Assembly (NCBI RefSeq): GCF_041468085.1
Contig: NZ_CP121017.1
Location: forward strand, 3,781,501-3,845,500
DNA length: 64,000 bases
Origin: Tistrella mobilis
GTDB taxonomy: Bacteria > Pseudomonadota > Alphaproteobacteria > Tistrellales > Tistrellaceae
Direction of reading: 5' to 3'
Part shown: positions 1 through 64,000 of the stretch, piece by piece
How the letters are laid out: each line of letters begins with the position of its first letter
How positions within the stretch are numbered: position 1 is the first letter of the stretch
Translations under genes and position numbers: made by a program
The notes under the pieces: model-generated
Seen by the model: the letters and a program-made list of their open reading frames with translations, nothing else
Database searches by the model: none
What the model was told of the DNA's origin: nothing

Positions 1-303
1 ATCGGCAATGTGATCGACACCCAGGCCCAGTACCCCGACACCGTCGTTGCCTCGGCACTCTGGCACATGGAACCCACCATCGACGCGGCGATCGCAGCGG
101 TGAAGGCCAAGAGCTTCAAGGCCGAGGATTACGGCCATTATTCCAACATGAAGCCGGGCGGCGCCTCGCTTGCCCCCTATGGCACCTTCGCGGACAAGAT
201 CCCCGCGGAGCTGAAGGCCAAGGTCGAGGCGAAGAAGGCGGCGATCCTGGATGGCAGCTTCACCGTCGAGGTGAACGACGCCGAGCCGAAGCCCACGATG
301 TGA
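1..303 (+). CDS. BMP family ABC transporter substrate-binding protein, C-terminal fragment
   Basis: This is the C-terminal 100 residues of a protein whose start lies left of the window; the frame is open to the first base and stops with TGA at 301-303. The residues (VVASALWHMEPTIDAAI near the start, then GTFADKIPAELKAKVEAKK and a short acidic tail) look like the end of a BMP/PnrA-like periplasmic nucleoside-binding protein. The call rests mainly on context: a double-domain ATPase, two permeases and a deaminase follow on the same strand, the usual order for BMP-type importers. It would capture the substrate in the periplasm. No signal peptide can be judged because the N-terminus is missing. 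Confidence 0.75.
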   Translation: MGNVIDTQAQYPDTVVASALWHMEPTIDAAIAAVKAKSFKAEDYGHYSNMKPGGASLAPYGTFADKIPAELKAKVEAKKAAILDGSFTVEVNDAEPKPTM

Positions 304-436
304 ACCGCGACGCCCAGGCATGAACCATCTCGGGAGGGGCGGGCAACCGCCCCTCTCGCCATCCGGGATCACGGCGGCGACGTGCCTGAAACGCCACGGG
401 CCGGAAACGCCACGGATCAGAAACGCGAAGGGCCTC

Positions 437-2047
437 ATGACCAGACCTGCCGACCCGCCCCGGGCGGAGCTGCCCCCGACGGAACCATCCGGGGCGGCGC
501 GGGCGCCGGAAACCGTGCTCCGGCTCTCGGGTATCACCAAGCGGTTCGGCGCGCTGACCGCCAATGACGCGATCGACCTGGATCTTCGCCGCGGCGAGAT
601 TCTGGCCCTGTTGGGCGAGAACGGCGCCGGCAAGACCACGCTGATGAGCATCCTGTTCGGCCATTACGTCGCCGATGAGGGAGCCATCGAGGTCTTCGGT
701 CATCCTCTGGCCGCAGGCTCTCCCAAGGCGGCGATCGCGGCCGGTCTCGGCATGGTCCACCAGCATTTCACCCTGGCCGAGAACCTGTCGGTGCTCGACA
801 ACGTCACCATCGGCACCGAGGCGCTGTGGAAGCCCGGCCGCGACCGTGCCGGCGCCCGCCGCCGGATCGCGGAGCTGGGGCAGCGCTTCGGCCTGACGGT
901 CGATCCCGATGCCCGGGTTGGCGCGCTGTCGGTGGGCGAGCGGCAGAAGGTCGAAATTCTGAAGGCGCTCTATCGTGACGCCCGGATCCTGATCCTGGAC
1001 GAGCCTACCGCGGTGCTGACCCCGCAGGAAAGCGAACGCCTGTTCGTGACGCTCCGGGCCATGGTCACCGACGGGCTGTCGATCATCTTCATCAGCCACA
1101 AGCTGCCCGAGGTGATGGCGGTGAGCGACCGGGTCGCGGTGCTGCGCGCCGGCCGGATGATCGATCAGCGCCCGGCAGCCGGTCTCGACCGGGCGACGCT
1201 TGCCGAGCTGATGGTCGGCCGCAAGGTTGCCGGCCCCCGTCATACCGACGCGACGCCGGGCGCACCGGCCCTGATTTTCGACCGGATCACCGCCACCGGT
1301 GCCGGCGGCAAGCCGAAGCTGCACGAGGTGTCGCTCACCGTTCATGCCGGCGAGATCGTCGGCATCGCCGGCGTCTCGGGCAATGGCCAGTCTCTGCTGG
1401 CCGATCTGGTCGCCGGCATGGCCCGTGCAGAGGGCGGCCGGCTCACCGTTCTGGATCACGAGACGCGCAAGGCCGATCCGGCGGCGATGGTCCGACTGGG
1501 CGTCGGCCGCATCCCGGAAGACCGACATGCCGAGGGGCTGGTCGGCGACATGAATGTCTGGGAAAACGTCATCGCCGAACGGCGCAACCGTCCGGCCTTC
1601 TCGCGCTGGGGCTTCCTGCGCCGCGGCAAAGCCCGCGCCCATGCCGCCGATCTGGTGCGCGATTTCGAGGTGCGTTGCCCCTCGGTCGATGCAACCGTGC
1701 GTCAGCTTTCGGGCGGCAACATGCAGAAGCTGATCCTGGGCCGGGCACTCGCCCTGCATCCGGGGCTGATCCTGGCCAACCAGCCGACCCGCGGCCTGGA
1801 TATCGGCGCGGTCGCCTATGTCCATCAGCGCCTGCTCGAAGCCCGTGACGGTGGCGCCGCGATCCTGCTGATTTCCGAGGATCTGGACGAGATCCTGGCC
1901 CTTTCCGACCGGGTGGCGGTCATCCATGCCGGCCACCTGACCCCCGCCCGCCCCAGGGCCGAGGTCACCGTCTCCGGTCTCGGCCTGCTGATGGCCGGCG
2001 CCGGCGATCCCCATCCGACCACGCCAGAGGCCGCCCATGCGTCTTGA
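437..2047 (+). CDS. Nucleoside/base ABC transporter ATP-binding protein with two ABC domains
   Basis: A 536-residue cytoplasmic ATPase with two tandem ABC domains, powering the importer. The first domain has a full Walker A (GENGAGKTT, about residues 60-68), an LSVGERQKVEI signature and LILDEPTAVL Walker B. The second has a degenerate Walker A (GVSGNGQS, lacking the lysine) and an LSGGNMQK signature; this asymmetry is typical of sugar/nucleoside double ATPases (RbsA/BmpB type). ATG at 437 is chosen because a GAAGG stretch precedes it and the ABC domain begins soon after; an in-frame ATG at 320 would add 39 unlike residues. The end overlaps the next permease by 11 bases, indicating one operon. 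Confidence 0.9.
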   Translation: MTRPADPPRAELPPTEPSGAARAPETVLRLSGITKRFGALTANDAIDLDLRRGEILALLGENGAGKTTLMSILFGHYVADEGAIEVFGHPLAAGSPKAAIAAGLGMVHQHFTLAENLSVLDNVTIGTEALWKPGRDRAGARRRIAELGQRFGLTVDPDARVGALSVGERQKVEILKALYRDARILILDEPTAVLTPQESERLFVTLRAMVTDGLSIIFISHKLPEVMAVSDRVAVLRAGRMIDQRPAAGLDRATLAELMVGRKVAGPRHTDATPGAPALIFDRITATGAGGKPKLHEVSLTVHAGEIVGIAGVSGNGQSLLADLVAGMARAEGGRLTVLDHETRKADPAAMVRLGVGRIPEDRHAEGLVGDMNVWENVIAERRNRPAFSRWGFLRRGKARAHAADLVRDFEVRCPSVDATVRQLSGGNMQKLILGRALALHPGLILANQPTRGLDIGAVAYVHQRLLEARDGGAAILLISEDLDEILALSDRVAVIHAGHLTPARPRAEVTVSGLGLLMAGAGDPHPTTPEAAHAS

Positions 2048-3086
2048 ACGCCGCGCCGAGACCCCGGCCGTCCTGTCGATGGCGGTGCCGGTGCTGGCAC
2101 TGCTCGCCGCCTTCATCATCGGCGCCCTGCTGATCCTGATCTCGGGCGCCTCGGTGCCCGCCGCCTATGCCGCGATGGTCGACGGCGCCTTCGGCAGCCG
2201 GTTCGCGCTGACCGAAACCCTGACCCGCGCCGCACCGCTGATGCTGACCGGGCTTGCCGCCGCGGTCGCCTTCCGTGCCCGGCTGTGGAATATCGGCGCC
2301 GAGGGCCAGCTTTATGGCGGCGCGCTGGCGGCCGTCTGGATCGGCACGGCCCCGCTCGGCATTCCCGACGCCCTGCTGCTGCCGGCGGTGATCCTGGCCG
2401 GTGCCGTCGCGGGTGGCCTGCTGCTGCTGGGCCCCGCGGTGCTCAAGACCCGTTTCGGCGTCGACGAGGTGGTGACGACCCTGCTGCTCAACTTCATCGT
2501 GCTGCTCTTCGTCTCGATGATGATCGAAGGGCCGATGAAGGATCCGATGGCCATGGGCTGGCCGCAGAGCGAGACGCTGCCGATGGCGGCGGAACTGCCC
2601 CGGCTGATCCCGCGCACCCGCCTGCATGCCGGGCTGATCATGGCGCTGGTCGCGGCCGGGCTGATCTATGTGATGATGACCCGCACCGTGCTGGGCTTCG
2701 AGATGCGGGCGGTGGGCGCCAGCCCGCGGGCGGCCCGCTTCGCCGGCATGGGGGTCGGGCGGGTGATGCTGCTGGTCGCGCTGATCTCGGGCGGTCTCGC
2801 CGGCCTTGCGGGCGTGAGCGAGGTTGCCGGGCGCACGGGTTATCTGACGCTCGACATGTCGCCGGGCTATGGCACCGGCGGGGTGGTGGTCGCCATGCTG
2901 GCCCAGCTGCACCCGCTGGGTGTGGTGCTGGGCGCGCTGATGGTGGCCAGCATCTTCGTCGGCGCCGATGCGATGAGCCGGGCGGTGGGGGTGCCGACCT
3001 ATATCGCCGACGTTCTGGTCGCCGTGTCGCTGCTCTGCATGCTGACCGCCATGCTCTTCGCCCGTTACCGCCTGCGCCGCGGCTGA
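2037..3086 (+). CDS. Nucleoside-type ABC transporter permease 1
   Basis: A 349-residue inner-membrane permease of the BPD_transp_2 family (BmpC/NupP-like). Hydrophobic segments run from about residue 15 to the C-terminus, and the stretch LWNIGAEGQLYGGALAA (about residues 84-100) is characteristic of the nucleoside/basic-membrane-protein importers. It starts inside the end of the ATPase gene and is followed after 19 bases by a second permease, so the two probably form a heterodimeric channel. Substrate cannot be fixed from the permease alone, but the downstream deaminase suggests a pyrimidine base or nucleoside. Confidence 0.9.
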   Translation: MRLERRAETPAVLSMAVPVLALLAAFIIGALLILISGASVPAAYAAMVDGAFGSRFALTETLTRAAPLMLTGLAAAVAFRARLWNIGAEGQLYGGALAAVWIGTAPLGIPDALLLPAVILAGAVAGGLLLLGPAVLKTRFGVDEVVTTLLLNFIVLLFVSMMIEGPMKDPMAMGWPQSETLPMAAELPRLIPRTRLHAGLIMALVAAGLIYVMMTRTVLGFEMRAVGASPRAARFAGMGVGRVMLLVALISGGLAGLAGVSEVAGRTGYLTLDMSPGYGTGGVVVAMLAQLHPLGVVLGALMVASIFVGADAMSRAVGVPTYIADVLVAVSLLCMLTAMLFARYRLRRG

Positions 3087-3105
3087 TCCGGAGGGTCACG
3101 ATCCC

Positions 3106-4047
3106 ATGGAATTCATCGACCTTCTGATCTCAGCCGGCCTCTGGGCCACGGTGCTGCGCATCGCCACCCCCCTGATCTTCGGCACGCTGGGCGAGTTGAT
3201 CTGCGAACGGGCCGGCGTGCTCAATCTGGGCATCGAGGGCATCATGACCATGGGCGCCATGGTCGGCTGGATGGCGGTTTTCCAGGGGGCCGATCTCTGG
3301 ACCGGCATCGCGGTCGCGGCTGCGGCCGGCCTGCTGGTCGGCCTGCTCCACGGCCTGCTGACCGTACCGCTCGGCCTGTCGCAGCATGTCACCGGCCTTG
3401 GCATCACCATGCTCGCAACCAGCCTGTCCTATTTCGCCTATCGCCTGCTGCTGCCCGAGACCACGACCCCGCCCTCGATCACCCCCTTCGCGCCGCTGGG
3501 CGACGGCTGGTGGCAGGCTGTGCCCTGGCTGGGCGAGGTGATCGGCCAGCAGACCGCCCCCACCCTGCTGGCGCTGGCCCTGGTTGCGCTGGTCGCCTGG
3601 GTGCTCTATCGCACCCCTGCCGGCCTTGCGGTGCGGATGGTGGGCGAAAACCCGGCGGCGGCCGATGCCCAGGGCATTTCGGTCACCGGCGTGCGGCTGA
3701 TGGCGGTGATGGTCGGCTCGGCCCTGATGGCGGTGGGCGGCGCCTTCCTGACGCTGTCCGCCTTCAACGCCTTCTTCTTCAACATGATGGGCGGGCGCGG
3801 CTGGATCTGCATCGCGCTGGTGGTCTTCGCCTCGTGGCGGCCGGGCAAGGCCCTGCTCGGCGCGCTGCTCTTCGCCTTCTTCGACGCCCTGCAGACCCGC
3901 CTGCAGCAGATGACCGGTGGCGCCCTGCCCTATCAGCTGTTCCTGATGCTGCCCTATCTGCTCAGCATCCTGGCGCTGGTGGTGATGTCGCGCCGTGCCG
4001 CCTATCCCCAGGCACTGATGGTGCCCTTCCGCAAGGGAGAACGTTGA
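3106..4047 (+). CDS. Nucleoside-type ABC transporter permease 2
   Basis: A 313-residue inner-membrane permease, shorter partner of the preceding one. It contains the typical LGELICERAGVLNLGIEGIM segment near residues 28-47 (G-E-L-x-x-E-R-A-G-x-x-N-x-G-x-E-G), a strong family mark of BmpD/NupQ-like permeases, followed by about eight hydrophobic helices. GGAGGG lies about 10 bases before the ATG. It is separated from the deaminase gene by only 3 bases, which supports a transport-plus-catabolism operon. Confidence 0.9.
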   Translation: MEFIDLLISAGLWATVLRIATPLIFGTLGELICERAGVLNLGIEGIMTMGAMVGWMAVFQGADLWTGIAVAAAAGLLVGLLHGLLTVPLGLSQHVTGLGITMLATSLSYFAYRLLLPETTTPPSITPFAPLGDGWWQAVPWLGEVIGQQTAPTLLALALVALVAWVLYRTPAGLAVRMVGENPAAADAQGISVTGVRLMAVMVGSALMAVGGAFLTLSAFNAFFFNMMGGRGWICIALVVFASWRPGKALLGALLFAFFDALQTRLQQMTGGALPYQLFLMLPYLLSILALVVMSRRAAYPQALMVPFRKGER

Positions 4048-4050
4048 GCC

Positions 4051-5343
4051 ATGTCCCTCGACCTGCTGATCCTGAATGCCCGCCTGCCCCAGGGCGGCAC
4101 ACCCGTCGACATCGCAGTCCGGGACGGGCGGATCGTCGAGGTGGCGCCCGGCATCGCGGCCCGCGGCACCCAGGCGGCCGAGACGATCGACGCGGCCGGC
4201 AATCTGGTCTCTCCGCCCTTCGTCGACGCCCATTTCCACATGGATTCGACCCTCTCCTACGGCATGCCGCGGGTGAACCGGTCGGGCACGCTGCTGGAGG
4301 GCATCGCCCTCTGGAACGAGCTGAAGCCGCATCTGACCCATGAAGCACTGGTCGAGCGGGCGCTCGTCTATTGCGACTGGGCCATCGCCCGCGGCCTGCT
4401 CGCCATCCGCAGCCATGTCGACGTCTGCGATCCGCGCCTGCTCGCGGTCGACGCGTTGCTGGAGGTGAAGGCGAAGGTCGCCCCCTATATCGACCTGCAG
4501 CTGGTCGCCTTCCCCCAGGACGGACTCTATCGCCGGCCGGGATCGGAAGCGCTGCTGATCGCGGCGCTGGACCGGGGTGTGGACGTGGTCGGCGGCATCC
4601 CGCATTTCGAGCGCACCATGGCCGAAGGTGCCGCAAGCGTGCGCCGGCTCTGCGAGATTGCAGCGGAACGTGGGCTCAGGGTCGACATGCATTGCGACGA
4701 AAGCGACGACCCGCTCTCGCGCCATGTCGAGACACTGGCCTATGAAACCCAGCGGCTGGGGCTGCACGGCCGGGTGACCGGCTCGCACCTCACCTCCATG
4801 CATTCGATGGACAATTACTACGTCTCGAAGCTGATCGCGCTGATGGCCGAGGCGGATCTGGGGGCGATCGCCAACCCGCTGATCAACATCACGCTTCAGG
4901 GCCGCCACGATACCTATCCCAAGCGCCGGGGCATGACCCGGGTGCCGGAACTGATGGCGGCCGGGCTGACCGTCGCCTTCGGCCAGGACTGTGCCATGGA
5001 CCCCTGGTATCCGCTGGGCTCGGGCGACATGCTCAACGTCGCCGCCATGGGTCTGCATGTCGCCCAGATGACCGGGCTCGACCAGATGCGGAGCTGCTTC
5101 GACGCCGTCACCACCAACCCGGCCCGGCTGCTGGGTCTGGAGGGCTATGGCCTGGCCGCCGGCTGCCGCGCCGATATGGTGATCCTGGATGCGGGCGACC
5201 CGGTGGAGGCGCTGCGCCTCAGCGCCACCCGCCTCTCTGTGATCCGGGCCGGCCGCGTCATCGCCCGCACGGCCCCCGCCGAGACCATGCTGATGCTGGG
5301 CGACGAGACCCGGACCACGCGGTGCCGGCTGGGGCGGGGCTGA
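4051..5343 (+). CDS. Cytosine deaminase-like amidohydrolase (CodA family)
   Basis: A 430-residue cytoplasmic metal-dependent hydrolase, close in length to E. coli CodA. It has the N-terminal metal pair in DAHFHMD (H61 and H63, the same numbers as in CodA), a DMHCDESDD segment giving the H-x-x-E pair, TGSHLTSMHSMDN with the next histidine, and FGQDCAMDPW with the late aspartate. These fit deamination of cytosine or a related N-heterocycle. Start ATG overlaps nothing but sits 3 bases after the permease stop, so imported base would be deaminated directly. Exact substrate (cytosine, isoguanine, creatinine or other) is not decided by these motifs. Confidence 0.85.
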   Translation: MSLDLLILNARLPQGGTPVDIAVRDGRIVEVAPGIAARGTQAAETIDAAGNLVSPPFVDAHFHMDSTLSYGMPRVNRSGTLLEGIALWNELKPHLTHEALVERALVYCDWAIARGLLAIRSHVDVCDPRLLAVDALLEVKAKVAPYIDLQLVAFPQDGLYRRPGSEALLIAALDRGVDVVGGIPHFERTMAEGAASVRRLCEIAAERGLRVDMHCDESDDPLSRHVETLAYETQRLGLHGRVTGSHLTSMHSMDNYYVSKLIALMAEADLGAIANPLINITLQGRHDTYPKRRGMTRVPELMAAGLTVAFGQDCAMDPWYPLGSGDMLNVAAMGLHVAQMTGLDQMRSCFDAVTTNPARLLGLEGYGLAAGCRADMVILDAGDPVEALRLSATRLSVIRAGRVIARTAPAETMLMLGDETRTTRCRLGRG

Positions 5344-5459
5344 CGCTACCGGCCTGATCTGCGCCCTTCGGATGCCGTCTTCACCGGCGGCATGGCATGC
5401 GCAGGGGGACCGCTCTATATTGTGAGATGACGGCGACAGACAGGGAGTCTCAGGGTTTC

Positions 5460-5771
5460 ATGGTCGCATCCCGCAAGCAGAGTTCGGCTCCGCCGTCCGA
5501 GACGACCGGCCTGCGCGGCCATGTGAGTGAGACGGGGCGGCTCCAGCTTCCCGCAGAACTGCGTCGTGCCGTCGGCCTCGAACGGGGCGGGCCCGTACGG
5601 CTTGAAATCGTCGATGGTTCGATCAGGATCCAGACCATGAAGGACGTGAAGGAGCACATCCGGGCCCTGGCACGCGACAGCGGCCTGAGCGACAAAGCCA
5701 GCGTTGCCGATTTCCTGAACTGGCGAGAGAAGGAGCGTCAGCAAGAAACGGGCGAGGCGGACGACGCGTGA
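5460..5771 (+). CDS. vapB: AbrB/MazE-type antitoxin (VapB-like)
   Basis: A 103-residue small protein with a swapped-hairpin AbrB-like core: the stretch GRLQLPAELRRAVGLERGG (about residues 27-45) matches the G-x-x-x-L/I-P-x-x-x-R-x-x-L-G-L pattern of these DNA-binding antitoxins. The C-terminal charged tail would neutralise the toxin. The toxin gene follows with a 4-base GTGA overlap. ATG 5460 has AGGG four bases upstream; an in-frame ATG at 5427 would add 11 residues and would lie almost at the transcription start implied by TATATT at 5416-5421, so a leaderless longer form is possible. Confidence 0.8.
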   Translation: MVASRKQSSAPPSETTGLRGHVSETGRLQLPAELRRAVGLERGGPVRLEIVDGSIRIQTMKDVKEHIRALARDSGLSDKASVADFLNWREKERQQETGEADDA

Positions 5772-6151
5772 TCGTCGTCGACGCCTCCGCAATCCTGGCC
5801 GCCATTCTCGGCGAGACGGGTGGCGATCGTGTTTTCGATCATCTGGACGCCGCGCTGGTCAGTTCTGTCAATGTCGCCGAGGTCTATACCTATGCGACGG
5901 TCAATCGTCTTCCCGTCAGCGCAATCGACGCGTTTTTCACGGAAACCGGGATCAACGTCGTCGCCTTCGATCACGCCCAGGCCGTGCTGAGCGGGCAGCT
6001 GGCGGACATCACCCGCAAGAGCGGACTGTCGCTCGGCGACCGGTCCTGTCTCGCCCTCGCAAAAATGCAGGCGGCCGAGGTACTGACCGCCGATCGGGCT
6101 TGGCAGCGATGTGCCGGCGCGCTCGGGCTGACGATCACGCTCCTCAGGTGA
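5768..6151 (+). CDS. vapC: PIN-domain ribonuclease toxin (VapC-like)
   Basis: A 127-residue PIN-domain protein starting at GTG 5768, overlapping the antitoxin stop. The acidic residues expected of the PIN active site are visible: MIVVDASAIL with D5 at the first strand, a glutamate in SSVNVAEVYTY, D in LSLGDRSCLALA and D in VLTADRAW. Such toxins cleave RNA, often initiator tRNA or rRNA. The partner directly upstream and translational coupling support a type II module, normally autoregulated by the antitoxin-toxin complex. It converges on the antiporter gene with 4 bases between stops. Confidence 0.88.
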   Translation: MIVVDASAILAAILGETGGDRVFDHLDAALVSSVNVAEVYTYATVNRLPVSAIDAFFTETGINVVAFDHAQAVLSGQLADITRKSGLSLGDRSCLALAKMQAAEVLTADRAWQRCAGALGLTITLLR

Positions 6152-6155
6152 CGTC

Positions 6156-8681
6156 TCAGGTCGCCGCACTCCGGTTCTGCGCCGCGCGGGCCCGGGCGAT
6201 GCTCTCGAAGGTCTCAAGCAGGTCGGGGTCGCGGCGCATCAGCCGGCGGAAATCGTCGGCATCCAGAAACAGCAGCTGGCAATAGCCGAGGGCGGCGATT
6301 TCGGCACTGCGCGGACGGTTGTCGAGCAGGGCCATCTCGCCGAAGAAGTCGCCACGGCCCAGTCGGATGCGGCGATCCTCGATCCGGACCTCGACGGCAC
6401 CCGACGAGATGAAGTAGACGCCGTCGCCCTTATCCCCCTGTCGGAAGATGATCGTGCGCGGCAGCACGAAAACCGGCCGGAGCAGCTGGCGGACCCGCGC
6501 CCGCAGCTCGTCGCCCAGATCGCCGAACAGCGGCAGGCGGCGCATCAGCTCGTCGGTGTCGAGGCCCAGATCCAGCCGGGGCAGATCGTCCCGGCGCGAC
6601 TGGGCCTGGGTGACGCCGCGATAGAGATCGTCGTAAAGCTCGGCATCGAGCAGGCCTTCCTGGGCGAGCGTGTCATAGCGCGCAAGCTCGTGCCGCTCGG
6701 CCATCCGGGCCAGAAAACGCCGCTCCAGCGCCTCGGCATAATCGGGATACTGCAGACGCATGGCATCCAGCGCACCCGCCACCTGCCGGGCGCGGCCGTC
6801 GAGCATGTCGGCGATCAACTCGGCAATGCGCCGGCCCAGCATCGGCCGGATCCGCTCGTCGACATAGGGCCGCAACTCCTGGATCGCCAGGCGGAAGGCG
6901 AGCAGCATTTCGAAACGGTTGGCGAGCCGGCGGGCGAGCGGCCGGTCCATGCGCAACCGGCGGTGCAGCCAATAGGCGAAGCGGAAGCCGCGTTCGAAAT
7001 CGAGCGCGGTACGCACCACGCGCATGTAGCCGAGACGGCCCTCGTTGCGCCCGCCTTCGAGCAGGGCCTCGGTCAATCGCAGCAGCCGGTCGACGGTGGC
7101 GGTGGACAGGGTCCGCCGATCGTGCAGGTCCAGGATCAGGCCGCGCTCGCGCACCGCCAGCGCCACCAGCCCCACCCCCAGCCGCTCGCGATCGGCGATC
7201 TCGGCTTCGACATCGGTGTCGCTGGTCACCTGATCGGCCCGGCGGGCATAGGATTGGGCGATCTCGCGCACCACGCTGGGGCTGACGTCATAGCGCCGAC
7301 CGGCCTCTTCGACCGCGCCACGAACATCGGTCAGCGACAGGGCCAGCACCTGACGGCGCAGCACCTCGCCCACCGGCGACAGCCGGTCGAGCCCCAGCCA
7401 CGAGATCAGCGGCCGGAGCGTGGTGCCGTTCACGAACAGGGTGAAGAGCACATAGCCGGTGGCGGTGACCGCCACGAAGCGCTTGAGACCATCGGAAAGC
7501 CCCGGCGCCTCGACCACACCCAGTGCCAGAACCAGGGTCAGCGCACCGCGCAACCCACCCCAGAGGATCACCGCCCTGTAGCGATGGGTCACCCGGGTGG
7601 ACAGCTTCAGCATGCTGAGCACCGGCAGCAGCAGCCAGAGCGTGATCGCCCGGCCGATCAGGGCAAAGATCGCCAGCGCCAGAATGGTCAGCACGTCGTA
7701 GACGTCGACATCGGCCATCAGCCGGGGAACGACCAGGGCTGCCAGGACGAAGATCATCGATCCGGCCCAGAATGCGATCTGATCCCAGACCGCGAGCAGG
7801 TGGCGCCAGTTCTCGGGAGAGATATGTGCCCGCCCCTGGGCCGAGACGACCAGCCCTGCCACCACGGCCGCGACCACACCCGAAACCCCGATGCCGTATT
7901 CGCCGGTGACGAAGATGATATAGGCTGCCGCCACGGTCAGCGTCGCCTCGGCCGGCTTGATGTCATCGAGCAGCGGCAGCAGCACCACCACCAGCCGGCC
8001 GGTTGCAAGCCCGAACAGGGCACCGCCGATCAGGCCGATGCCGAGATCGCTCAGGGCCTGCCAGGCCATGTCGGCATTGGGTTCTTCGATGCCGGTGGCA
8101 CGGGCGGTCACCAGCGCGCCCATCAGCACGGTGAAGAGGGCGATGGCAGTGGCGTCGTTGAGAATGCTCTCCCCCTCGACCAGCCGGGTGAGGCGGCCGG
8201 GGGCACCGATGTCGCGGAAGATGGCGACCACCGCCGCCGGATCGGTGGTGGCGACGATCGCACCAAGCAGCAGACAGCCCAGGATGGGAACGCCGAACAC
8301 CGCGGAAAGCCCGAGACCGATCGAGGCGGTGGTCAACACCACCGCCACCACGGCGAGAAGCAGGATCGGTGCAATGTCTTCCACCAGCCGCCGCACATCG
8401 ATGGTAAGGGCTGTCTGGAACAGGAGCAGCGGCAGGAAGATGGTGATGACCGTCTGACTCTCGATCCTGAGATAGACGACGGCCCGGGCGGCTTCGTTAA
8501 AGACGTCGGTGAAGGATGTGAAGAGAAGGAACGCGGCCAGGGCACCGATCGCCACACCGACGGCCGCCAGCAGAACGTTCGAAGCCACGCCCAGGCGACG
8601 GGCGAGCGGTTGTATACCTGCAATGATGACCAGCAAAACGGCGAGCGTCAGTACCAGTCCCGTAATTCCGCCCGTCGTCAC
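6156..8681 (-). CDS. CPA1-type Na+/H+ antiporter with C-terminal cyclic-nucleotide-binding domain
   Basis: An 841-residue protein. Residues 1 to about 430 are a dozen or so hydrophobic helices of a Na+/H+ exchanger; the membrane core includes GAIVATTDPAAVVAIFRDIG, where the TDPAAV motif is typical of CPA1 exchangers. A long charged helical linker follows (about 430-710). The last 130 residues form a CNMP-binding domain ending in the phosphate-binding cassette FFGEMALLDNRPRSAEI, which has the F-G-E and P-R-x-A residues needed for cyclic nucleotide binding. Transport may therefore be gated by cAMP or cGMP. The gene stands alone, convergent with vapC. Confidence 0.9.
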   Translation of the reverse strand: MTTGGITGLVLTLAVLLVIIAGIQPLARRLGVASNVLLAAVGVAIGALAAFLLFTSFTDVFNEAARAVVYLRIESQTVITIFLPLLLFQTALTIDVRRLVEDIAPILLLAVVAVVLTTASIGLGLSAVFGVPILGCLLLGAIVATTDPAAVVAIFRDIGAPGRLTRLVEGESILNDATAIALFTVLMGALVTARATGIEEPNADMAWQALSDLGIGLIGGALFGLATGRLVVVLLPLLDDIKPAEATLTVAAAYIIFVTGEYGIGVSGVVAAVVAGLVVSAQGRAHISPENWRHLLAVWDQIAFWAGSMIFVLAALVVPRLMADVDVYDVLTILALAIFALIGRAITLWLLLPVLSMLKLSTRVTHRYRAVILWGGLRGALTLVLALGVVEAPGLSDGLKRFVAVTATGYVLFTLFVNGTTLRPLISWLGLDRLSPVGEVLRRQVLALSLTDVRGAVEEAGRRYDVSPSVVREIAQSYARRADQVTSDTDVEAEIADRERLGVGLVALAVRERGLILDLHDRRTLSTATVDRLLRLTEALLEGGRNEGRLGYMRVVRTALDFERGFRFAYWLHRRLRMDRPLARRLANRFEMLLAFRLAIQELRPYVDERIRPMLGRRIAELIADMLDGRARQVAGALDAMRLQYPDYAEALERRFLARMAERHELARYDTLAQEGLLDAELYDDLYRGVTQAQSRRDDLPRLDLGLDTDELMRRLPLFGDLGDELRARVRQLLRPVFVLPRTIIFRQGDKGDGVYFISSGAVEVRIEDRRIRLGRGDFFGEMALLDNRPRSAEIAALGYCQLLFLDADDFRRLMRRDPDLLETFESIARARAAQNRSAAT

Positions 8682-8797
8682 CCGTCTCTCTCCCGCATCG
8701 GCCGTCCGAACATTGCCGGATCATAGCAGAAACCGACCGGCATCGCGGTAACCAGTCTGTGACGGCTCGTGCATCACGTCGTCCGACGGGTGTTCCG

Positions 8798-9379
8798 TCA
8801 GGATGCGGTCCCGATGCCATAGGCAATGATCCCGCCGAGCGTCAGCCAGGTGGAGGCGCCGGCCATGCTGCCCGGATCGGGCGGGGACGTGCCGCCCGCC
8901 ACGAGATCCAGATCCTCGTCGTCGAATTCGAGGTCTTCGACGGCCTGCCTCCGCGTGACGGTCGCCGACGCCGGATCGGGCAGAATGAGATCGATCAGGC
9001 CCGGTTCGGCGTCGATCACATCGACGATGAGGCCGGCAGCAATATCAACGCCCTGGCCTCTCAACATCGCGACCGGCGCCACCCGCAGATCGGCCCGGAA
9101 GACCGGATCCGTTGCCGCACGCCACATCGCGGTCTCAAGCGGCCCCAGCCCCCCCGGCACGGGTGCATCGGTGAAGGGCGGCAGCGTCAGCAGCAGACGC
9201 CCGCGCCGCGGCCTGTGGACCCTCAGCCGGGCGCCGGCGGGCAGCACGACCCCCATGGTGGCCAGCGCTGCGGCGGGGTCCGACAGGAACAGGTCGTGAT
9301 AGCCGTCATCGGTCGCCGCACGCGCCAGGGCGGCGCGCAGCACGTCCGGATCGGGCAGGACGAATGGCTGGACGGTCAT
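8798..9379 (-). CDS. Orphan peptide-natural-product precursor with duplicated nitrile-hydratase-like leader and GG site
   Basis: A 193-residue protein. Residues about 18-70 (with DPAAALATMGVVLPAG and LLLTLPP) and about 84-140 (with PVAMLRGQGVDIAAG and LIDLILPDP) read as two copies of the nitrile-hydratase-alpha-like leader module of NHLP precursors. An acidic stretch then leads to EDLDLVAGG, a classic double-glycine leader end at residues 162-163. The remaining 30 residues are a candidate core: Ser/Thr/Gly-rich, no cysteine, hydrophobic C-terminus (WLTLGGIIAYGIGTAS). GGGGTG lies about 5 bases before ATG 9379. No modifying enzyme or peptidase-transporter is adjacent, so export and maturation would depend on genes elsewhere. 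Family call is by pattern, not search. Confidence 0.7.
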   Translation of the reverse strand: MTVQPFVLPDPDVLRAALARAATDDGYHDLFLSDPAAALATMGVVLPAGARLRVHRPRRGRLLLTLPPFTDAPVPGGLGPLETAMWRAATDPVFRADLRVAPVAMLRGQGVDIAAGLIVDVIDAEPGLIDLILPDPASATVTRRQAVEDLEFDDEDLDLVAGGTSPPDPGSMAGASTWLTLGGIIAYGIGTAS

Positions 9380-9636
9380 GCGGCACCCCGGCGCGGGTGG
9401 TGATGGCGAGTACGACGGCAGGCGAAGAATGAGACACCGGCCGGAAGAGCGGCCCCCGTACGGATATGTGACCATGACAGCGCATGGCCGGGTACGACCA
9501 GTGATCCCGCGCCGCCGATCAATCGCGGTTGATCGCGTCGCACGGTATCCCTGGCTTCTGCACGTGCAGGGGCAGGAGAAGACCTGCATCGTCGTCTGCA
9601 CGACAGATGGTTCCTATGCGTCCCGAGGTGACCCGC

Positions 9637-10479
9637 ATGCCAGGTCCGCGCCGCTATCCGGAGGCCGCTCTCTCCCGCTATCTCTCCAGCGGAATCCATG
9701 CGGTGCACGGCTGGCTTGACGACTTCAGCGCCGAAGCGATCGCAAAGCTCGGCGAGGCCCAGACCGATCACGGCCTGTCGGGGGCCGTGGCCGAAATCGG
9801 CGTGCATCACGGCAAGCTCTTTCTGCTGCTGCAGCTGGTCACCCGGACCGACGAGAAGGGCCTGGCGATCGATCTGTTCGAACAGCAGGAGCTGAACATC
9901 GACCGGTCCGGCCAGGGCGACCGCGGGCGGTTCATCGAAAATCTGCGCAAGCACTGCGGCGGCGAGGACGGGATGGTCATCCGGGCTGCCAGCTCCACCG
10001 ACGTGACCGCCGGCGAGATCAGGGCCACCGTCGGTCCCGTGCGCCTGTTCAGTGTCGATGGCGGCCATACCGAAGCGCTGACCGCCAATGATCTGAAGCT
10101 GGCCGCAGGGTCTCTGGTCGAGGGCGGCATCGTGGTCCTCGACGACCACTTCAACCCCTACTGGCCCGATGTGGCCGCCGGGCTCGGCCGCCACATCTTC
10201 GTCGACCAGTCACCGCTCAGGCCCTTTGCGATCACGCCCGGCAAGGTGTTCCTCTGCCATCCGGACTGGTCGGCCACCTGGCGCGATGCCCTCGTCAAAG
10301 CTTTCCCGACCGCCCATGAAAAGCAGAGCGAAATGTACGGCGCCCCGGTCGAGATTCTGGGCATCGGGCGGTTTTCGCTGCGGGCCGAGGCCGACCGCCA
10401 TCTCTGGCAGGTCAAGGCCTATGTGAAGGCGCGGCCGGCGCTGGCGTCGCTTGCCCGCAAGCTGACCGGCCGCAATTGA
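9637..10479 (+). CDS. Class I SAM-dependent methyltransferase (Methyltransf_24-like)
   Basis: A 280-residue soluble protein. The SAM-binding motif I is GAVAEIGVHHGKLFLLL (about residues 45-61), followed by AIDLFEQQ as the acidic end of strand 2, and LFSVDGGHTEALTANDL plus GGIVVLDDHFNPYWP, the pattern of Methyltransf_24 enzymes acting on small molecules or sugars. Substrate is unknown. The start at 9637 is decided by GAGGTG six bases upstream; earlier ATGs at 9607 and 9616 are in frame. It diverges from the leader-GG peptide gene across about 257 bases, so coregulation is possible but unproven. Confidence 0.78.
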   Translation: MPGPRRYPEAALSRYLSSGIHAVHGWLDDFSAEAIAKLGEAQTDHGLSGAVAEIGVHHGKLFLLLQLVTRTDEKGLAIDLFEQQELNIDRSGQGDRGRFIENLRKHCGGEDGMVIRAASSTDVTAGEIRATVGPVRLFSVDGGHTEALTANDLKLAAGSLVEGGIVVLDDHFNPYWPDVAAGLGRHIFVDQSPLRPFAITPGKVFLCHPDWSATWRDALVKAFPTAHEKQSEMYGAPVEILGIGRFSLRAEADRHLWQVKAYVKARPALASLARKLTGRN

Positions 10480-10500
10480 AGACGCCGCCCCCGGCTGCCG

Positions 10501-11769
10501 TCACCGCATGGTCGATGGCAGCCAGAGGGCGATGTCGGGCCAGATCATGACCAGGACCAGACCGATCACCATCAGGAACACATAAGGGCCGACGCCGCGG
10601 ATCACCTCTCCCATCGGCGCCTTGGCAATCGCCTTGATGGTGAACAGGTTCATGCCCACCGGCGGCGTGATCAGCGCCAGTTCCAGGTTGATGGTCAACA
10701 GAATGCCGTACCAGATCGGGTTGATGCCCAGATGGGCCATCACCGGCAGGACGACCGGCGTGGTGATCAGGATGATCGAGATCGTCTCCAGGAACATGCC
10801 GAGGAGCGCGATCAGCACCATCATCGCGATCAGGAAACCGGCGACGCCCACATCCCAATGGACCACCAGTTCGACGATCTGCTGCGGCACGCGCATCTTG
10901 GTCAGCACATGGCCGAAGACGCCGGCAGCCGCCAGAATCATGAACAGCATGGCCGAGGTGCGGACCGCATCCATCGCCGAGGCCCAGAGGTCGCGCAGGC
11001 CGAAATTGCGATAGATGACGGCCGAGACGACCAGCGCCGCCAGCGCACCGGCCGCCGCCGCCTCGGTGGCCGTGAAGACGCCCGCATACATGCCGCCCAG
11101 CACGAAGACCGGCAGCGACAGGGCCCAGCCCGATTTGCGCAGCGCCCGACCCATCTCTCCCAGCGACGCCCGCGGCTGGCGGAGCGTGCCGCGATCATTG
11201 ACCGCGCACCAGACGGCGAAGAGCACCGCGATCATCAGCCCGGGCAGGATGCCGGCCATGAACAGGCCGCCGATCGAGGTGTCGCTGATCACGCCATAAA
11301 GCACCATCGGCCCCGAGGGCGGGATCAGGATGCCGAGCGTGCCGCCGGCAGCCACCACGCCATAAGCGACGCGCGGTTTGTAGCCGTAATGGATCATCTG
11401 CGGGATGGCCACGGCGCCCACGGTCAGCGCAGTGGCGATGCTGGAGCCCGAAATGGCCGCGAAGATGGTGCAGGCGAAGACCGTGGCGATACCGATGCCG
11501 CCGGGCAGATGCCGGAGCAGGGTATGGGCGGTGCCGTAGAGATCGTCCACCACCCGGCCGCGGATCATGATATGGGCCATCAGGGTGAAGAGCGGGATCG
11601 CGACCAGCAGATAGCTGTCCAGCTGGCCGAACACCACTTCGCCCAGCGCGCCGAGGTCGCCCTGGGTCACCAGCAGCAGCCCGCCGGCGAACAGGCCGAG
11701 CCCGGTGAAGACCGGCAGACCGGTCAGCAGCACCAGCACCACACCGGTCAGGATGAGCAGGAAGGTCAT
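10501..11769 (-). CDS. dctM: TRAP transporter large permease (DctM)
   Basis: A 422-residue inner-membrane protein with about twelve hydrophobic helices spanning the whole length, matching the usual DctM size. Landmarks are GSSIATALTVGAVAIPQMI (about residues 106-124) and the PPSGPMVLYGVISDTSIGG region, both conserved in the ion-coupled large TRAP subunit that forms the transport channel. The start overlaps the end of dctQ (ATGA), giving translational coupling. It is the last gene of gntR-dctP-dctQ-dctM on the minus strand. Substrate is probably an organic or hydroxy acid, given the adjacent dehydrogenase. Confidence 0.95.
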   Translation of the reverse strand: MTFLLILTGVVLVLLTGLPVFTGLGLFAGGLLLVTQGDLGALGEVVFGQLDSYLLVAIPLFTLMAHIMIRGRVVDDLYGTAHTLLRHLPGGIGIATVFACTIFAAISGSSIATALTVGAVAIPQMIHYGYKPRVAYGVVAAGGTLGILIPPSGPMVLYGVISDTSIGGLFMAGILPGLMIAVLFAVWCAVNDRGTLRQPRASLGEMGRALRKSGWALSLPVFVLGGMYAGVFTATEAAAAGALAALVVSAVIYRNFGLRDLWASAMDAVRTSAMLFMILAAAGVFGHVLTKMRVPQQIVELVVHWDVGVAGFLIAMMVLIALLGMFLETISIILITTPVVLPVMAHLGINPIWYGILLTINLELALITPPVGMNLFTIKAIAKAPMGEVIRGVGPYVFLMVIGLVLVMIWPDIALWLPSTMR

Positions 11770-12377
11770 GGACGCGGGCCTCCCTCTGCCGATGCCGCGG
11801 GCTCACCCGCCTCGTCGACCGGGGACAGCCCGGCCGCCATGCGGGCAAGACCACCAAGTGCCCCCAGCAGCAGCAGGATGCCGCCGATCCCGACGAAAGC
11901 CTGAGGATATTCCATCGGCATGGCGAGATAGCCGGTCGAGACGATGCCGATCATCCGCGTGAAAGAGACCATCTCCCAGGCTTCGATGATCAGGATCACG
12001 CCGACGATGCCGACCGCGACCAGCCCCGCCGCCGCAACCGCGGCGCCGGCCCGGCGCCCCAGCCGCTGGGTCAGCACGTCGACCGAGATGTGTTCGCCGC
12101 GGCGCAGCGCATCGAGTGCACCGAGCATGACGATCGCCACCAGCCCGTAGCCGACCAGTTCGTCGGTCCAGACCACAGGCCGGCCGGCGAAATAGCGCTG
12201 AATGATCGACCAGCAGATCAGCACGAAGGCCGTCAGCAGCATCACCGCCGCGATCCCGGCGGCCAGAAGCGAGATCACGCGCACCACCCGGTCGAAACCG
12301 AGCAGCAGGCGGGCGAGACCACCCGCGACCACCGGGGACGGTGGCGGCGGGCGGTGACCGGTCGGTTCGTGCGACAT
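11766..12377 (-). CDS. dctQ: TRAP transporter small permease (DctQ)
   Basis: A 203-residue inner-membrane protein with four hydrophobic helices, the first at about residues 32-55 (VISLLAAGIAAVMLLTAFVL) and a conserved WTDELVGYGLVAIVMLGAL segment of the DctQ family. The N-terminus is proline-rich and the C-terminus carries a charged extension. It would associate with DctM as the small subunit. It starts 30 bases after dctP and its stop overlaps the dctM start. Confidence 0.93.
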   Translation of the reverse strand: MSHEPTGHRPPPPSPVVAGGLARLLLGFDRVVRVISLLAAGIAAVMLLTAFVLICWSIIQRYFAGRPVVWTDELVGYGLVAIVMLGALDALRRGEHISVDVLTQRLGRRAGAAVAAAGLVAVGIVGVILIIEAWEMVSFTRMIGIVSTGYLAMPMEYPQAFVGIGGILLLLGALGGLARMAAGLSPVDEAGEPAASAEGGPRP

Positions 12378-12406
12378 CGGCCGGGACGGTCCCCTGTCGT
12401 CTCCGC

Positions 12407-13453
12407 TCAGAGCGCGTTGACGAGGTCGACGAGCTTCGCCGCGTCGGGGCTGGACGCCTTGAAGGCCTCCATCACCGGCGGCAGCATCACGGCTTCGAAA
12501 GCAGCCGCCTCTTCCGGGGTCTGGACATGAATGGTCATGCCCTTCTCCTGAAGATCGCGGATGGCGGCTTCGGCCGTCTTCTCGGTCAGCGGAATCGAGG
12601 CCGCCTCGGCCGACTTCGCGGCATCGTCGACCACCTTGCGCAGCTCCGGCGCCAGGCCGTCATGCCAGGACGGGTTGACGTAGAGATGGAAGTAGACGCT
12701 GAAGAAGGGCGAGACCGTGCCGTATTTCTGCACCTCGTAGAACCGGCGGCTGAAGGCGGCCGACACGTCGGTCAGGCCGGCATCGATCACGCCGGTCTGC
12801 AGCGCCTGATAGACTTCCGAGCCCGGCATCGCCGCCGGTGCAGCACCAGCGGCGATCAGCCCCTCGTCGACCAGCTTGTTCAGGCCGCGGATCTTCACGC
12901 CCTTGAAATCATCGACCGCGATCAACGGCTTGGAGGCCGAGGTGAAAATCGACTGGCGGGTGGTATAGAACCAGGCGATGTTGCGCACGCCCTTTTCGAG
13001 CAGCTTCTCATTCAGCAGCGCCTCGGCAGGCGAGCCTGGAAACTTCTCGATCCGCTCCAGCTTCGTGAAGAAGTAGGGCAGCGTGACGACATTCATTTCC
13101 GGGATGGTGTTGCCCCACTGGAAATTGGTCGACACCGCCGCCTCGACCTGGCCGCGCGCCACCGCCGGATGATTCTGATTGGCCTTGTAGGCCTGCTCGG
13201 CGCCGAAGATCTGGACGTCGATGGCCCCCTGACTCTTCGCCTCAACATCGGCCGCGAACTGGTCGATCAGCTGCGCGATGTGATGCGCGGGCGGCAGCTG
13301 GTGGCTGATCCGCATCACCACCGGATCGGCGGCCTCGGCACCCTGGCCGGCGACCAGTGCCACGGCGAAGGCCGCAGCCGAAAGAAGGCCCGCGAAATGC
13401 TTGCGCAGCAGCCGCTTTGCGGCCGGCGACCGGGTGTCGGCAGGCATGGTCAT
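12407..13453 (-). CDS. dctP: TRAP transporter periplasmic substrate-binding protein (DctP)
   Basis: A 348-residue exported protein. ATG 13453 is preferred because AGGGGAG stands about ten bases upstream and the product then begins with a basic stretch and a hydrophobic signal (SAAAFAVALVAGQGAEAA, cleavage likely after AEA near residue 38). An upstream extension to 13582 has no signal-like character. The mature part (RISHQLPPAHH, GIRGLNKL-type segment VKIRGLNKLVDEG, PGSEVYQALQTGVIDA) is typical of DctP solute receptors, where the arginine in KIRGL binds a carboxylate. This points to an organic acid substrate. Confidence 0.92.
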   Translation of the reverse strand: MTMPADTRSPAAKRLLRKHFAGLLSAAAFAVALVAGQGAEAADPVVMRISHQLPPAHHIAQLIDQFAADVEAKSQGAIDVQIFGAEQAYKANQNHPAVARGQVEAAVSTNFQWGNTIPEMNVVTLPYFFTKLERIEKFPGSPAEALLNEKLLEKGVRNIAWFYTTRQSIFTSASKPLIAVDDFKGVKIRGLNKLVDEGLIAAGAAPAAMPGSEVYQALQTGVIDAGLTDVSAAFSRRFYEVQKYGTVSPFFSVYFHLYVNPSWHDGLAPELRKVVDDAAKSAEAASIPLTEKTAEAAIRDLQEKGMTIHVQTPEEAAAFEAVMLPPVMEAFKASSPDAAKLVDLVNAL

Positions 13454-13550
13454 GGCGTTTCGTCTCCCCTTGGATCGTCTCGTTGATCGTCTGAAATAAG
13501 GGCCGGTCACGGGTCCGGCCGCAGGCGGGCCGGTTACCGCAGCCCCGTCG

Positions 13551-14258
13551 TCAATCCGCCTCGGTCCCATCGAGGACGGCAAACCCGCGCACCGCGAAGC
13601 CGCGGCGCTGTGTCTTCAGGGCATCGAGCAGCCGGTCGCGGCCATGGCGGACATGCGACTGGATGGCGGCGGCCGCCGCCTCTCCGTCCCCGGCCTTCAC
13701 CAGTTCCACGATGCGTTCATGCTCGATGAAGGCGCGCTCGCGCCCGCCGGTCGACCAGATCTCCAGCCAGCGACCGCGCGCGATGCGGGTCATCACATCG
13801 TCGATCGCGCGCACGAAGAAGGCATTGCCGGCAAGCCGCGCCAGTTCGACATGGAAGGCGATGCCGATATCGAACCACTCGTCGCTGGAGGTGTCCCGGA
13901 CCTCGGGCAGGATCAGCGGTTCGATGCCCGACAGGTCGAGCGCATCGGCACGCGCGGCGGCAAGCCGGACGACCGTGGTCTCGATGGTCTCGCGGAAGAC
14001 ATAGGCCTGCTCGATTTCGCCGATATCGATCGGCGTCACCACATAGCCGCGGCCCTGTCGCTGCACCAGCCCCTCGCCCTCCAGCCGGACCAGGGCCGAG
14101 CGCACCGGCGTGCGCGACGCCGCCAGCCGCCCTTCCAGCCAGCGCTCCGAAATCGCCTCGCCGGGCCGCAACTCCACGCCCAGGATCGCATCGCGCAGCG
14201 ACTGGTACACGGATTGGGTCTGGGTGAGGCTGGGGCTGCGGTCGCGTGTCGCGGTCAT
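13551..14258 (-). CDS. GntR family regulator, FCD subfamily
   Basis: A 235-residue DNA-binding repressor or activator. The N-terminal winged helix spans about residues 12-80 (YQSLRDAILGVELRPGEAISE and TPVRSALVRLEGEGLV), followed by an all-helical FCD effector domain with the metal-ligand type residues D/H in WFDIGIAFHVELARLAGN and IQSHVRHGRDRL. ATG 14258 gives the normal FCD length. It is the first gene of the TRAP operon and is divergent from the Ldh_2 dehydrogenase; a perfect palindrome at 14295-14304 lies between them. The effector is probably the transported acid. Confidence 0.92.
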   Translation of the reverse strand: MTATRDRSPSLTQTQSVYQSLRDAILGVELRPGEAISERWLEGRLAASRTPVRSALVRLEGEGLVQRQGRGYVVTPIDIGEIEQAYVFRETIETTVVRLAAARADALDLSGIEPLILPEVRDTSSDEWFDIGIAFHVELARLAGNAFFVRAIDDVMTRIARGRWLEIWSTGGRERAFIEHERIVELVKAGDGEAAAAAIQSHVRHGRDRLLDALKTQRRGFAVRGFAVLDGTEAD

Positions 14259-14294
14259 CGGAGTCCGGCTTCGCTGGGGGCGTTGCTCAGAGAG

Positions 14295-14304
14295 TGGTAT
14301 ACCA
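14295..14304. promoter_or_regulatory. Candidate GntR/FCD operator palindrome TGGTATACCA
   Basis: A perfect 10-base inverted repeat located 37 bases upstream of the gntR start and 71 bases upstream of the dehydrogenase start. FCD-type GntR regulators usually bind short palindromes of the form T-x-G-T-A-T-A-C-x-A, so this is a good fit by known family preference. Position between divergent genes suggests control of both directions and autoregulation. Confidence 0.65.
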
Positions 14305-14374
14305 TCTGCCGGTCGCGCAAGGGAATTCGCCGGAGAACCGGCAATCCCTCGCCCGCGCAAAGGAGCAGAAAGCG

Positions 14375-15454
14375 ATGCGGATCATCGATCACGAGGTCTT
14401 GCGTGCCGCCGCAGCGGCATTGATCGAGGCAGGCGGCAGCACGCCCGAGGAGGCAAGCATCGTCGCCGGCCATCTGGTCGAGGCGAACCTGGCCGGCCAT
14501 GACAGCCATGGTGTGGGCATGATCCCGCGCTATCTGCAGAACGCCGCCGCAGGCGTCCTCCGCCCGGGCCGCACGGGGCGGGTCGTGGCCGATGCCGGCC
14601 CGATGATCGTGATCGACGGCGAGCAGGGATATGGCCAGGTGATCGCGAAAGCCGCCACCGAGACGGCGATCGCCCGCGCCCGCGAGACCGGGGCTGCGGT
14701 GCTGGCACTGCGCAACTGCCACCATATGGGCCGGATCGGCAGCTATGGCGAGCAGGTGGCTGCCGCGGGCCAGGTGGGGCTGATGTTCGTCAACGTCACC
14801 GGGTCACCGTCGCTGGTGGCGCCGCATGCAGGCTTCGACCCGCGCTTTTCCACCAACCCGATCTGCCTGTCCTTCCCCGGCCCCGATGGTGCGCCGCCGG
14901 TGATCTTCGACGCCGCCACCAGCGGCGTGGCGCTCGGCAAATGCCGGGTGGCGATGAACAAGGGCGAGCCGATGGCAGAGGGGCTGCTGATCGATGCCGA
15001 GGGCCGGCCGACCACCGATCCGGGGGTGATGTTCGCCGACCCCCAGGGCGCGCTGCTGCCCATGGCCGGCCACAAGGGCTATGGGCTGGCCCTGTTCTGC
15101 GAACTTCTGGCCGGCGCCCTTGCCGGTGCCGGAACCTCTCAGCCCGGCAATCCGCGCTCCGACGCCATCCTGAACAGCATGTTCGCGATCGTGATCGAGC
15201 CCGGCCGGCTTGTCGACACCGCCTGGCTCGCGGCCGAGACCCGCGCCCTGCTCGACCACATGCGATCCTCCCGCTCCGCCCCGGGGCAGCCGGTGCTGAT
15301 CCCGGGCGAGCCCGAAATCGCCGCCCGCGCCGCCCGGCGGGCCGGGGGCATCCCGATCGACGACACCACCTTCGGCCAGCTGCGCACGGCCGGGCTGGCG
15401 GCGGGGATCGCCGCAGCACGGCTCGATGCGCTTGGCCTCGGCCTTCAGCCATAG
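14375..15454 (+). CDS. Ldh_2 family NAD(P)-dependent dehydrogenase (malate/L-lactate/ureidoglycolate type)
   Basis: A 359-residue oxidoreductase of the Ldh_2 superfamily, which reduces 2-oxo acids or cyclic imino acids. Family marks include GHDSHGVGMIPRYLQNA (about residues 38-54) with the catalytic histidine, ALRNCHHMGRIGSYGEQ, and NPICLSFPGPDGAPPVIFD followed by GHKGYGLALFCELLAGAL. AAAGGAG 9 bases before ATG 14375 decides the start. It is divergent from gntR and probably degrades or interconverts the acid imported by the TRAP system. Exact substrate (malate, sulfolactate, diketogulonate, piperideine-carboxylate) cannot be told. Its last 10 bases overlap the convergent membrane-protein gene. 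Confidence 0.9.
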   Translation: MRIIDHEVLRAAAAALIEAGGSTPEEASIVAGHLVEANLAGHDSHGVGMIPRYLQNAAAGVLRPGRTGRVVADAGPMIVIDGEQGYGQVIAKAATETAIARARETGAAVLALRNCHHMGRIGSYGEQVAAAGQVGLMFVNVTGSPSLVAPHAGFDPRFSTNPICLSFPGPDGAPPVIFDAATSGVALGKCRVAMNKGEPMAEGLLIDAEGRPTTDPGVMFADPQGALLPMAGHKGYGLALFCELLAGALAGAGTSQPGNPRSDAILNSMFAIVIEPGRLVDTAWLAAETRALLDHMRSSRSAPGQPVLIPGEPEIAARAARRAGGIPIDDTTFGQLRTAGLAAGIAAARLDALGLGLQP

Positions 15455-15939
15455 GCGATCATCCGTCCCTCGACGGCGATCCAGCACCAGAGAGCGAGCG
15501 ATACCGCCGCCTGAATACGGAGCCCGGAGGGCACCTGCCCTCCGGGCTCCGGCCGGGCAAGCCGATGCTTCCAGAAGATATGCACCAGGCCGGCATTCAA
15601 GATACCGGCCAGGATGAGCAGAAGCTTCAGCCGGAAGCCGTCATGCACCGCAAGCGCCCTCGCATCGGCCGCAAACATGGCGATGCCCGAGACGATCAAC
15701 AGAAACAGTCCCCCTGCGGCGGCCGGCACCATATAGCGGACCACCGCCGACAGCGGCAGGGCGCGCAGCGCCCCCAGCAAGCGGAGATCGAGCAGGCCGA
15801 TGCCACCCAGGAGCAGGACAAGCCCCGCCAGATGAGCAAGATTGGCGACCGGATAGGCGAGAACGGAGCCACGCATGAACGTTCCCGCCGCCGAGGCCTC
15901 GACAGCCGCCGCGGCGAGCTCCGTCAGGGCCGCCGCCAT
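15445..15939 (-). CDS. Small membrane protein, DUF6644/DUF2214-like
   Basis: A 164-residue inner-membrane protein with four hydrophobic helices. The segment HLAGLVLLLGGIGLLDLRLL (about residues 35-54) with its D-L-R-L-L is typical of this uncharacterised family. Function is unknown; the family is often found beside DUF6152 periplasmic proteins, as here. Its ATG overlaps the stop of the upstream gene by one base (TGATG), so the two are translated together. Confidence 0.75.
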   Translation of the reverse strand: MAAALTELAAAAVEASAAGTFMRGSVLAYPVANLAHLAGLVLLLGGIGLLDLRLLGALRALPLSAVVRYMVPAAAGGLFLLIVSGIAMFAADARALAVHDGFRLKLLLILAGILNAGLVHIFWKHRLARPEPGGQVPSGLRIQAAVSLALWCWIAVEGRMIAYG

Positions 15940-16286
15940 CAGCGCAGTTCGACGGTTTTACCATCGGCCGTAATGCGCTCGGCCCGGATTTCAGGTGTCC
16001 CGTCCCGGCGCGGATAGCCCTCCACCGTCACTTCGCGCCCTTCGGCAATCATCTCAGCCGAAAGTCCACGGGCGGTCATGCGCGAGGGGGGCGCCAGAAC
16101 AACACTCCAGAGCGCGCCTTCATGCCGGATTTCGAGCGAACCGTGCGGGTTGCCATAGTTCGACGAGATCACGGGCCCGGTGACGACAAGGGGCCTGGAG
16201 GCATCGTAACTGCTCCAGCCATGGTGAGCATAGGCGACGGCGGGAATGGCGAGCGCAAGGGCGGCGGCCGCAGTGGCGATGCGCAT
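15939..16286 (-). CDS. Secreted DUF6152-like protein
   Basis: A 115-residue protein with a signal peptide (RIATAAAALALAIPAVAYA, cleavage near residue 20) followed by AHHGWSSYDASRPLVVTG and later SVVLAPPSRMTARGLS, the hallmarks of DUF6152. It is predicted to be periplasmic, possibly metal-related given the HH after the cleavage site, but no function is established. It heads a two-gene operon with the DUF6644-like membrane protein; ATG 16286 is the start that exposes the signal peptide. Confidence 0.8.
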   Translation of the reverse strand: MRIATAAAALALAIPAVAYAHHGWSSYDASRPLVVTGPVISSNYGNPHGSLEIRHEGALWSVVLAPPSRMTARGLSAEMIAEGREVTVEGYPRRDGTPEIRAERITADGKTVELR

Positions 16287-16418
16287 GAAACGTCTCCCCG
16301 GTTGTGCGGCACGAGGTGTCGTGGCGCGTTGCACTGCCCGGGATGTAGCTGGCGCGGTCCGTGATGCCCAGCGTCGACATGAACGGCCTGTGGCGTTTCC
16401 CACAGCCGAAAAACGACG

Positions 16419-16444
16419 AAACCCCCTGGTTTCCCAGGGGGTTT
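16419..16444 (-). terminator. Rho-independent terminator of tRNA-Val
   Basis: An 11-base-pair stem (AAACCCCCTGG paired with CCAGGGGGTTT) around a 4-base loop, just downstream of the tRNA on the minus strand and followed on that strand by CGTCGTTTTT. It ends the tRNA transcript before the DUF6152 operon. Confidence 0.8.
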
Positions 16445-16447
16445 CGA

Positions 16448-16522
16448 TGGTGGACGCGACAAGGATTGAACTTGTGACCCCCACGATGTCAACGTGGTGC
16501 TCTACCGCTGAGCTACGCGTCC
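16448..16522 (-). tRNA. tRNA-Val (anticodon GAC)
   Basis: On the minus strand the sequence folds as a cloverleaf: acceptor stem GGACGCG paired with CGCGTCC, D arm GCTC-AGCGGT-AGAGC, anticodon stem CCACG/CGTGG with loop TTGACAT giving anticodon GAC, and T arm ACAAG-TTCAATC-CTTGT. The discriminator is A and the 3' CCA is genome-encoded. It reads GUC/GUU valine codons. It is a single gene with its own promoter and terminator. Confidence 0.96.
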
Positions 16523-16840
16523 ATGTCCGCACCGCATCGGGCTTTTCTGTACCCGGTGTCGGTGTGGGCGTTCATATAACGCAGCCCGAAAGGCCGTGCA
16601 AGCCCGGAAATGCATGCCCGTGACGGTTCCGTGTCGCCGCCCCGGGAATGCGCTGCCGCCGCAAGGTGTTGCCCATGCGACGCGGACATGACCGCCCTGT
16701 GCCGCGCGGGCCGGTCGGGGGGACCGAATGGCATGACATAGGGGGCGGAATGCCGTATTCATGTGGGCCTGGATCGATGCGGCACCCGGATGGGACCGGG
16801 CAGCGGGCATCGGCGGCAGATCGGGGGACAAGACCGACCG
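16523..16840. other. Intergenic stretch between tRNA-Val and the amidohydrolase gene
   Basis: This 318-base stretch holds the tRNA promoter and 5' leader on the minus strand and, by position, the promoter of the plus-strand amidohydrolase. I see no further gene, repeat or clear operator in it. Confidence 0.5.
16573..16601 (-). promoter_or_regulatory. Sigma70-type promoter of tRNA-Val
   Basis: On the minus strand TTGCAC and TATATG are separated by 17 bases. The -10 ends about 50 bases before the tRNA 5' end, leaving a leader for RNase P removal. Confidence 0.6.
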
Positions 16841-17797
16841 ATGGCCGATTTGGGCTTCGATACGGAAGACCGCCTGGAGATGGCGGGGGCAGCGACGGCC
16901 GGCGCCGGGTTCGACGAATGGGTCGATCCGGCGGTGGAAGTGCTGCGCCCGGCCGACCTCCGGCTGCCCTTCGTCTTCGCTTCGCCCCATTCCGGGAGCT
17001 GCTATCCCGACGGCTTCCGGGCATCGTCCAATCTCGATCCGCTGACGCTGCGCAATTCGGAAGATGCGTTCGTCGACCGGCTGTGGGCCGCCGCCCCGGC
17101 GCTGGGGGCGCCGCTGATCCGTGCGCGTTTCCCCAGGGCCTATGTCGACGTCAACCGCGAGCCCTATGAAATCGACCCGCAGATGTTCGCCGACCAGGTG
17201 CCGTCTTTCGTCAACGCCGGTTCACGGCGGGTGATGGGCGGGCTCGGCACCATCGCGCGCGTGGTGACCAACGGCCTGGAGATCTATGGCCGCAAGCTGT
17301 TCTGGGCCGAGGCGGAGCTGCGCATCGCCCGCTACTACTTCCCCTATCATGCGGCGCTGAAGGCGACGATCGACGAGGTGCGCAGCCGGTTCGGCGGCGT
17401 GCTGCTGGTCGATTGCCACTCCATGCCTTCGGTGGGCGGGCCGATGGATCACGATCCGGGCGACCGGCGGGTGGATTTCGTGCTGGGCGACCGTTTCGGT
17501 GCCGCCTGCGCCCCCCGGGTGATCGATGCCGCCCAGCAGATGCTGGAGGGGATGGGCTACAATGTGGCCCGCAACCGGCCCTATGCCGGCGGCTATGTGA
17601 CGGAACATTACGGCCGCCCGGTGACCGGCGTGCACGCCCTGCAGATCGAGATCAACCGCGCTCTTTATATGGATGAGAGCGTGGTCGAGCCGCTGCCGGA
17701 GCTGACGCGGATTGCCGCCGATCTCACCCTGCTGATCGAGACATTGGGTCGCGACAGCGCCCTGCTCGCCGCCCTCGGCGTGGAACGACGAGGCTGA
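16841..17797 (+). CDS. N-formylglutamate amidohydrolase family protein
   Basis: A 318-residue FGase-family enzyme (HutG-like), hydrolysing N-formyl- or N-acyl-amino acids. The family signature is PFVFASPHSGSCYPDGF (about residues 44-60) with the zinc-binding histidine, VDVNREPYE with the arginine and acidic residues, VLLVDCHSMPS with D and H, and HALQIEINRALYMDE near the end. ATG 16841 leaves a 40-residue N-terminal tail before the fold. It is not next to other histidine-degradation genes, so a role in hut is not supported by context. Confidence 0.88.
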   Translation: MADLGFDTEDRLEMAGAATAGAGFDEWVDPAVEVLRPADLRLPFVFASPHSGSCYPDGFRASSNLDPLTLRNSEDAFVDRLWAAAPALGAPLIRARFPRAYVDVNREPYEIDPQMFADQVPSFVNAGSRRVMGGLGTIARVVTNGLEIYGRKLFWAEAELRIARYYFPYHAALKATIDEVRSRFGGVLLVDCHSMPSVGGPMDHDPGDRRVDFVLGDRFGAACAPRVIDAAQQMLEGMGYNVARNRPYAGGYVTEHYGRPVTGVHALQIEINRALYMDESVVEPLPELTRIAADLTLLIETLGRDSALLAALGVERRG

Positions 17798-17933
17798 CCG
17801 CCGCGGTTCGCCGGCCTTTGCCGCCGTCCCGGCACCCCGGCATCCCTTGCGGATGCCCGCTCATGGGTCCGACCGTCGCCCGCGGTCGGCTCCGCTGCCA
17901 GCCTCGACGCATTTCGAAGGGCGCCCCGATCCG

Positions 17934-18509
17934 ATGGCCGTGCTCACCATGCCCAAACCCGATCGTCATCCGCTTCCCCAACCCGGGGTCGTCGTCCGCG
18001 ACGCCACCGAGGCCGACATGGCCCAGGTGCATGCGATCTACAGCTATTATGTCGCCAACACCACGGTCAGCTTCGAACTGGTGGCGCCGGATCTGAACGA
18101 GATGCGGGCCCGGCGACTGGCCGCGCTCGATCGCGGCCTGCCCTTTCTGGTCGCGGTGGAAGCGGGCGAGGTGAAGGCCTTCGCCTATGCATCGCCTTTC
18201 CGGATGCGTGCCGCCTATCGGTTCACGGTCGAGAACTCGGTCTATGTCGGCCGTGGCCAGACCGGGCGGGGCCTGGGACGGGCCGTGCTGGCCGAACTGG
18301 TCCGGCGCTGCACGGCGGCGGGTTTCCGGCAGATGGTGGCGGTGATCGGCCATCCGGGCAACCCCGCCTCGTTGGCCCTGCATCAGGGGCTGGGCTTCAC
18401 CCATGCGGGCGAATTCAAGGCGATCGGCTACAAATTCGGCCGCTGGATCGACGCGATCATGCTGCAGCGCAGCCTGGGCGAAGGATCTTCTACCGCACCG
18501 GAAGATTGA
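17934..18509 (+). CDS. GNAT N-acetyltransferase, phosphinothricin-acetyltransferase-like
   Basis: A 191-residue acetyltransferase. The opening VVVRDATEADMAQVHAIYSY and the TTVSFELVAPDLNEM stretch match the Pat/YncA branch, and GRGQTGRGLGRAVLAELV (about residues 105-122) is the acetyl-CoA pyrophosphate loop, followed by GHPGNPASLALHQGLGF. Substrates in this branch are phosphinothricin, methionine derivatives or other small amines. ATG 17934 is the best-spaced start after GAAGG; ATG 17853 is an alternative that adds 27 residues. Confidence 0.85.
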   Translation: MAVLTMPKPDRHPLPQPGVVVRDATEADMAQVHAIYSYYVANTTVSFELVAPDLNEMRARRLAALDRGLPFLVAVEAGEVKAFAYASPFRMRAAYRFTVENSVYVGRGQTGRGLGRAVLAELVRRCTAAGFRQMVAVIGHPGNPASLALHQGLGFTHAGEFKAIGYKFGRWIDAIMLQRSLGEGSSTAPED

Positions 18510-18630
18510 GCGCCTTTCTCAACCCCTAATTCGTTTCACTTGAAACTTTCCCGGCTTGAAAAAGCCGCGGGACGCACGCAGACTCCCCCTCAAACGCTCC
18601 CTTCAACGGTGCGACGAGGATTTTGCGACC

Positions 18631-19479
18631 ATGACCAAGGGGTATCGCGACCACGCGGCAGAGATCCGGGACGACTTCACCAGGGATCAGCATTGGGAGA
18701 AGCTGACCCAGGAGGAGCACGCGATCTGGCGCTTCCTGTTCGAGCGCCAGGCCCGGATCCTGCGGAACCGGGCCGTTCCGGCCTTTATTGACGGGCTTTC
18801 GGGCCTGGGCATCGCGGCCGACGGGGTGCCGGAATTCGAGCGCCTGTCCGACGTTCTGGAAAAGACCACCGGCTGGCGGATCGTCTGCGTACCGGGGCTG
18901 GTGCCGGATGATGTTTTCTTCCGGCACCTGTCGGAACGCCGCTTCCCTTCGACCAGCTTCATCCGCACCCGCGAGCAGCTGGACTATCTGCAGGAACCGG
19001 ACGTCTTCCACGACATCTACGGCCACGTACCGCTGCTGATGAACCCGGTTTTTGCCGATTACATGCAGGCCTATGGTCAGGCAGGACTTCGCGCCGATGC
19101 CCGCCACTGCCTGCACAATCTGGCGCGGCTCTACTGGTACACGGTGGAGTTCGGGCTGATCGCCACGGATGACGGCCTGCGCATCTACGGATCGGGCATT
19201 GCGTCGTCGAAGGGGGAATCGATCTATGCGCTGGAGGACCGGCGCCCCAATCGGCTGGGCTTCGACCTGCGACGGGTGATGCGCACCCGCTATCGCATCG
19301 ACGATTTCCAGGAGACCTATTTCGTCATCCGATCCTTCGAAGAGCTGTTCGAAGAGACCGCGCAGGACTTCCAGCCGATCTATGACGAGATAGCCAGCGC
19401 TACCGACTATGCCCCCGGCGACGTCCTGCCCGAGGACCGGCTTTACCAGCCCAACCCGCCGGGCGCCGAAGCCGCCTGA
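18631..19479 (+). CDS. phhA: Phenylalanine 4-monooxygenase
   Basis: A 282-residue pterin-dependent, non-haem iron hydroxylase converting phenylalanine to tyrosine. The iron ligands are visible: two histidines in DVFHDIYGHVPLL (about residues 126-138) and a glutamate in YWYTVEFGLI. Length matches the monodomain bacterial enzyme (no ACT domain). GAGGA stands 10 bases before ATG 18631. No pterin-carbinolamine dehydratase or aminotransferase is next to it. The gene lies immediately before the small-RNA array on the opposite strand. Confidence 0.95.
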   Translation: MTKGYRDHAAEIRDDFTRDQHWEKLTQEEHAIWRFLFERQARILRNRAVPAFIDGLSGLGIAADGVPEFERLSDVLEKTTGWRIVCVPGLVPDDVFFRHLSERRFPSTSFIRTREQLDYLQEPDVFHDIYGHVPLLMNPVFADYMQAYGQAGLRADARHCLHNLARLYWYTVEFGLIATDDGLRIYGSGIASSKGESIYALEDRRPNRLGFDLRRVMRTRYRIDDFQETYFVIRSFEELFEETAQDFQPIYDEIASATDYAPGDVLPEDRLYQPNPPGAEAA

Positions 19480-19596
19480 CCATCCGTCGATCGGCCGCTC
19501 TTCACCCCGCCATTCCCTGAATGGCGGGGTTTTGCATGAGCATTTTTCGCAGATGCAGCACGAATCAGAGAGCCTGGCCGCGGTGCTGATCCGGAC

Positions 19597-19697
19597 AAAA
19601 AAAAGGCCGTATCAGCAATCTGATACGGCCCAAGTCTAGGGAGGAAACGCCCAAGAAGATGGGCAGCATCACCAGACGCACAGCGTCTTATGACGCA
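19597..19697 (-). ncRNA. Tandem small RNA copy 1 (suhB/MmgR-alpha-r8-like)
   Basis: A minus-strand RNA of about 100 nt predicted from a promoter at its 5' side and an intrinsic terminator at its 3' side. From 5' to 3' it has a hairpin AGACGC/GCGTCT, a conserved hairpin GCCCA/TGGGC, an unpaired CGTTTCCTCCCTAGACTT, and a terminator with an 11-base-pair stem (GGCCGTATCAG/CTGATACGGCC) followed by eight T. The same layout recurs twice in the next 500 bases with compensating stem changes. The unpaired TCCTCCC core is anti-Shine-Dalgarno, as in alphaproteobacterial MmgR/suhB RNAs; that family name is recalled, not searched. Confidence 0.8.
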
Positions 19698-19703
19698 TTG
19701 CAA

Positions 19704-19732
19704 TATATACGCTGCGACGCAGCAGAGGTCAA
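19704..19732 (-). promoter_or_regulatory. Promoter of small RNA copy 1
   Basis: Minus strand TTGACC, 17 bases, then TATATA, with the predicted start about seven bases on. The same two boxes at the same spacing precede copies 2 and 3. Confidence 0.7.
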
Positions 19733-19827
19733 GAGGGGAACTGTAATCGGTTTCATACCCGTTATATGGGTATTCGCGTGTGCAAAATCTGACAACGGAC
19801 CCATCCCGCAACGCAGCATCCGGCCAC

Positions 19828-19925
19828 AAAAAAAAGGCCGTACCAGCAATCGGTACGGCCCAAAGTCTAGGGAGGAAACGCCCAAAACTGGGCTGCAACA
19901 GCGGCGCCGCCAAGCGCCCGTTACA
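19828..19925 (-). ncRNA. Tandem small RNA copy 2
   Basis: Second copy, about 98 nt. It keeps the GCCCA/TGGGC hairpin (loop GTTT), the invariant CGTTTCCTCCCTAGACTT and the terminator, whose stem is now GGCCGTACC/GGTACGGCC before eight T. The T-C/G-A pair of copy 1 is replaced here by C-C/G-G, a covariation that argues for selection on RNA structure. The 5' third differs from copies 1 and 3 and is very GC-rich (GGCGGCGCC). Confidence 0.8.
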
Positions 19926-19931
19926 GGTATG

Positions 19932-19960
19932 AAGATACGTTGCGCCGCACAAACGGTCAA
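19932..19960 (-). promoter_or_regulatory. Promoter of small RNA copy 2
   Basis: Minus strand TTGACC, 17 bases, TATCTT. The -10 is weaker than that of copies 1 and 3. Confidence 0.65.
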
Positions 19961-20111
19961 GGCCCCGTCGGGCAGAATGGACAAAAAAATCCGAAGAGGT
20001 CCAGGAATTCCGCGGAGTTATGCCGGCGCCGCATGCTCTGCATGCCGGTTGAGCATCTGTGCAGATGCAGCACGAACATCTTCCAGCCTGTTACGCGTCT
20101 GATGCCGCCGT

Positions 20112-20215
20112 AAAAAAAAGGCCGCGCCAGCAAACTGACACGGCCCTAAGTCTAGGGAGGAAACGCCCAAGGATCTGGGCAACGGCCGCGAACGCCGGAG
20201 CGTTCACCTGCCGCG
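20112..20215 (-). ncRNA. Tandem small RNA copy 3
   Basis: Third copy, about 104 nt. It has a 5' hairpin GAACGC/GCGTTC, the GCCCA/TGGGC hairpin (loop GATCCT), the invariant TTTCCTCCCTAGACTT, and a terminator stem GGCCGTGTC/GGCGCGGCC that keeps pairing through two G-U wobbles, then eight T. It lies divergent from the lytic transglycosylase gene. Confidence 0.8.
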
Positions 20216-20221
20216 CTGCAA

Positions 20222-20250
20222 CATATAGAGGGTGCCCGAGAATGAGGCAA
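20222..20250 (-). promoter_or_regulatory. Promoter of small RNA copy 3
   Basis: Minus strand TTGCCT, 17 bases, TATATG. The -35 differs from TTGACC of copies 1 and 2, so the copies may be expressed at different levels. Confidence 0.6.
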
Positions 20251-20319
20251 GAGAATTTCATGCCTTGATAATGAGCAACAGCTCTGCGGCAGCTCCGCAG
20301 CATTTGGCATGAGATTTGA

Positions 20320-21291
20320 ATGACCGATGGCCGCACCTGGTCCCTCGAACGCCACCCGGATCCGCAGGCCATGCCCCATACCCCCCGCCCGATGACGTCG
20401 CGCCGCCCCCGCCATTCCGCACGCCGCGGCACGGCACTCGCCACCATGCTTCTGGCGGGACTGGCGGTTTTCCTGGCATCCGGCCCGGCCAGGGCCGGCG
20501 GCGACCCCGACGGAAACGCCCGGGACTGGACCGTGTGCGATCAGGCGATCTCGGCGGCGGAAACCCGCCACGGCCTGCCCGACGGACTTCTGGCGGCGAT
20601 CGCACTGGCGGAATCGGGACGCTGGAGCAAAGAGCGCTCGGCAAGAACTGCCTGGCCCTGGACCATCTATGCCGAGGGCCGCGGCCGCTACCTGCCGAGC
20701 AAGGCGGCTGCCCTGGCGGAAATCCGGAGCCTGCGCGCCAAAGGGGTCCGGAATATCGACATCGGCTGCATGCAGGTGAACTTCCACTTCCATGGCGAGC
20801 AGTTCGACGACATCACCCAGATGATCGATCCCGCCTACAATGCCGACTATGCCGCCCGCTTCCTGAAAGATCTGCAGGGCGAGACCGCGACCTGGACCGA
20901 GGCGGTCGGCTTCTATCACAGCCGCACGCCCTCCAACTCTAAGCCCTATCGCAACCGGGTGCTGGATTTCTGGCTGGAGCGCAACGGCCATGCGCCGACC
21001 GGTTCCGCCTCGGGCAAGCGCACGCCGGCGATCACGACCGCCGCCGAGGATGCCGCGCAGCGCCAGGCACCGGCGGCTGACGAGACGCAGCTTGCCGCCG
21101 CCGATCCCGCCCCCGAAGACGCAAGCCCTGGCGCAATCACGCCGCAGCCGGCAGCACGGGTGCACATGCCGTCGGCCGCCCGCGGCGCCACGCTCGGCCC
21201 CGTCACCAGTTCGACCCGCGGGGTCTATCGCGCCCCCAGCGGCCAGGTTCTGCGCATGATGCGCCCCAGCGGCAGCATCGGGCTGAACTGA
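20320..21291 (+). CDS. Lytic transglycosylase-like SLT-domain protein
   Basis: A 323-residue protein with a long basic N-terminus and a hydrophobic signal segment (TMLLAGLAVFLASGPARA, about residues 42-59), so it is probably periplasmic. The SLT fold follows: GLLAAIALAESGRW carries the catalytic glutamate, NIDIGCMQVNFHFHG is the second motif, and AADYAARFL-type NADYAARFLKDL the third. It would cleave peptidoglycan. The C-terminal 100 residues are Ala/Pro/Thr-rich and probably disordered. In-frame ATGs at 20371 and 20392 are possible starts; GAGA five bases before 20320 slightly favours the first. Confidence 0.82.
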   Translation: MTDGRTWSLERHPDPQAMPHTPRPMTSRRPRHSARRGTALATMLLAGLAVFLASGPARAGGDPDGNARDWTVCDQAISAAETRHGLPDGLLAAIALAESGRWSKERSARTAWPWTIYAEGRGRYLPSKAAALAEIRSLRAKGVRNIDIGCMQVNFHFHGEQFDDITQMIDPAYNADYAARFLKDLQGETATWTEAVGFYHSRTPSNSKPYRNRVLDFWLERNGHAPTGSASGKRTPAITTAAEDAAQRQAPAADETQLAAADPAPEDASPGAITPQPAARVHMPSAARGATLGPVTSSTRGVYRAPSGQVLRMMRPSGSIGLN

Positions 21292-21303
21292 TCTGCCCGC
21301 ATG

Positions 21304-21337
21304 AAAAAACCCGCACCCGCCGGACGGCAGGTGCGGG
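21304..21337 (-). terminator. Rho-independent terminator of rpoH
   Basis: Stem CCCGCACC/GGTGCGGG with a short inner stem, followed on the minus strand by six T. It lies 28 bases past the rpoH stop. Confidence 0.8.
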
Positions 21338-21364
21338 CGCATCCCCGCGGCGGACGCTGCCGGA

Positions 21365-22312
21365 TCAGTTCGGCTGGGTGCTGCCGCGCAGCTGACGATG
21401 GCCGCCGGCCGCACGGGCGGCGATCATCTGATCCTCGTTGACGACGCCGTCGGCGATGGCCAGTTCAAGCGTCTTCTTCTGCACCTTCTCGAAGGCCCTC
21501 ACCTCGATCTGCCGCACCCGCTCGCGGCTGATGCCGTAGACCTGGGCCAGATCCTCCAGCGTCGCGGCCGGTTCCTTCAGGCAGCGCTCGGTGAAGATGT
21601 GGCGCTCGCGCTCGTTCAGGTCTTCCAGCGCCGACTGCATCAGCCCCATGCGCTTGGACTGCTCCTCGTCCTCGGCAACCGTGGTCTCCTGGCTGGGCCG
21701 GCTGTCGGTCAGCCAGTCCTGCCATTCGGCGTCGCCCTCGGCCGAGACCGGTGCGTTCAGCGACTGGTCGGGGCCGGCGAAGCGGCGGTTCATCTCCACC
21801 ACCTCGTGCTCGCCGACATCCAGCTCGGTCGCGATCTTCTTCACCACCTCGGGCGGCAGGTCGCCGGCCTCGATGGCGTTCATCTGATTCTTCAGCCGGC
21901 GCAGGTTGAAGAACAGCTTCTTCTGGGCAGCGGTGGTCCCCATCTTCACCAGCGACCACGAGCGCAGGATGAACTCCTGGATCGAGGCGCGGACCCACCA
22001 CATGGCATAGGTCGACAGCCGGAAGCCGCGGTCGGGATCGAAGCGCTTGACCGCCTGCATCAGGCCGACATTGCCTTCGGCAATGACGTCCTCCAGCGGC
22101 AGGCCATAGCCACGATAGCCCAGCGCGATCTTGGCGACGAGACGCAGATGGCTGGTGATCAGCCGGCGCGCCGCGTCGGCATCGGCATGGTCCCGCCACC
22201 GGCAGGCGAGCATGAACTCTTCGTCGGCAGTCAGGATCGGGTACTTCTGAATCTCGTTCAGATAGGTCGACAGATTGCTGCCGCCCGTCATGGCGGGAAG
22301 TTGAGCGACCAA
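21365..22312 (-). CDS. rpoH: RNA polymerase heat-shock sigma factor RpoH (sigma32)
   Basis: A 315-residue sigma factor. Region 2 includes SHLRLVAKIALGYRGYGLP, EGNVGLMQAVKRFDPDRG and YAMWWVRASIQEFILRSWS; the RpoH box follows as MGTTAAQKKLFFNLRRLK; region 4 is ERERHIFTERCL with the helix-turn-helix LAQVYGISRERVRQIEVRA. It directs transcription of heat-shock genes. A TTG start at 22312 is chosen because GGAG sits six bases upstream; the first in-frame ATG (22291) is seven codons later with no such site, and it is also acceptable. Alphaproteobacteria often hold several RpoH paralogues, so this may be one of them. Confidence 0.93.
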   Translation of the reverse strand: MVAQLPAMTGGSNLSTYLNEIQKYPILTADEEFMLACRWRDHADADAARRLITSHLRLVAKIALGYRGYGLPLEDVIAEGNVGLMQAVKRFDPDRGFRLSTYAMWWVRASIQEFILRSWSLVKMGTTAAQKKLFFNLRRLKNQMNAIEAGDLPPEVVKKIATELDVGEHEVVEMNRRFAGPDQSLNAPVSAEGDAEWQDWLTDSRPSQETTVAEDEEQSKRMGLMQSALEDLNERERHIFTERCLKEPAATLEDLAQVYGISRERVRQIEVRAFEKVQKKTLELAIADGVVNEDQMIAARAAGGHRQLRGSTQPN

Positions 22313-22793
22313 GACCTTCTCCTTTCGTCGTCGAGACCGAAATGCGGCCGGACCCGGCGGTCGGCATCCGGACGGCATGTATCACGTCAAAATGGGGTGT
22401 CGCGAAGGCAAGGGCAAGGGACCCGCCCGTGACCGTTGCATGTCTGACCATGGGCGGAGCCGGGTTCGTCGGCGCTGCATCCATCCGGCTCACCGACGGC
22501 GTAGAGAGGTCGAGGGTGCGCACCCGTCCCCTCGCGGACCATGCGGTGTGTTGCCGCGCCCCCTGTCGCCACGCCCCCTGTTTGCGGGGGATGGGGTGGC
22601 ACGCGACTTGCGCTATCAGCCTGATCAATGCCGGACATGGCTGGTGGGGCCGGATTTCTGCAGCCCGCCTCGCGGAATGCGAAGCGTATCGCAGCGATCG
22701 TTGCAAGTTGCGTCTCGACGGGGGGAGGCGCGACACCCGCCGCCATCCGCCTGCCCGCAGTCCGGGGTTCTGCCCTTGAAAGACGAGATACCG
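22313..22793. other. 480-base intergenic stretch between rpoH and the Fis-type regulator
   Basis: Divergent promoters are expected here. I looked for a ROSE-type thermosensor hairpin or a second RNA gene and found nothing convincing; TTTTGACG near 22389 on the minus strand is the only -35-like element and has no clear partner. Open frames across it are antisense or extended forms of neighbours. Confidence 0.4.
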
Positions 22794-23378
22794 ATGAACC
22801 GTATGTCACCTGTCACCGATCGCCGCCCCGCCCTGCTGCTCGTCGGCCGTGGCGACAGCTTTCCGGTGTTCGATCAGGCCTCGGGTTCCCTGATGCGAAT
22901 GCCGCGCACGGCCGTACCCGATGCGCAGCGCGCGCTTGCCGCCATCCGGGTCTCCCATCCCCCTGTGGTGATCGTGGGGCGCTTCGACGACATGCCCCGC
23001 GCGGGGCTGATCCAGCGGCTGATCGCCATCGTTCCGGACATCCGGCCGATCTTCGTGCGGCTGCCCGAGGATGACGACGAGGTGGTGGTTGGCGCCATGC
23101 GGGCCGGCGCCATCGACGTGGTGCCACAGGATGCCTCGCCCGGGCGGATCGCCCATGCAGTGACCATGGCCATGACCTGGCGGGCCGGATCCCTCGCCCT
23201 GCCCGAGGACGATCCGGCACAGCTGATCCGGCCACTGGACGACGTGATCGACGAGACGATCGAACGCGCGATCCTGCTCTGCCAGGGCAACGTTACCCGG
23301 GCCGCCCAACTGCTGGGCATCAGCAGCTCCACCATCTATCGGCGCCGGGAGCGCAGGGCCGGCGCCGAGGGCGATTGA
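22794..23378 (+). CDS. Degenerate receiver-like domain with Fis-type helix-turn-helix
   Basis: A 194-residue cytoplasmic protein. Residues about 8-130 follow the alpha/beta order of a response-regulator receiver (PPVVIVGRFDDMPRAGLIQR and later AGAIDVVPQDASPGRI), but the position that normally carries the phosphorylated aspartate, three before M-P, is phenylalanine, and the usual K-P near the end is P-Q. Residues about 150-190 are a Fis-family helix-turn-helix (ILLCQGNVTRAAQLLGISSS, then TIYRRR). No sigma54-activating AAA domain lies between. It may be a phosphorylation-independent DNA-binding protein. No kinase is adjacent. Confidence 0.75.
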   Translation: MNRMSPVTDRRPALLLVGRGDSFPVFDQASGSLMRMPRTAVPDAQRALAAIRVSHPPVVIVGRFDDMPRAGLIQRLIAIVPDIRPIFVRLPEDDDEVVVGAMRAGAIDVVPQDASPGRIAHAVTMAMTWRAGSLALPEDDPAQLIRPLDDVIDETIERAILLCQGNVTRAAQLLGISSSTIYRRRERRAGAEGD

Positions 23379-23388
23379 CCGGCCCCCG

Positions 23389-24588
23389 TCAGCCGAGGGC
23401 GGCCATCGCCATGCCGGCGGCAGCCGCCGCCGGCACCAGCGCCCAGACCGGCAGCCGCCAGACCAGCAGCGCCAGCAGGACCAGAATGGCGAGCGCGGCG
23501 TCCCGCGGGCCCGACACGGCCGTGACGAAGACCGGATCGTAGAGCGCTGCCGCAAGCAGCCCCAGCACCGCGGCATTGACCCCGGCCACCGCCCGCCGGG
23601 CCCCCGGATGGCCGGCGATACGGTCCCAGAAGGGCAGCGCGGCCACCACCAGCAAAGCTGCCGGCACGAAGATCGCGATCAGGGCGATGACCCCCGCCAG
23701 CCATCCCGGCAGTCCGCCCCAGCTGCCGGCCGCCCCCAGAAAGGCCGAGAAGGTGAACAGCGGCCCCGGCACCGCCTGCGCCAGGCCATAGCCGGCCAGG
23801 AAGGCTTGCCCGTCGACATGGCCGCCGGTTTCCGCGGCCAGCAGCGGCAGAACCACATGGCCACCGCCGAAAACCAGACTGCCGGCCCGGTACATGCCGT
23901 CGACCAGGCGGCCGGTTGCATCACCCGTTGCCGCCCAGAGCGGCAGCAGGACCAGGCCGGCCAGAAAGATCAGCAGTGCTGCCGCGCCGGTCCGCCGCAG
24001 CGGGCGTCGGCCGACGGGGACCGCGGTGGCGGGCGCCGCAGGCGGATTCAGAAGCAGAGCGGCCAGAAGCCCGATCAGGATGGCACCAAGCTGCCCGACC
24101 ACCCCGGGCAGGGTCAGGGCGACCACGGCCGCGAGGGCGGCCACGCTTCGCCGGGCGCGATCGGGCGCCAGATTACCCGCCATGCCGGCCACCGCCTGAA
24201 CCACCACGGCCAGTGCCGCGATCTTGAGCCCGGTTGTCAGCCCGTCCGGCAGCTGCCCCGCCCGGGCACCGGCACCGATCGCAAGCCCGGCCAGGATCAT
24301 CAGCAGGGCCGACGGCAGGGTGAAGCCGGCCCAGGCGGCGGCGGCCCCGGCCCAGCCGGCACGGCCGAAGCCGAGGGCGATGCCGACCTGGCTGCTCGCA
24401 GGCCCCGGCAGAAACTGGCACAGCGCCACGATCCGCGCATAGGCCTCGTCATCCAGCCAGCCGCGACGGGCGACGAATTCCGTGCGGAAAAAGCCCAGAT
24501 GCGCCACAGGCCCGCCGAAGGCGGTGACGCCAAGCTTCAGAAAAGCCCGGAAGACCTCGCCCGCACTGCCGTTGCTGCCTGTGCCCAT
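23389..24588 (-). CDS. chrA: Chromate transporter (ChrA, two-domain)
   Basis: A 399-residue inner-membrane protein with two homologous Chromate_transp halves. The first holds FLKLGVTAFGGPVAHLGFFR and QFLPGPASSQVGIALG; the second GSLVFGGGHVVLPLL and LAQAVPGPLFTFSAFLG. The repeated F-G-G-P/G-H and P-G-P motifs define the CHR family, which exports chromate (and may take sulfate). ATG 24588 is preferred; ATG 24612 would add eight residues. It is divergent from the molybdoenzyme gene and convergent with the Fis-type regulator. No chrB regulator is present. Confidence 0.93.
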   Translation of the reverse strand: MGTGSNGSAGEVFRAFLKLGVTAFGGPVAHLGFFRTEFVARRGWLDDEAYARIVALCQFLPGPASSQVGIALGFGRAGWAGAAAAWAGFTLPSALLMILAGLAIGAGARAGQLPDGLTTGLKIAALAVVVQAVAGMAGNLAPDRARRSVAALAAVVALTLPGVVGQLGAILIGLLAALLLNPPAAPATAVPVGRRPLRRTGAAALLIFLAGLVLLPLWAATGDATGRLVDGMYRAGSLVFGGGHVVLPLLAAETGGHVDGQAFLAGYGLAQAVPGPLFTFSAFLGAAGSWGGLPGWLAGVIALIAIFVPAALLVVAALPFWDRIAGHPGARRAVAGVNAAVLGLLAAALYDPVFVTAVSGPRDAALAILVLLALLVWRLPVWALVPAAAAAGMAMAALG

Positions 24589-24820
24589 TACCCGCCCCCT
24601 CGCCGCCGTCATCCGCGGCGACGATATCGTTCGACCTCGCGCCCGGGCAATGCCGGTCGCGGGCGTCATGAAATCATCATGATCGCCGGGCGACACCTGA
24701 AAACCCTGCCCCTGGTTCCGCGACGTGGACCCCGGCACCGGCAGCATTGCGCCGCCGCGCCGGGATCGGCTACCGTTCCGGAGTGACCCGCCGGACAGAT
24801 ACGTCAGGGAAGACCGCCCC

Positions 24821-27142
24821 ATGCTGAAATTCGGAATCGGCCAGGCCGTGCGTCGCGTCGAAGACCGGCGCTTTCTGACCGGCCATGGACGCTATACCGA
24901 CGACATCTCCTTCGAAGGCCAGCTGCATGTGGCCTTCGTGCGCAGCCCGCATGCGGCAGCCCGCATCCTTGCGGTCGACACCGCCGATGCGGCGGCGGCA
25001 GAGGGCGTGGTTGCCGTCTTCACCGGGGCCGATCTGGATGCCGACGGCATCGGCGGCGTGCCGGCGGTCGCACGGGTGAAGAACGCCGACGGCAGCGGGA
25101 TGCAGGCACCGAAACGCCCGGCGATCGCCTCGGATGCCGTGCATTTTGCAGGCGAAGCCGTGGCCATGGTCGTCGCGACCGATCCGGTCGCCGCCCGCGA
25201 CGCCGCCGAACTGGTGGTGGTGGATTATGACGAGCGCCCGGCGGTGGTCGACCCGCTGAAGGCGGTTGAGGCCGATGCCGTGGTCGTCCATGACGGCACC
25301 CCTTCGAACCTCTGTTTCGACTGGCGCCAGGGCAAGGCGGCCGACGTGGACGCGGCGATGGCCGCCGCCCACCAGGTGGTCGAGATCGACATCGTCAACA
25401 ACCGGGTCTCGGCCAATCCGCTGGAGCCACGGGCGGTGAACGCGACCATCGATGCGGAAACCGGCCAGACCGTGGTCTACACCAACGGTCAGGGCGTGCA
25501 TGGGCTGCGCGGCATCCTGGCCGATGCCGTCTTCAAGGTGCCGGCGGACGAGTTCCGGGTGGTCATGCCCGATGTCGGCGGCGGCTTCGGCATGAAAATC
25601 TTCCTCTATCCTGAACATGTCGCCGTGGTCTATGCCGCCCGCAAGCTGCGCCGGCCGGTGAAATGGACCGGCGACCGCTCGGAAAGCCTGCTGACCGATG
25701 CCCATGGCCGCGATCTGCGCACCCATGCCCGGCTGGGGCTGGATGCCGATGGCCGTTTCACGGCCTTCGAGGTATCGACGGTCGCCAATCTGGGCGCCTA
25801 TGCCTCGCAGTTCGGCGCGATGATCCCGACCTCCGCCGCAGCCGGGCTTGCCACCACGGTCTATGCAATCCCCGTGGCCGCACTGCATGTGAAGGGCGTG
25901 TTCACCAACACCGCCCCGGTCGATGCCTATCGCGGTGCCGGCCGGCCCGAAGCGAATTATCTGATCGAGCGGCTGATCGATACCGCCGCCCGCGCCACCG
26001 GCCGCAGCCCGGCGGAGCTGCGCCGGATCAACTATATCCCGACCACGGCGATGCCCTATACCAACGCCATGGGCACGACCTATGACTGCGGCGATTTTGC
26101 ACTGATGCAGTCGCGCGCGCTGGAAGCGGCCGACATGGCCGGCTTCGCCGAGCGTCGCCGGCAGTCGGCGGCGAAGGGCCGCCTGCGCGGCATCGGCATG
26201 GCCAGCTATATCGAATGGACCCAGGGCAACCCCAAGGAAGAGGTCAGGATCCGTTTCGAAGCCGATGGCAGCGCCACGGTCCTGGTCGGCACCCAGTCGA
26301 ACGGCCAGGGCCACGAGACATCCTTCGCCCAGGTGGCGGCAGAGCTGCTCGGCATGCCGTTCGACAAGGTGCGGGTGATGATGGGCGACACGGCGCAGGT
26401 CAGGACCGGCGGCGGCACCGGCGGCTCGCGGTCGCTGCAGATGGCGGGGTCGGCGATCCGTCTGGCATCGGAAGCGGTGGTAGAGCGGGCACGGTCGATT
26501 GCCGCCGAAAAGCTTGAAGCCGCCGCACAGGATCTGGTGTTCGAAGACGGCCGCTTCACCGTGGCCGGCACCGATCTCGGCATCGATATGGAGGCGGTGG
26601 CGAAGATTGCGCTGGACGCCGGCGCACCGCTCGATGAAAGCCGGACCTTCGATCGCCCTGCCCCGACCTTCCCCAATGGCTGCCATGTCGCCGAAGTCGA
26701 AATCGACCCCGAGACCGGCCGGGTCGAACCGGTGCGCTATGTGGTCGCCGACGATTTCGGCAAGGTGGTCAACCCGATGATCGTGATGGGCCAGGTTCAG
26801 GGCGGCGTGGCCCAGGGGCTGGGTCAGGCGCTGATGGAACATGCGGTCTATGACGACGACAGCGGCCAGCTGCTCACCGGCAGCTTCATGGATTACGGCA
26901 TGCCCCGCGCCGAGGACATGATCTTCCTCGACATCCGGCTCTACGAGGATCTGCCGACGGCGTCGAGCGGCCTCGGCTCCAAGGGCTGCGGTGAAGCCGG
27001 CACCATCGGCGCCTGCCCGGCGATCATGAACGCGATCAACGATGCCCTGATCGCGGCCGGCGCGGACGAGATCGACATGCCGGCGACGCCGGCCCGGGTC
27101 TGGGCGGCTTTGGGGGCCGCGCGGCGCACCGCTGCGGCCTGA
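24821..27142 (+). CDS. Xanthine-oxidase family molybdopterin subunit, form II CoxL-like
   Basis: A 773-residue large subunit of a molybdenum hydroxylase. The active-site loop is VDAYRGAGRPEANYLIERL: AYRGAGR is the form II pattern, not the AYxCSFR of true aerobic CO dehydrogenase. The cofactor-binding GGGFGMKI and the late glutamate in GSKGCGEAGTIGACPA are present. Substrate is unknown (aldehyde, N-heterocycle or similar). The Fe-S and FAD subunits normally encoded beside it are absent on either side. AGGGAAG precedes ATG 24821. Confidence 0.9.
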   Translation: MLKFGIGQAVRRVEDRRFLTGHGRYTDDISFEGQLHVAFVRSPHAAARILAVDTADAAAAEGVVAVFTGADLDADGIGGVPAVARVKNADGSGMQAPKRPAIASDAVHFAGEAVAMVVATDPVAARDAAELVVVDYDERPAVVDPLKAVEADAVVVHDGTPSNLCFDWRQGKAADVDAAMAAAHQVVEIDIVNNRVSANPLEPRAVNATIDAETGQTVVYTNGQGVHGLRGILADAVFKVPADEFRVVMPDVGGGFGMKIFLYPEHVAVVYAARKLRRPVKWTGDRSESLLTDAHGRDLRTHARLGLDADGRFTAFEVSTVANLGAYASQFGAMIPTSAAAGLATTVYAIPVAALHVKGVFTNTAPVDAYRGAGRPEANYLIERLIDTAARATGRSPAELRRINYIPTTAMPYTNAMGTTYDCGDFALMQSRALEAADMAGFAERRRQSAAKGRLRGIGMASYIEWTQGNPKEEVRIRFEADGSATVLVGTQSNGQGHETSFAQVAAELLGMPFDKVRVMMGDTAQVRTGGGTGGSRSLQMAGSAIRLASEAVVERARSIAAEKLEAAAQDLVFEDGRFTVAGTDLGIDMEAVAKIALDAGAPLDESRTFDRPAPTFPNGCHVAEVEIDPETGRVEPVRYVVADDFGKVVNPMIVMGQVQGGVAQGLGQALMEHAVYDDDSGQLLTGSFMDYGMPRAEDMIFLDIRLYEDLPTASSGLGSKGCGEAGTIGACPAIMNAINDALIAAGADEIDMPATPARVWAALGAARRTAAA

Positions 27143-27162
27143 CGCCGCCCCCGCATCGAACG

Positions 27163-27198
27163 GAAACGGGCCCTGCGCTTCGCCGCAGGGCCCGTTTC
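27163..27198. terminator. Bidirectional terminator hairpin
   Basis: A 15-base-pair perfect stem (GAAACGGGCCCTGCG paired with CGCAGGGCCCGTTTC) between convergent genes, with TTTC on one side and its mirror on the other. Confidence 0.75.
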
Positions 27199-27221
27199 AC
27201 GTCCGGAGATGAGCCGTCGGG

Positions 27222-27803
27222 TCAGAGGATGTAGCGCATCAACACGAAACCGCCGACCAGCAGAATGCAGAACAGGGCGGTGAACAGGCCCAGGCGCTTC
27301 TCGACGATGGCAAGGGTTTTCGGCCCGAACCAGTAGACGATCGCGGTCACGGCATAAAAACGAATGCCACGGGCAACGATCGCCGACAGGATGAAAGTGA
27401 CGACGTTCATGGCCGTCACACCGCTGGTGATGGTGATCACCTTGAACGGGATCGGCGTGATGCCGGCCAGCAGCACCATCACCCAGCCGAGCTCGTTGTA
27501 GCGCTCGGCCGCCGCCGAGAAATCCTCGCGCAGCCCGTAGATGTCGAGGATCGCCTGGCCGATGCTTTCGAACAGCAGATAGCCGATCAGATAGCCCAGC
27601 ACCGCCCCCGCAACGGAGGTGAGGGTGCAGATGAGCGCGAACCGCCAGGCCTTGGAGCGCTGCGCCAGCACCATGGGGGCGAGGATCACATCCGGCGGGA
27701 TCGGGAAGAACGAGCTTTCGGCGAAGCTGACGACACCGAGAGCGCGTTCGGCGTGACGATGGCCGGCGAGCGCCATGGTCCGGTCGTAGAGGCGGCGGAG
27801 CAT
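27222..27803 (-). CDS. YqaA/DedA-like VTT-domain membrane protein
   Basis: A 193-residue inner-membrane protein with about five hydrophobic segments. The stretch SFAESSFFPIPPDVILAPMV (about residues 26-45) and GWVMVLLAGITPIPFKVITI are typical of the YqaA branch of DedA/VTT proteins, which have been tied to lipid flipping and envelope homeostasis. The E and the P-I-P-P motifs are kept. It is monocistronic, between terminators. Confidence 0.85.
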   Translation of the reverse strand: MLRRLYDRTMALAGHRHAERALGVVSFAESSFFPIPPDVILAPMVLAQRSKAWRFALICTLTSVAGAVLGYLIGYLLFESIGQAILDIYGLREDFSAAAERYNELGWVMVLLAGITPIPFKVITITSGVTAMNVVTFILSAIVARGIRFYAVTAIVYWFGPKTLAIVEKRLGLFTALFCILLVGGFVLMRYIL

Positions 27804-27901
27804 CGGGACCTTTCGGGATGGATCGGCGAAGCCTGGAGACTAGCACCGGCCCTGCTCCCCGGCATCCCCAATTCAGGGCGGCGGGTCCCGCATCGCCACA
27901 T

Positions 27902-27939
27902 GAACGCGCCCCGGACGGTTACCCGCCCGGGGCGCGTTC
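27902..27939 (-). terminator. Putative terminator of the chemotaxis receptor gene
   Basis: A 13-base-pair stem (GAACGCGCCCCGG paired with CCGGGGCGCGTTC), 25 bases past the receptor stop on the minus strand. There is no long T run, so termination may be partial. Confidence 0.5.
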
Positions 27940-27963
27940 GCGGTCAGGCCTGTGGCGACGGGC

Positions 27964-30117
27964 TCAGCCGGCGCGCACGGCTTCCAGGAAGCTGCGGACC
28001 TCACTGTCCAGATCGGTCGCCTGGCGGGCGAGTTCACCGGCCGAAGACAGGATCTGCTGCGAGGCGCTGCCGGTGGCCTGGGCAGCGTCGCGCATGTCGT
28101 CGACGCTGCGGCTGACCTGCTCGGTGCCGCGGGCTGCCGCCTGAACGTTCGACGCGATCTCCTGGGTCGCCGCACTCTGCTGCTCGACCGCGCTGGCGAT
28201 CGAGGTGGCGATGTCGTTGATCTCGACGATGATCTTGCGGATGCCCTCGATCGCACCGATGGCCTGGTTGGTCTCGCCGCGCACCGCCGCGATCTGGGTC
28301 GAGATTTCCTCGGTCGCCCGCGCCGTCTGATTTGCCAGGCTCTTGACCTCGGAGGCCACGACCGCGAAGCCCTTGCCCGCTTCGCCCGCCCGGGCCGCCT
28401 CGATCGTGGCGTTGAGCGCCAGCAGGTTGGTCTGCTCGGCGATGTCGGTGATCAGCCGCACCACATCGCCGATCTTCTCGGCCGCTGCCGCCAGGCCATA
28501 GACGGTCTGGTTGGTACGCTCGGCCTCGTCGACCGCGCGGCCGGCGATGGTCGAGGATTTGTGGACCTGCCGGCCGATCTCGGCGATCGAATGCGACAGC
28601 TCTTCGGCGGCCGCGGCCACCGTCTGCACATTCTCGGTCGCCTGGGCGGTGGCATGGGCCACCTCGTCCGACTGATGGCGGGCACCATCGGCGGTGGAGG
28701 ACATCGAGCGCGCGGTGGCATCCAGTTCGGTCGCGGCCGCCGTCACGCCGCGCAGCACGCCGCTGACCCGGTCGTCGAAGCCGCGGGTGAGACGCACCAG
28801 CTCCTCGGCGCGCTTCGACTTCTCTTCCTGATCAAGCCGCTGGGCTTCGGCCAGGCGCTGGCTTTCGACCATGGCGTCCTTGAAGACCTGCACGGAGGCC
28901 GCCATTTCGCCGATCTCGTCGCTGCGGTCGCGATCGGGAATGTCGATCGAGAGGTTGCCGTTCGAGAGTTCCTTCATCGCCCCGGTCATCCGGCCGAGCG
29001 GGCGGGTGACGCCGCGGGCGACCAGCATGCCGATGGAGCCGACGATCACGATCAGGCCGACCGCCACGGCGGCGATCATGTTGCGCATGTCGACGACCGG
29101 CGCCAGGATCTCCTCCTCGGCCACGTCGGCGATCACCGCCCAACGCTGCCCCAGGAATTCGAGCGGCTGATAGGCGCTCAGCACGGCGTAGCCCCCGGGC
29201 CCGACATCCCGCACGGCACCGCTCTTGCCGGCCAGCGCCGCCGCGACGGCATCGGTGTTGACCTGGCGCTCCAGGACGGTGGTATCGGCCGACAGCCGCG
29301 AATTGGACCGCATATAGCCGTCGGAACCGACCAGATAGGTTTCGCCGGTCTGCCCCAGGCCCTGGGCACTGCGCATGACGTTGTCGACGCCCGTGACCGC
29401 AAGGCGCACCACCACCGCCCCGACATAGCCGCCATCACCGAAGACCGGCACCGACAGGAAGGCGCTGACCTCGTTGTTCGCCTGGGGGTGATAGGTGAAG
29501 TCGATCAGCGACACCGTTCCCGGTTCGGTCGTCGCCTGCGCAGCGGCGACGGCACGGCCGAGACCGCTCTGCCCCACATCGCTGTCTTCGAGTTTGACGG
29601 CGAAGTCCCGGTTCTTTTCGACCGAGTAGACCACCCAGCCGTTCTTGTCGACCAGGTAGAGATCGGCATACCCCTTGGAGCGTGAGGCTGCGCGCAGCCA
29701 GGGATGATAGCGCTCGTGGCTGTCGCTGAAGAAGGTGCCGTCACCGGCCTTGTTCAGCACGGCCCGGTCGGTCTCGGGATTGTCGGTGATGTACGACTTC
29801 TGAAGGATCTCGTCGGGCTTGTCGTCCATCAGCGAGATCAGCTCGAAGGCGTAAGTGAAGTCGATCAGGGTCTGGCGCAGCACCGAATTGTCGGCCAGCA
29901 CCGCCACATCGGACCGCACCCGTTCCAGATAGTCGTTCAGACGGGCCTTGCGGCCCTCGGTGATCGCTTCCAGCTTGGTTTCCGATGCCTCCACCAGCTC
30001 CCGCGACGACACCAGATAGGCGACGACGCCGAGTACGATGGATGTGATCGCGACCGCAGCCACGATGGCACCGGGAATTTTATGAACGATGCGCAGCCCA
30101 CGCGCCGCAGCCGCCAT
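27964..30117 (-). CDS. Methyl-accepting chemotaxis protein with periplasmic Cache-type sensor
   Basis: A 717-residue transducer. A first membrane helix (about residues 14-36) is followed by a large periplasmic double-Cache-like domain (about 37-340, with [19 protein letters not shown] and [16 protein letters not shown]), a second helix, a HAMP linker ([20 protein letters not shown]), and the cytoplasmic signalling hairpin with tip [19 protein letters not shown]. It senses a small periplasmic ligand, often an amino acid or organic acid, and signals to CheA. No C-terminal CheR-docking pentapeptide is visible. ATG 30117 follows AGAGGG. Confidence 0.95.
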
Positions 30118-30331
30118 ATCGGTGTCCCTCTTCCCAAGATGTCCCGTGAGCGGGTCTCTCGCTGCCAGCCCGGACCCGCCATGCCCACTGTTCAATATCC
30201 CGAAACTCCCCCCGGTCGGAAGTTATCGCAGGGGAAAAGTTAATCATTTGTTAGGATCGGCGGGCAAATTGCCACGATGCGCACGAAAATGCGTCGCAAT
30301 TCGCATCTGCAATACATTTTAGATAAATGAA

Positions 30332-30361
30332 ACCGGTCGCGGACCATGATCCACGACCGGT
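30332..30361 (-). terminator. Putative terminator of the quinone reductase gene
   Basis: Stem ACCGGTCG-x-GGA paired with TCC-x-CGACCGGT (one mismatch) and a 6-base loop, followed on the minus strand by TTTCATTTATC, 37 bases past the stop at 30399. Confidence 0.55.
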
Positions 30362-30398
30362 CATGCTTCGAGATGCAACCGAAGCGGACGGTCGCGGG

Positions 30399-31373
30399 TC
30401 AGTTCAGATCGATGACCACCTTGCCGGTCGACCGCCGCTCCATCAAAGCCCTGAGAGCTTTGGGGGCCTCGATCATGGGGAAGGTCTCCGACACATGCGG
30501 CTTCAACTTGCCCTCGACATACCAGCCGAGCAGGGTCTTCAGGCTGTCGCCCAGAACCTTGGGGTCCTTGTGCATGTAAGCGCCCCAGAAGGTGCCCACC
30601 ACCGACACGTTCTTGACCAGCAGCAGGTTGGCGGGGATCTGCGGGATGGTCCCGCTGGCGAAGCCGATCACCAGGATGCGGCCTTCCCAGTTGATGCAAC
30701 GCAACGAGGCATCGAAGGCGGCACCGCCGACCGGGTCGTAGACGACGTCGACGCCGCCGACCAGGTCCTTCACCTTCTCGCGCAGATCATCCTTCGAATA
30801 GTCGATCAGATGGGTGGCGCCATGGGCGCGGGCGATCTCCAGCTTCTCGGGGCTGCTCGCCACCGCGACGACCTCGGCGCCCATGGCGGCACCGATCTCG
30901 ACCGCAGTCAGGCCGACGCCGCCGGCGGCGCCCAGAACCAGCAGCTTTTCGCCCGCCTTCAGCCGTGCGCGGTGATCGAGCGCCACATGCGAGGTGCCAT
31001 AGGCGACGGGGAAGGCGGCGGCACTCGCGAAATCCATCATATCCGGGATCGGCACCACCGCGGCTGCGGGCAGCACCACCTCCTGGGTATAGGCGCCGCT
31101 CTGCGCCATGCCCATCACCCGCTGGCCGGGCTTCAGATGGGTGACGTCCGCCGCCACTTCCGTCACCTCGCCCGCAAGTTCAATGCCGGGCGAGAAGGGC
31201 AGTTCGGGCCGCACCTGGTACTTGCCCTGGATGATCAGCGTATCGGCGAAGTTCACACCCGCCGCCCGCACCCGCACCCGCACATGGCCGGGCTTCATCT
31301 CGGGCGCCTGGATCTCTTTGATCTCAAGATCCTCGGGCCCACCCAGCTTCGTGCACAGAACCGCCTTGATCAC
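30399..31373 (-). CDS. Zinc-type MDR superfamily NADPH:quinone oxidoreductase
   Basis: A 324-residue cytoplasmic reductase. The N-terminal GroES-like half starts MIKAVLCTKLGGPEDLEIKE; the nucleotide-binding motif is LGAAGGVGLTAVEIGAAMGA (about residues 148-167). No catalytic zinc-ligand set is seen, as in quinone/enoyl reductases of this branch. Substrates may be quinones or 2-enoyl compounds. It is 56 bases downstream of the PsrA-like regulator on the same strand, so it may be in that operon and part of the lipid regulon. Confidence 0.9.
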   Translation of the reverse strand: MIKAVLCTKLGGPEDLEIKEIQAPEMKPGHVRVRVRAAGVNFADTLIIQGKYQVRPELPFSPGIELAGEVTEVAADVTHLKPGQRVMGMAQSGAYTQEVVLPAAAVVPIPDMMDFASAAAFPVAYGTSHVALDHRARLKAGEKLLVLGAAGGVGLTAVEIGAAMGAEVVAVASSPEKLEIARAHGATHLIDYSKDDLREKVKDLVGGVDVVYDPVGGAAFDASLRCINWEGRILVIGFASGTIPQIPANLLLVKNVSVVGTFWGAYMHKDPKVLGDSLKTLLGWYVEGKLKPHVSETFPMIEAPKALRALMERRSTGKVVIDLN

Positions 31374-31429
31374 GTCTTTCCTCCGTTCGACCGGTTTCGA
31401 TCCGTATCCGTTTCAGTCTTGGGCGCCCG

Positions 31430-32158
31430 TCAGGACGCCGCTTCCACCGTATCATCCTCTTCCGCCTGCGCGCGCGGCGATGCCGCCGGGGCGTTCTGGC
31501 CGAGGGTGAAGACGGGTACCTGGCTCAGCGGCGGTGCATTGCGGAAGCCCGCCGCGGCGAAGGCCACCATCCGCCGGATCAGCGCGTCGTAATCATCCAG
31601 ATCGCAGGCGCCCTGCGAAATCGCCTCCAGACGGCTGAGATCGGTGATGGTGTAGTGCATCATGCCCAGAGAGAAATGCAGCCGCCAATAAATCTCCTCG
31701 GCCGCAAGATCGGGCAGCGCCCGCTGAAGGGCCGGCACGAAGCGGTGCAGATGCCGCACATCACGGTCCAGCAGCGCCTTCATCTCAGGGGTGCCGTCGG
31801 CGCGGCAGCGGGCCAGGAACTGCACGAAGACCGACAGCCCGCGTCCGGGATCCGACATCCAGCGCATCGGTGGCGCCAGCAGGGCGTAGAGCACGTCCTC
31901 CAGCGGCAGCGGACGATCGCCGGCCTTGGACTCGATCTCGGCCAGAAGCGCCACACGCTCGCGGTTGAGGTCCCGCGCCCGGCGGTGAAACACCGCCTGC
32001 AGCAATGCGTCCTTGGATCCGAAATGATAGTTCACCGCCGCCAGATTGACGTTCGCTTCGGCCGTGATGGTGCGGAGCGACACACCGGCATAGGTGTGCT
32101 CGGCGAACAGACGCTCGGCCGCGTCCAGAATCCTCTCCTTGGTGTCGGTGCCCGCCAT
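31430..32158 (-). CDS. TetR family regulator, PsrA-like
   Basis: A 242-residue repressor. The N-terminal helix-turn-helix region (KERILDAAERLFAEH, then SLRTITAEANVNLAAVNYHF and GSKDALLQAVF, residues about 7-55) closely resembles Pseudomonas PsrA, which senses long-chain fatty acids; the C-terminal FWRVHF-like stretch IYWRLHFSLGMMHYTI and FAAAGFRN also fit. PsrA binds C/G-AAAC-N(2-4)-GTTT-G/C, and such sites lie at 32441 and 40763 near acyl-CoA genes. A 25-residue C-terminal acidic tail is extra. ATG 32158 gives the normal N-terminus; an upstream start would add 24 residues. Confidence 0.85.
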   Translation of the reverse strand: MAGTDTKERILDAAERLFAEHTYAGVSLRTITAEANVNLAAVNYHFGSKDALLQAVFHRRARDLNRERVALLAEIESKAGDRPLPLEDVLYALLAPPMRWMSDPGRGLSVFVQFLARCRADGTPEMKALLDRDVRHLHRFVPALQRALPDLAAEEIYWRLHFSLGMMHYTITDLSRLEAISQGACDLDDYDALIRRMVAFAAAGFRNAPPLSQVPVFTLGQNAPAASPRAQAEEDDTVEAAS

Positions 32159-32271
32159 CGATGCGTTCCCATCCGATGCTGTTCGCCCGTTGCGGCGGCC
32201 CGTCCGGCTGTGCGAATGCGGGGGCATCACATGCCGGGCCTGCGGCCAATCGTTTCAGGCGACGTTTTAAA

Positions 32272-32287
32272 TCAACGTTCGTTCGAA
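32272..32287. promoter_or_regulatory. Candidate PsrA-type operator A (weak)
   Basis: TCAACGTTCGTTCGAA, about 115 bases upstream of the regulator gene. It keeps AACG-TT-CGTT but the outer arms do not pair, so it is a weaker match to the site at 40763. Its position suits autoregulation. Confidence 0.4.
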
Positions 32288-32440
32288 TATCGATGACACA
32301 GGCGTGACGGCGCGACAATGTAAAACATGCATGTCCGGACAGGGGCGCACCCGACCCCCGGCCGCACCCCCTGCCGGCCTGACCTTCCCTGCGGTTTCTC
32401 CATCGACAAACCCCGGAGCCCTGTGGTATCACAGCCTAGA

Positions 32441-32456
32441 TAAAACGTTTGTTTGA
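32441..32456. promoter_or_regulatory. Candidate PsrA-type operator B
   Basis: TAAAACGTTTGTTTGA, 61 bases upstream of the acyl-CoA dehydrogenase ATG. It equals the site at 40763 in 14 of 16 positions and fits AAAC-N4-GTTTG. Placement near the likely promoter suggests repression. Confidence 0.6.
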
Positions 32457-32516
32457 TACAAGTGTTGGCAAGCCAGCCGGACCCCGAAGGCCCGGCAAGA
32501 TCAGGAGGAAGCCCCC

Positions 32517-33728
<1,212 letters not shown>

Positions 33729-33785
33729 TCCTCGATCAGACCACCGGCCCCGCTTGCACCGCGGGCGATGCCGGACTGCCTTCGG

Positions 33786-33817
33786 AACCCCCCGTCCGGC
33801 TGCGGACGGGGGGTTTT
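33786..33817 (+). terminator. Rho-independent terminator of the acyl-CoA dehydrogenase gene
   Basis: Stem AACCCCCCGTCCG/CGGACGGGGGGTT around GCTG, followed by TTTT in the plus direction, about 60 bases past the stop. Confidence 0.85.
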
Positions 33818-33859
33818 CGCGTGTCGCGGCCTGTTTCGAAAAACACAATCATCTACGCG

Positions 33860-33943
33860 CTAATCGCGCACGATCCCACTGACTATGCACTTGCCGCACG
33901 CCTCCATTTCTTCCTCAAATCCATCACTTGAGTAGCAGTCCAT
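33860..33943 (-). CDS. Possible 27-residue small protein with a CxxC pair
   Basis: A short minus-strand frame with an unusually good ribosome-binding site, GAGGGAGG, nine bases before the ATG. The product is acidic and has a Cys-Gly-Lys-Cys pair near its middle and another Cys at position 3, which could hold a metal. It lies in DNA that is poorer in GC than its surroundings, just upstream of the DUF4258 gene and pointing away from it. It may equally be a remnant. I recognise no family. Confidence 0.3.
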   Translation of the reverse strand: MDCYSSDGFEEEMEACGKCIVSGIVRD

Positions 33944-33992
33944 AGTGGCAATCCTCCCTCGCGACCCATCCTGCCCCACCACGAATCTGCCA

Positions 33993-34020
33993 TTGACCGA
34001 CAATCAAAAAGTATCATATT
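33993..34020 (+). promoter_or_regulatory. Candidate promoter of the DUF4258/HTH pair
   Basis: TTGACC, 16 bases, CATATT. Transcription would start about 12 bases before the DUF4258 ATG at 34039. Confidence 0.45.
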
Positions 34021-34038
34021 GATATCCAGAGAACGCGG

Positions 34039-34332
34039 ATGAACCTGCTGTCCAGATCCCAGGCCACGACCATCATCCGGCAAGACGCGCTGGACTCATC
34101 TCGAATTCACTTCACGCGCCACGTCCGCGAGAGGATGAAAGAGCGACAAATCACCGACCGGCAGGTCGTGAGCGCCCTTCGGACCGGCGTTGTAGTCGAC
34201 GACGGCTTCATGTCAATCCATGGAGATCCGAGCTACCGGGTGTCTGGGCGAGGTGCAGGCGACAACATCTGCGTGGTCGTCGCGATCAATCTTGAAGGAT
34301 TGATCATCGTAACGACCTTCGAGGAGCGTTGA
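34039..34332 (+). CDS. DUF4258-domain protein, probable toxin-like partner
   Basis: A 97-residue protein. The segment IHFTRHVRERMKERQITDRQ (about residues 23-42) and VVSALRTGVV match DUF4258, a RelE-fold-like family whose H-x-x-x-R-M-x-x-R pattern is conserved; the C-terminus VVVAINLEGLIIVTTFEE is also typical. Such genes often sit beside a helix-turn-helix gene in toxin-antitoxin-like pairs, as here. Activity is not established for the family. Codon use and base composition are less GC-rich than the flanks, which hints at transfer. Confidence 0.75.
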   Translation: MNLLSRSQATTIIRQDALDSSRIHFTRHVRERMKERQITDRQVVSALRTGVVVDDGFMSIHGDPSYRVSGRGAGDNICVVVAINLEGLIIVTTFEER

Positions 34333-34413
34333 TGACGCCGCAATAGCGGCAATCGCACCTTTTGCAGGTGCGTGAACAGATAGGGTCGCACCCCGTGCGG
34401 TGCGTGAGCCGTG

Positions 34414-34872
34414 ATGATCGATGATCTTTATCACTATACCGAATGCGGGCTGGACAACGTCTATCTCGTAAACGGCTACACCCTGCGCGAGACACCCTAT
34501 GGCGAGACGCTCGCCATCCACGACATCGACCGCCTGCATCGGGCGATCGGTCTTGCCCTGGTTCGCAGGCCAGGCGGGCTGAGCGGTGCCGAACTCAGGT
34601 TTCTGAGGGTCGAACTCGGCTGGTCGCAGGAAGAGCTCGCCCGGCTGCTTGGCCGCGACAAGCAGACCGTCGGTCGATGGGAACGGGGTGAGAGCAACAT
34701 CGATCCGCTCGCCGAACGGGTCCTGAAGCTGATCTTCACCGAACATGCCGGCGAAGAGAACACACCACGCCTGACCGAGCGGCTGTCGGCCTTCGCGGCA
34801 GAGACGGCCGGCGGAGGCCGGATGGATGTGGTGATGGAAGAGCGTGGCGGATGGCAGAGCCGGGCGGCCTGA
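34414..34872 (+). CDS. MqsA-like helix-turn-helix antitoxin/regulator without zinc finger
   Basis: A 152-residue protein. The opening YHYTECGLDNVYLVNGYTL and ETPYGETLAI, followed by an XRE helix-turn-helix (LRVELGWSQEELARLLGRD, KQTVGRWERGE, about residues 70-100), fit a YgiT/MqsA-related family lacking the N-terminal CxxC zinc ribbon. It probably represses the pair with the DUF4258 gene 81 bases upstream. GTG 34411 immediately before the ATG is an alternative start; no strong ribosome-binding site is visible for either. Confidence 0.75.
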   Translation: MIDDLYHYTECGLDNVYLVNGYTLRETPYGETLAIHDIDRLHRAIGLALVRRPGGLSGAELRFLRVELGWSQEELARLLGRDKQTVGRWERGESNIDPLAERVLKLIFTEHAGEENTPRLTERLSAFAAETAGGGRMDVVMEERGGWQSRAA

Positions 34873-34997
34873 CGCCTTTGCGTTCGGCCTCAAGCTGATC
34901 CTGTTCATCGGTGTCGCGAAAAATGCCTGGCAGATATTGCGAACCCCCCCGGCGGCGGCCAGATTCATGGTCGGGCAATCCTCTGGCGGAGACTGAG

Positions 34998-35408
34998 ATG
35001 CGCGGCATGACGGCTGAAGAATTGCAGGCCGCATATGATGCCGGTGCGGTGTCTGACGTCACGCTCAAGGGTGATGGCGGCGACTTTCTGATCGAGATCA
35101 CGACGCGCAGCGGCGCAGGTCTGCTGACCACGGCCGGGCGCGCCGACATACGCCGCTTCGACGATCCGACCACCGCCCTGGCCTTGCTTCACGAGATGGG
35201 CATCACCATCGGCCACTTCGATGCCCGCCGATGGAAACCGCATACGCGCGAAGAGACCCCTGAGGCCTATGGCCACTGGCTGTTGTCCGAAATCGATGCG
35301 GCCCTGGCCGACCCCACCCCCAGTCTGCCGCATGACGAGGTGATGGCAGACATGGACAGAGAACTCCATCAGGTCTTTGCCAGAGCGGGCAGGCAGCCGC
35401 CCCGGTAA
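34998..35408 (+). CDS. Antitoxin-like protein with RelB-type C-terminus
   Basis: A 136-residue protein coupled to a ParE/RelE toxin gene (stop and start overlap in TAATG). Residues about 85-130 (LLSEIDAALADPTPSLPHDE, then VMADMDRELHQVF) look like the toxin-binding tail of RelB/StbD-type antitoxins. The first 75 residues do not look like a ribbon-helix-helix; they read as a small alpha/beta unit (VTLKGDGGDFLIEITTRSG, TTAGRADIRRFDDPTTAL). GGAGA five bases before ATG 34998 decides the start; an earlier GTG at 34911 adds unlike residues. I do not recognise the N-terminal family. Confidence 0.65.
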   Translation: MRGMTAEELQAAYDAGAVSDVTLKGDGGDFLIEITTRSGAGLLTTAGRADIRRFDDPTTALALLHEMGITIGHFDARRWKPHTREETPEAYGHWLLSEIDAALADPTPSLPHDEVMADMDRELHQVFARAGRQPPR

Positions 35409-35698
35409 TGCGGCCGGCGTTCGACATCGTCTGGCGTCCGCGCGCCAGAGCCGACCTTATCGCCGTTATCCGCCATATCGCGCAAGACAGCCCCCTCCAT
35501 GCCGAAGCCTTCGGCGCCATGATCCGGCAACAGACCGACAGGCTCTCGGCTCATCCTCATTTAGGCCGGCCCGGACGCTATGGCGCGTACCGGGAACTGG
35601 TGGTGCACCGGAATTATCTCGTGCTGTATCGGATTATCAAGGAGACCGGGATCGTTGAGATCCTGGCGGTCAAGCACGCCAGACGTCGCCACCCCTGA
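35408..35698 (+). CDS. ParE/RelE family toxin
   Basis: A 96-residue basic protein with the ParE/RelE fold pattern: VWRPRARADLIAVIRHIAQ at the N-terminal helices, LSAHPHLGRPGRYGAYRELV in the middle and YLVLYRIIKETGIVEILAVKHARR at the end (residues about 70-93). ParE members poison gyrase and RelE members cut mRNA; which one this does is not clear from sequence. It overlaps its antitoxin-like partner by one base. Confidence 0.88.
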   Translation: MRPAFDIVWRPRARADLIAVIRHIAQDSPLHAEAFGAMIRQQTDRLSAHPHLGRPGRYGAYRELVVHRNYLVLYRIIKETGIVEILAVKHARRRHP

Positions 35699-35821
35699 CA
35701 GGTCGTGCGCCGTCATCCATCCACCTTACGCATGGCACCAGAACCGTAACATACCAGGAATAGGATCTGCGCCCGGCCGGCCCCACGACCGACCATGTCC
35801 CGGATGTTCGGAGATCTGTCC

Positions 35822-37753
35822 ATGTCCACTCTGCCCGAGGCTTCGCGCCGTACGGTTCTCCGCCTGCTGGCGGGCATGCCGCTTCTGCCCGTGGCGGGGC
35901 TTGCCGCCGGTTCCGCGGCGACCGCCTTCGGCCGCACCGCTTTTGCCGCCACCGGTGGCGCCGCCGCGGCGCCCAGGTCGGTGGAATTCGTCGCCATGGC
36001 TGCGCCCAAGACCGCGGCGGCACAGGCGACCACCACGGTCGGCTCGTCCATGGTGGTGACCTATGCCGACGGCAAGACCCAGACCTTCGCGCTGGGCTAC
36101 GAGCCCCTGTTCATCACCGGCGATCAGGTGCCGGACGGCAAGGGCGGCAAGGTGGTGGCCGGCGGCTATGTCGACATCAACGGCAAGCCGATCATGGATG
36201 CCTCGGGCGAGAAGCCGGTGCAGTTCTTCTCCGACTGCCCCGATGGCTGCAACATGCTGATGCCGATGGAGGCGAAGGTCGCGGGCGTGAAGGGCAACAC
36301 CGTGTTCGCGGTGGTGCAGTTCGAATACGCCACCCGTGATGCCGCCGACAACGACATGTATGGCCGCCTGCCCTCGCCGATCGCGGTGCTGACGCTGGAC
36401 CAGGATCCGGCAACCGGCGCGCTGAAGCTCGTGCAGTACCACACCGTCGACACCAGCCCGGTGCACGGCCTGTGGATCACCTGCGGCGCCAGCCTGTCGC
36501 CCTGGAACACCCATCTGTCGAGCGAAGAATACGAGCCCGACGCGCCCTTCGCCAAGACCGACGAGCAGTTCCGCGCCTTCAGCCAGAACCTGTTCGGCGA
36601 TCCGGACAAGGCCAACCCCTATCACTACGGCCATATGCCCGAGGTAAAGGTGAACGCCGACGGCACCGGCACCATCACCAAGCACTACTGCATGGGCCGC
36701 ATCTCGCACGAGCTGGTGCAGGTGATGCCCGACCAGCGCACCGTGCTGATGGGTGACGACACCACCAATGGCGGCCTGTTCATGTTCATCGCCGACAAGC
36801 CCGCCGATCTTTCGGCCGGCACGCTTTATGCGGCGAAGCTGGAACAGCGCCCGGGCGTCGACATCGACAAGGGCGGCTCGTTCGACCTGACCTGGGTGAA
36901 GCTCGGCCACGCGACCAGCGACGAGATCCGCAAGCTGGCCGACACGCTCACCGCCGCCGACATCGTCGAGGTGGCGAAGGAGGATCCGAAGGATGCCTCG
37001 TTCACCCGGATCGGCTTCAACGGCAAGGCGCAGTGGGTGCGTTTCAAGCCGGGGATGGAGAAGGCGGCGGCCTTCCTCGAAACCCATCGCTGGGCGCCGC
37101 TGCAGGGTGCCACGCTGGCGCTGAGCAAGCTGGAAGGCGTGACGGTCAACGCGAAGGACAAGACCGCCTATATGGCCGTGTCCTACATCTACAAGTCGAT
37201 GAGCGACGGCAAGAGCGGCATCAAGGTCGACAAGATCGATGCCGGCGCGGTCTATCAGCTGCCGATGGAAGGCGGTCGCAAGGACGCCGCCGGCGCTGCC
37301 ATCGACAGCGACTGGGTGCCGGTGCACTTCTCGGCCGTGCCCGCCCTGGTCGGCCGTGACCTGGCGGAGCCGGACGCCATCGGCAACACCGCCGATGCCG
37401 AGCTGATCGCCAACCCCGACAACGTGAAGTTCTCGGAGCGGCTGCGCACCCTGTTCATCGGCGAGGACAGCGGCACCCACGTCAACAACTTCCTGTGGGC
37501 CTATGAGGTCGACACCGGCCGGCTGTCGCGGCTGCTCTCCTGCCCGGCCGGCGCCGAGTCGACCGGTCTGCAGGCGGTCGACGACGTCAACGGCTTCGCC
37601 TACATCATGAGCAACTTCCAGCACCCGGGCGACTGGGGCAAGGGGCTGCACGACAAGGTGAAGGCCGAGGTCGCACCGCTGATCGACGCCAACTACCGCA
37701 ACCGCCGCAGCGGCGGCGTCGGCTATATCGCCGGCATGCCCAAGCCGGTCTGA
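35822..37753 (+). CDS. phoX: PhoX-family alkaline phosphatase
   Basis: A 643-residue exported phosphatase. A twin-arginine signal is present (SRRTVLRLLAGMPLLPVAGL, residues about 8-27), consistent with export of a folded metalloenzyme. The body has the DUF839/PhoX landmarks: CPDGCNMLMP, VHGLWITCGASLSPWNTHLS, GRISHELVQVMPDQRTVLMG and a late FIGEDSGTHVNNFLWAYEVD. PhoX enzymes use calcium and iron to release phosphate from esters in the periplasm or outside. ATG 35822 after GGAG is preferred over ATG 35795. I found no clear pho box upstream. Confidence 0.9.
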   Translation: MSTLPEASRRTVLRLLAGMPLLPVAGLAAGSAATAFGRTAFAATGGAAAAPRSVEFVAMAAPKTAAAQATTTVGSSMVVTYADGKTQTFALGYEPLFITGDQVPDGKGGKVVAGGYVDINGKPIMDASGEKPVQFFSDCPDGCNMLMPMEAKVAGVKGNTVFAVVQFEYATRDAADNDMYGRLPSPIAVLTLDQDPATGALKLVQYHTVDTSPVHGLWITCGASLSPWNTHLSSEEYEPDAPFAKTDEQFRAFSQNLFGDPDKANPYHYGHMPEVKVNADGTGTITKHYCMGRISHELVQVMPDQRTVLMGDDTTNGGLFMFIADKPADLSAGTLYAAKLEQRPGVDIDKGGSFDLTWVKLGHATSDEIRKLADTLTAADIVEVAKEDPKDASFTRIGFNGKAQWVRFKPGMEKAAAFLETHRWAPLQGATLALSKLEGVTVNAKDKTAYMAVSYIYKSMSDGKSGIKVDKIDAGAVYQLPMEGGRKDAAGAAIDSDWVPVHFSAVPALVGRDLAEPDAIGNTADAELIANPDNVKFSERLRTLFIGEDSGTHVNNFLWAYEVDTGRLSRLLSCPAGAESTGLQAVDDVNGFAYIMSNFQHPGDWGKGLHDKVKAEVAPLIDANYRNRRSGGVGYIAGMPKPV

Positions 37754-37796
37754 GCACGGCCCGGCCGGTCGATCGATCGGTCGATCATCCGACGAC

Positions 37797-37830
37797 AAAC
37801 GGCCGCCCGGAGCTTCCGGGCGGCCGTTTT
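37797..37830. terminator. Bidirectional terminator after phoX
   Basis: A 15-base-pair stem (AAACGGCCGCCCGGA paired with TCCGGGCGGCCGTTT) with a 3-base loop and TTTT on the plus side, between convergent phoX and the phosphotransferase gene. Confidence 0.85.
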
Positions 37831-37852
37831 CCGTAGGCGACAGCCGGTTCGG

Positions 37853-38899
37853 TTACGACACCTGCTGCCAGCCCAGTTCGGCGAGCAGCGAGGCGCGGGC
37901 ACCGACCACCTTGGCGCGTTCGGAGCTGGCATTGCCGGTGATGCCGCGGTGATAGACACCCTGAAGGATGGCGGCCAGGCGGAACATGGCGAAGGCCTTG
38001 TAGAACGGCCAGTTGTCGATGCCGTCGCGGCCGGTGCGGCGGCAATAGGCGGCGACGTATTCCTCTTCGGTCGGCACGCCCAGCGGTTCGAGGTCGATCC
38101 CGCCGAGGCCGGGGAAGCCCTCGTCGCCCGCGGGCAGGCTGTAGAACATGGCGTTGTAGGCGAAATCGGCCAGGGGATGGCCGATCGTCGCCAGTTCCCA
38201 ATCCAGCACGGCCAGGATCTTCGGCTCGGTCGGATGGTAGATCACATTGGCGATGCGATAGTCGCCATGGGCGATCGACACGCTGTCATCGGCCGGGATA
38301 TTGGCCGGCAGCCAGGCGATCAGCTGATCCATCGCCGGGATCTCGTGGGTTTTGGTCGCCTCGTACTGCTTCGACCAGCGTCCGATCTGGCGGGCCATGT
38401 AGTCGGTGGCCTTGCCCATGTCGGCCAGACCCGCCGCCGTAAAGTCGACGCTGTGCAGCGCCGCCATCACCCGGTTGAGCTCGTCATAGGTGGCGCGGCG
38501 CTCGTCGGGGCCAAGCCCGGGCAGGGTCGGATCGGTCAGCACCCGGCCTTCGACATAGTCCATGACATAGAAGGCCGTGCCGATGATCCCTGCCTCTTCG
38601 CAAAGCAGCCGCGCCGGCGCGACCGGGACATCGGTGTCGGCGAGCCCTGCGATGAAGCGGTATTCCCGCTCCACCATATGCGCCGAGGGCAGCAGCTTGC
38701 CCGGGGGCTTCTTGCGCAGCACATAGCGGCGCCCCGCGCTCTTCAGCATATAGGTCGGGTTCGACTGCCCGCCCTCGAATTGCAGGATCTCGAGGTCGGC
38801 GGGGTCGAAATCGGGCAGACGGTCGGCCAGATAAGCCGAAAGCGCCGCCTCGTCGAGGCGATGGGCCTCGCGGACCGGAACGAGATTGGGGCCGGACAT
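37853..38899 (-). CDS. APH-family phosphotransferase, ACAD10/LvaA-like
   Basis: A 348-residue kinase-fold protein. It has the nucleotide loop LQFEGGQSNPTYML, the VLRKKPPGKLLPSAH lysine region, the catalytic loop SVSIAHGDYRIANVIY (H-G-D-x-x-x-x-N) and ILAVLDWELATIGHPLADF with the D-W-E metal motif. This is the branch fused to acyl-CoA dehydrogenases in eukaryotic ACAD10 and standing free as LvaA, which phosphorylates 4-hydroxyacyl-CoA for dehydroxylation. The ACAD10/11-like dehydrogenase at 32517 is a natural partner though 4 kb away. It lies downstream of two SDR genes on the same strand. Confidence 0.88.
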   Translation of the reverse strand: MSGPNLVPVREAHRLDEAALSAYLADRLPDFDPADLEILQFEGGQSNPTYMLKSAGRRYVLRKKPPGKLLPSAHMVEREYRFIAGLADTDVPVAPARLLCEEAGIIGTAFYVMDYVEGRVLTDPTLPGLGPDERRATYDELNRVMAALHSVDFTAAGLADMGKATDYMARQIGRWSKQYEATKTHEIPAMDQLIAWLPANIPADDSVSIAHGDYRIANVIYHPTEPKILAVLDWELATIGHPLADFAYNAMFYSLPAGDEGFPGLGGIDLEPLGVPTEEEYVAAYCRRTGRDGIDNWPFYKAFAMFRLAAILQGVYHRGITGNASSERAKVVGARASLLAELGWQQVS

Positions 38900-38958
38900 G
38901 TGGCGCAGGATCTCCGGAGGTTCAGTGGTGGATGCAGGCGGCCTCGGCCGGACATGAC

Positions 38959-38998
38959 GAAACGGAAGGGCCGGCCCTGCGGCCCGCCCTTCCGTTTC
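38959..38998 (-). terminator. Putative terminator between SDR and phosphotransferase genes
   Basis: Stem GAAACGGAAGGGC/GCCCTTCCGTTTC with an inner GGCC-rich loop. It is on the minus-strand path from the SDR genes to the phosphotransferase, so these may be separate transcripts; the T run is short. Confidence 0.5.
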
Positions 38999-39037
38999 AT
39001 TGTCCCGGCCCGGCCGGTCTCGGACAGGTCTGCCGGC

Positions 39038-39814
39038 TCAGAGCGTATCGCCGACGGTGACGCCACCATCGATCACCAGCAGCTGGCCGGTGATGAAGCG
39101 GGCGGCGTTCGAGGCCAGGAACACGGCGGCGCCGCCGATGTCGTCAGGCTCACCGATCCGGTGGAGGGGCGCCGACTTCTCGACCTTCTCGCGCATCTTG
39201 GGATTTTCCCACAATGCGCGGGCGAAATCGGTCTTGATCAGGCCCGGGGCGATGGCGTTGATGCGGATGTTGTGCGGCCCGTATTCGATCGCGAGGTTGC
39301 GCACCATCTGCGCCTCGGCCGCCTTCGACGCCGCATAGGCGCCCAGCACCGGCGTGCCGCGGATGGCGGCGATCGACGAGATCAGCACGATCGCGCCGTC
39401 GCGGCGCTCTTTCATCTCGGGCACCACCTGATTGCAGAGCCAGAGATTGGAGAGCACGTTGTTCGACATGATCTTGACGAAGGCCTCGTCGGGCATCTCC
39501 GCCGCCGGGCCGTAATAGGGATTGCTGGCGGCATTGCCGACCAGGATGTCGACCCGGCCGAAGGCCTTGCGGGTCTCGGCGATCAGGTTCTCGCAATCAT
39601 CCTTGCTGCTGATGTTGCAGGGAACGTCGATCGCCTCGGCGCCCCTGGCCACCAGTTCCGCACGCACCTCGGCGCAGGGCTCGGGCTTGCGGCTTGAGAT
39701 CACCACCTTCGCGCCGGCCGCCGCCATCTGCTCGGCGATCGACTTGCCGATGCCGCGGGTGGAGCCGGTGATGACCGCGACCTTGCCGGTCAGGTCGAAC
39801 ATCGGATTGGTCAT
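39038..39814 (-). CDS. Short-chain dehydrogenase/reductase 1
   Basis: A 258-residue SDR. The NAD(P)-binding motif is TGSTRGIGKSIAEQMAAAGA (about residues 15-34), NAASNPYYG replaces the usual NNAG, and the catalytic set is S in LISSIAAI with Y-A-A-S-K. The C-terminus is FITGQLLVIDGGVTVGD, typical of classical SDRs. GAGGGAGG stands 10 bases before ATG 39814. Next to fatty-acid genes it may oxidise hydroxyacyl-CoA or an alcohol, but the substrate is unknown. Confidence 0.9.
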   Translation of the reverse strand: MTNPMFDLTGKVAVITGSTRGIGKSIAEQMAAAGAKVVISSRKPEPCAEVRAELVARGAEAIDVPCNISSKDDCENLIAETRKAFGRVDILVGNAASNPYYGPAAEMPDEAFVKIMSNNVLSNLWLCNQVVPEMKERRDGAIVLISSIAAIRGTPVLGAYAASKAAEAQMVRNLAIEYGPHNIRINAIAPGLIKTDFARALWENPKMREKVEKSAPLHRIGEPDDIGGAAVFLASNAARFITGQLLVIDGGVTVGDTL

Positions 39815-39883
39815 GGGTCGGGAACCTCCCTCAGGATCTGTCATGGTCCGGCCTCTCTGGCGGGCCGGCTGGATGGGCGGCGA

Positions 39884-40660
39884 TCAGGCGGCGGTGTTGC
39901 CGCCGTCGACCGCAAGCTCGGTGCCGGTCACGAAGCTGCTCTCGTCGCTGGCGAGGTACAGCGCTGCATAGGCGACCTCTTCAGGCCGCCCCATGCGCCC
40001 CATCGGTGCCGCGGTGGAAAGCGCCGCCTCCATCTTGTCCGGGTTGCGCGCAGCGGTGATCATGTCACGCACCATCGGGGTCTCGGTGAAGGACGGATGG
40101 ATGGAGTTCACCCGGATGTTGTAGCCGCGCCGGGCGCAATGCAATGCCGCCGCCTTCGTGAACAGGCGCACGGCCCCCTTGCTGGAGCAATAAGCGGCAA
40201 GATTGACCGCGCCGATCAGGCCGGCGATCGACGAGATGTTGACGATCGAGCCACCACCCGTGGTCTTCATCACCTTGATCGCCTTGCGGGTACCGAGGAA
40301 GGGGCCTTCGGAATTCACCGCATGGACGCGCTTCCACTCGGCAAGCGTGGTCTCTTCCAGATCGGCCATATAGCCGATGCCGGCATTGTTGATCAGCACG
40401 TCCAGCCGGCCGAATTCGGCGACACCGGCATCGACCACCTCTTCCCAGCGGGCTTCGTCGGTGACGTCCTGCTCCGCGACCATCACCCGGTCATGGCCGC
40501 CGGCCGCCAGCTCCGCCTTCAGCGCCTCCAGCCGGTCGGCCCCCATATCGGTCAGGATCAGCCGGGCACCCTCGGCCGCGAACAGATGGGCCATCGCCCG
40601 GCCCAGGCCGCCGGCGGCCCCCGTAATCAGAACCACCTTCTCCGAAAGCCGTCCGCCCAT
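39884..40660 (-). CDS. Short-chain dehydrogenase/reductase 2
   Basis: A 258-residue SDR with ITGAAGGLGRAMAHLFAAEG for the cofactor, VLINNAGIGYMAD, catalytic S in IVNISSIAGLIG and Y-C-S-S-K, and the ending FVTGTELAVDGGNTAA. Classical 3-oxoacyl/hydroxyacyl reductase layout. It lies 69 bases upstream of SDR 1 on the same strand, so both are probably cotranscribed. A perfect-armed PsrA-type operator (40763-40778) lies 100 bases upstream of its start. Confidence 0.9.
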   Translation of the reverse strand: MGGRLSEKVVLITGAAGGLGRAMAHLFAAEGARLILTDMGADRLEALKAELAAGGHDRVMVAEQDVTDEARWEEVVDAGVAEFGRLDVLINNAGIGYMADLEETTLAEWKRVHAVNSEGPFLGTRKAIKVMKTTGGGSIVNISSIAGLIGAVNLAAYCSSKGAVRLFTKAAALHCARRGYNIRVNSIHPSFTETPMVRDMITAARNPDKMEAALSTAAPMGRMGRPEEVAYAALYLASDESSFVTGTELAVDGGNTAA

Positions 40661-40762
40661 GTCCGGGGCCTCCTCCGCTGAAATGCGCCGCCGGTGGGGC
40701 CGGTCTCGCTGCGGCCCCTTCCCGCTTGATCTCGGGCAGTGTTTCCGGTTTCATCGCCTACG

Positions 40763-40778
40763 TCAAACGTTCGTTTGA
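40763..40778. promoter_or_regulatory. PsrA-type operator C
   Basis: TCAAACGTTCGTTTGA: seven-base perfect arms (TCAAACG, CGTTTGA) around TT, between divergent SDR 2 and surE. It fits the published PsrA pattern CAAAC-N4-GTTTG exactly and is the best of the sites in this window. Confidence 0.7.
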
Positions 40779-40828
40779 ACGAGACATCATCTCCACCCGT
40801 CTCGATCTGCCTGAGGATGCCGCCGACG

Positions 40829-41635
40829 ATGACCCCTGCGACCGCAGCCACACGCCGGATGCCCGCCCGCATCCTGCTGACCAATGACGACGGCATCGAC
40901 GGCGAGGGCCTGGCGGTGCTGGAGCAGATTGCGCGCGAGCTGGCGCCCGAGGTCTGGGTGGTCGCCCCCAGCCGCGACAGCAGCGGCGGCTCTACCGCGC
41001 TCACCATCCGCCGGCCGTTGCGGGTGCATGCACTCGGCCCGCGGCGCTACAAGGTCGACGGCACGCCGGCCGACTGCGTGGCCGTGGCCCTGTCTTACCT
41101 GATGCCCGAGGCAAAGCCCGATCTGGTGCTTTCAGGCATCAATCGGGGCGCCAATCTGGCCGAAGAGGTGATCTATTCGGGAACCGTGGGTGCGGCGACC
41201 ACCGCCCAGCTGATGGGCATTCCGGCCATCGCCCTCAGCCAGACCTTCCGCGACCCGGCCTTCATTCCCTGGGACACACCGCGAGCGCTTGCCCCGGACA
41301 TGCTCCGCCGCCTGATCGAGGCCGGCTGGCCCGCAGATGTGACGCTCAGCCTGAACTTCCCCGACTGCGCCGCCGACGAGGTTCGCGGCGCCCGGCTGAC
41401 CCGCCAGGGCCGCGGCATGATCGGCGGCATCCGGATCGAATCCACCGTCGACCACCATGGCGACACCGATCTCTGGCTGCGCTTCGACCGGGCAGGTCTG
41501 GACCGGACGGAAGATTGCGACATCCAGGCGCTGCGCGATCGCCATGTCTCGGTCACGCCACTCGGCGTCGACCGCAGCTGGACGGGTGACCGGGCACCGC
41601 TCGCCGACCTCGCCCGGGGGCTGATCGACCGCTGA
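40829..41635 (+). CDS. surE: 5'/3'-nucleotidase SurE
   Basis: A 268-residue phosphatase. The SurE metal site is in RILLTNDDGIDGEGL (paired aspartates, about residues 13-27), followed by VVAPSRDSSGGSTALTI, SGINRGANLAEEVIYSGTVG (asparagine ligand) and SLNFPD. It dephosphorylates nucleoside monophosphates. ATG 40829 has GAGGA 11 bases upstream; ATG 40859 would give the shorter N-terminus seen in most SurE. It is usually next to pcm/nlpD; here it is alone among lipid genes and downstream of operator C. Confidence 0.9.
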   Translation: MTPATAATRRMPARILLTNDDGIDGEGLAVLEQIARELAPEVWVVAPSRDSSGGSTALTIRRPLRVHALGPRRYKVDGTPADCVAVALSYLMPEAKPDLVLSGINRGANLAEEVIYSGTVGAATTAQLMGIPAIALSQTFRDPAFIPWDTPRALAPDMLRRLIEAGWPADVTLSLNFPDCAADEVRGARLTRQGRGMIGGIRIESTVDHHGDTDLWLRFDRAGLDRTEDCDIQALRDRHVSVTPLGVDRSWTGDRAPLADLARGLIDR

Positions 41636-41716
41636 GCCTGTTGCCGCAACCGGTTCGCCAACATGCCATCGCACGGCCCGCAGAGATTTGTGCGGAGGGG
41701 ATGCAAATGCGTGAGA

Positions 41717-41726
41717 CAAACGTTTG
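41717..41726. promoter_or_regulatory. Palindrome CAAACGTTTG before the acyl-CoA ligase
   Basis: A perfect 10-base palindrome, 137 bases upstream of the ligase ATG. It has the same half-sites as the PsrA-type sites but without the four-base spacer, so it may be bound differently or by another TetR protein. Confidence 0.4.
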
Positions 41727-41862
41727 ACCTGTCGCGCAAGACCAGCCACGATAACGGCGACCGGCCGATCAAGAGCCGGCGTTCAACGATAAACGGCGCC
41801 GCACGCCGGGGGTGTGCGAAGCGGTGCCGGCCGTGCTGCTGCTAGGGAGGAATATCCGTATC

Positions 41863-43518
<1,656 letters not shown>

Positions 43519-43529
43519 CCGGGCAGGAA

Positions 43530-43561
43530 CACCCCCGGCCCGCCGTTGCGGACCGGGGGTG
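43530..43561. terminator. Putative hairpin between convergent ligase and MaoC genes
   Basis: Stem CACCCCCGG-x-CCGC/GCGG-x-CCGGGGGTG (one mismatch) with loop CGTT. It has no T run, so its terminating role is uncertain. Confidence 0.45.
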
Positions 43562-43566
43562 GCCGA

Positions 43567-44028
43567 TCAGGCGAAGTTCACGATCGACAGGGTTTCGGCG
43601 ACGCAGACCGGCCGCTCCTGGCCCTCCCGTTCCACCGTGATCTCCACGGTCAGACGCAGCGAGCCGGGGCCCTGCTCGTCAACCGCCTTCAGGACACCGC
43701 GGCCGCGCACGCGGCTGCCCGCCGGAACCGGCGCCGTGAAGCGGACCTTGTTGGAGCCGTAGTTGATCGAGGAGGCAACACCGTCGATCTTCCAGATACC
43801 GGCCATGATCATCGGGACCAGCGACAGGGTCAGATAGCCATGGGCGATGGTGGATTTCCACGGGGTTTCACGGGCGGCACGCTCGACATCCAGATGAATC
43901 CACTGGAAATCACCGGTCGCCTCGGCAAACTTGTTGATCCGGTCCTGATCGACCAGAATCCAGTCACTGACCCCCAGCTCGGATCCCACGGCAGACTTCA
44001 GCTCTTCGGCTCCGCTGATAACGCGCAT
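43567..44028 (-). CDS. MaoC-like enoyl-CoA hydratase
   Basis: A 153-residue single hot-dog-domain hydratase. The active-site region is FAEATGDFQWIHLDVERA (about residues 34-51), with the D and H of the hydratase-2 motif, and the later IAHGYLTLSLVPMIMAGIW is typical of the R-specific NodN/MaoC branch. It could hydrate enoyl-CoA to (R)-3-hydroxyacyl-CoA, a route to polyhydroxyalkanoate. AGGAG is 11 bases before ATG 44028. Upstream is a long AT-rich leader. Confidence 0.88.
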   Translation of the reverse strand: MRVISGAEELKSAVGSELGVSDWILVDQDRINKFAEATGDFQWIHLDVERAARETPWKSTIAHGYLTLSLVPMIMAGIWKIDGVASSINYGSNKVRFTAPVPAGSRVRGRGVLKAVDEQGPGSLRLTVEITVEREGQERPVCVAETLSIVNFA

Positions 44029-44403
44029 GAGTTTAAGGTCTCCTCTTTCATTGCGCCTTTTAGTGGATTTTAAATATTGTTTATCCACCTGAAATTATAT
44101 GGACGTATCGACGGGTTTTCAAAGAATTTGGTCTGAATTCTGCACTGCGAAATGATATTTCGCTGTTTTTGATCCCCGGGATCGATTAGGTTATAAGCAA
44201 TTGTGGTGCAAGGCCCCAGGGAGGCTGCATCGCCAAGAACATCCCGGCCGCTTAATGGCCGGTTCGGGCGCCGGTCCGCCAGGGACGGGCACCCGTCAGG
44301 AACAGGCACCGCCGATGGCGGCGCGCGCCCCCGGGAGGGCGCCCGTGTCCCCGTCAGCAGACGTGCCGCTACGCAACGACGTAGGATGCCAAGGGAGGCT
44401 GCG
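44029..44403. other. 375-base AT-rich regulatory region upstream of the binding protein gene
   Basis: The left part is clearly AT-rich against the rest of the window (TTTTAAATATTGTTTATCC) and holds divergent promoters for maoC and the transporter. It contains a perfect inverted repeat at 44147-44163 and an imperfect 25-base repeat at 44216-44240 and 44389-44415, both carrying a GGGAGGCTGC ribosome-binding-like core. No gene is visible. Confidence 0.5.
44147..44163. promoter_or_regulatory. Palindrome GCGAAAT-GAT-ATTTCGC
   Basis: Seven-base perfect arms with a three-base centre, followed by TGTTTTT on the plus strand. It could be an operator for the transporter operon or a weak attenuator in its leader. 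Confidence 0.45.
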
Positions 44404-45669
44404 TTGACGCCCAAGACCACTCTGACCGCCATGACCAGCGCGATCGCGCTTGCTGTGGCCGCTTTCGGCATGGCCGGTGCCGCTTACGCCGAGGACACCA
44501 TCAAGATCGCGTATATCGACCCGCTGTCGGGGCCGTTCGCGAATGTCGGTGACGCCGGTGCGAAGCACTTCTCGTACTTCATCGACTATTTCAACGCCAA
44601 TGGTGGCTTCAACGGCAAGAAGCTTGAGCTGATTGCGATCGACAACAAGTCGAGCCCGAAGGACAGCCTGGTGGCGCTGAAGAGCGCGATCGATCAGGGC
44701 GCCCATTTCATCACCCAGGGCAACGGCAGCCATGTCGGCGCGGCGTTGAGCGAGGCGGTCGCCAAGCACAATGAGCGCAACCCCGACAACCGCGTGCTCT
44801 ATTTGAATTATGCGGCGGTCGACCCGGCGCTGACCAATGATGCCTGCAACTTCTGGCACTTCCGATTCGACGCCAACAGCGACATGAAGCTGGAAGCCAT
44901 CACGAATTACATCAAGGATCAGCCGGCAGTCAAAAAGGTCTACCTGATCAATATGGACTATTCGCACGGCCAGTCCGTGTCGAAAATCGCCCGCAAGCTC
45001 CTGAACGAGAAGCGTCCCGACATCGAGGTCGTCGGTGACGACCTGCACCCGGTCGGCAAGGTGAAGGACTTCTCGCCCTATATCTCGAAGATCAAGGCTT
45101 CGGGCGCCGATACCGTGATCACCGGCAACTGGGGCGCCGATCTTTCGCTGCTGGTCAAGGCCAGCGCGTCGGCAGGGCTGGATGTTCAGTACTACACCTA
45201 TTACGGCGGTGGTCTGGGCACGCCGGTCGCGATCGGCGCGGCCGGCGAAGGCAAGGTGAAGCAGGTCACCGAATGGCATGCCAACCTGCCGGTCGAGACC
45301 CCGTCGGATCAGGGCAAGGTCCTGGAGGACGCCTATGTCGCGTTCCTGCAGAAGTATGACCTCGACTTCTACTATGGTCGTATCCGGACCATGCTCGGCA
45401 TGCTTCAGGAAGCGATGAACCAGGCGAAGAGCGACGAGCCGGTTGCCGTTGCAAAGGCGCTGGAAGGCATGACCTATCAGACCGCCATGGGCCCGGTCAC
45501 CATGCGCGCCGACGACCACCAGCTTGCCCAGCCGCTCTTCATCTCGACCTTCGTGAAGGGCGTCAAGTACGACACCGAGCATACGGGCCTCGGCTGGAAG
45601 ACCGACGCGAAGATCGACGGGCCGGCCACCGAGACCTCGACGACCTGCAAGATGCAGCGCCCGAGCTGA
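44404..45669 (+). CDS. LivK-type periplasmic substrate-binding protein
   Basis: A 421-residue exported protein. The start is TTG 44404, chosen because AAGGGAGG lies five bases upstream and it exposes a signal peptide (TSAIALAVAAFGMAGAAYAE, cleavage about residue 30). The mature part begins DTIKIAYIDPLSGPFANVGD, the classic branched-chain-type binding-protein opening, with YDHGQS-like segment MDYSHGQSVSKIARKLL. The protein is longer than E. coli LivK, as in acyl/amide-type members. It heads the five-gene transporter operon; ligand is unknown but nearby β-oxidation genes suggest an acyl or branched acid compound. Confidence 0.9.
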   Translation: MTPKTTLTAMTSAIALAVAAFGMAGAAYAEDTIKIAYIDPLSGPFANVGDAGAKHFSYFIDYFNANGGFNGKKLELIAIDNKSSPKDSLVALKSAIDQGAHFITQGNGSHVGAALSEAVAKHNERNPDNRVLYLNYAAVDPALTNDACNFWHFRFDANSDMKLEAITNYIKDQPAVKKVYLINMDYSHGQSVSKIARKLLNEKRPDIEVVGDDLHPVGKVKDFSPYISKIKASGADTVITGNWGADLSLLVKASASAGLDVQYYTYYGGGLGTPVAIGAAGEGKVKQVTEWHANLPVETPSDQGKVLEDAYVAFLQKYDLDFYYGRIRTMLGMLQEAMNQAKSDEPVAVAKALEGMTYQTAMGPVTMRADDHQLAQPLFISTFVKGVKYDTEHTGLGWKTDAKIDGPATETSTTCKMQRPS

Positions 45670-45915
45670 CGACACCCGGCGGGCCGGTGGTGATGCCATC
45701 GGCCCGCCGACGACCTCGTCCGTCGCCCGTCCGTCCGGCTCCCGCCCGCAGGACCGACGGCTGGCCGGTGAGACAGCCCGACACCGGACGCCGGGATGCC
45801 CCTTCCCGGGACCGTAACTTCCGGAACCACGACAAGGTTCCGGGACGGCCTCGGACCGGCCCCCGACCGCGCGCCATCGACGCGCAGGCCGATGCCGGCC
45901 GCGCCACACCTCGCA

Positions 45916-46881
45916 ATGACGAAGGGCGAGATGCTGGAAATCCTCGTCTTCTCCCTCCTCAACGGCGTGCTCTTCGGCATGCTGTTGTTCATGCTGTCGA
46001 GCGGGCTCACGCTCATCTTCAGCATGATGGGTGTCCTCAATTTCGCGCATGCCAGCTTCTTCATGCTGGGTGCGTATTTCGCCTACCAGATCAGCACGGT
46101 TACCGGCTTCTGGATCGCCCTGATCCTGGCCCCTCTGCTGGTCGGTGGCATCGGCATGCTGATCGAACGCTACGGCCTCCGGCGTGTGCACAAATACGGC
46201 CACGTCGCGGAGCTGCTGTTCACCTTCGGCCTCGCCTTCCTGATCGAAGAGATCGTGGTGATGATCTGGGGCCGCATCCCGGTCGATTACGGGGTGCCTG
46301 CGGATCTGAACTTCACCTTCTTCACGCTCCTGGGCACGAACTTCCCGGCCTATCGCGCCTTCATCCTGCTGATCGCGGTGATGATGTTCGCGGCCCTGTT
46401 CCTCACCATCACCCGGACCCGCATCGGCCTGATCATTCAGGCGGCGCTGACCCATCCCGACATGGTGGCGGCCCTTGGCCATAACGTGCCGCGGGTGTTC
46501 ATGATGGTGTTCGGCGGCGGCACGGCCCTTGCCGCACTGGCCGGCGTGATCGGTGGCCCGATTCTGGTGACGGAACCCGGCATGGCCTTCCTGCTCGGCC
46601 CCATCATCTTCGTCGTGGTGGTGTTCGGCGGCATGGGCTCGCTCGGCGGCGCCTTCGTGGCCTCGCTGCTGATCGGCGTGATCCAGACGCTTGCGGTGGC
46701 GCTTGACTGGTCGCTGGGCGGCACGCTCGCCGCTATCGGCATCAACCTGCCCGTCGATGGCTTCATCGGTACGTTCTCGCGGATCACCGTTTCGCAGACG
46801 GCACCGATCCTGCCCTATCTGATGCTGGTGCTGATGCTGATCTTCCGCCCGAAGGGCCTGATGGGGACGCGCGAATCATGA
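45916..46881 (+). CDS. livH: LivH-type branched-chain ABC permease
   Basis: A 321-residue inner-membrane permease. The N-terminal FSLLNGVLFGMLLFMLSSGL and GVLNFAHASFFMLGAYFAYQ (about residues 31-50 and beyond) are LivH marks, and the cytoplasmic coupling loop is QAALTHPDMVAALGHNVPRV. Eight or so membrane helices. ATG 45916 is chosen; ATG 45931, with AAGGG just before it, is a real alternative. The stop overlaps the livM start (ATGA). Confidence 0.9.
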   Translation: MTKGEMLEILVFSLLNGVLFGMLLFMLSSGLTLIFSMMGVLNFAHASFFMLGAYFAYQISTVTGFWIALILAPLLVGGIGMLIERYGLRRVHKYGHVAELLFTFGLAFLIEEIVVMIWGRIPVDYGVPADLNFTFFTLLGTNFPAYRAFILLIAVMMFAALFLTITRTRIGLIIQAALTHPDMVAALGHNVPRVFMMVFGGGTALAALAGVIGGPILVTEPGMAFLLGPIIFVVVVFGGMGSLGGAFVASLLIGVIQTLAVALDWSLGGTLAAIGINLPVDGFIGTFSRITVSQTAPILPYLMLVLMLIFRPKGLMGTRES

Positions 46882-48197
46882 CCGACCGCACCCTTCCCAC
46901 CGGCAAGACCGCCGCCGCGGCGATGCGCGGCGGCGCCCGCCCCGGGGGCCCCGGCTTCCTGGCCCGCTACGGGCTGTGGATCTTCGCCATCGTCGTGATG
47001 GTCGCCGCCCCTCAGTTCATGACCTCGGGCTTCTCGCGCTCGATGCTGAGCCAGATCGGCATCGCGATCATCTTCGCACTCTCCTACAACATGCTGCTCG
47101 GCCAGGGGGGCATGCTGTCCTTCGGCCATGCGGTGTTCTATGGCCTGGGCGGCTTCGCGGCCATCCACCTGCTGAACGAGATCTCGCCCGACGGCTTGCC
47201 GCTGCCGCTGGAACTGCTGCCACTTGCCGGCGGCATCGGCGCCATGGTCTTCGGCGTGATCTTCGGCTGGATCTCCACCGCCCGTGCCGGCACGACCTTT
47301 GCCATGATCTCACTCGGCATCGGCGAGCTGGTCTATGCGGGCACCTCGATGTTCCCGGACCAGTTCGGCGGAGAGAGCGGCATTTCGGGCAACCGGGTCA
47401 CCGACACCAGCCTGTTCTTCGGCTACGGCCCCCAGGTCGAGGTCTACTATCTGATCGCCTTCTGGTGCCTGATCTCGACCATCGTCATGTACCTGCTCAC
47501 CCGCACCCCGCTCGGCCGCATGGCGAATGCCGTGCGTGACAACGAAGAGCGGGTGCGCTTCGTCGGCTACGATCCGCGCATCGTGCGCTTCGTGCAGTAT
47601 GTTCTCGCCAGCTTCTTCGCCGGCATCGCCGGCGGCCTGACCGCGATCAACTACGAGATCGTGACGGCCGAGAATGTCAGCGCGGTTACCTCCGGCTCCG
47701 TGCTGCTGATGACCTTCATCGGCGGGGTCGGCAACTTCGCAGGCCCGATCCTCGGCGCGATCCTGGTCACCATCCTGCAGCTCAGCCTGTCATCGGTCAC
47801 CGAGACCTGGCAGCTCTATTTCGGCCTGCTGTTCGTGGTGATGGTGATGTTTGCCCCCATGGGTCTGGCCGGCGTCATCATGGCTCATCAGCCGATCTGG
47901 CAGGCGGGGCGCATGGGACGGCTGGTGGTTCCCTATGCGATCGGCCTCGTCACCTTCCTGATCATGGGGACGGGTCTCGTCGCCCTGATCGAGATGAACT
48001 ACTACATGTCGACCACCTACGACGCCTCCATCCCGATGGTGCTGTTCGGTCAGGATGTCTCGGTGCATGAGGCTCTGCCCTGGGCACTGGCGGTGGCCGC
48101 CACCGTGGTCGGCGGCTATCTCTTCCGTCTGGCGATCCGCCGGATCGTCCGCGCCTGGGATGCCGTGGTCGCCGAGATCAAGCAGGGAGGGGCCTGA
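46878..48197 (+). CDS. livM: LivM-type branched-chain ABC permease with extended C-terminus
   Basis: A 439-residue permease. Typical LivM features are SYNMLLGQGGMLSFGHAVFY (about residues 73-92) and the loop MANAVRDNEERVRFVGYDPR. Most LivM proteins end near 320-360 residues; here about 100 further residues follow the usual end, with two or three extra hydrophobic segments (VVPYAIGLVTFLIMGTGLVA and ALPWALAVAATVVGGYLF) and a charged tail. The start overlaps livH and the stop overlaps the livG ATG. Confidence 0.9.
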   Translation: MTDRTLPTGKTAAAAMRGGARPGGPGFLARYGLWIFAIVVMVAAPQFMTSGFSRSMLSQIGIAIIFALSYNMLLGQGGMLSFGHAVFYGLGGFAAIHLLNEISPDGLPLPLELLPLAGGIGAMVFGVIFGWISTARAGTTFAMISLGIGELVYAGTSMFPDQFGGESGISGNRVTDTSLFFGYGPQVEVYYLIAFWCLISTIVMYLLTRTPLGRMANAVRDNEERVRFVGYDPRIVRFVQYVLASFFAGIAGGLTAINYEIVTAENVSAVTSGSVLLMTFIGGVGNFAGPILGAILVTILQLSLSSVTETWQLYFGLLFVVMVMFAPMGLAGVIMAHQPIWQAGRMGRLVVPYAIGLVTFLIMGTGLVALIEMNYYMSTTYDASIPMVLFGQDVSVHEALPWALAVAATVVGGYLFRLAIRRIVRAWDAVVAEIKQGGA

Positions 48198-48949
48198 TGT
48201 CGACGCTTGCACTCGAACTCACCGATGTCCGCAAGAGCTTCGGGCCCACCGAGATCATCCGTGGTCTGAACCTCCAGGTCCACCAGGGCCACCGCCATGC
48301 GGTGATCGGCCCCAACGGTGCCGGCAAGTCGACGCTGTTTCACCTGATCAGCGGCCGCTTCCCGCTCACCTCGGGTTCGATCAAGCTCAATGGTGAAGAA
48401 ATCACCGGCCTGCCGGCACAGCAGATCAACCGGCGCGGGCTCAGCCGCAGCTTCCAGGTTACGAACATCTTCCCGAAGATGAGCGTGTTCGAGAACATCC
48501 GCTGCTCGCTGCTCTGGTCGCGGGGCTACAAGTACTCGTTCTGGCAGATGGTGGCGAAGCAGCGGCAGCTGAACGAGGATGCCGAACGGATCCTGGAGCG
48601 CATCCATCTCCAGTCCCGCCGCAACGTGCTTGCGGGCTTCCTCTCTTATGCCGAGCAGCGGGCGCTGGAGATCGGGTTGACCATCGCGGGCGACCCCGAT
48701 GTCATCCTGCTCGACGAACCGACCGCGGGCATGAGCAATACCGAGACCGAACAGGCGGTGGAGCTGATCCGCGAGGTGACCGTGGGCAAGACCCTGGTCA
48801 TGGTGGAGCACGACATGGGCGTGGTCTTCGGCCTGGCCGACCGCATCTCGGTGCTGGTCTATGGCGAGGTGATCGCCACCGACACGCCCCAGGACATCCG
48901 CAAGAACCGTGCCGTGCAGCAGGCCTATCTCGGCGAGGAAGCCGCATGA
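48197..48949 (+). CDS. livG: LivG-type branched-chain ABC ATPase
   Basis: A 250-residue ATPase. Walker A is GPNGAGKST (about residues 37-45), Walker B VILLDEPTAGMS, and the switch histidine is in MVEHDMG. The ABC signature reads LSYAEQRALEIG, where alanine takes the place of the central glycine of LSGGQ; this A-E-Q form occurs in a branch of LivG proteins. It overlaps livM by one base and livF by four. It would pair with LivF to drive transport. Confidence 0.92.
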   Translation: MSTLALELTDVRKSFGPTEIIRGLNLQVHQGHRHAVIGPNGAGKSTLFHLISGRFPLTSGSIKLNGEEITGLPAQQINRRGLSRSFQVTNIFPKMSVFENIRCSLLWSRGYKYSFWQMVAKQRQLNEDAERILERIHLQSRRNVLAGFLSYAEQRALEIGLTIAGDPDVILLDEPTAGMSNTETEQAVELIREVTVGKTLVMVEHDMGVVFGLADRISVLVYGEVIATDTPQDIRKNRAVQQAYLGEEAA

Positions 48950-49650
48950 CCACGATGCTCGACGTCCGCGACCTGCACGCCTATTACGGCAAGAGCCACA
49001 TCCTGCAGGGGGTGAGCTTCGACGTGAAGGAGGGCGAGATCGTCAGCCTTCTGGGCCGGAACGGCGTCGGCCGGTCGACCACCATCAAGGCGATCATGGG
49101 GCTGGTGCCGCCGCACGGCACGGTGAACTACCGCGGCCGCAACATCGCCGGCATGACCCCGCACGAGATCGCCCATCAGGGGCTGGGCTATGTGCCGGAA
49201 GACCGGTCGATCTTCCCGACCCTGACCGTGCGCCAGAACCTGCTGCTGGGCCAGAAGAGCACCCGCAAGCAGGGCCGCTGGTCGATCGACGACATGTACA
49301 AGCTGTTCCCGCGCCTTCAGGAACGGGCCGACACCCTGGCCGGCGTGCTCTCGGGCGGCGAACAGCAGATGCTGACCATGTGCCGCACTCTGCTCGGCGA
49401 TCCGGATCTGATCATGGTCGACGAGCCGACCGAGGGGCTTGCGCCGAAGATCACCGAACAGGTGGGTGATCTGCTGTCGGAAATCGCCCGGCGCGGCGTC
49501 AGCGTGCTGCTGGTCGAACAGAAGCTGACGATCGCGCTGCGCATCTCGCAGCGCCTCTATGTCATGGGCCATGGCCATATCGTCTACGAGGGCACGCCGG
49601 ATGCTCTGGCGAAGGACGAGGCCGTGCGCAAGGAATGGCTGGAGGTCTGA
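48946..49650 (+). CDS. livF: LivF-type branched-chain ABC ATPase with Walker A Lys to Arg
   Basis: A 234-residue ATPase. The signature LSGGEQQMLTMCRTLLG and Walker B LIMVDEPTEGLAP are normal, and the switch region LLVEQKLTIAL carries Q where some have H. The P-loop reads GRNGVGRSTT (about residues 36-45): arginine (codon CGG, 49072-49074) stands where Walker A has its invariant lysine. The system may then rely mainly on LivG for hydrolysis, or this may be a tolerated branch variant. It closes the transporter operon before a large hairpin. Confidence 0.9.
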   Translation: MTTMLDVRDLHAYYGKSHILQGVSFDVKEGEIVSLLGRNGVGRSTTIKAIMGLVPPHGTVNYRGRNIAGMTPHEIAHQGLGYVPEDRSIFPTLTVRQNLLLGQKSTRKQGRWSIDDMYKLFPRLQERADTLAGVLSGGEQQMLTMCRTLLGDPDLIMVDEPTEGLAPKITEQVGDLLSEIARRGVSVLLVEQKLTIALRISQRLYVMGHGHIVYEGTPDALAKDEAVRKEWLEV

Positions 49651-49702
49651 CGCGCGGGGCGTAGTCTGATACACGCCCGGGTAGCCAAACCGGGCACATT
49701 CG

Positions 49703-49742
49703 CGACGCGGCCGGCACCGGCCTTCCGGTGACGGCCGCGTCG
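49703..49742 (+). other. Large hairpin between livF and the fadJ-like gene
   Basis: A 17-base-pair stem with one mismatch (CGACGCGGCCG and CACCGG against CCGGTG and CGGCCGCGTCG) closing on CCTT. No T run follows, so it may stabilise or process a long mRNA rather than terminate it. Confidence 0.55.
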
Positions 49743-49826
49743 TCCGGTCCAAAACCCGCATCCGGCCGCGCAACGCGCTCCCTCCCCGGGCAGATGCCGG
49801 ATCCGACAGTCGAGGTGACCAGTTTC

Positions 49827-51926
<2,100 letters not shown>

Positions 51927-52170
51927 TCCGGCAGACCGGCTGTCACGTTTGACGTGGCGGCCGGTCGTCCACGATCCGCAGCCGGGCCGTGAGGCTCTCC
52001 CCTCTTCCGCGCCGATGCGGGACATGCTGACGAAATGTCCCGTCGACGCGGTTTTCACTGGCCACGGCGTAAAACAGTCGTATGTTTCAATGATGGATCG
52101 ACCTTGAGGGGGGGGACGATCCTGAACCAGGGGTCCGGGGACCCCGCAGATTTCAGGGAGCAGGGGCGCG

Positions 52171-53367
52171 ATGAAGCTTACCCTCAGCGCCGAAGATCAG
52201 GCGTTCCGCGAGGAGGTCCGCGAGTTCATGCGGACGTCCCTCCCGGAGGACATCAAGGCGCGCTTCGAGCGCAGCATTCATCTGCCGAAGGAAGATTTCG
52301 TCCGCTGGCAGAAGATCCTCTACAACAAGGGCTGGATTGCCCCGGCCTGGCCGAAGGAATATGGCGGCACCGGCTGGGATCCGATCAAGCGCTACATCTT
52401 CGATCAGGAGATGAACGCAGTCGGCGCGCCGCCGCCGATCGCCTTCGCGTTCAGCATGGTCGGCCCGGTGCTGTACACCTTCGGCAATCAGGCGCAGAAG
52501 GATCACTTCCTGCCGCGGATCCTGTCGTCGGAGGATTTCTGGTGCCAGGGCTTTTCCGAGCCCGGTTCGGGTTCCGACCTCGCCTCGCTCAAGACCCGCG
52601 CGGTGCGCGAGGGCGACGAATACGTCGTCAACGGTTCCAAGATCTGGACGACGCTCGGCCAGTATGCCGACTGGATCTTCTGCCTGGTGCGCACCGACGG
52701 CACGGTCAAAAAGCAGGAAGGCATCTCGTTCCTGCTGATCGACATGAAGACCCCGGGCATCTCGGTTACCCCGATCATCACCATCGATGGCGGCCACGAG
52801 GTCAACCAGGTCTTCTTCGAGGATGTCCGCGTCCCGGCCGAGAATCTGGTCGGTGAGGAAGGCAAGGGCTGGACCTATGCCAAGTTCCTGCTGAGCCACG
52901 AGCGCACCGGCATCGCCGGCGTCGGTCGCTCGCGTCACCAGCTGCGCAAGCTGAAGACGCTGGCCGCAAAGGAAGTGGACGACGAGGGGCGCCCGCTGAT
53001 CGAGAATGCCCGCTTCATGGAGCGGCTGGCCGCGGTCGAGATTGAGCTGATGGCGCTGGACGCCACCGTCATGCGCATGATCACCACCTCGAAGAGCGGC
53101 CGTCCGGGGCCTGAATCCTCGCTGCTCAAGATCAAAGGCACCGAGATCCAGCAGGCGATCACCGAGCTGCTGCTTGAGGCCGTCGGTCCCTATGCGCAGC
53201 CCTATCTGCCCGAGAGCCAGCATCCCGGCTGGAATGGCGAGCCGATTTCGAGCCTTGAGGCCAATCTGGCCGCGCCCTACTACCTCAACTGGCGCAAGAG
53301 CTCGATCTACGGCGGCTCGAACGAGATCCAGAAGAACATCATCGCCAAGGCCTTCCTGGGCCTCTGA
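52171..53367 (+). CDS. Acyl-CoA dehydrogenase, large-type partner
   Basis: A 398-residue FAD enzyme. It shows WPKEYGGTGWDPIKRYIF, FWCQGFSEPGSGSDLASLK (FAD/acyl loop), NGSKIWTTLGQYADWIFCLV and the C-terminal YGGSNEIQKNIIAKAFLG, the usual loop next to the catalytic site. Such proteins often form heterotetramers with a smaller dehydrogenase-like subunit encoded next to them, here 29 bases downstream. CAGGGAG precedes ATG. A G8 tract at 52108-52115 and AAACA-N6-TGTTT at 52072-52087 lie in the leader. Confidence 0.93.
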   Translation: MKLTLSAEDQAFREEVREFMRTSLPEDIKARFERSIHLPKEDFVRWQKILYNKGWIAPAWPKEYGGTGWDPIKRYIFDQEMNAVGAPPPIAFAFSMVGPVLYTFGNQAQKDHFLPRILSSEDFWCQGFSEPGSGSDLASLKTRAVREGDEYVVNGSKIWTTLGQYADWIFCLVRTDGTVKKQEGISFLLIDMKTPGISVTPIITIDGGHEVNQVFFEDVRVPAENLVGEEGKGWTYAKFLLSHERTGIAGVGRSRHQLRKLKTLAAKEVDDEGRPLIENARFMERLAAVEIELMALDATVMRMITTSKSGRPGPESSLLKIKGTEIQQAITELLLEAVGPYAQPYLPESQHPGWNGEPISSLEANLAAPYYLNWRKSSIYGGSNEIQKNIIAKAFLGL

Positions 53368-53396
53368 CGCACGACCGGGACAAGGATCCGAGTTTC

Positions 53397-54545
53397 ATGG
53401 ACTTCTCACTCAGCGACGAACAGCAGCTCCTGGTCGAGAGCGTCGAGCGCTTCGTGCGCAACGAATATCCCTTCGACGCCCGCCGCAAGCTGGCCGAGAG
53501 CGAAGACGGCATCTCGGCGAAGAACTGGGGCACGCTGGCCGAAATGGGCCTGCTGGCGGTGATGGTGCCCGAAGACCAGGGCGGCATCGGCGGCAGCATG
53601 GTCGATGCCGCGCTCATCCTCGAAAAGCTGGGCGCGGGCCTGGTGCTCGAACCCTTCATGTCGACGGCCGTGCTGGGCGTGCGAGCCCTCACCGTCGGTG
53701 CGACCGGCGATGTCCGCGACAACCTGCTCGGCCAGGTCGCGGAAGGCGCGCTCAAATTCGGCTTTGCTCATTACGAGCCGCGCGGCCGCTATGCCCGCAC
53801 CCGGGTCACCACCCGTGCGGAACGCTCGGGCGAGGGTTTCACCCTCTCGGGCGTCAAGGCGGTGGTGCGCAATGCCCAGCATGCCGACAAGCTGATCGTC
53901 AGCGCCCGCACCGCAGGTGGCGAGCGTGACGCCCAGGGCATCACGCTGTTCCTGGTCGATGCCGGCGCCGCGGGTGTCTCGCTCAAATCCTACATGACCG
54001 TCGATGGCGGCCGGGCGGCTGACGTGACGTTCGAAGGTGTCGAGGTCGGCCCCGAGGCCGTGCTGGGCGCAGTCGACGGCGGCGCCGACCTGCTGTCGGA
54101 CCTGCTCGACCACGGCGCAGTTGCGGTCTCGGCCGAGGCGGTCGGTGCCATGAAGGCGCTGCACATGCTGACCGTCGACTATCTGAAGACCCGCGAGCAG
54201 TTCGGTGTGGCGATCGCGAACTTCCAGGTGCTGCAGCATGCCGCGGTCGACATGATGAACCACATGGAGCAGAGCCGTTCTCTGGCCTATGCCGCCGCCA
54301 TGGCCCTGGCCGAAGAGGATGATGCCACCGCCCGCGCCCGTGCGGCCGCGGCCTGCAAGGCGCATACCTCGCGCTCGGGCCGTCTGGTCGGCCAGGCCGC
54401 GATCCAGCTGCATGGCGGCATCGGCATGACCGAGGAATATGCCGCCGGTCACTACTTCAAGCGGCTGACCATGATCGAGGGCGAGTTCGGCGATCACGAT
54501 CACCATCTCGACCGCATGGTGGCGATGATCCGTCGCGCCGCCTGA
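53397..54545 (+). CDS. Acyl-CoA dehydrogenase, small-type partner
   Basis: A 382-residue member of the same superfamily. It begins MDFSLSDEQQLLVESVERFV and ends with HGGIGMTEEYAAGHYFKRLT, then EGEFGDHDHHLDRM, lacking the canonical G-T/S-N-E-I-Q loop of the upstream partner. In heterotetrameric systems (for example steroid-degradation FadE pairs) one subunit carries the catalytic base and the other helps FAD binding; this one may be the second kind. The gene is coupled with 52171-53367. Confidence 0.9.
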   Translation: MDFSLSDEQQLLVESVERFVRNEYPFDARRKLAESEDGISAKNWGTLAEMGLLAVMVPEDQGGIGGSMVDAALILEKLGAGLVLEPFMSTAVLGVRALTVGATGDVRDNLLGQVAEGALKFGFAHYEPRGRYARTRVTTRAERSGEGFTLSGVKAVVRNAQHADKLIVSARTAGGERDAQGITLFLVDAGAAGVSLKSYMTVDGGRAADVTFEGVEVGPEAVLGAVDGGADLLSDLLDHGAVAVSAEAVGAMKALHMLTVDYLKTREQFGVAIANFQVLQHAAVDMMNHMEQSRSLAYAAAMALAEEDDATARARAAAACKAHTSRSGRLVGQAAIQLHGGIGMTEEYAAGHYFKRLTMIEGEFGDHDHHLDRMVAMIRRAA

Positions 54546-54711
54546 TCGGATCCCGACTGATCCGATCCCGTCGGGCCGGATAAGAGAGGGGGCGGCGGCC
54601 GCTTGCGGCGCCGCCCCTTTTGTATAGGTGTCCGGCCAATCAAGCGTTTGGCCTGCATGCTCCAAGCGGCGGCAGCCTTGGAATGAGAAGCTTCAGGGAG
54701 GATCGAGGCTC

Positions 54712-56523
54712 ATGGACTCGAAGATCATCAACCGGCGCGACCTCGACTTCATGCTCTACGACATGCTCGACGTCGAAAGCCTGACCGCGCGTCCGCGCTT
54801 CGCCGACCACAGCCGCGACACCTTCGACGCGGCGATCGACCTGTCGATGAAGATCGCGACCGACCATTACCTGCCGCATCTGCGCAAGAACGACACCCAC
54901 GAGCCGCGCTTCGAGAACGGCCGGGTGGTGATGATCCCCGAGGTGAAGGCCGCGGTCGATCAGTTCATCGAGGCCGGCCTGCTGGCCGCAGCGCAGGAAG
55001 AGGAATGGGGCGGCATGCAGTTGCCGACCACCGTCGCCCATGCCTGCTACGCCCTGTTCGACGGCGCCAATGTCGCCACCGCCTCATACACCTTCCTGAC
55101 CATCGGTGCCTCGAACCTGATCAAGAGCTTCGGCTCCGACGCGCAGCGCGAACGCTATCTGCGCCCGATGCTGGCCGGCCGCTTCTTCGGTACCATGGCA
55201 CTGACCGAGCCGCAGGCCGGATCGGGCCTGGCCGATGTCCGCACCCGCGCCGTGCCGCAGGACGACGGGACCTACCGGATCACCGGCAACAAGATCTTCA
55301 TCTCGGCCGGCGATCACGAACTGTCCGAGAACATCATCCACATGGTGCTGGCCCGGATCGAGGGCGCACCGGCCGGGGTGAAGGGCATCTCGCTGTTCAT
55401 CGTGCCCAAGGTGCTGGTCAACGAGGACGGCAGCCTGGGCGCACGCAACGACGTGGCGCTGGGCGGGCTGATCCACAAGATGGGCTGGCGCGGCACCACC
55501 TCCACCATGCTGAATTTCGGCGAGAATGGCGGCGCAGTCGGCTATCTGGTGGGCGAGCCCCACAAGGGCCTGAGTTACATGTTCCAGATGATGAACGAGG
55601 CCCGGATCGGCGTCGGCCGCTGCGCGGTGATGCTGGGCTATGCCGGCTATCTCCACTCTCTGGACTATGCCCGCAACCGTCCGCAGGGGCGGCTGCCGAC
55701 CGACAAGGACCCCTCCAGCCCGCAGGTCCCCATCGTCAACCATGCCGATGTGAAGCGCATGCTGCTGGCCCAGAAAGCTGCGGTCGAAGGCGGGCTGGCG
55801 CTCACCCTCACCTGCGCCCGGCTGGTCGATGAACAGGAAACCGGCGAGACCGATGCCGCGCGGGCCGAGGCGCAGCTGCTGCTCGACATCCTGACCCCGA
55901 TCGCCAAGGCCTGGCCGTCGGATTACTGTCTGGAAGCCAATGTCCACGCCATCCAGATCCATGGCGGCTATGGCTTCACCCGGGAATATCAGGTCGAGCA
56001 GTATTACCGCGACAACCGGCTGAACCCGATCCACGAGGGCACCAACGGCATCCAGGCGATCGATCTTCTGGGCCGCAAGGTGACGATGATGAACGGCGCC
56101 GCCCTGCAGGCCCTGGGCAAGCGCTATGCCCAGGCAATCGCCGAGGCCCGGGCCTCGGGCGATGATCGGGTTCTGTGGCTGGCCGACCGGTTCGAAGAGG
56201 CGGTTGCACGCCTGCGCAAGACCACCGAGACCCTGGTGCCGATGGGGGCCGAGGGCAAGGTCGAACTGCTGCTCGCCAATGCCACGGCCTATCTGCATCA
56301 GTTCGGCCATACCGTGCTGGCCTGGATCTGGCTGCGCCAGGCGACCACCGCCGCCCGGCTTGCCGCCGCGGCTCCGCATGATGCGGAACAGGCCTTCCTC
56401 GACGGCAAGTTCGCGGCCGCCCGGTACTTCTATGTCTGGGAACTGCCCAAGACCGCCGTCTGGGCCGGGATCCTGGAATCGAAGGACGACACCCTGCTCG
56501 CCACCGCCGACGCCTCGTTCTGA
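54712..56523 (+). CDS. Long acyl-CoA dehydrogenase, DmdC-like
   Basis: A 603-residue acyl-CoA dehydrogenase with a C-terminal extension, the length of DmdC (3-methylmercaptopropionyl-CoA dehydrogenase) and relatives. It has TMALTEPQAGSGLADVRTRA (FAD loop), GNKIFISAGDHELSENIIHM, IQIHGGYGFTREYQVEQYYR and the C-terminal NPIHEGTNGIQAIDLLGRKV, the family's version of the active-site loop. Substrate may be a branched or thioether acyl-CoA, but that is not fixed. AGGGAGG lies 11 bases before ATG 54712; an upstream ATG at 54628 adds 28 unlikely residues. Confidence 0.9.
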   Translation: MDSKIINRRDLDFMLYDMLDVESLTARPRFADHSRDTFDAAIDLSMKIATDHYLPHLRKNDTHEPRFENGRVVMIPEVKAAVDQFIEAGLLAAAQEEEWGGMQLPTTVAHACYALFDGANVATASYTFLTIGASNLIKSFGSDAQRERYLRPMLAGRFFGTMALTEPQAGSGLADVRTRAVPQDDGTYRITGNKIFISAGDHELSENIIHMVLARIEGAPAGVKGISLFIVPKVLVNEDGSLGARNDVALGGLIHKMGWRGTTSTMLNFGENGGAVGYLVGEPHKGLSYMFQMMNEARIGVGRCAVMLGYAGYLHSLDYARNRPQGRLPTDKDPSSPQVPIVNHADVKRMLLAQKAAVEGGLALTLTCARLVDEQETGETDAARAEAQLLLDILTPIAKAWPSDYCLEANVHAIQIHGGYGFTREYQVEQYYRDNRLNPIHEGTNGIQAIDLLGRKVTMMNGAALQALGKRYAQAIAEARASGDDRVLWLADRFEEAVARLRKTTETLVPMGAEGKVELLLANATAYLHQFGHTVLAWIWLRQATTAARLAAAAPHDAEQAFLDGKFAAARYFYVWELPKTAVWAGILESKDDTLLATADASF

Positions 56524-56582
56524 GGCGCCGGCGGCGCGAGAAATCGATCGACAAGAAGACTCCAACGGAAGGAAACGCCACC

Positions 56583-57440
56583 ATGACCACCCGCATCGGT
56601 GTCGTCGGCGCCGGCATGATGGGCTCGGAGATTGCTCTGGTCTTCGCGCTTGCCGGCCACGACGTGCTCCTGACCGATCAGAACGTCGAAGCGGCTCAGG
56701 CCGCGATCGGCAGGCTTGAGGGCGTGCTCGACCGCGGCATCGGGCGCGGGCTGTTCTCGGAGGCCGACAAGGGCCGCGCCCTCGGCCATCTTCGCGCGGC
56801 GGAAAGCCTGGAGGCCTTCGCCGATCGCGAGCTGGTCGTGGAGGCGGTGTTCGAGGATCAGGAGGTCAAGCAGGCCGTCTTCCGCCGCCTCGACGGCATT
56901 CTGGGGGCGGAGGCGATCATCGCCAGCAACACCTCGACCATCCCGATCTCCACGCTCGCCTCGGCGGTCCAGGCGGAACGGCAGACCCGGTTCCTGGGCA
57001 CGCATTTCTTCTCGCCCGTGCATCGCATGAAGCTGGTCGAGGTGATCCCCGGCTTCGACACCACCGACGAGGTGATCGCGCAGGTGATGGACCTCTGCCG
57101 GAGCGCCGGGAAAGAGCCGATCCGGGTGAAGGACGTACCGGGTTTCGCGGTCAACCGCGTGCTCCACGCCTTCCTGATCGAGGCGGTGAAGCTGGTCGAG
57201 GAAGGTGTCGCAACGCCTGAGGACATCGACAAGGCCTGCCGGCTGGGCCTGGGTCACCCCATGGGGCCGTTCGAACTGATGGATGTGGTGACCAACAGCC
57301 TCAGCCTTCAGGCACAGGAAATCATGCACGACGCCTATGGCGAGCGCTTCCGTCCGGCATCGCTGCTGAAGCAGAAGGTTGCCGCCGGCCATATCGGGCG
57401 GAAGACCGGCCGTGGCTGGAAGGTCTATCCGAAAGCATAG
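56583..57440 (+). CDS. 3-hydroxyacyl-CoA dehydrogenase (monofunctional)
   Basis: A 285-residue NAD enzyme. The Rossmann motif is GVVGAGMMGSEIALVFALAG (residues about 6-25), NTSTIPISTLA follows, the catalytic H is in GTHFFSPVHRMKLVE, and the C-terminal domain has GFAVNRVLHAFLIEAVKLVE and GRKTGRGW. It oxidises 3-hydroxyacyl-CoA, including 3-hydroxybutyryl-CoA. It stands 59 bases after the DmdC-like gene and duplicates the activity of the fused enzyme upstream, perhaps for other chain lengths. Confidence 0.93.
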   Translation: MTTRIGVVGAGMMGSEIALVFALAGHDVLLTDQNVEAAQAAIGRLEGVLDRGIGRGLFSEADKGRALGHLRAAESLEAFADRELVVEAVFEDQEVKQAVFRRLDGILGAEAIIASNTSTIPISTLASAVQAERQTRFLGTHFFSPVHRMKLVEVIPGFDTTDEVIAQVMDLCRSAGKEPIRVKDVPGFAVNRVLHAFLIEAVKLVEEGVATPEDIDKACRLGLGHPMGPFELMDVVTNSLSLQAQEIMHDAYGERFRPASLLKQKVAAGHIGRKTGRGWKVYPKA

Positions 57441-57515
57441 TGGGCACCTGCGGATGGATGCGACCTGGCACTTCGGCTAGACTGTCCGCGCACTGGTTCA
57501 CGCGGGAGAGACGGG

Positions 57516-59741
57516 ATGGCCGGTCGGCGGCGGACGATCATCCTGGTGGCATCCATCGCCGCAGTTGCGGCTCTGGGCGTCGGGATCTGGCGCTACGGCC
57601 CGGTTCTGGCCGTCGACCTGGCGGCAGATGCGCTCACCCGTCGCGGACTCGGACCAGTGACCGTGGCCGATCGCCACTTCGCCGATGGCGCACTGGTTCT
57701 GCAAGACGTGATGCTCGGCCAGCCTGCCGACGGCACATCTCCGGCCTCGGGTGCCCGTGCCCGCCGGGTCACCCTCGCCTTCACACTCGATGCGCTTCTC
57801 GACGGCCGGCTGGCGGACCTCAGGGTCGAGAACCTGACGCTGCGGCTGGTCGACGGGCAGGCCGGGCCCTTCGCGCCGCTTCTGGAGCCGGCCTCCGGCA
57901 CGGACGAGACCCCGCCTGCCCCGCTGACCCTGCCGATCGACATGGCCGCGATCGACGGTATCGACGCAGCCTGGCTCGCAGCCGACGGCACGCCCCTGCT
58001 GCGCTTTCAGGGGAGCGCCAGCGCCGATCGCCTGTCCTCGGATCCGGACCTCACCCTCACCGGCCGCATCGCCTGGTCGGCGGCCGACGGCGCCACCGAC
58101 GCAGCTGCGGATCTGGCCCTTTCTGCCGGCCTGTCACGCGACGACGGCCGCGAACGCATCGAACTCAGCGGCGATGTGGTGCCGGCCGGTGGCGGCCCCG
58201 GCTGGCATGTCGATCGAGACCGGCCGCTCCCGGTCTCATTCACCCTGACCCGCAGCCTGGTCGATGGCGGTGTGCGGATCGACCTCGCCGACTGTCTCGA
58301 CCTGCCGACCCTGACCCTGGACGAGGGGGAGGCCGCGCTTCGCCTGACCGGGGGACGGCTCTGTCCCGTCGAGGGCCAGCCGCTGCTCGACCTGACCGAG
58401 GGCGCCAGATCGGTCCAGGGAGTGCTGGCCGAAGCCCGGGTCGACGGAGACGAAGTGACCGGCCGGCTGCCGACCATCACGCTGGCCGGCGACCCGCTGC
58501 ACGGCCCCCTGCAGATGACCGCGTCGGGCGGGGATCTCCGGCTGCCGGGTGCCGGTCTCACGGTCTCGGAGCTGACGATCGAAGCCGGTATCGAGACGCC
58601 GGATGCGCCGGAGCCGGTGCTCACCATCGGCCGGCTGTCCGCCCGTCTGACGGATATCGCCAGCCCGCTGCGCTTCGCGCCGCTCGACATCGCGCTGTCG
58701 GGCCGGGCGGCCGATCAGGGCATCGAGCTGGCAGGCCAGATGCGCGATCCCCGGCAGCGGGTCCGGGCCGACATCACCCTCTCTCACGACCCCGTCACCG
58801 GGCGCGGCAGTGCGGCGGTCAGGGTGCCCGCCGTCACCTGGGCGCGCGAGCGGCTGCAACCGGCTGACCTGATACCGGCGGCAGGTGGCATCGTCACCGG
58901 GGTCGCCGGCCAGACGGCCGCCACCGCCACGATCCGCTGGGGCGGCGGCCCGCTGCGGCTGCGGCTGGTGGCGAGCCTCGCCGATACCGGCTTCACCGCC
59001 GAGGCGGCGACCGTCTCGGGCCTGACCGGCCAGCTGGTGCTGACGGGCCCCGATCCCTGGGTCACCGACGGGCCGCAGACCCTCGACATCGGCCGGATCG
59101 AGGCGGGGCTGCCCCTGACCGACGGCCGGATGACCGCGATCCTGACCCCCACCACCTTCGACATCGTCAACGCCGAATGGCCCTTCGCCGGCGGCCGCCT
59201 GTCGGTGGAACCGGTGCGGGTGCCGCTGGGCGCGGGCGACCGGCGGGTGATCCTGCGGGCCGAGAACCTGGAGCTGGGCCTGCTCGCCGCCTTTGCGGAA
59301 CAGCCGGCGCTGAATGCCGACGGCCGCATCTCCGGCTTCGTGCCGGTGGTGCTGGGGGACGAGGGCATCCGCATCGACCACGCCGAATTTACGGGCCTGG
59401 CCGGCCGGCTGAGCTGGGCATCGGATACGGCCGAGGCGGCGGCCGGCGGCGCCGGCGAAGGGGCCGATCTGCTGGCGCGTGCGCTGGAAGACTTCCGCAT
59501 GCGGCATCTGCGCCTCACCCTCGACGGTCCGCTGGAAGGCGAGTTGACCGCGGGATTGTCGCTCGCCGGATCGAGCCCGGCGGTGTATGACGGGTATCCG
59601 ATGGAGATCAATCTCGACGTCCGCGGGCCGCTCGCCCAGTTGCTCTCCGTTGAAGGACGGCTGTTCGATTCCGGTGCGGAGGGTTTCGGCCAGTCCCTCG
59701 TGAAAGACCGGTCGCTGATGAAGAGCCGGTCGTCCGAATAG
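57516..59741 (+). CDS. ydbH: YdbH-like AsmA-related intermembrane lipid transport protein
   Basis: A 741-residue protein with one N-terminal membrane helix (about residues 7-27, IILVASIAAVAALGVGIW) and then a long periplasmic region of β-strand character, the build of AsmA-like bridges such as YhdP, TamB and YdbH. The C-terminus YDGYPMEINLDVRGPLAQLL and RLFDSGAEGFGQSLVKDRS fits the YdbH branch. In E. coli these proteins span the periplasm to carry phospholipids to the outer membrane. ynbE and ydbL follow, confirming the assignment by synteny. Confidence 0.88.
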   Translation: MAGRRRTIILVASIAAVAALGVGIWRYGPVLAVDLAADALTRRGLGPVTVADRHFADGALVLQDVMLGQPADGTSPASGARARRVTLAFTLDALLDGRLADLRVENLTLRLVDGQAGPFAPLLEPASGTDETPPAPLTLPIDMAAIDGIDAAWLAADGTPLLRFQGSASADRLSSDPDLTLTGRIAWSAADGATDAAADLALSAGLSRDDGRERIELSGDVVPAGGGPGWHVDRDRPLPVSFTLTRSLVDGGVRIDLADCLDLPTLTLDEGEAALRLTGGRLCPVEGQPLLDLTEGARSVQGVLAEARVDGDEVTGRLPTITLAGDPLHGPLQMTASGGDLRLPGAGLTVSELTIEAGIETPDAPEPVLTIGRLSARLTDIASPLRFAPLDIALSGRAADQGIELAGQMRDPRQRVRADITLSHDPVTGRGSAAVRVPAVTWARERLQPADLIPAAGGIVTGVAGQTAATATIRWGGGPLRLRLVASLADTGFTAEAATVSGLTGQLVLTGPDPWVTDGPQTLDIGRIEAGLPLTDGRMTAILTPTTFDIVNAEWPFAGGRLSVEPVRVPLGAGDRRVILRAENLELGLLAAFAEQPALNADGRISGFVPVVLGDEGIRIDHAEFTGLAGRLSWASDTAEAAAGGAGEGADLLARALEDFRMRHLRLTLDGPLEGELTAGLSLAGSSPAVYDGYPMEINLDVRGPLAQLLSVEGRLFDSGAEGFGQSLVKDRSLMKSRSSE

Positions 59742-59773
59742 CGACCGGAGACCGCAGGCCGGGGAGGACAGGA

Positions 59774-59968
59774 ATGGCCGGACCGATACGTTTGCTGCCG
59801 CTGGCCGGCATGCTGGTGCTGCTGGCGGCCTGCCAGCCGACCGTCAGGGTCGAGGCACCGGAAAAGCCGATCGTCATCAACGTCAACGTCAAGATCGAGC
59901 ATGAGGTCCGGGTCCGGGTTGAGAAGGACATCGAGGATCTGCTCGCCGAAGAGCCGGAGCTGTTCTGA
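59774..59968 (+). CDS. ynbE: YnbE-like outer-membrane lipoprotein
   Basis: A 64-residue lipoprotein. The lipobox is VLLAACQP with Cys 21 as the likely lipidated residue, and the short mature part (EKPIVINVNVKIEHEVRVRV) is the conserved β-strand that in E. coli YnbE extends the groove of YdbH at the outer membrane. It begins 32 bases after ydbH and its stop overlaps the ydbL start (TGATG). Confidence 0.92.
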   Translation: MAGPIRLLPLAGMLVLLAACQPTVRVEAPEKPIVINVNVKIEHEVRVRVEKDIEDLLAEEPELF

Positions 59969-60363
59969 TGCCGACCCTGCCCGCCCGCCGCCGCATCGCC
60001 ACCCGGCTTGCCGCCATTCTGCTGGCCGCCAGCCTGCCCGCCGCGGTGACCATCCTGCCATTGGCCCTGCCCCGTGTCGCCATGGCCCAGGAAACCGGCC
60101 TTGATGCGCTGAAAGCGCAGGGGCTGGTGGGCGAACGCTTCGACGGCTATGTGGGCGCGGTCAAGTCCGGCGTCGATGCGGCAACGCAGCAGGTGATCGA
60201 CCGGATCAACCTGCAGCGCAAGGACCGCTACCGGGCCATCGCCGCCAAGCGCGGCGCCGCACTCTCGGCCGTTGAACGCATTGCCGGCGCACAGGTGATC
60301 GAGCGCGCCCCCTCCGGAACCTGGGTGATGCCGGAAGGCAGCGGCTGGGTGCAGAAGCCCTGA
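59968..60363 (+). CDS. ydbL: YdbL/DUF1318 periplasmic protein
   Basis: A 131-residue exported protein with a signal peptide (RLAAILLAASLPAAVTILPL and following, cleavage near MAQ at about residue 41). The mature part is the DUF1318 type: ALKAQGLVGERFDGYVGAVK, IDRINLQRKDRYRAIAAKRG and WVMPEGSGWVQKP. In E. coli YdbL is a chaperone-like modulator of the YdbH-YnbE bridge. It is the third gene of the set. Confidence 0.92.
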   Translation: MPTLPARRRIATRLAAILLAASLPAAVTILPLALPRVAMAQETGLDALKAQGLVGERFDGYVGAVKSGVDAATQQVIDRINLQRKDRYRAIAAKRGAALSAVERIAGAQVIERAPSGTWVMPEGSGWVQKP

Positions 60364-60472
60364 CCCTGCCCCGGCCGGCGGGAACCTTGCCGGCCCCGGA
60401 CAGACGCGGCAGGATCGGCAGACCCCGGCAGGCCGTCGAACGAGCCTGCGGGCCAACCGGAGGACCCGCCCC

Positions 60473-62122
60473 ATGCTCGACGCTCCCCGTCCGGACGAGA
60501 CCATTGCCGAATGGCGCGCCCGGTTCCGCTGGCAGATCCCGGCGCGGCTGAACATCGCCGCCCAGACCGCGGGTCGCTGGGCGCATGAGGCGCCGGATCG
60601 CACCGCCCTGATCCATGTCGAGGAAGACGGCAGCCGCAAGGTCTTCAGCTTTGCCGAAATCGACCGGCTGGCGGGGCGCCTGGCTGCGGGACTTCTGCAT
60701 CTGGGGGTCGAGCGCGGCGATCGGGTCGGCATCTGCCTGTCGCAGGGGCCCGAGGCCGCGATCGCCCATATGGCGATCTACCGGATCGGCGCCATCGCCC
60801 TGCCGCTCTTCACCCTGTTCGGGCCGGAAGCCCTCGCCTATCGTCTGGCCGACAGCGGCACGCGCGCGGTGATCGTCGATCCGGGCCGGCTGGAGGCATT
60901 GATGTCGGTGCGGGCAGACTGCCCCGAGCTTGCCCGGGTGATCGTAACCGGCCCCGAGCCGGTCCCTGCCGGTACCATCGCCTTCGAGCGGCTGATCCGC
61001 GATGCCACCGGCACGCCGCCCGCGATCCTCGACACCGCGGCCGAGGACCCTGCCGTCATCATCTATACCTCCGGCACCACCGGCAATCCCAAGGGTGCGC
61101 TGCACGCCCACCGGGTGCTGTCGGGCCATCTGCCGGGCGTGCAGATGCCGCATGATTTCCCGCCGCAGCCGGACGATCTGTTCTGGACGCCGGCGGACTG
61201 GGCCTGGATCGGCGGGCTGTTCGACGTTCTGCTGCCGGCCTGGGCCATGGGGATCGGCGTCGTGTCGCAACGGATGCGCAAATTCGATCCCGAGGCGGCC
61301 CTCCGGCTGATGGCGACGGAGCGGGTGCGCAACACCTTCCTGCCACCGACCGCGCTGAAGCTGATGCGCGGCGTGCCCCGCGACCGGGTGCCGGCCGATC
61401 TGGCGCTCCGCTCCGTCGGCAGCGGCGGCGAGAGCCTGGGCTCCGAACTGCTCGACTGGGGCCGCGAGGTCCTGGGCGTGCCGATCAACGAATTCTACGG
61501 CCAGACCGAATGCAATCTGACCGTGTCGTGCAACCAGCGGATCGAGCCGTCGCCCCCCGGCGCCATGGGCCGCGCGGTCCCCGGCCATGAGGTGCTGATC
61601 GTCGACGAGGCCGGCGAGACCCTTCCCGATGGCGAGACCGGCGAGATCGCGGTCAGTGCCCCCGACCCGGTGATGTTCCTGCGCTACTGGAACAACCCCT
61701 CGGCCACGGAGGCCAAGTTCCGCAATGGCCGGCTGCTGACCGGCGATATGGGCCGGCGCGATGCCGACGGCCTGTTCCACTTCATGGGCCGGGCCGACGA
61801 CGTGATCACCAGCGGCGGCTACCGCATCGGCCCGGCCGAGATCGAGGACTGCCTGATCCGCCATCCGGCGGTGGCCATGGCCGCCGTGATCGGCAAACCC
61901 GATCCGGTGCGCACCGAGATCGTGAAGGCTTTCGTGGTCACGGCACCAGGTGTCGAACCGTCGGATGATCTTGCCCGCGCGCTCGGCGCCCATGTCCGTG
62001 ACCGGCTGGCCGCCCATGAATACCCGCGCGAGATCGCCTTCGTTACCGAACTGCCGATGACTGCAACCGGGAAGATCATGCGGCGCGTCCTGAAGCAACG
62101 CGAGGCGACAATAGGCGATTGA
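60473..62122 (+). CDS. AMP-forming acyl-CoA ligase (AcsM/short-medium-chain type)
   Basis: A 549-residue ligase. P-loop motif YTSGTTGNPKGALHAHR (about residues 198-214), A5 NEFYGQTECNLTVSC, hinge GDMGRRDADGLFHFMGRADD and A10 PMTATGKIMRRVLK with the catalytic lysine. The opening WRARFRWQIPARLNIAAQTA resembles acyl-CoA synthetases for medium-chain or aromatic acids (AcsM, benzoate-type). It closes the lipid cluster. The stop codon TGA (62120-62122) overlaps a Fur-box-like sequence belonging to the next gene. Confidence 0.9.
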   Translation: MLDAPRPDETIAEWRARFRWQIPARLNIAAQTAGRWAHEAPDRTALIHVEEDGSRKVFSFAEIDRLAGRLAAGLLHLGVERGDRVGICLSQGPEAAIAHMAIYRIGAIALPLFTLFGPEALAYRLADSGTRAVIVDPGRLEALMSVRADCPELARVIVTGPEPVPAGTIAFERLIRDATGTPPAILDTAAEDPAVIIYTSGTTGNPKGALHAHRVLSGHLPGVQMPHDFPPQPDDLFWTPADWAWIGGLFDVLLPAWAMGIGVVSQRMRKFDPEAALRLMATERVRNTFLPPTALKLMRGVPRDRVPADLALRSVGSGGESLGSELLDWGREVLGVPINEFYGQTECNLTVSCNQRIEPSPPGAMGRAVPGHEVLIVDEAGETLPDGETGEIAVSAPDPVMFLRYWNNPSATEAKFRNGRLLTGDMGRRDADGLFHFMGRADDVITSGGYRIGPAEIEDCLIRHPAVAMAAVIGKPDPVRTEIVKAFVVTAPGVEPSDDLARALGAHVRDRLAAHEYPREIAFVTELPMTATGKIMRRVLKQREATIGD

Positions 62123-62134
62123 CAATCATTCTCA
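62120..62134. promoter_or_regulatory. Fur-box-like site upstream of bfd
   Basis: TGACAATCATTCTCA matches the 7-1-7 Fur consensus TGATAAT-N-ATTATCA with two differences in 14 arm positions. It lies 96 bases before the bfd ATG. In alphaproteobacteria Fur relatives sometimes respond to Mn or are replaced by Irr, so the binder is not certain. Confidence 0.6.
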
Positions 62135-62229
62135 GCATTGCCACTCTATCCATGCGAACGGTTCGCAGTAGCGGCGAAGCACCCCTTCCCGCCGCTGCGA
62201 GCAGCCCCCGGATCGGAGTGCGGCTCAGC

Positions 62230-62439
62230 ATGTATGTCTGCATCTGCAACGGATTGACGGAACGGCGTGTGCGCGAGGCCGCCGCCGGCGCGCGGAGTGT
62301 TTCGGGTGTCTACCGCGCCCTTGGAACCCGCCCGCAATGCGGCAAATGTGTCGACTGTGTGCGTGCGATGCTGCCCGGCTGCGGCGGGGCTGGTGCCGAG
62401 GCTGCGAATGCTGCGGTTCCGGCGTCGATCCGCGCCTGA
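62230..62439 (+). CDS. bfd: Bacterioferritin-associated ferredoxin (Bfd-like, 2Fe-2S)
   Basis: A 69-residue protein. It begins MYVCICNGLTERRVREAA and later has RPQCGKCVDC; cysteines 4, 6, 37 and 40 fit the C-x-C...C-x2-C cluster of Bfd, which passes electrons to bacterioferritin to mobilise iron. ATG 62230 is chosen because it gives exactly the Bfd N-terminus. It is followed by a tandem repeat and bfr, so the pair forms an iron storage and release unit. Confidence 0.93.
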   Translation: MYVCICNGLTERRVREAAAGARSVSGVYRALGTRPQCGKCVDCVRAMLPGCGGAGAEAANAAVPASIRA

Positions 62440-62465
62440 CAGTCAATTTCAGACCCCGGGCACGC

Positions 62466-62515
62466 AGTTGCGACGCAAACTCAAGAAAAGCTCGAAGTTG
62501 CGACGCAAACTCAAG
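62466..62515. repeat. 30-base tandem repeat with inverted repeat TTGCG-A-CGCAA
   Basis: The 20-mer AGTTGCGACGCAAACTCAAG occurs at 62466-62485 and 62496-62515. Each copy contains the palindrome TTGCG-A-CGCAA. The spacing of 30 bases (about three helical turns) puts both on the same DNA face. It lies between bfd and bfr and may be a double operator for an iron regulator. Confidence 0.75.
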
Positions 62516-62651
62516 TAATTCCTCGATTTTTTGAAGATTTTCGACCTGTCCCGACTGGTCGCGGGGCAGAGTTGTGGCTATAGTCTCGTTCAAAGCCGGT
62601 GCGCTTTCCCCGCAGCCGGCAGAGGGTCACGAGAACGAGGACGAGACGGCC

Positions 62652-63134
62652 ATGAAGGGCGATCCGAAGATCATTAAGCATCTCAACACGGTGCTGAAGA
62701 ACGAGCTCACCGCCATCAACCAGTACTTCCTTCATGCCCGGATGCTGAAGGACTGGGGCTATCGCAAGCTCGGTCACGTCGAGTACCACGAGTCGATCGA
62801 CGAGATGAAGCATGCCGATAAGGTGATCGAGCGGATCCTGTTCCTGGAAGGCCTCCCCAACCTTCAGGATCTCGGCAAGCTGCACATCGGCGAGACGGTG
62901 CCGGAGATGCTCCAGGCCGATCTGGATCTGGAGATGAAGGCCGTGGTCGACCTGCGCGTCGCCATCGCCGATTGCGAGACCAAGGCCGACTTCGTGACCC
63001 GCGATCTGCTGCGCGAGATCCTGAAGAGCGAGGAAGAGCATATCGACTGGCTGGAGACCCAGCTGGGTCTGGTCGATCAGCTCGGCCTGCAGAACTACCT
63101 TCAGACGGCCGCCGGCGAGATCGAAGAGCCCTGA
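62652..63134 (+). CDS. bfr: Bacterioferritin
   Basis: A 160-residue haem-containing ferritin that forms a 24-subunit iron store. All known key residues fall at the expected numbers: E18, Y25, E51 and H54 of the ferroxidase centre, and M52, the haem ligand at the subunit interface. ATG 62652 is fixed by this numbering; a longer frame from 62574 would add 26 residues. It stands downstream of the tandem repeat and upstream of three 19-base repeats and a terminator. Confidence 0.97.
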
Positions 63135-63181
63135 TCGGAACCCGACGGCGCCATGCGGGCGAGCGATCGCCGGCAGAGGCC

Positions 63182-63233
63182 ATCGTCAAAAGAAGACGTT
63201 ATCGTCAAAAGAAGACATCTTTGTCAAAAGAAC
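63182..63233 (+). repeat. Three 19-base-spaced repeats of GTCAAAAGAA
   Basis: GTCAAAAGAA begins at 63185, 63204 and 63223, a strict 19-base period. The first two copies extend further (ATCGTCAAAAGAAGAC). They are in the bfr 3' untranslated region right before the terminator. Function unknown; RNA- or DNA-level binding is possible. Confidence 0.8.
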
Positions 63234-63267
63234 GGGCCGGCAGTGAAAACTGCCGGCCCTTCTGTTT
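63234..63267 (+). terminator. Rho-independent terminator of bfr
   Basis: Stem GGGCCGGCAG/CTGCCGGCCC around TGAAAA, followed by TTCTGTTT in the plus direction. Confidence 0.85.
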
Positions 63268-63293
63268 GAACCCTCGCGGAATATCCGACCGGC

Positions 63294-63677
63294 TCATCCC
63301 TTCGGATCGTGCCACGTCCCTTCGTTGACCATGGCGATCGCGCGGTCGGTCTCGGCCTCGATCTCACGCAGGCGCGCCGCGCGACGGTTCAGATCCTCGG
63401 CAATGCCGCCCAGCTTTTCGACATGGCGGGCCAGCTGGCCCCGCTGGTCATCAAGGCGCCGATGCTGATGGTCGAGCGCGCCTCGGGCCGCAGCCAGATC
63501 GGCACCGGCGGCATCGATCGCCGCCAGGGCTCGCGACAGCCTGTCGACGGCGCGCTGACGTCGATCGAACGCCACCACGACCGGCGCCTTCGCCTCTGCG
63601 ACATCCCTGGGCGGCGCCGTTACCCGCCGGCTCCGATGTCGTCCGAATTCAACGATCTTCGCGCCATCCTCCGCCAT
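63294..63677 (-). CDS. Hypothetical coiled-coil protein
   Basis: A 127-residue cytoplasmic protein, charged and almost wholly helical. After a basic start (KIVEFGRHRSRRV) residues about 36-115 carry heptad-like leucines and alanines (RLSRALAAIDAAGADLAAAR, HHRRLDDQRGQL-type segments) that suggest a coiled coil. AAGGGAGG five bases before ATG 63677 decides the start. No family is recognised. It lies next to a chemotaxis receptor on the same strand, about 170 bases downstream, which may or may not matter. Confidence 0.7.
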   Translation of the reverse strand: MAEDGAKIVEFGRHRSRRVTAPPRDVAEAKAPVVVAFDRRQRAVDRLSRALAAIDAAGADLAAARGALDHQHRRLDDQRGQLARHVEKLGGIAEDLNRRAARLREIEAETDRAIAMVNEGTWHDPKG

Positions 63678-63845
63678 CTGGGCCTCCCTTTCCGGTGGAT
63701 CTGCCGGCCCCGGATGCGGAAGGGCCATGTCGAAAGAGGTGGGGCGACGGTCGCATGACGGAAAGGCGTCAATGACGGGAAAGAGGCCGCCGGATGCGCA
63801 CGTCAGACGACATCTGCCCGCCCCACTCCCGGTTCAGCCCCCGGT

Positions 63846-64000
63846 TCAGGCCCGCCGCAAACGGTCCAGGAAGCCGCTCATCGACCCGTCGAGATTGCGC
63901 GAGGCCGCCCCCAGCGCATCTGCGGCATGCCGCACCTGATCCGCGCCGTCCGAGGTGCGCCGGCTGGCGTCGGCGACGTCGGCGATGGATGCCGACACCT
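63846..64000 (-). CDS. Methyl-accepting chemotaxis protein, C-terminal fragment
   Basis: The last 51 codons of a minus-strand gene that continues past the right edge; TGA at 63846-63848. The residues VSASIADVADASRRTSDGAD, then QVRHAADALGAAS and a basic GFLDRLRRA ending, resemble the C-terminal helix of chemotaxis receptors and the end of the receptor at 27964-30117 ([19 protein letters not shown]). The ligand-binding part is outside the window. Confidence 0.75.
   Translation of the reverse strand, partial: VSASIADVADASRRTSDGADQVRHAADALGAASRNLDGSMSGFLDRLRRA

Follow-up and report, generated by a model that had tools for sequence, protein, structure and literature searches.

Judged by its sequence, the gene at 8798..9379 (minus strand) of the window, i.e. 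the whole 64,000-nucleotide stretch of DNA that was analysed (G000:C4:3781501-3845500), encodes a leader-GG precursor of the NHLP family in which two leader modules are fused. We regard it as a real gene of unusual construction that belongs to a known kind of precursor, and not as a new system. The assignment is based on the translation of the open reading frame (193 aa), on the match to the family model TIGR03793 and on the orthologues. From the N-terminus, and with all features on the minus strand, the protein comprises leader module 1 (residues 10-71; 9167..9352), recognised with an NHLP HMM and by the helices and strands of the second AlphaFold model described below; a linker (residues 72-76; 9152..9166), placed with an alignment called A2; leader module 2 (residues 77-139 as the HMM slice, 8963..9151, the module proper being 77-134), recognised with the NHLP HMM and AlphaFold; a spacer (residues 135-149; 8933..8977), which overlaps the end of the module 2 slice and is distinguished by its dN/dS; a putative cleavage-recognition helix, LEFDDEDLDLVAGG (residues 150-163; 8891..8932), marked by the lack of nonsynonymous change and by positions known from a C39 groove; and the predicted core TSPPDPGSMAGASTWLTLGGIIAYGIGTAS (residues 164-193; 8801..8890). 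The translation confirms the leader-GG layout that had been proposed from the sequence, with a Cys-free core formed by the 30 residues after the GG; eight of these are Ser/Thr, and the monoisotopic mass computed from the window sequence is 2848.40 for the unmodified peptide. The whole precursor is devoid of Cys, and hence of a CxxCSC metal motif.

In the search with TIGR03793 (NCBIfam) the precursor obtained 54.8 bits, summed over two stretches and above the cut-off of 50.9, which bears out the proposal, made in the sequence-only reading, of an NHLP precursor with a duplicated leader. Taken singly, module 2 with the GG motif (32.5 bits, E 3.6e-7) and module 1 (24.5 bits, E 1.2e-4) fall under this cut-off. 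Matches below the respective thresholds were also obtained with NF038399 (38.2 bits in two stretches, family cut-off 40), with TIGR04509, and with the nitrile hydratase alpha models TIGR01323 (18.2 bits, cut-off 249.85) and Pfam NHase_alpha (19.7, threshold 27.2), the last one spanning both modules (residues 17-137). TIGR03795 (NHLP-Burk) was absent among the five NCBIfam families that matched the precursor at E <=10, a search in which filters drop most matches above 0.1.

The putative recognition helix and the GG in which it ends are identical in the three orthologues (three genomes), and the GG that homologues were expected to conserve is thus invariant. Counting from the expected cut, the helix presents V-4, L-7 and F-12, the same positions that occupy the C39 groove of LahT. 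In the available text of a study on MprE7, MprC was again able to form azolines when Phe stood at a Leu position of the LXXXXL motif (PMC12455567), a result that concerns leader recognition by an enzyme other than a C39 peptidase.

The start of the protein at MTV is indicated by the distribution of differences over codon positions. Between the window and the orthologue of Tistrella mobilis KA081020-065 (NC_017956.1; T. mobilis hereafter), the first 130 codons differ mostly at position 3 (7, 7 and 39 differences at positions 1, 2 and 3) and the 35 codons upstream of MTV differ evenly (3, 7 and 6), with which both remaining pairwise comparisons concur. An upstream start, either GTG 9601 or a conserved ATG, was rejected on this flat pattern. 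A fused two-product precursor was also considered and rejected: there is a GG at residues 76-77 of the linker, but no recognition helix precedes it, it has a Pro at -3, and T. mobilis has AG there. The same holds for a phage or defence protein, for which no PHROGs or PADLOC match was found at E 0.1. A consensus scan of 8600-9800 gave no promoter-like or terminator-like sites.

Distribution and selection

Orthologues are present in all three Tistrella genomes, including the window's own, with 83% identity in the two others, and none was detected in the remaining 382 of the 385 sampled genomes of the class (E 1e-8, up to eight candidates scored per genome); a search at the level of the order returned the same three Tistrella genomes only. 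Across 398 genomes of the phylum (E 1e-5) we recovered the gene itself, one single-module match in its own genome and one single-module match elsewhere. A pattern scan of genome contigs, which reaches close relatives only, yielded 488 stretches and among them one relative, that of T. mobilis, and no plasmid-borne relatives were found by tblastn at E 1e-5. The gene order antiporter, precursor, divergent methyltransferase and TRAP transporter is kept in T. mobilis, and in the 3.6-kb locus read from the genome G002 the antiporter starts just downstream of the precursor. The methyltransferase gene (window 9640-10479, plus strand) encodes a Methyltransf_24 protein.

The modules are under purifying selection, with dN/dS values of 0.16 (window vs T. 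mobilis) and 0.40 (window vs G002) for module 1, and of 0.12 and 0.16 in the same comparisons for module 2. The spacer has values of 1.77 and 0.98 in these two comparisons and of 0.12 between T. mobilis and G002, and differs from the modules with p 1e-7 and 4e-9, while the GG helix has no nonsynonymous difference in about 32 sites in any of the three pairs. For the core, taken as residues 164-190 with the last three left out, dN/dS is 0.52 (window vs T. mobilis) and 0.34 (window vs G002), and T. mobilis and G002 show no nonsynonymous difference; its nonsynonymous rate exceeds that of the modules about twofold, a difference that is not significant with three orthologues only (p 0.15 and 0.16). 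Over the full 30 positions of the core, 21 are identical and nine vary among the three orthologues. Control cores of single-leader NHLPs, compared across three genomes, vary at 1/30 (C1:470512), 4/29 (C4:2148888, beside the exporter) and 3/26 positions (C1:469377). Since these controls barely vary, conservation of the core is normal within Tistrella, and the core of the doubled-leader precursor is more variable than all three.

Relation to NHLP leaders and to nitrile hydratase

We compared each module with an NHLP HMM, made here from 17 leaders picked by hand from the matches read, and with HMMs of repeats 1 and 2 of nitrile hydratase alpha, made from all 19 alphas read. The NHLP HMM leans to the Tistrella lineage, because 11 of its 17 leaders come from the window's genome. 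Module 1 scored 39.2 bits with the NHLP HMM, against 15.2 and 10.3 with nitrile hydratase repeats 1 and 2, and module 2 scored 36.4 bits, against 5.9 and 8.1, so that the NHLP HMM leads by at least 24 bits on both. Shuffled versions of the two modules reached maxima of 9.9 and 6.4 bits with the NHLP HMM (474/500 and 480/500 scored). By these profiles both modules are NHLP-like, with the stated lean of the NHLP set towards the window's genome, and on the same scores we rejected direct descent from a nitrile hydratase alpha that had lost its Cys.

The arrangement of the modules, in turn, is that of nitrile hydratase alpha (PF02979/TIGR01323), which has two repeats in the same order and with similar spacing: its halves lie 62-64 aa apart in 19/19 enzymes and are linked by profile-profile comparison with 95.7% probability, and the modules of the precursor are 67 aa apart. 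A profile of the three orthologues is collinear with solved nitrile hydratase alphas over residues 18-141, at a weak E of about 0.03. In contrast to the enzyme, the precursor has no N-terminal arm and has a C-terminal GG and tail, and its module sequences are closer to NHLP. It also lacks the metal claw, which in alignment A2 (15/19 nitrile hydratases and 14/17 NHLPs) appears as CTLCSC in the alphas, near linker 72-76.

A first AlphaFold model, for which only the three orthologues were aligned, could not be used (mean pLDDT 35.1), and a second one, from 33 aligned sequences, had a mean pLDDT of 73.5, with about 82-96 at residues 11-130 and 74 at residues 131-140. In this second model, module 1 has helices at 11-23, 25-33 and 35-40 and strands at 51-55 and 61-66, and module 2 has helices at 80-90, 92-100 and 102-108 and strands at 118-123 and 128-132, each thus repeating the three helices and two strands reported for MprE7 in the accessible part of PMC10858898. 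Beyond the modules there are low-confidence helices up to 154-160, followed by a disordered tail. The best solved match is nitrile hydratase alpha (Z up to 7.4, 121 residues, rmsd 4.0), and the next are Os1348 (6lk7), 8tb1 and 9cjx; with Z below 8 these matches are modest, and the two-repeat packing is partly imposed, because the alignment behind the model included 15 nitrile hydratases.

These likenesses raise the question of whether the protein is a precursor at all, or a metal-free pseudoenzyme or scaffold protein similar to nitrile hydratase alpha that keeps its tail. Such a protein would account for the collinear profile match and for the structural match over both modules, the tail is fairly conserved (21 of the 30 positions), the top single z for module 1 is with a nitrile hydratase repeat (L072, 14.3), and the genome G123 encodes a Cys-less protein that has two modules but no clean GG. 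However, the module scores favour NHLP, TIGR01323 gave 18.2 bits where 249.85 are needed, the most constrained part of the precursor is the GG helix, and the fold match is partly built in by the 15 enzymes in the alignment. We consider a pseudoenzyme or scaffold very unlikely, and retain the precursor assignment.

In the available text of Haft 2010, a 63-residue deletion separates NHLP leaders from nitrile hydratase alpha (PMC2887384). This is the length of one repeat of the alpha subunit, and the accessible parts of PMC2887384 and PMC10858898 contain no statement equating the two. We tentatively put forward, as a possibility that we still find doubtful, that the doubled leader rebuilds the nitrile-hydratase-alpha fold without its metal. 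The fusion of two NHLP genes would have restored the two-repeat arrangement of this enzyme, a relative of the single leaders, and the result would be a self-contained leader domain that brings a hydrophobic, essentially unmodified peptide to the NHLM exporter. If true, the 63-residue deletion would correspond to an entire repeat of an enzyme with an internal duplication.

Evolutionary history of the two modules

We consider the fusion of two NHLP genes the most likely source of the doubled leader. In the comparison with other NHLPs, module 1 came closest to C4:2148597, which adjoins the exporter (z 13.5), and module 2 to C1:470893 (z 18.8), and the two modules compared with each other gave z values of 3.0 to 7.2. 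Fusion fits better than self-duplication because each module resembles a different single-leader paralogue more. The best tree (61 columns, 25/51 inner branches open, 15/19 nitrile hydratases used) also groups the modules with different paralogues, with supports of 91/79 and 90/90. A tandem duplication of the gene's own leader would instead place both modules in one clade, which the AU test does not reject (p 0.354); with the z values and the best tree against it, we judge such a duplication to be unlikely, and fusion remains the favoured origin, although the tree does not settle it. Two-module matches with an internal stop were observed in the genomes G002 and G001, the one in G002 being two separate adjacent NHLP genes.

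Export and maturation genes

A complete NHLM set is encoded in the window's genome at C4:2,139,825-2,146,458, 1.64 Mb from the precursor gene, with HlyD (TIGR03794, 271 bits), ABC1 (TIGR03796, 1042 bits, at about 2,141,174-2,143,450) and ABC2 (TIGR03797, 835 bits) all above their cut-offs. ABC1 bears a Peptidase_C39 domain, in which direct reading of the sequence found ECGA, HFVVL and NDP retained, which we take to be the catalytic residues. An OEP outer-membrane channel and two NHLPs come next; both NHLPs have Cys-free tails, one of them lacks a clean GG, and the other has a hydrophobic, Gly-rich and Cys-free core, VGGPVVAPGGDDMLLVFGSGGVTFTLGGG, similar in character to TSPPDPGSMAGASTWLTLGGIIAYGIGTAS. 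No maturase was recognised among the eight neighbours tested, seven of which are ScpA, ScpB, a glycosidase, a SPOR protein, a response regulator, and proteasome-type and transglutaminase-like proteins. TIGR03796 is also matched above cut-off in G001 and G002. A second NHLM-like set at C4:2,096-2,101 kb remains below the cut-offs for both ABC1 (849.5 vs 853.3) and ABC2 (559 vs 709); this set (L031:6201-13298) adjoins a gene whose product has a double-glycine motif and, after it, a long tail rich in Gln.

Within the window, TIGR03796 (75/219 candidates scored), YcaO and LANC_like gave no match, and no LanM or YcaO lies beside the precursor. The earlier observation that exporter and maturase are missing is therefore correct, for these families, in the window and not in the genome, where the scan for such genes found, besides the full exporter, one YcaO and two LanC-like proteins. 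Likewise, the precursor is an orphan locally, but all three Tistrella genomes encode a C39 peptidase-exporter. Nor is being an orphan special: the genome has five NHLP places, including this gene and the pair beside the exporter, and one of the five adjoins an NHLM exporter; remote siting is also listed in Haft 2010, as far as its accessible text goes.

The other places hold five NHLPs at C1:469-471 kb, at least three at C2:423-425 kb and one at C4:2456 kb. The genome has at least 12 NHLPs, and none of the ten cores tabulated contains Cys, a table that leaves out C1:470893 and C4:2148597, which have no clean GG, and a probable fourth gene on C2. The C2 array (L035:4558-6520, plus strand) consists of three, probably four, NHLPs, and its three tabulated cores are Cys-free and net positive, like linear membrane-active peptides. 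The C1 array (L033:5291-7169, minus strand) comprises five single-leader NHLPs with Cys-free tails and, by eye, adjoins an ABC transporter and siderophore-uptake-like genes. Two further peptide genes were noted: a Cys-rich peptide (CCCTCTPACCCT; L087:11452-11769, minus strand) near the only YcaO gene, which is likely an azole-peptide precursor, and a short peptide ending in VAGAGSPWCMFTNGCYCFFTK (L086:10275-10661, plus strand) just 3' of a LanM-like gene, likely a lanthipeptide precursor.

In our view the best reading, which we hold to be probable, is that of a leader-GG peptide which undergoes little modification and whose cleavage and export take place in trans. The two modules would pack into one fold, as the two repeats of nitrile hydratase alpha do, and the distant NHLM peptidase-exporter would bind the LEFDDEDLDLVAGG helix, cut after the GG and export the 30-residue peptide, which would probably be unmodified or lightly modified, just as it would handle the Cys-free-tailed NHLPs encoded beside it. 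We can only guess that the exported product is a membrane-active or signalling peptide. The suggestion of little modification, already made in the sequence-only reading, fits because the exporter locus holds two Cys-free-tailed NHLPs and no maturase in the eight neighbours tested, whereas the physical separation of the precursor gene from the NHLM exporter counts against export in trans.

Lanthionine formation requires Cys, which the core does not have. A maturase acting in trans, either YcaO, LanM, the divergent methyltransferase or a radical SAM enzyme, might still modify the core before export through its eight Ser/Thr, given the YcaO and LanC-like proteins of the genome and the Methyltransf_24 gene, which is the divergent neighbour also in T. 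mobilis. NHLPs can, moreover, sit far from modification genes, according to the accessible text of PMC2887384. Against such a maturase, the YcaO gene and one of the two LanM-like genes are each accompanied by their own short peptides with Cys (read by eye), the core is Cys-free and the methyltransferase gene is transcribed divergently. Maturation in trans seems to us rather improbable, and cutting and export with little modification is preferred.

Discussion

The precursor shares with the NHLP family TIGR03793, or proteusin-type precursors (Haft, Basu and Mitchell 2010), the leader fold, a ELSDEELEAVAGG-like motif, the GG and a short tail, as well as a location away from the exporter; in the available text, distance from modification and export genes is indeed a property of NHLP families (PMC2887384). 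It differs in having two leader modules instead of one, and its leader has 163 aa, compared with an average of 83 or 87 aa given there for NHLPs. The nearest precedent, in the literature as far as accessible, is the fused NHLP-Burk (TIGR03795) pair (PMC2887384; also PMC4603692), in which two NHLP-type units are likewise joined in a single polypeptide, in Delftia and Acidovorax. Those pairs, as described there, unite two precursors in the vicinity of cyclodehydratase-docking proteins and do not have motif 2, whereas the present protein ends in a single tail and has no cleavage helix separating its modules. In view of these pairs, the earlier statement that known precursors have one leader was too narrow, and nitrile hydratase alpha, with its 62-64 aa period, is itself built of two repeats. 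The Os1348 family of the NHLP clan (NF038399; PDB 6lk7) has a related small fold and matches in two stretches, but below its cut-off of 40.

A 179-aa protein of another genus, in G123 (L082:8563-9099, plus strand, also L076:1480-2016), resembles the precursor in having two modules, no CxxCSC and no peptide cluster seen around it. It differs in that the highest score of its module 1 is with nitrile hydratase repeat 1 and that of its module 2 with NHLP, and in its degenerate GG and period of 78; NHLM ABC1 was not found in the G123 genome, which is 94% complete. A search with this protein reached seven further genomes of 384, and all seven loci hold a CxxC[ST]C protein, on which grounds we regard them as nitrile hydratases; the search thus gave no second protein of the G123 type. 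The NHLP literature, surveyed through titles and the beginnings of abstracts and with subscription papers thinly covered, yielded no report of a single-core precursor with two NHLP leaders, and the Tistrella pearlin paper, in its available text, concerns another peptide, TmoA (PMC9303977).

Research on peptide biosynthesis has yet to explain why NHLP leaders are so long and folded, and a natural precursor in which the leader domain is present twice offers a ready test of the role of the leader in cutting, export and stability. In the parts available, the NHLP papers treat NHLPs chiefly as substrates for modifying enzymes. Because the exporter locus in this genome holds Cys-free-tailed NHLPs and no maturase among the neighbours tested, there is a hint that NHLM systems may also export unmodified Cys-free peptides.
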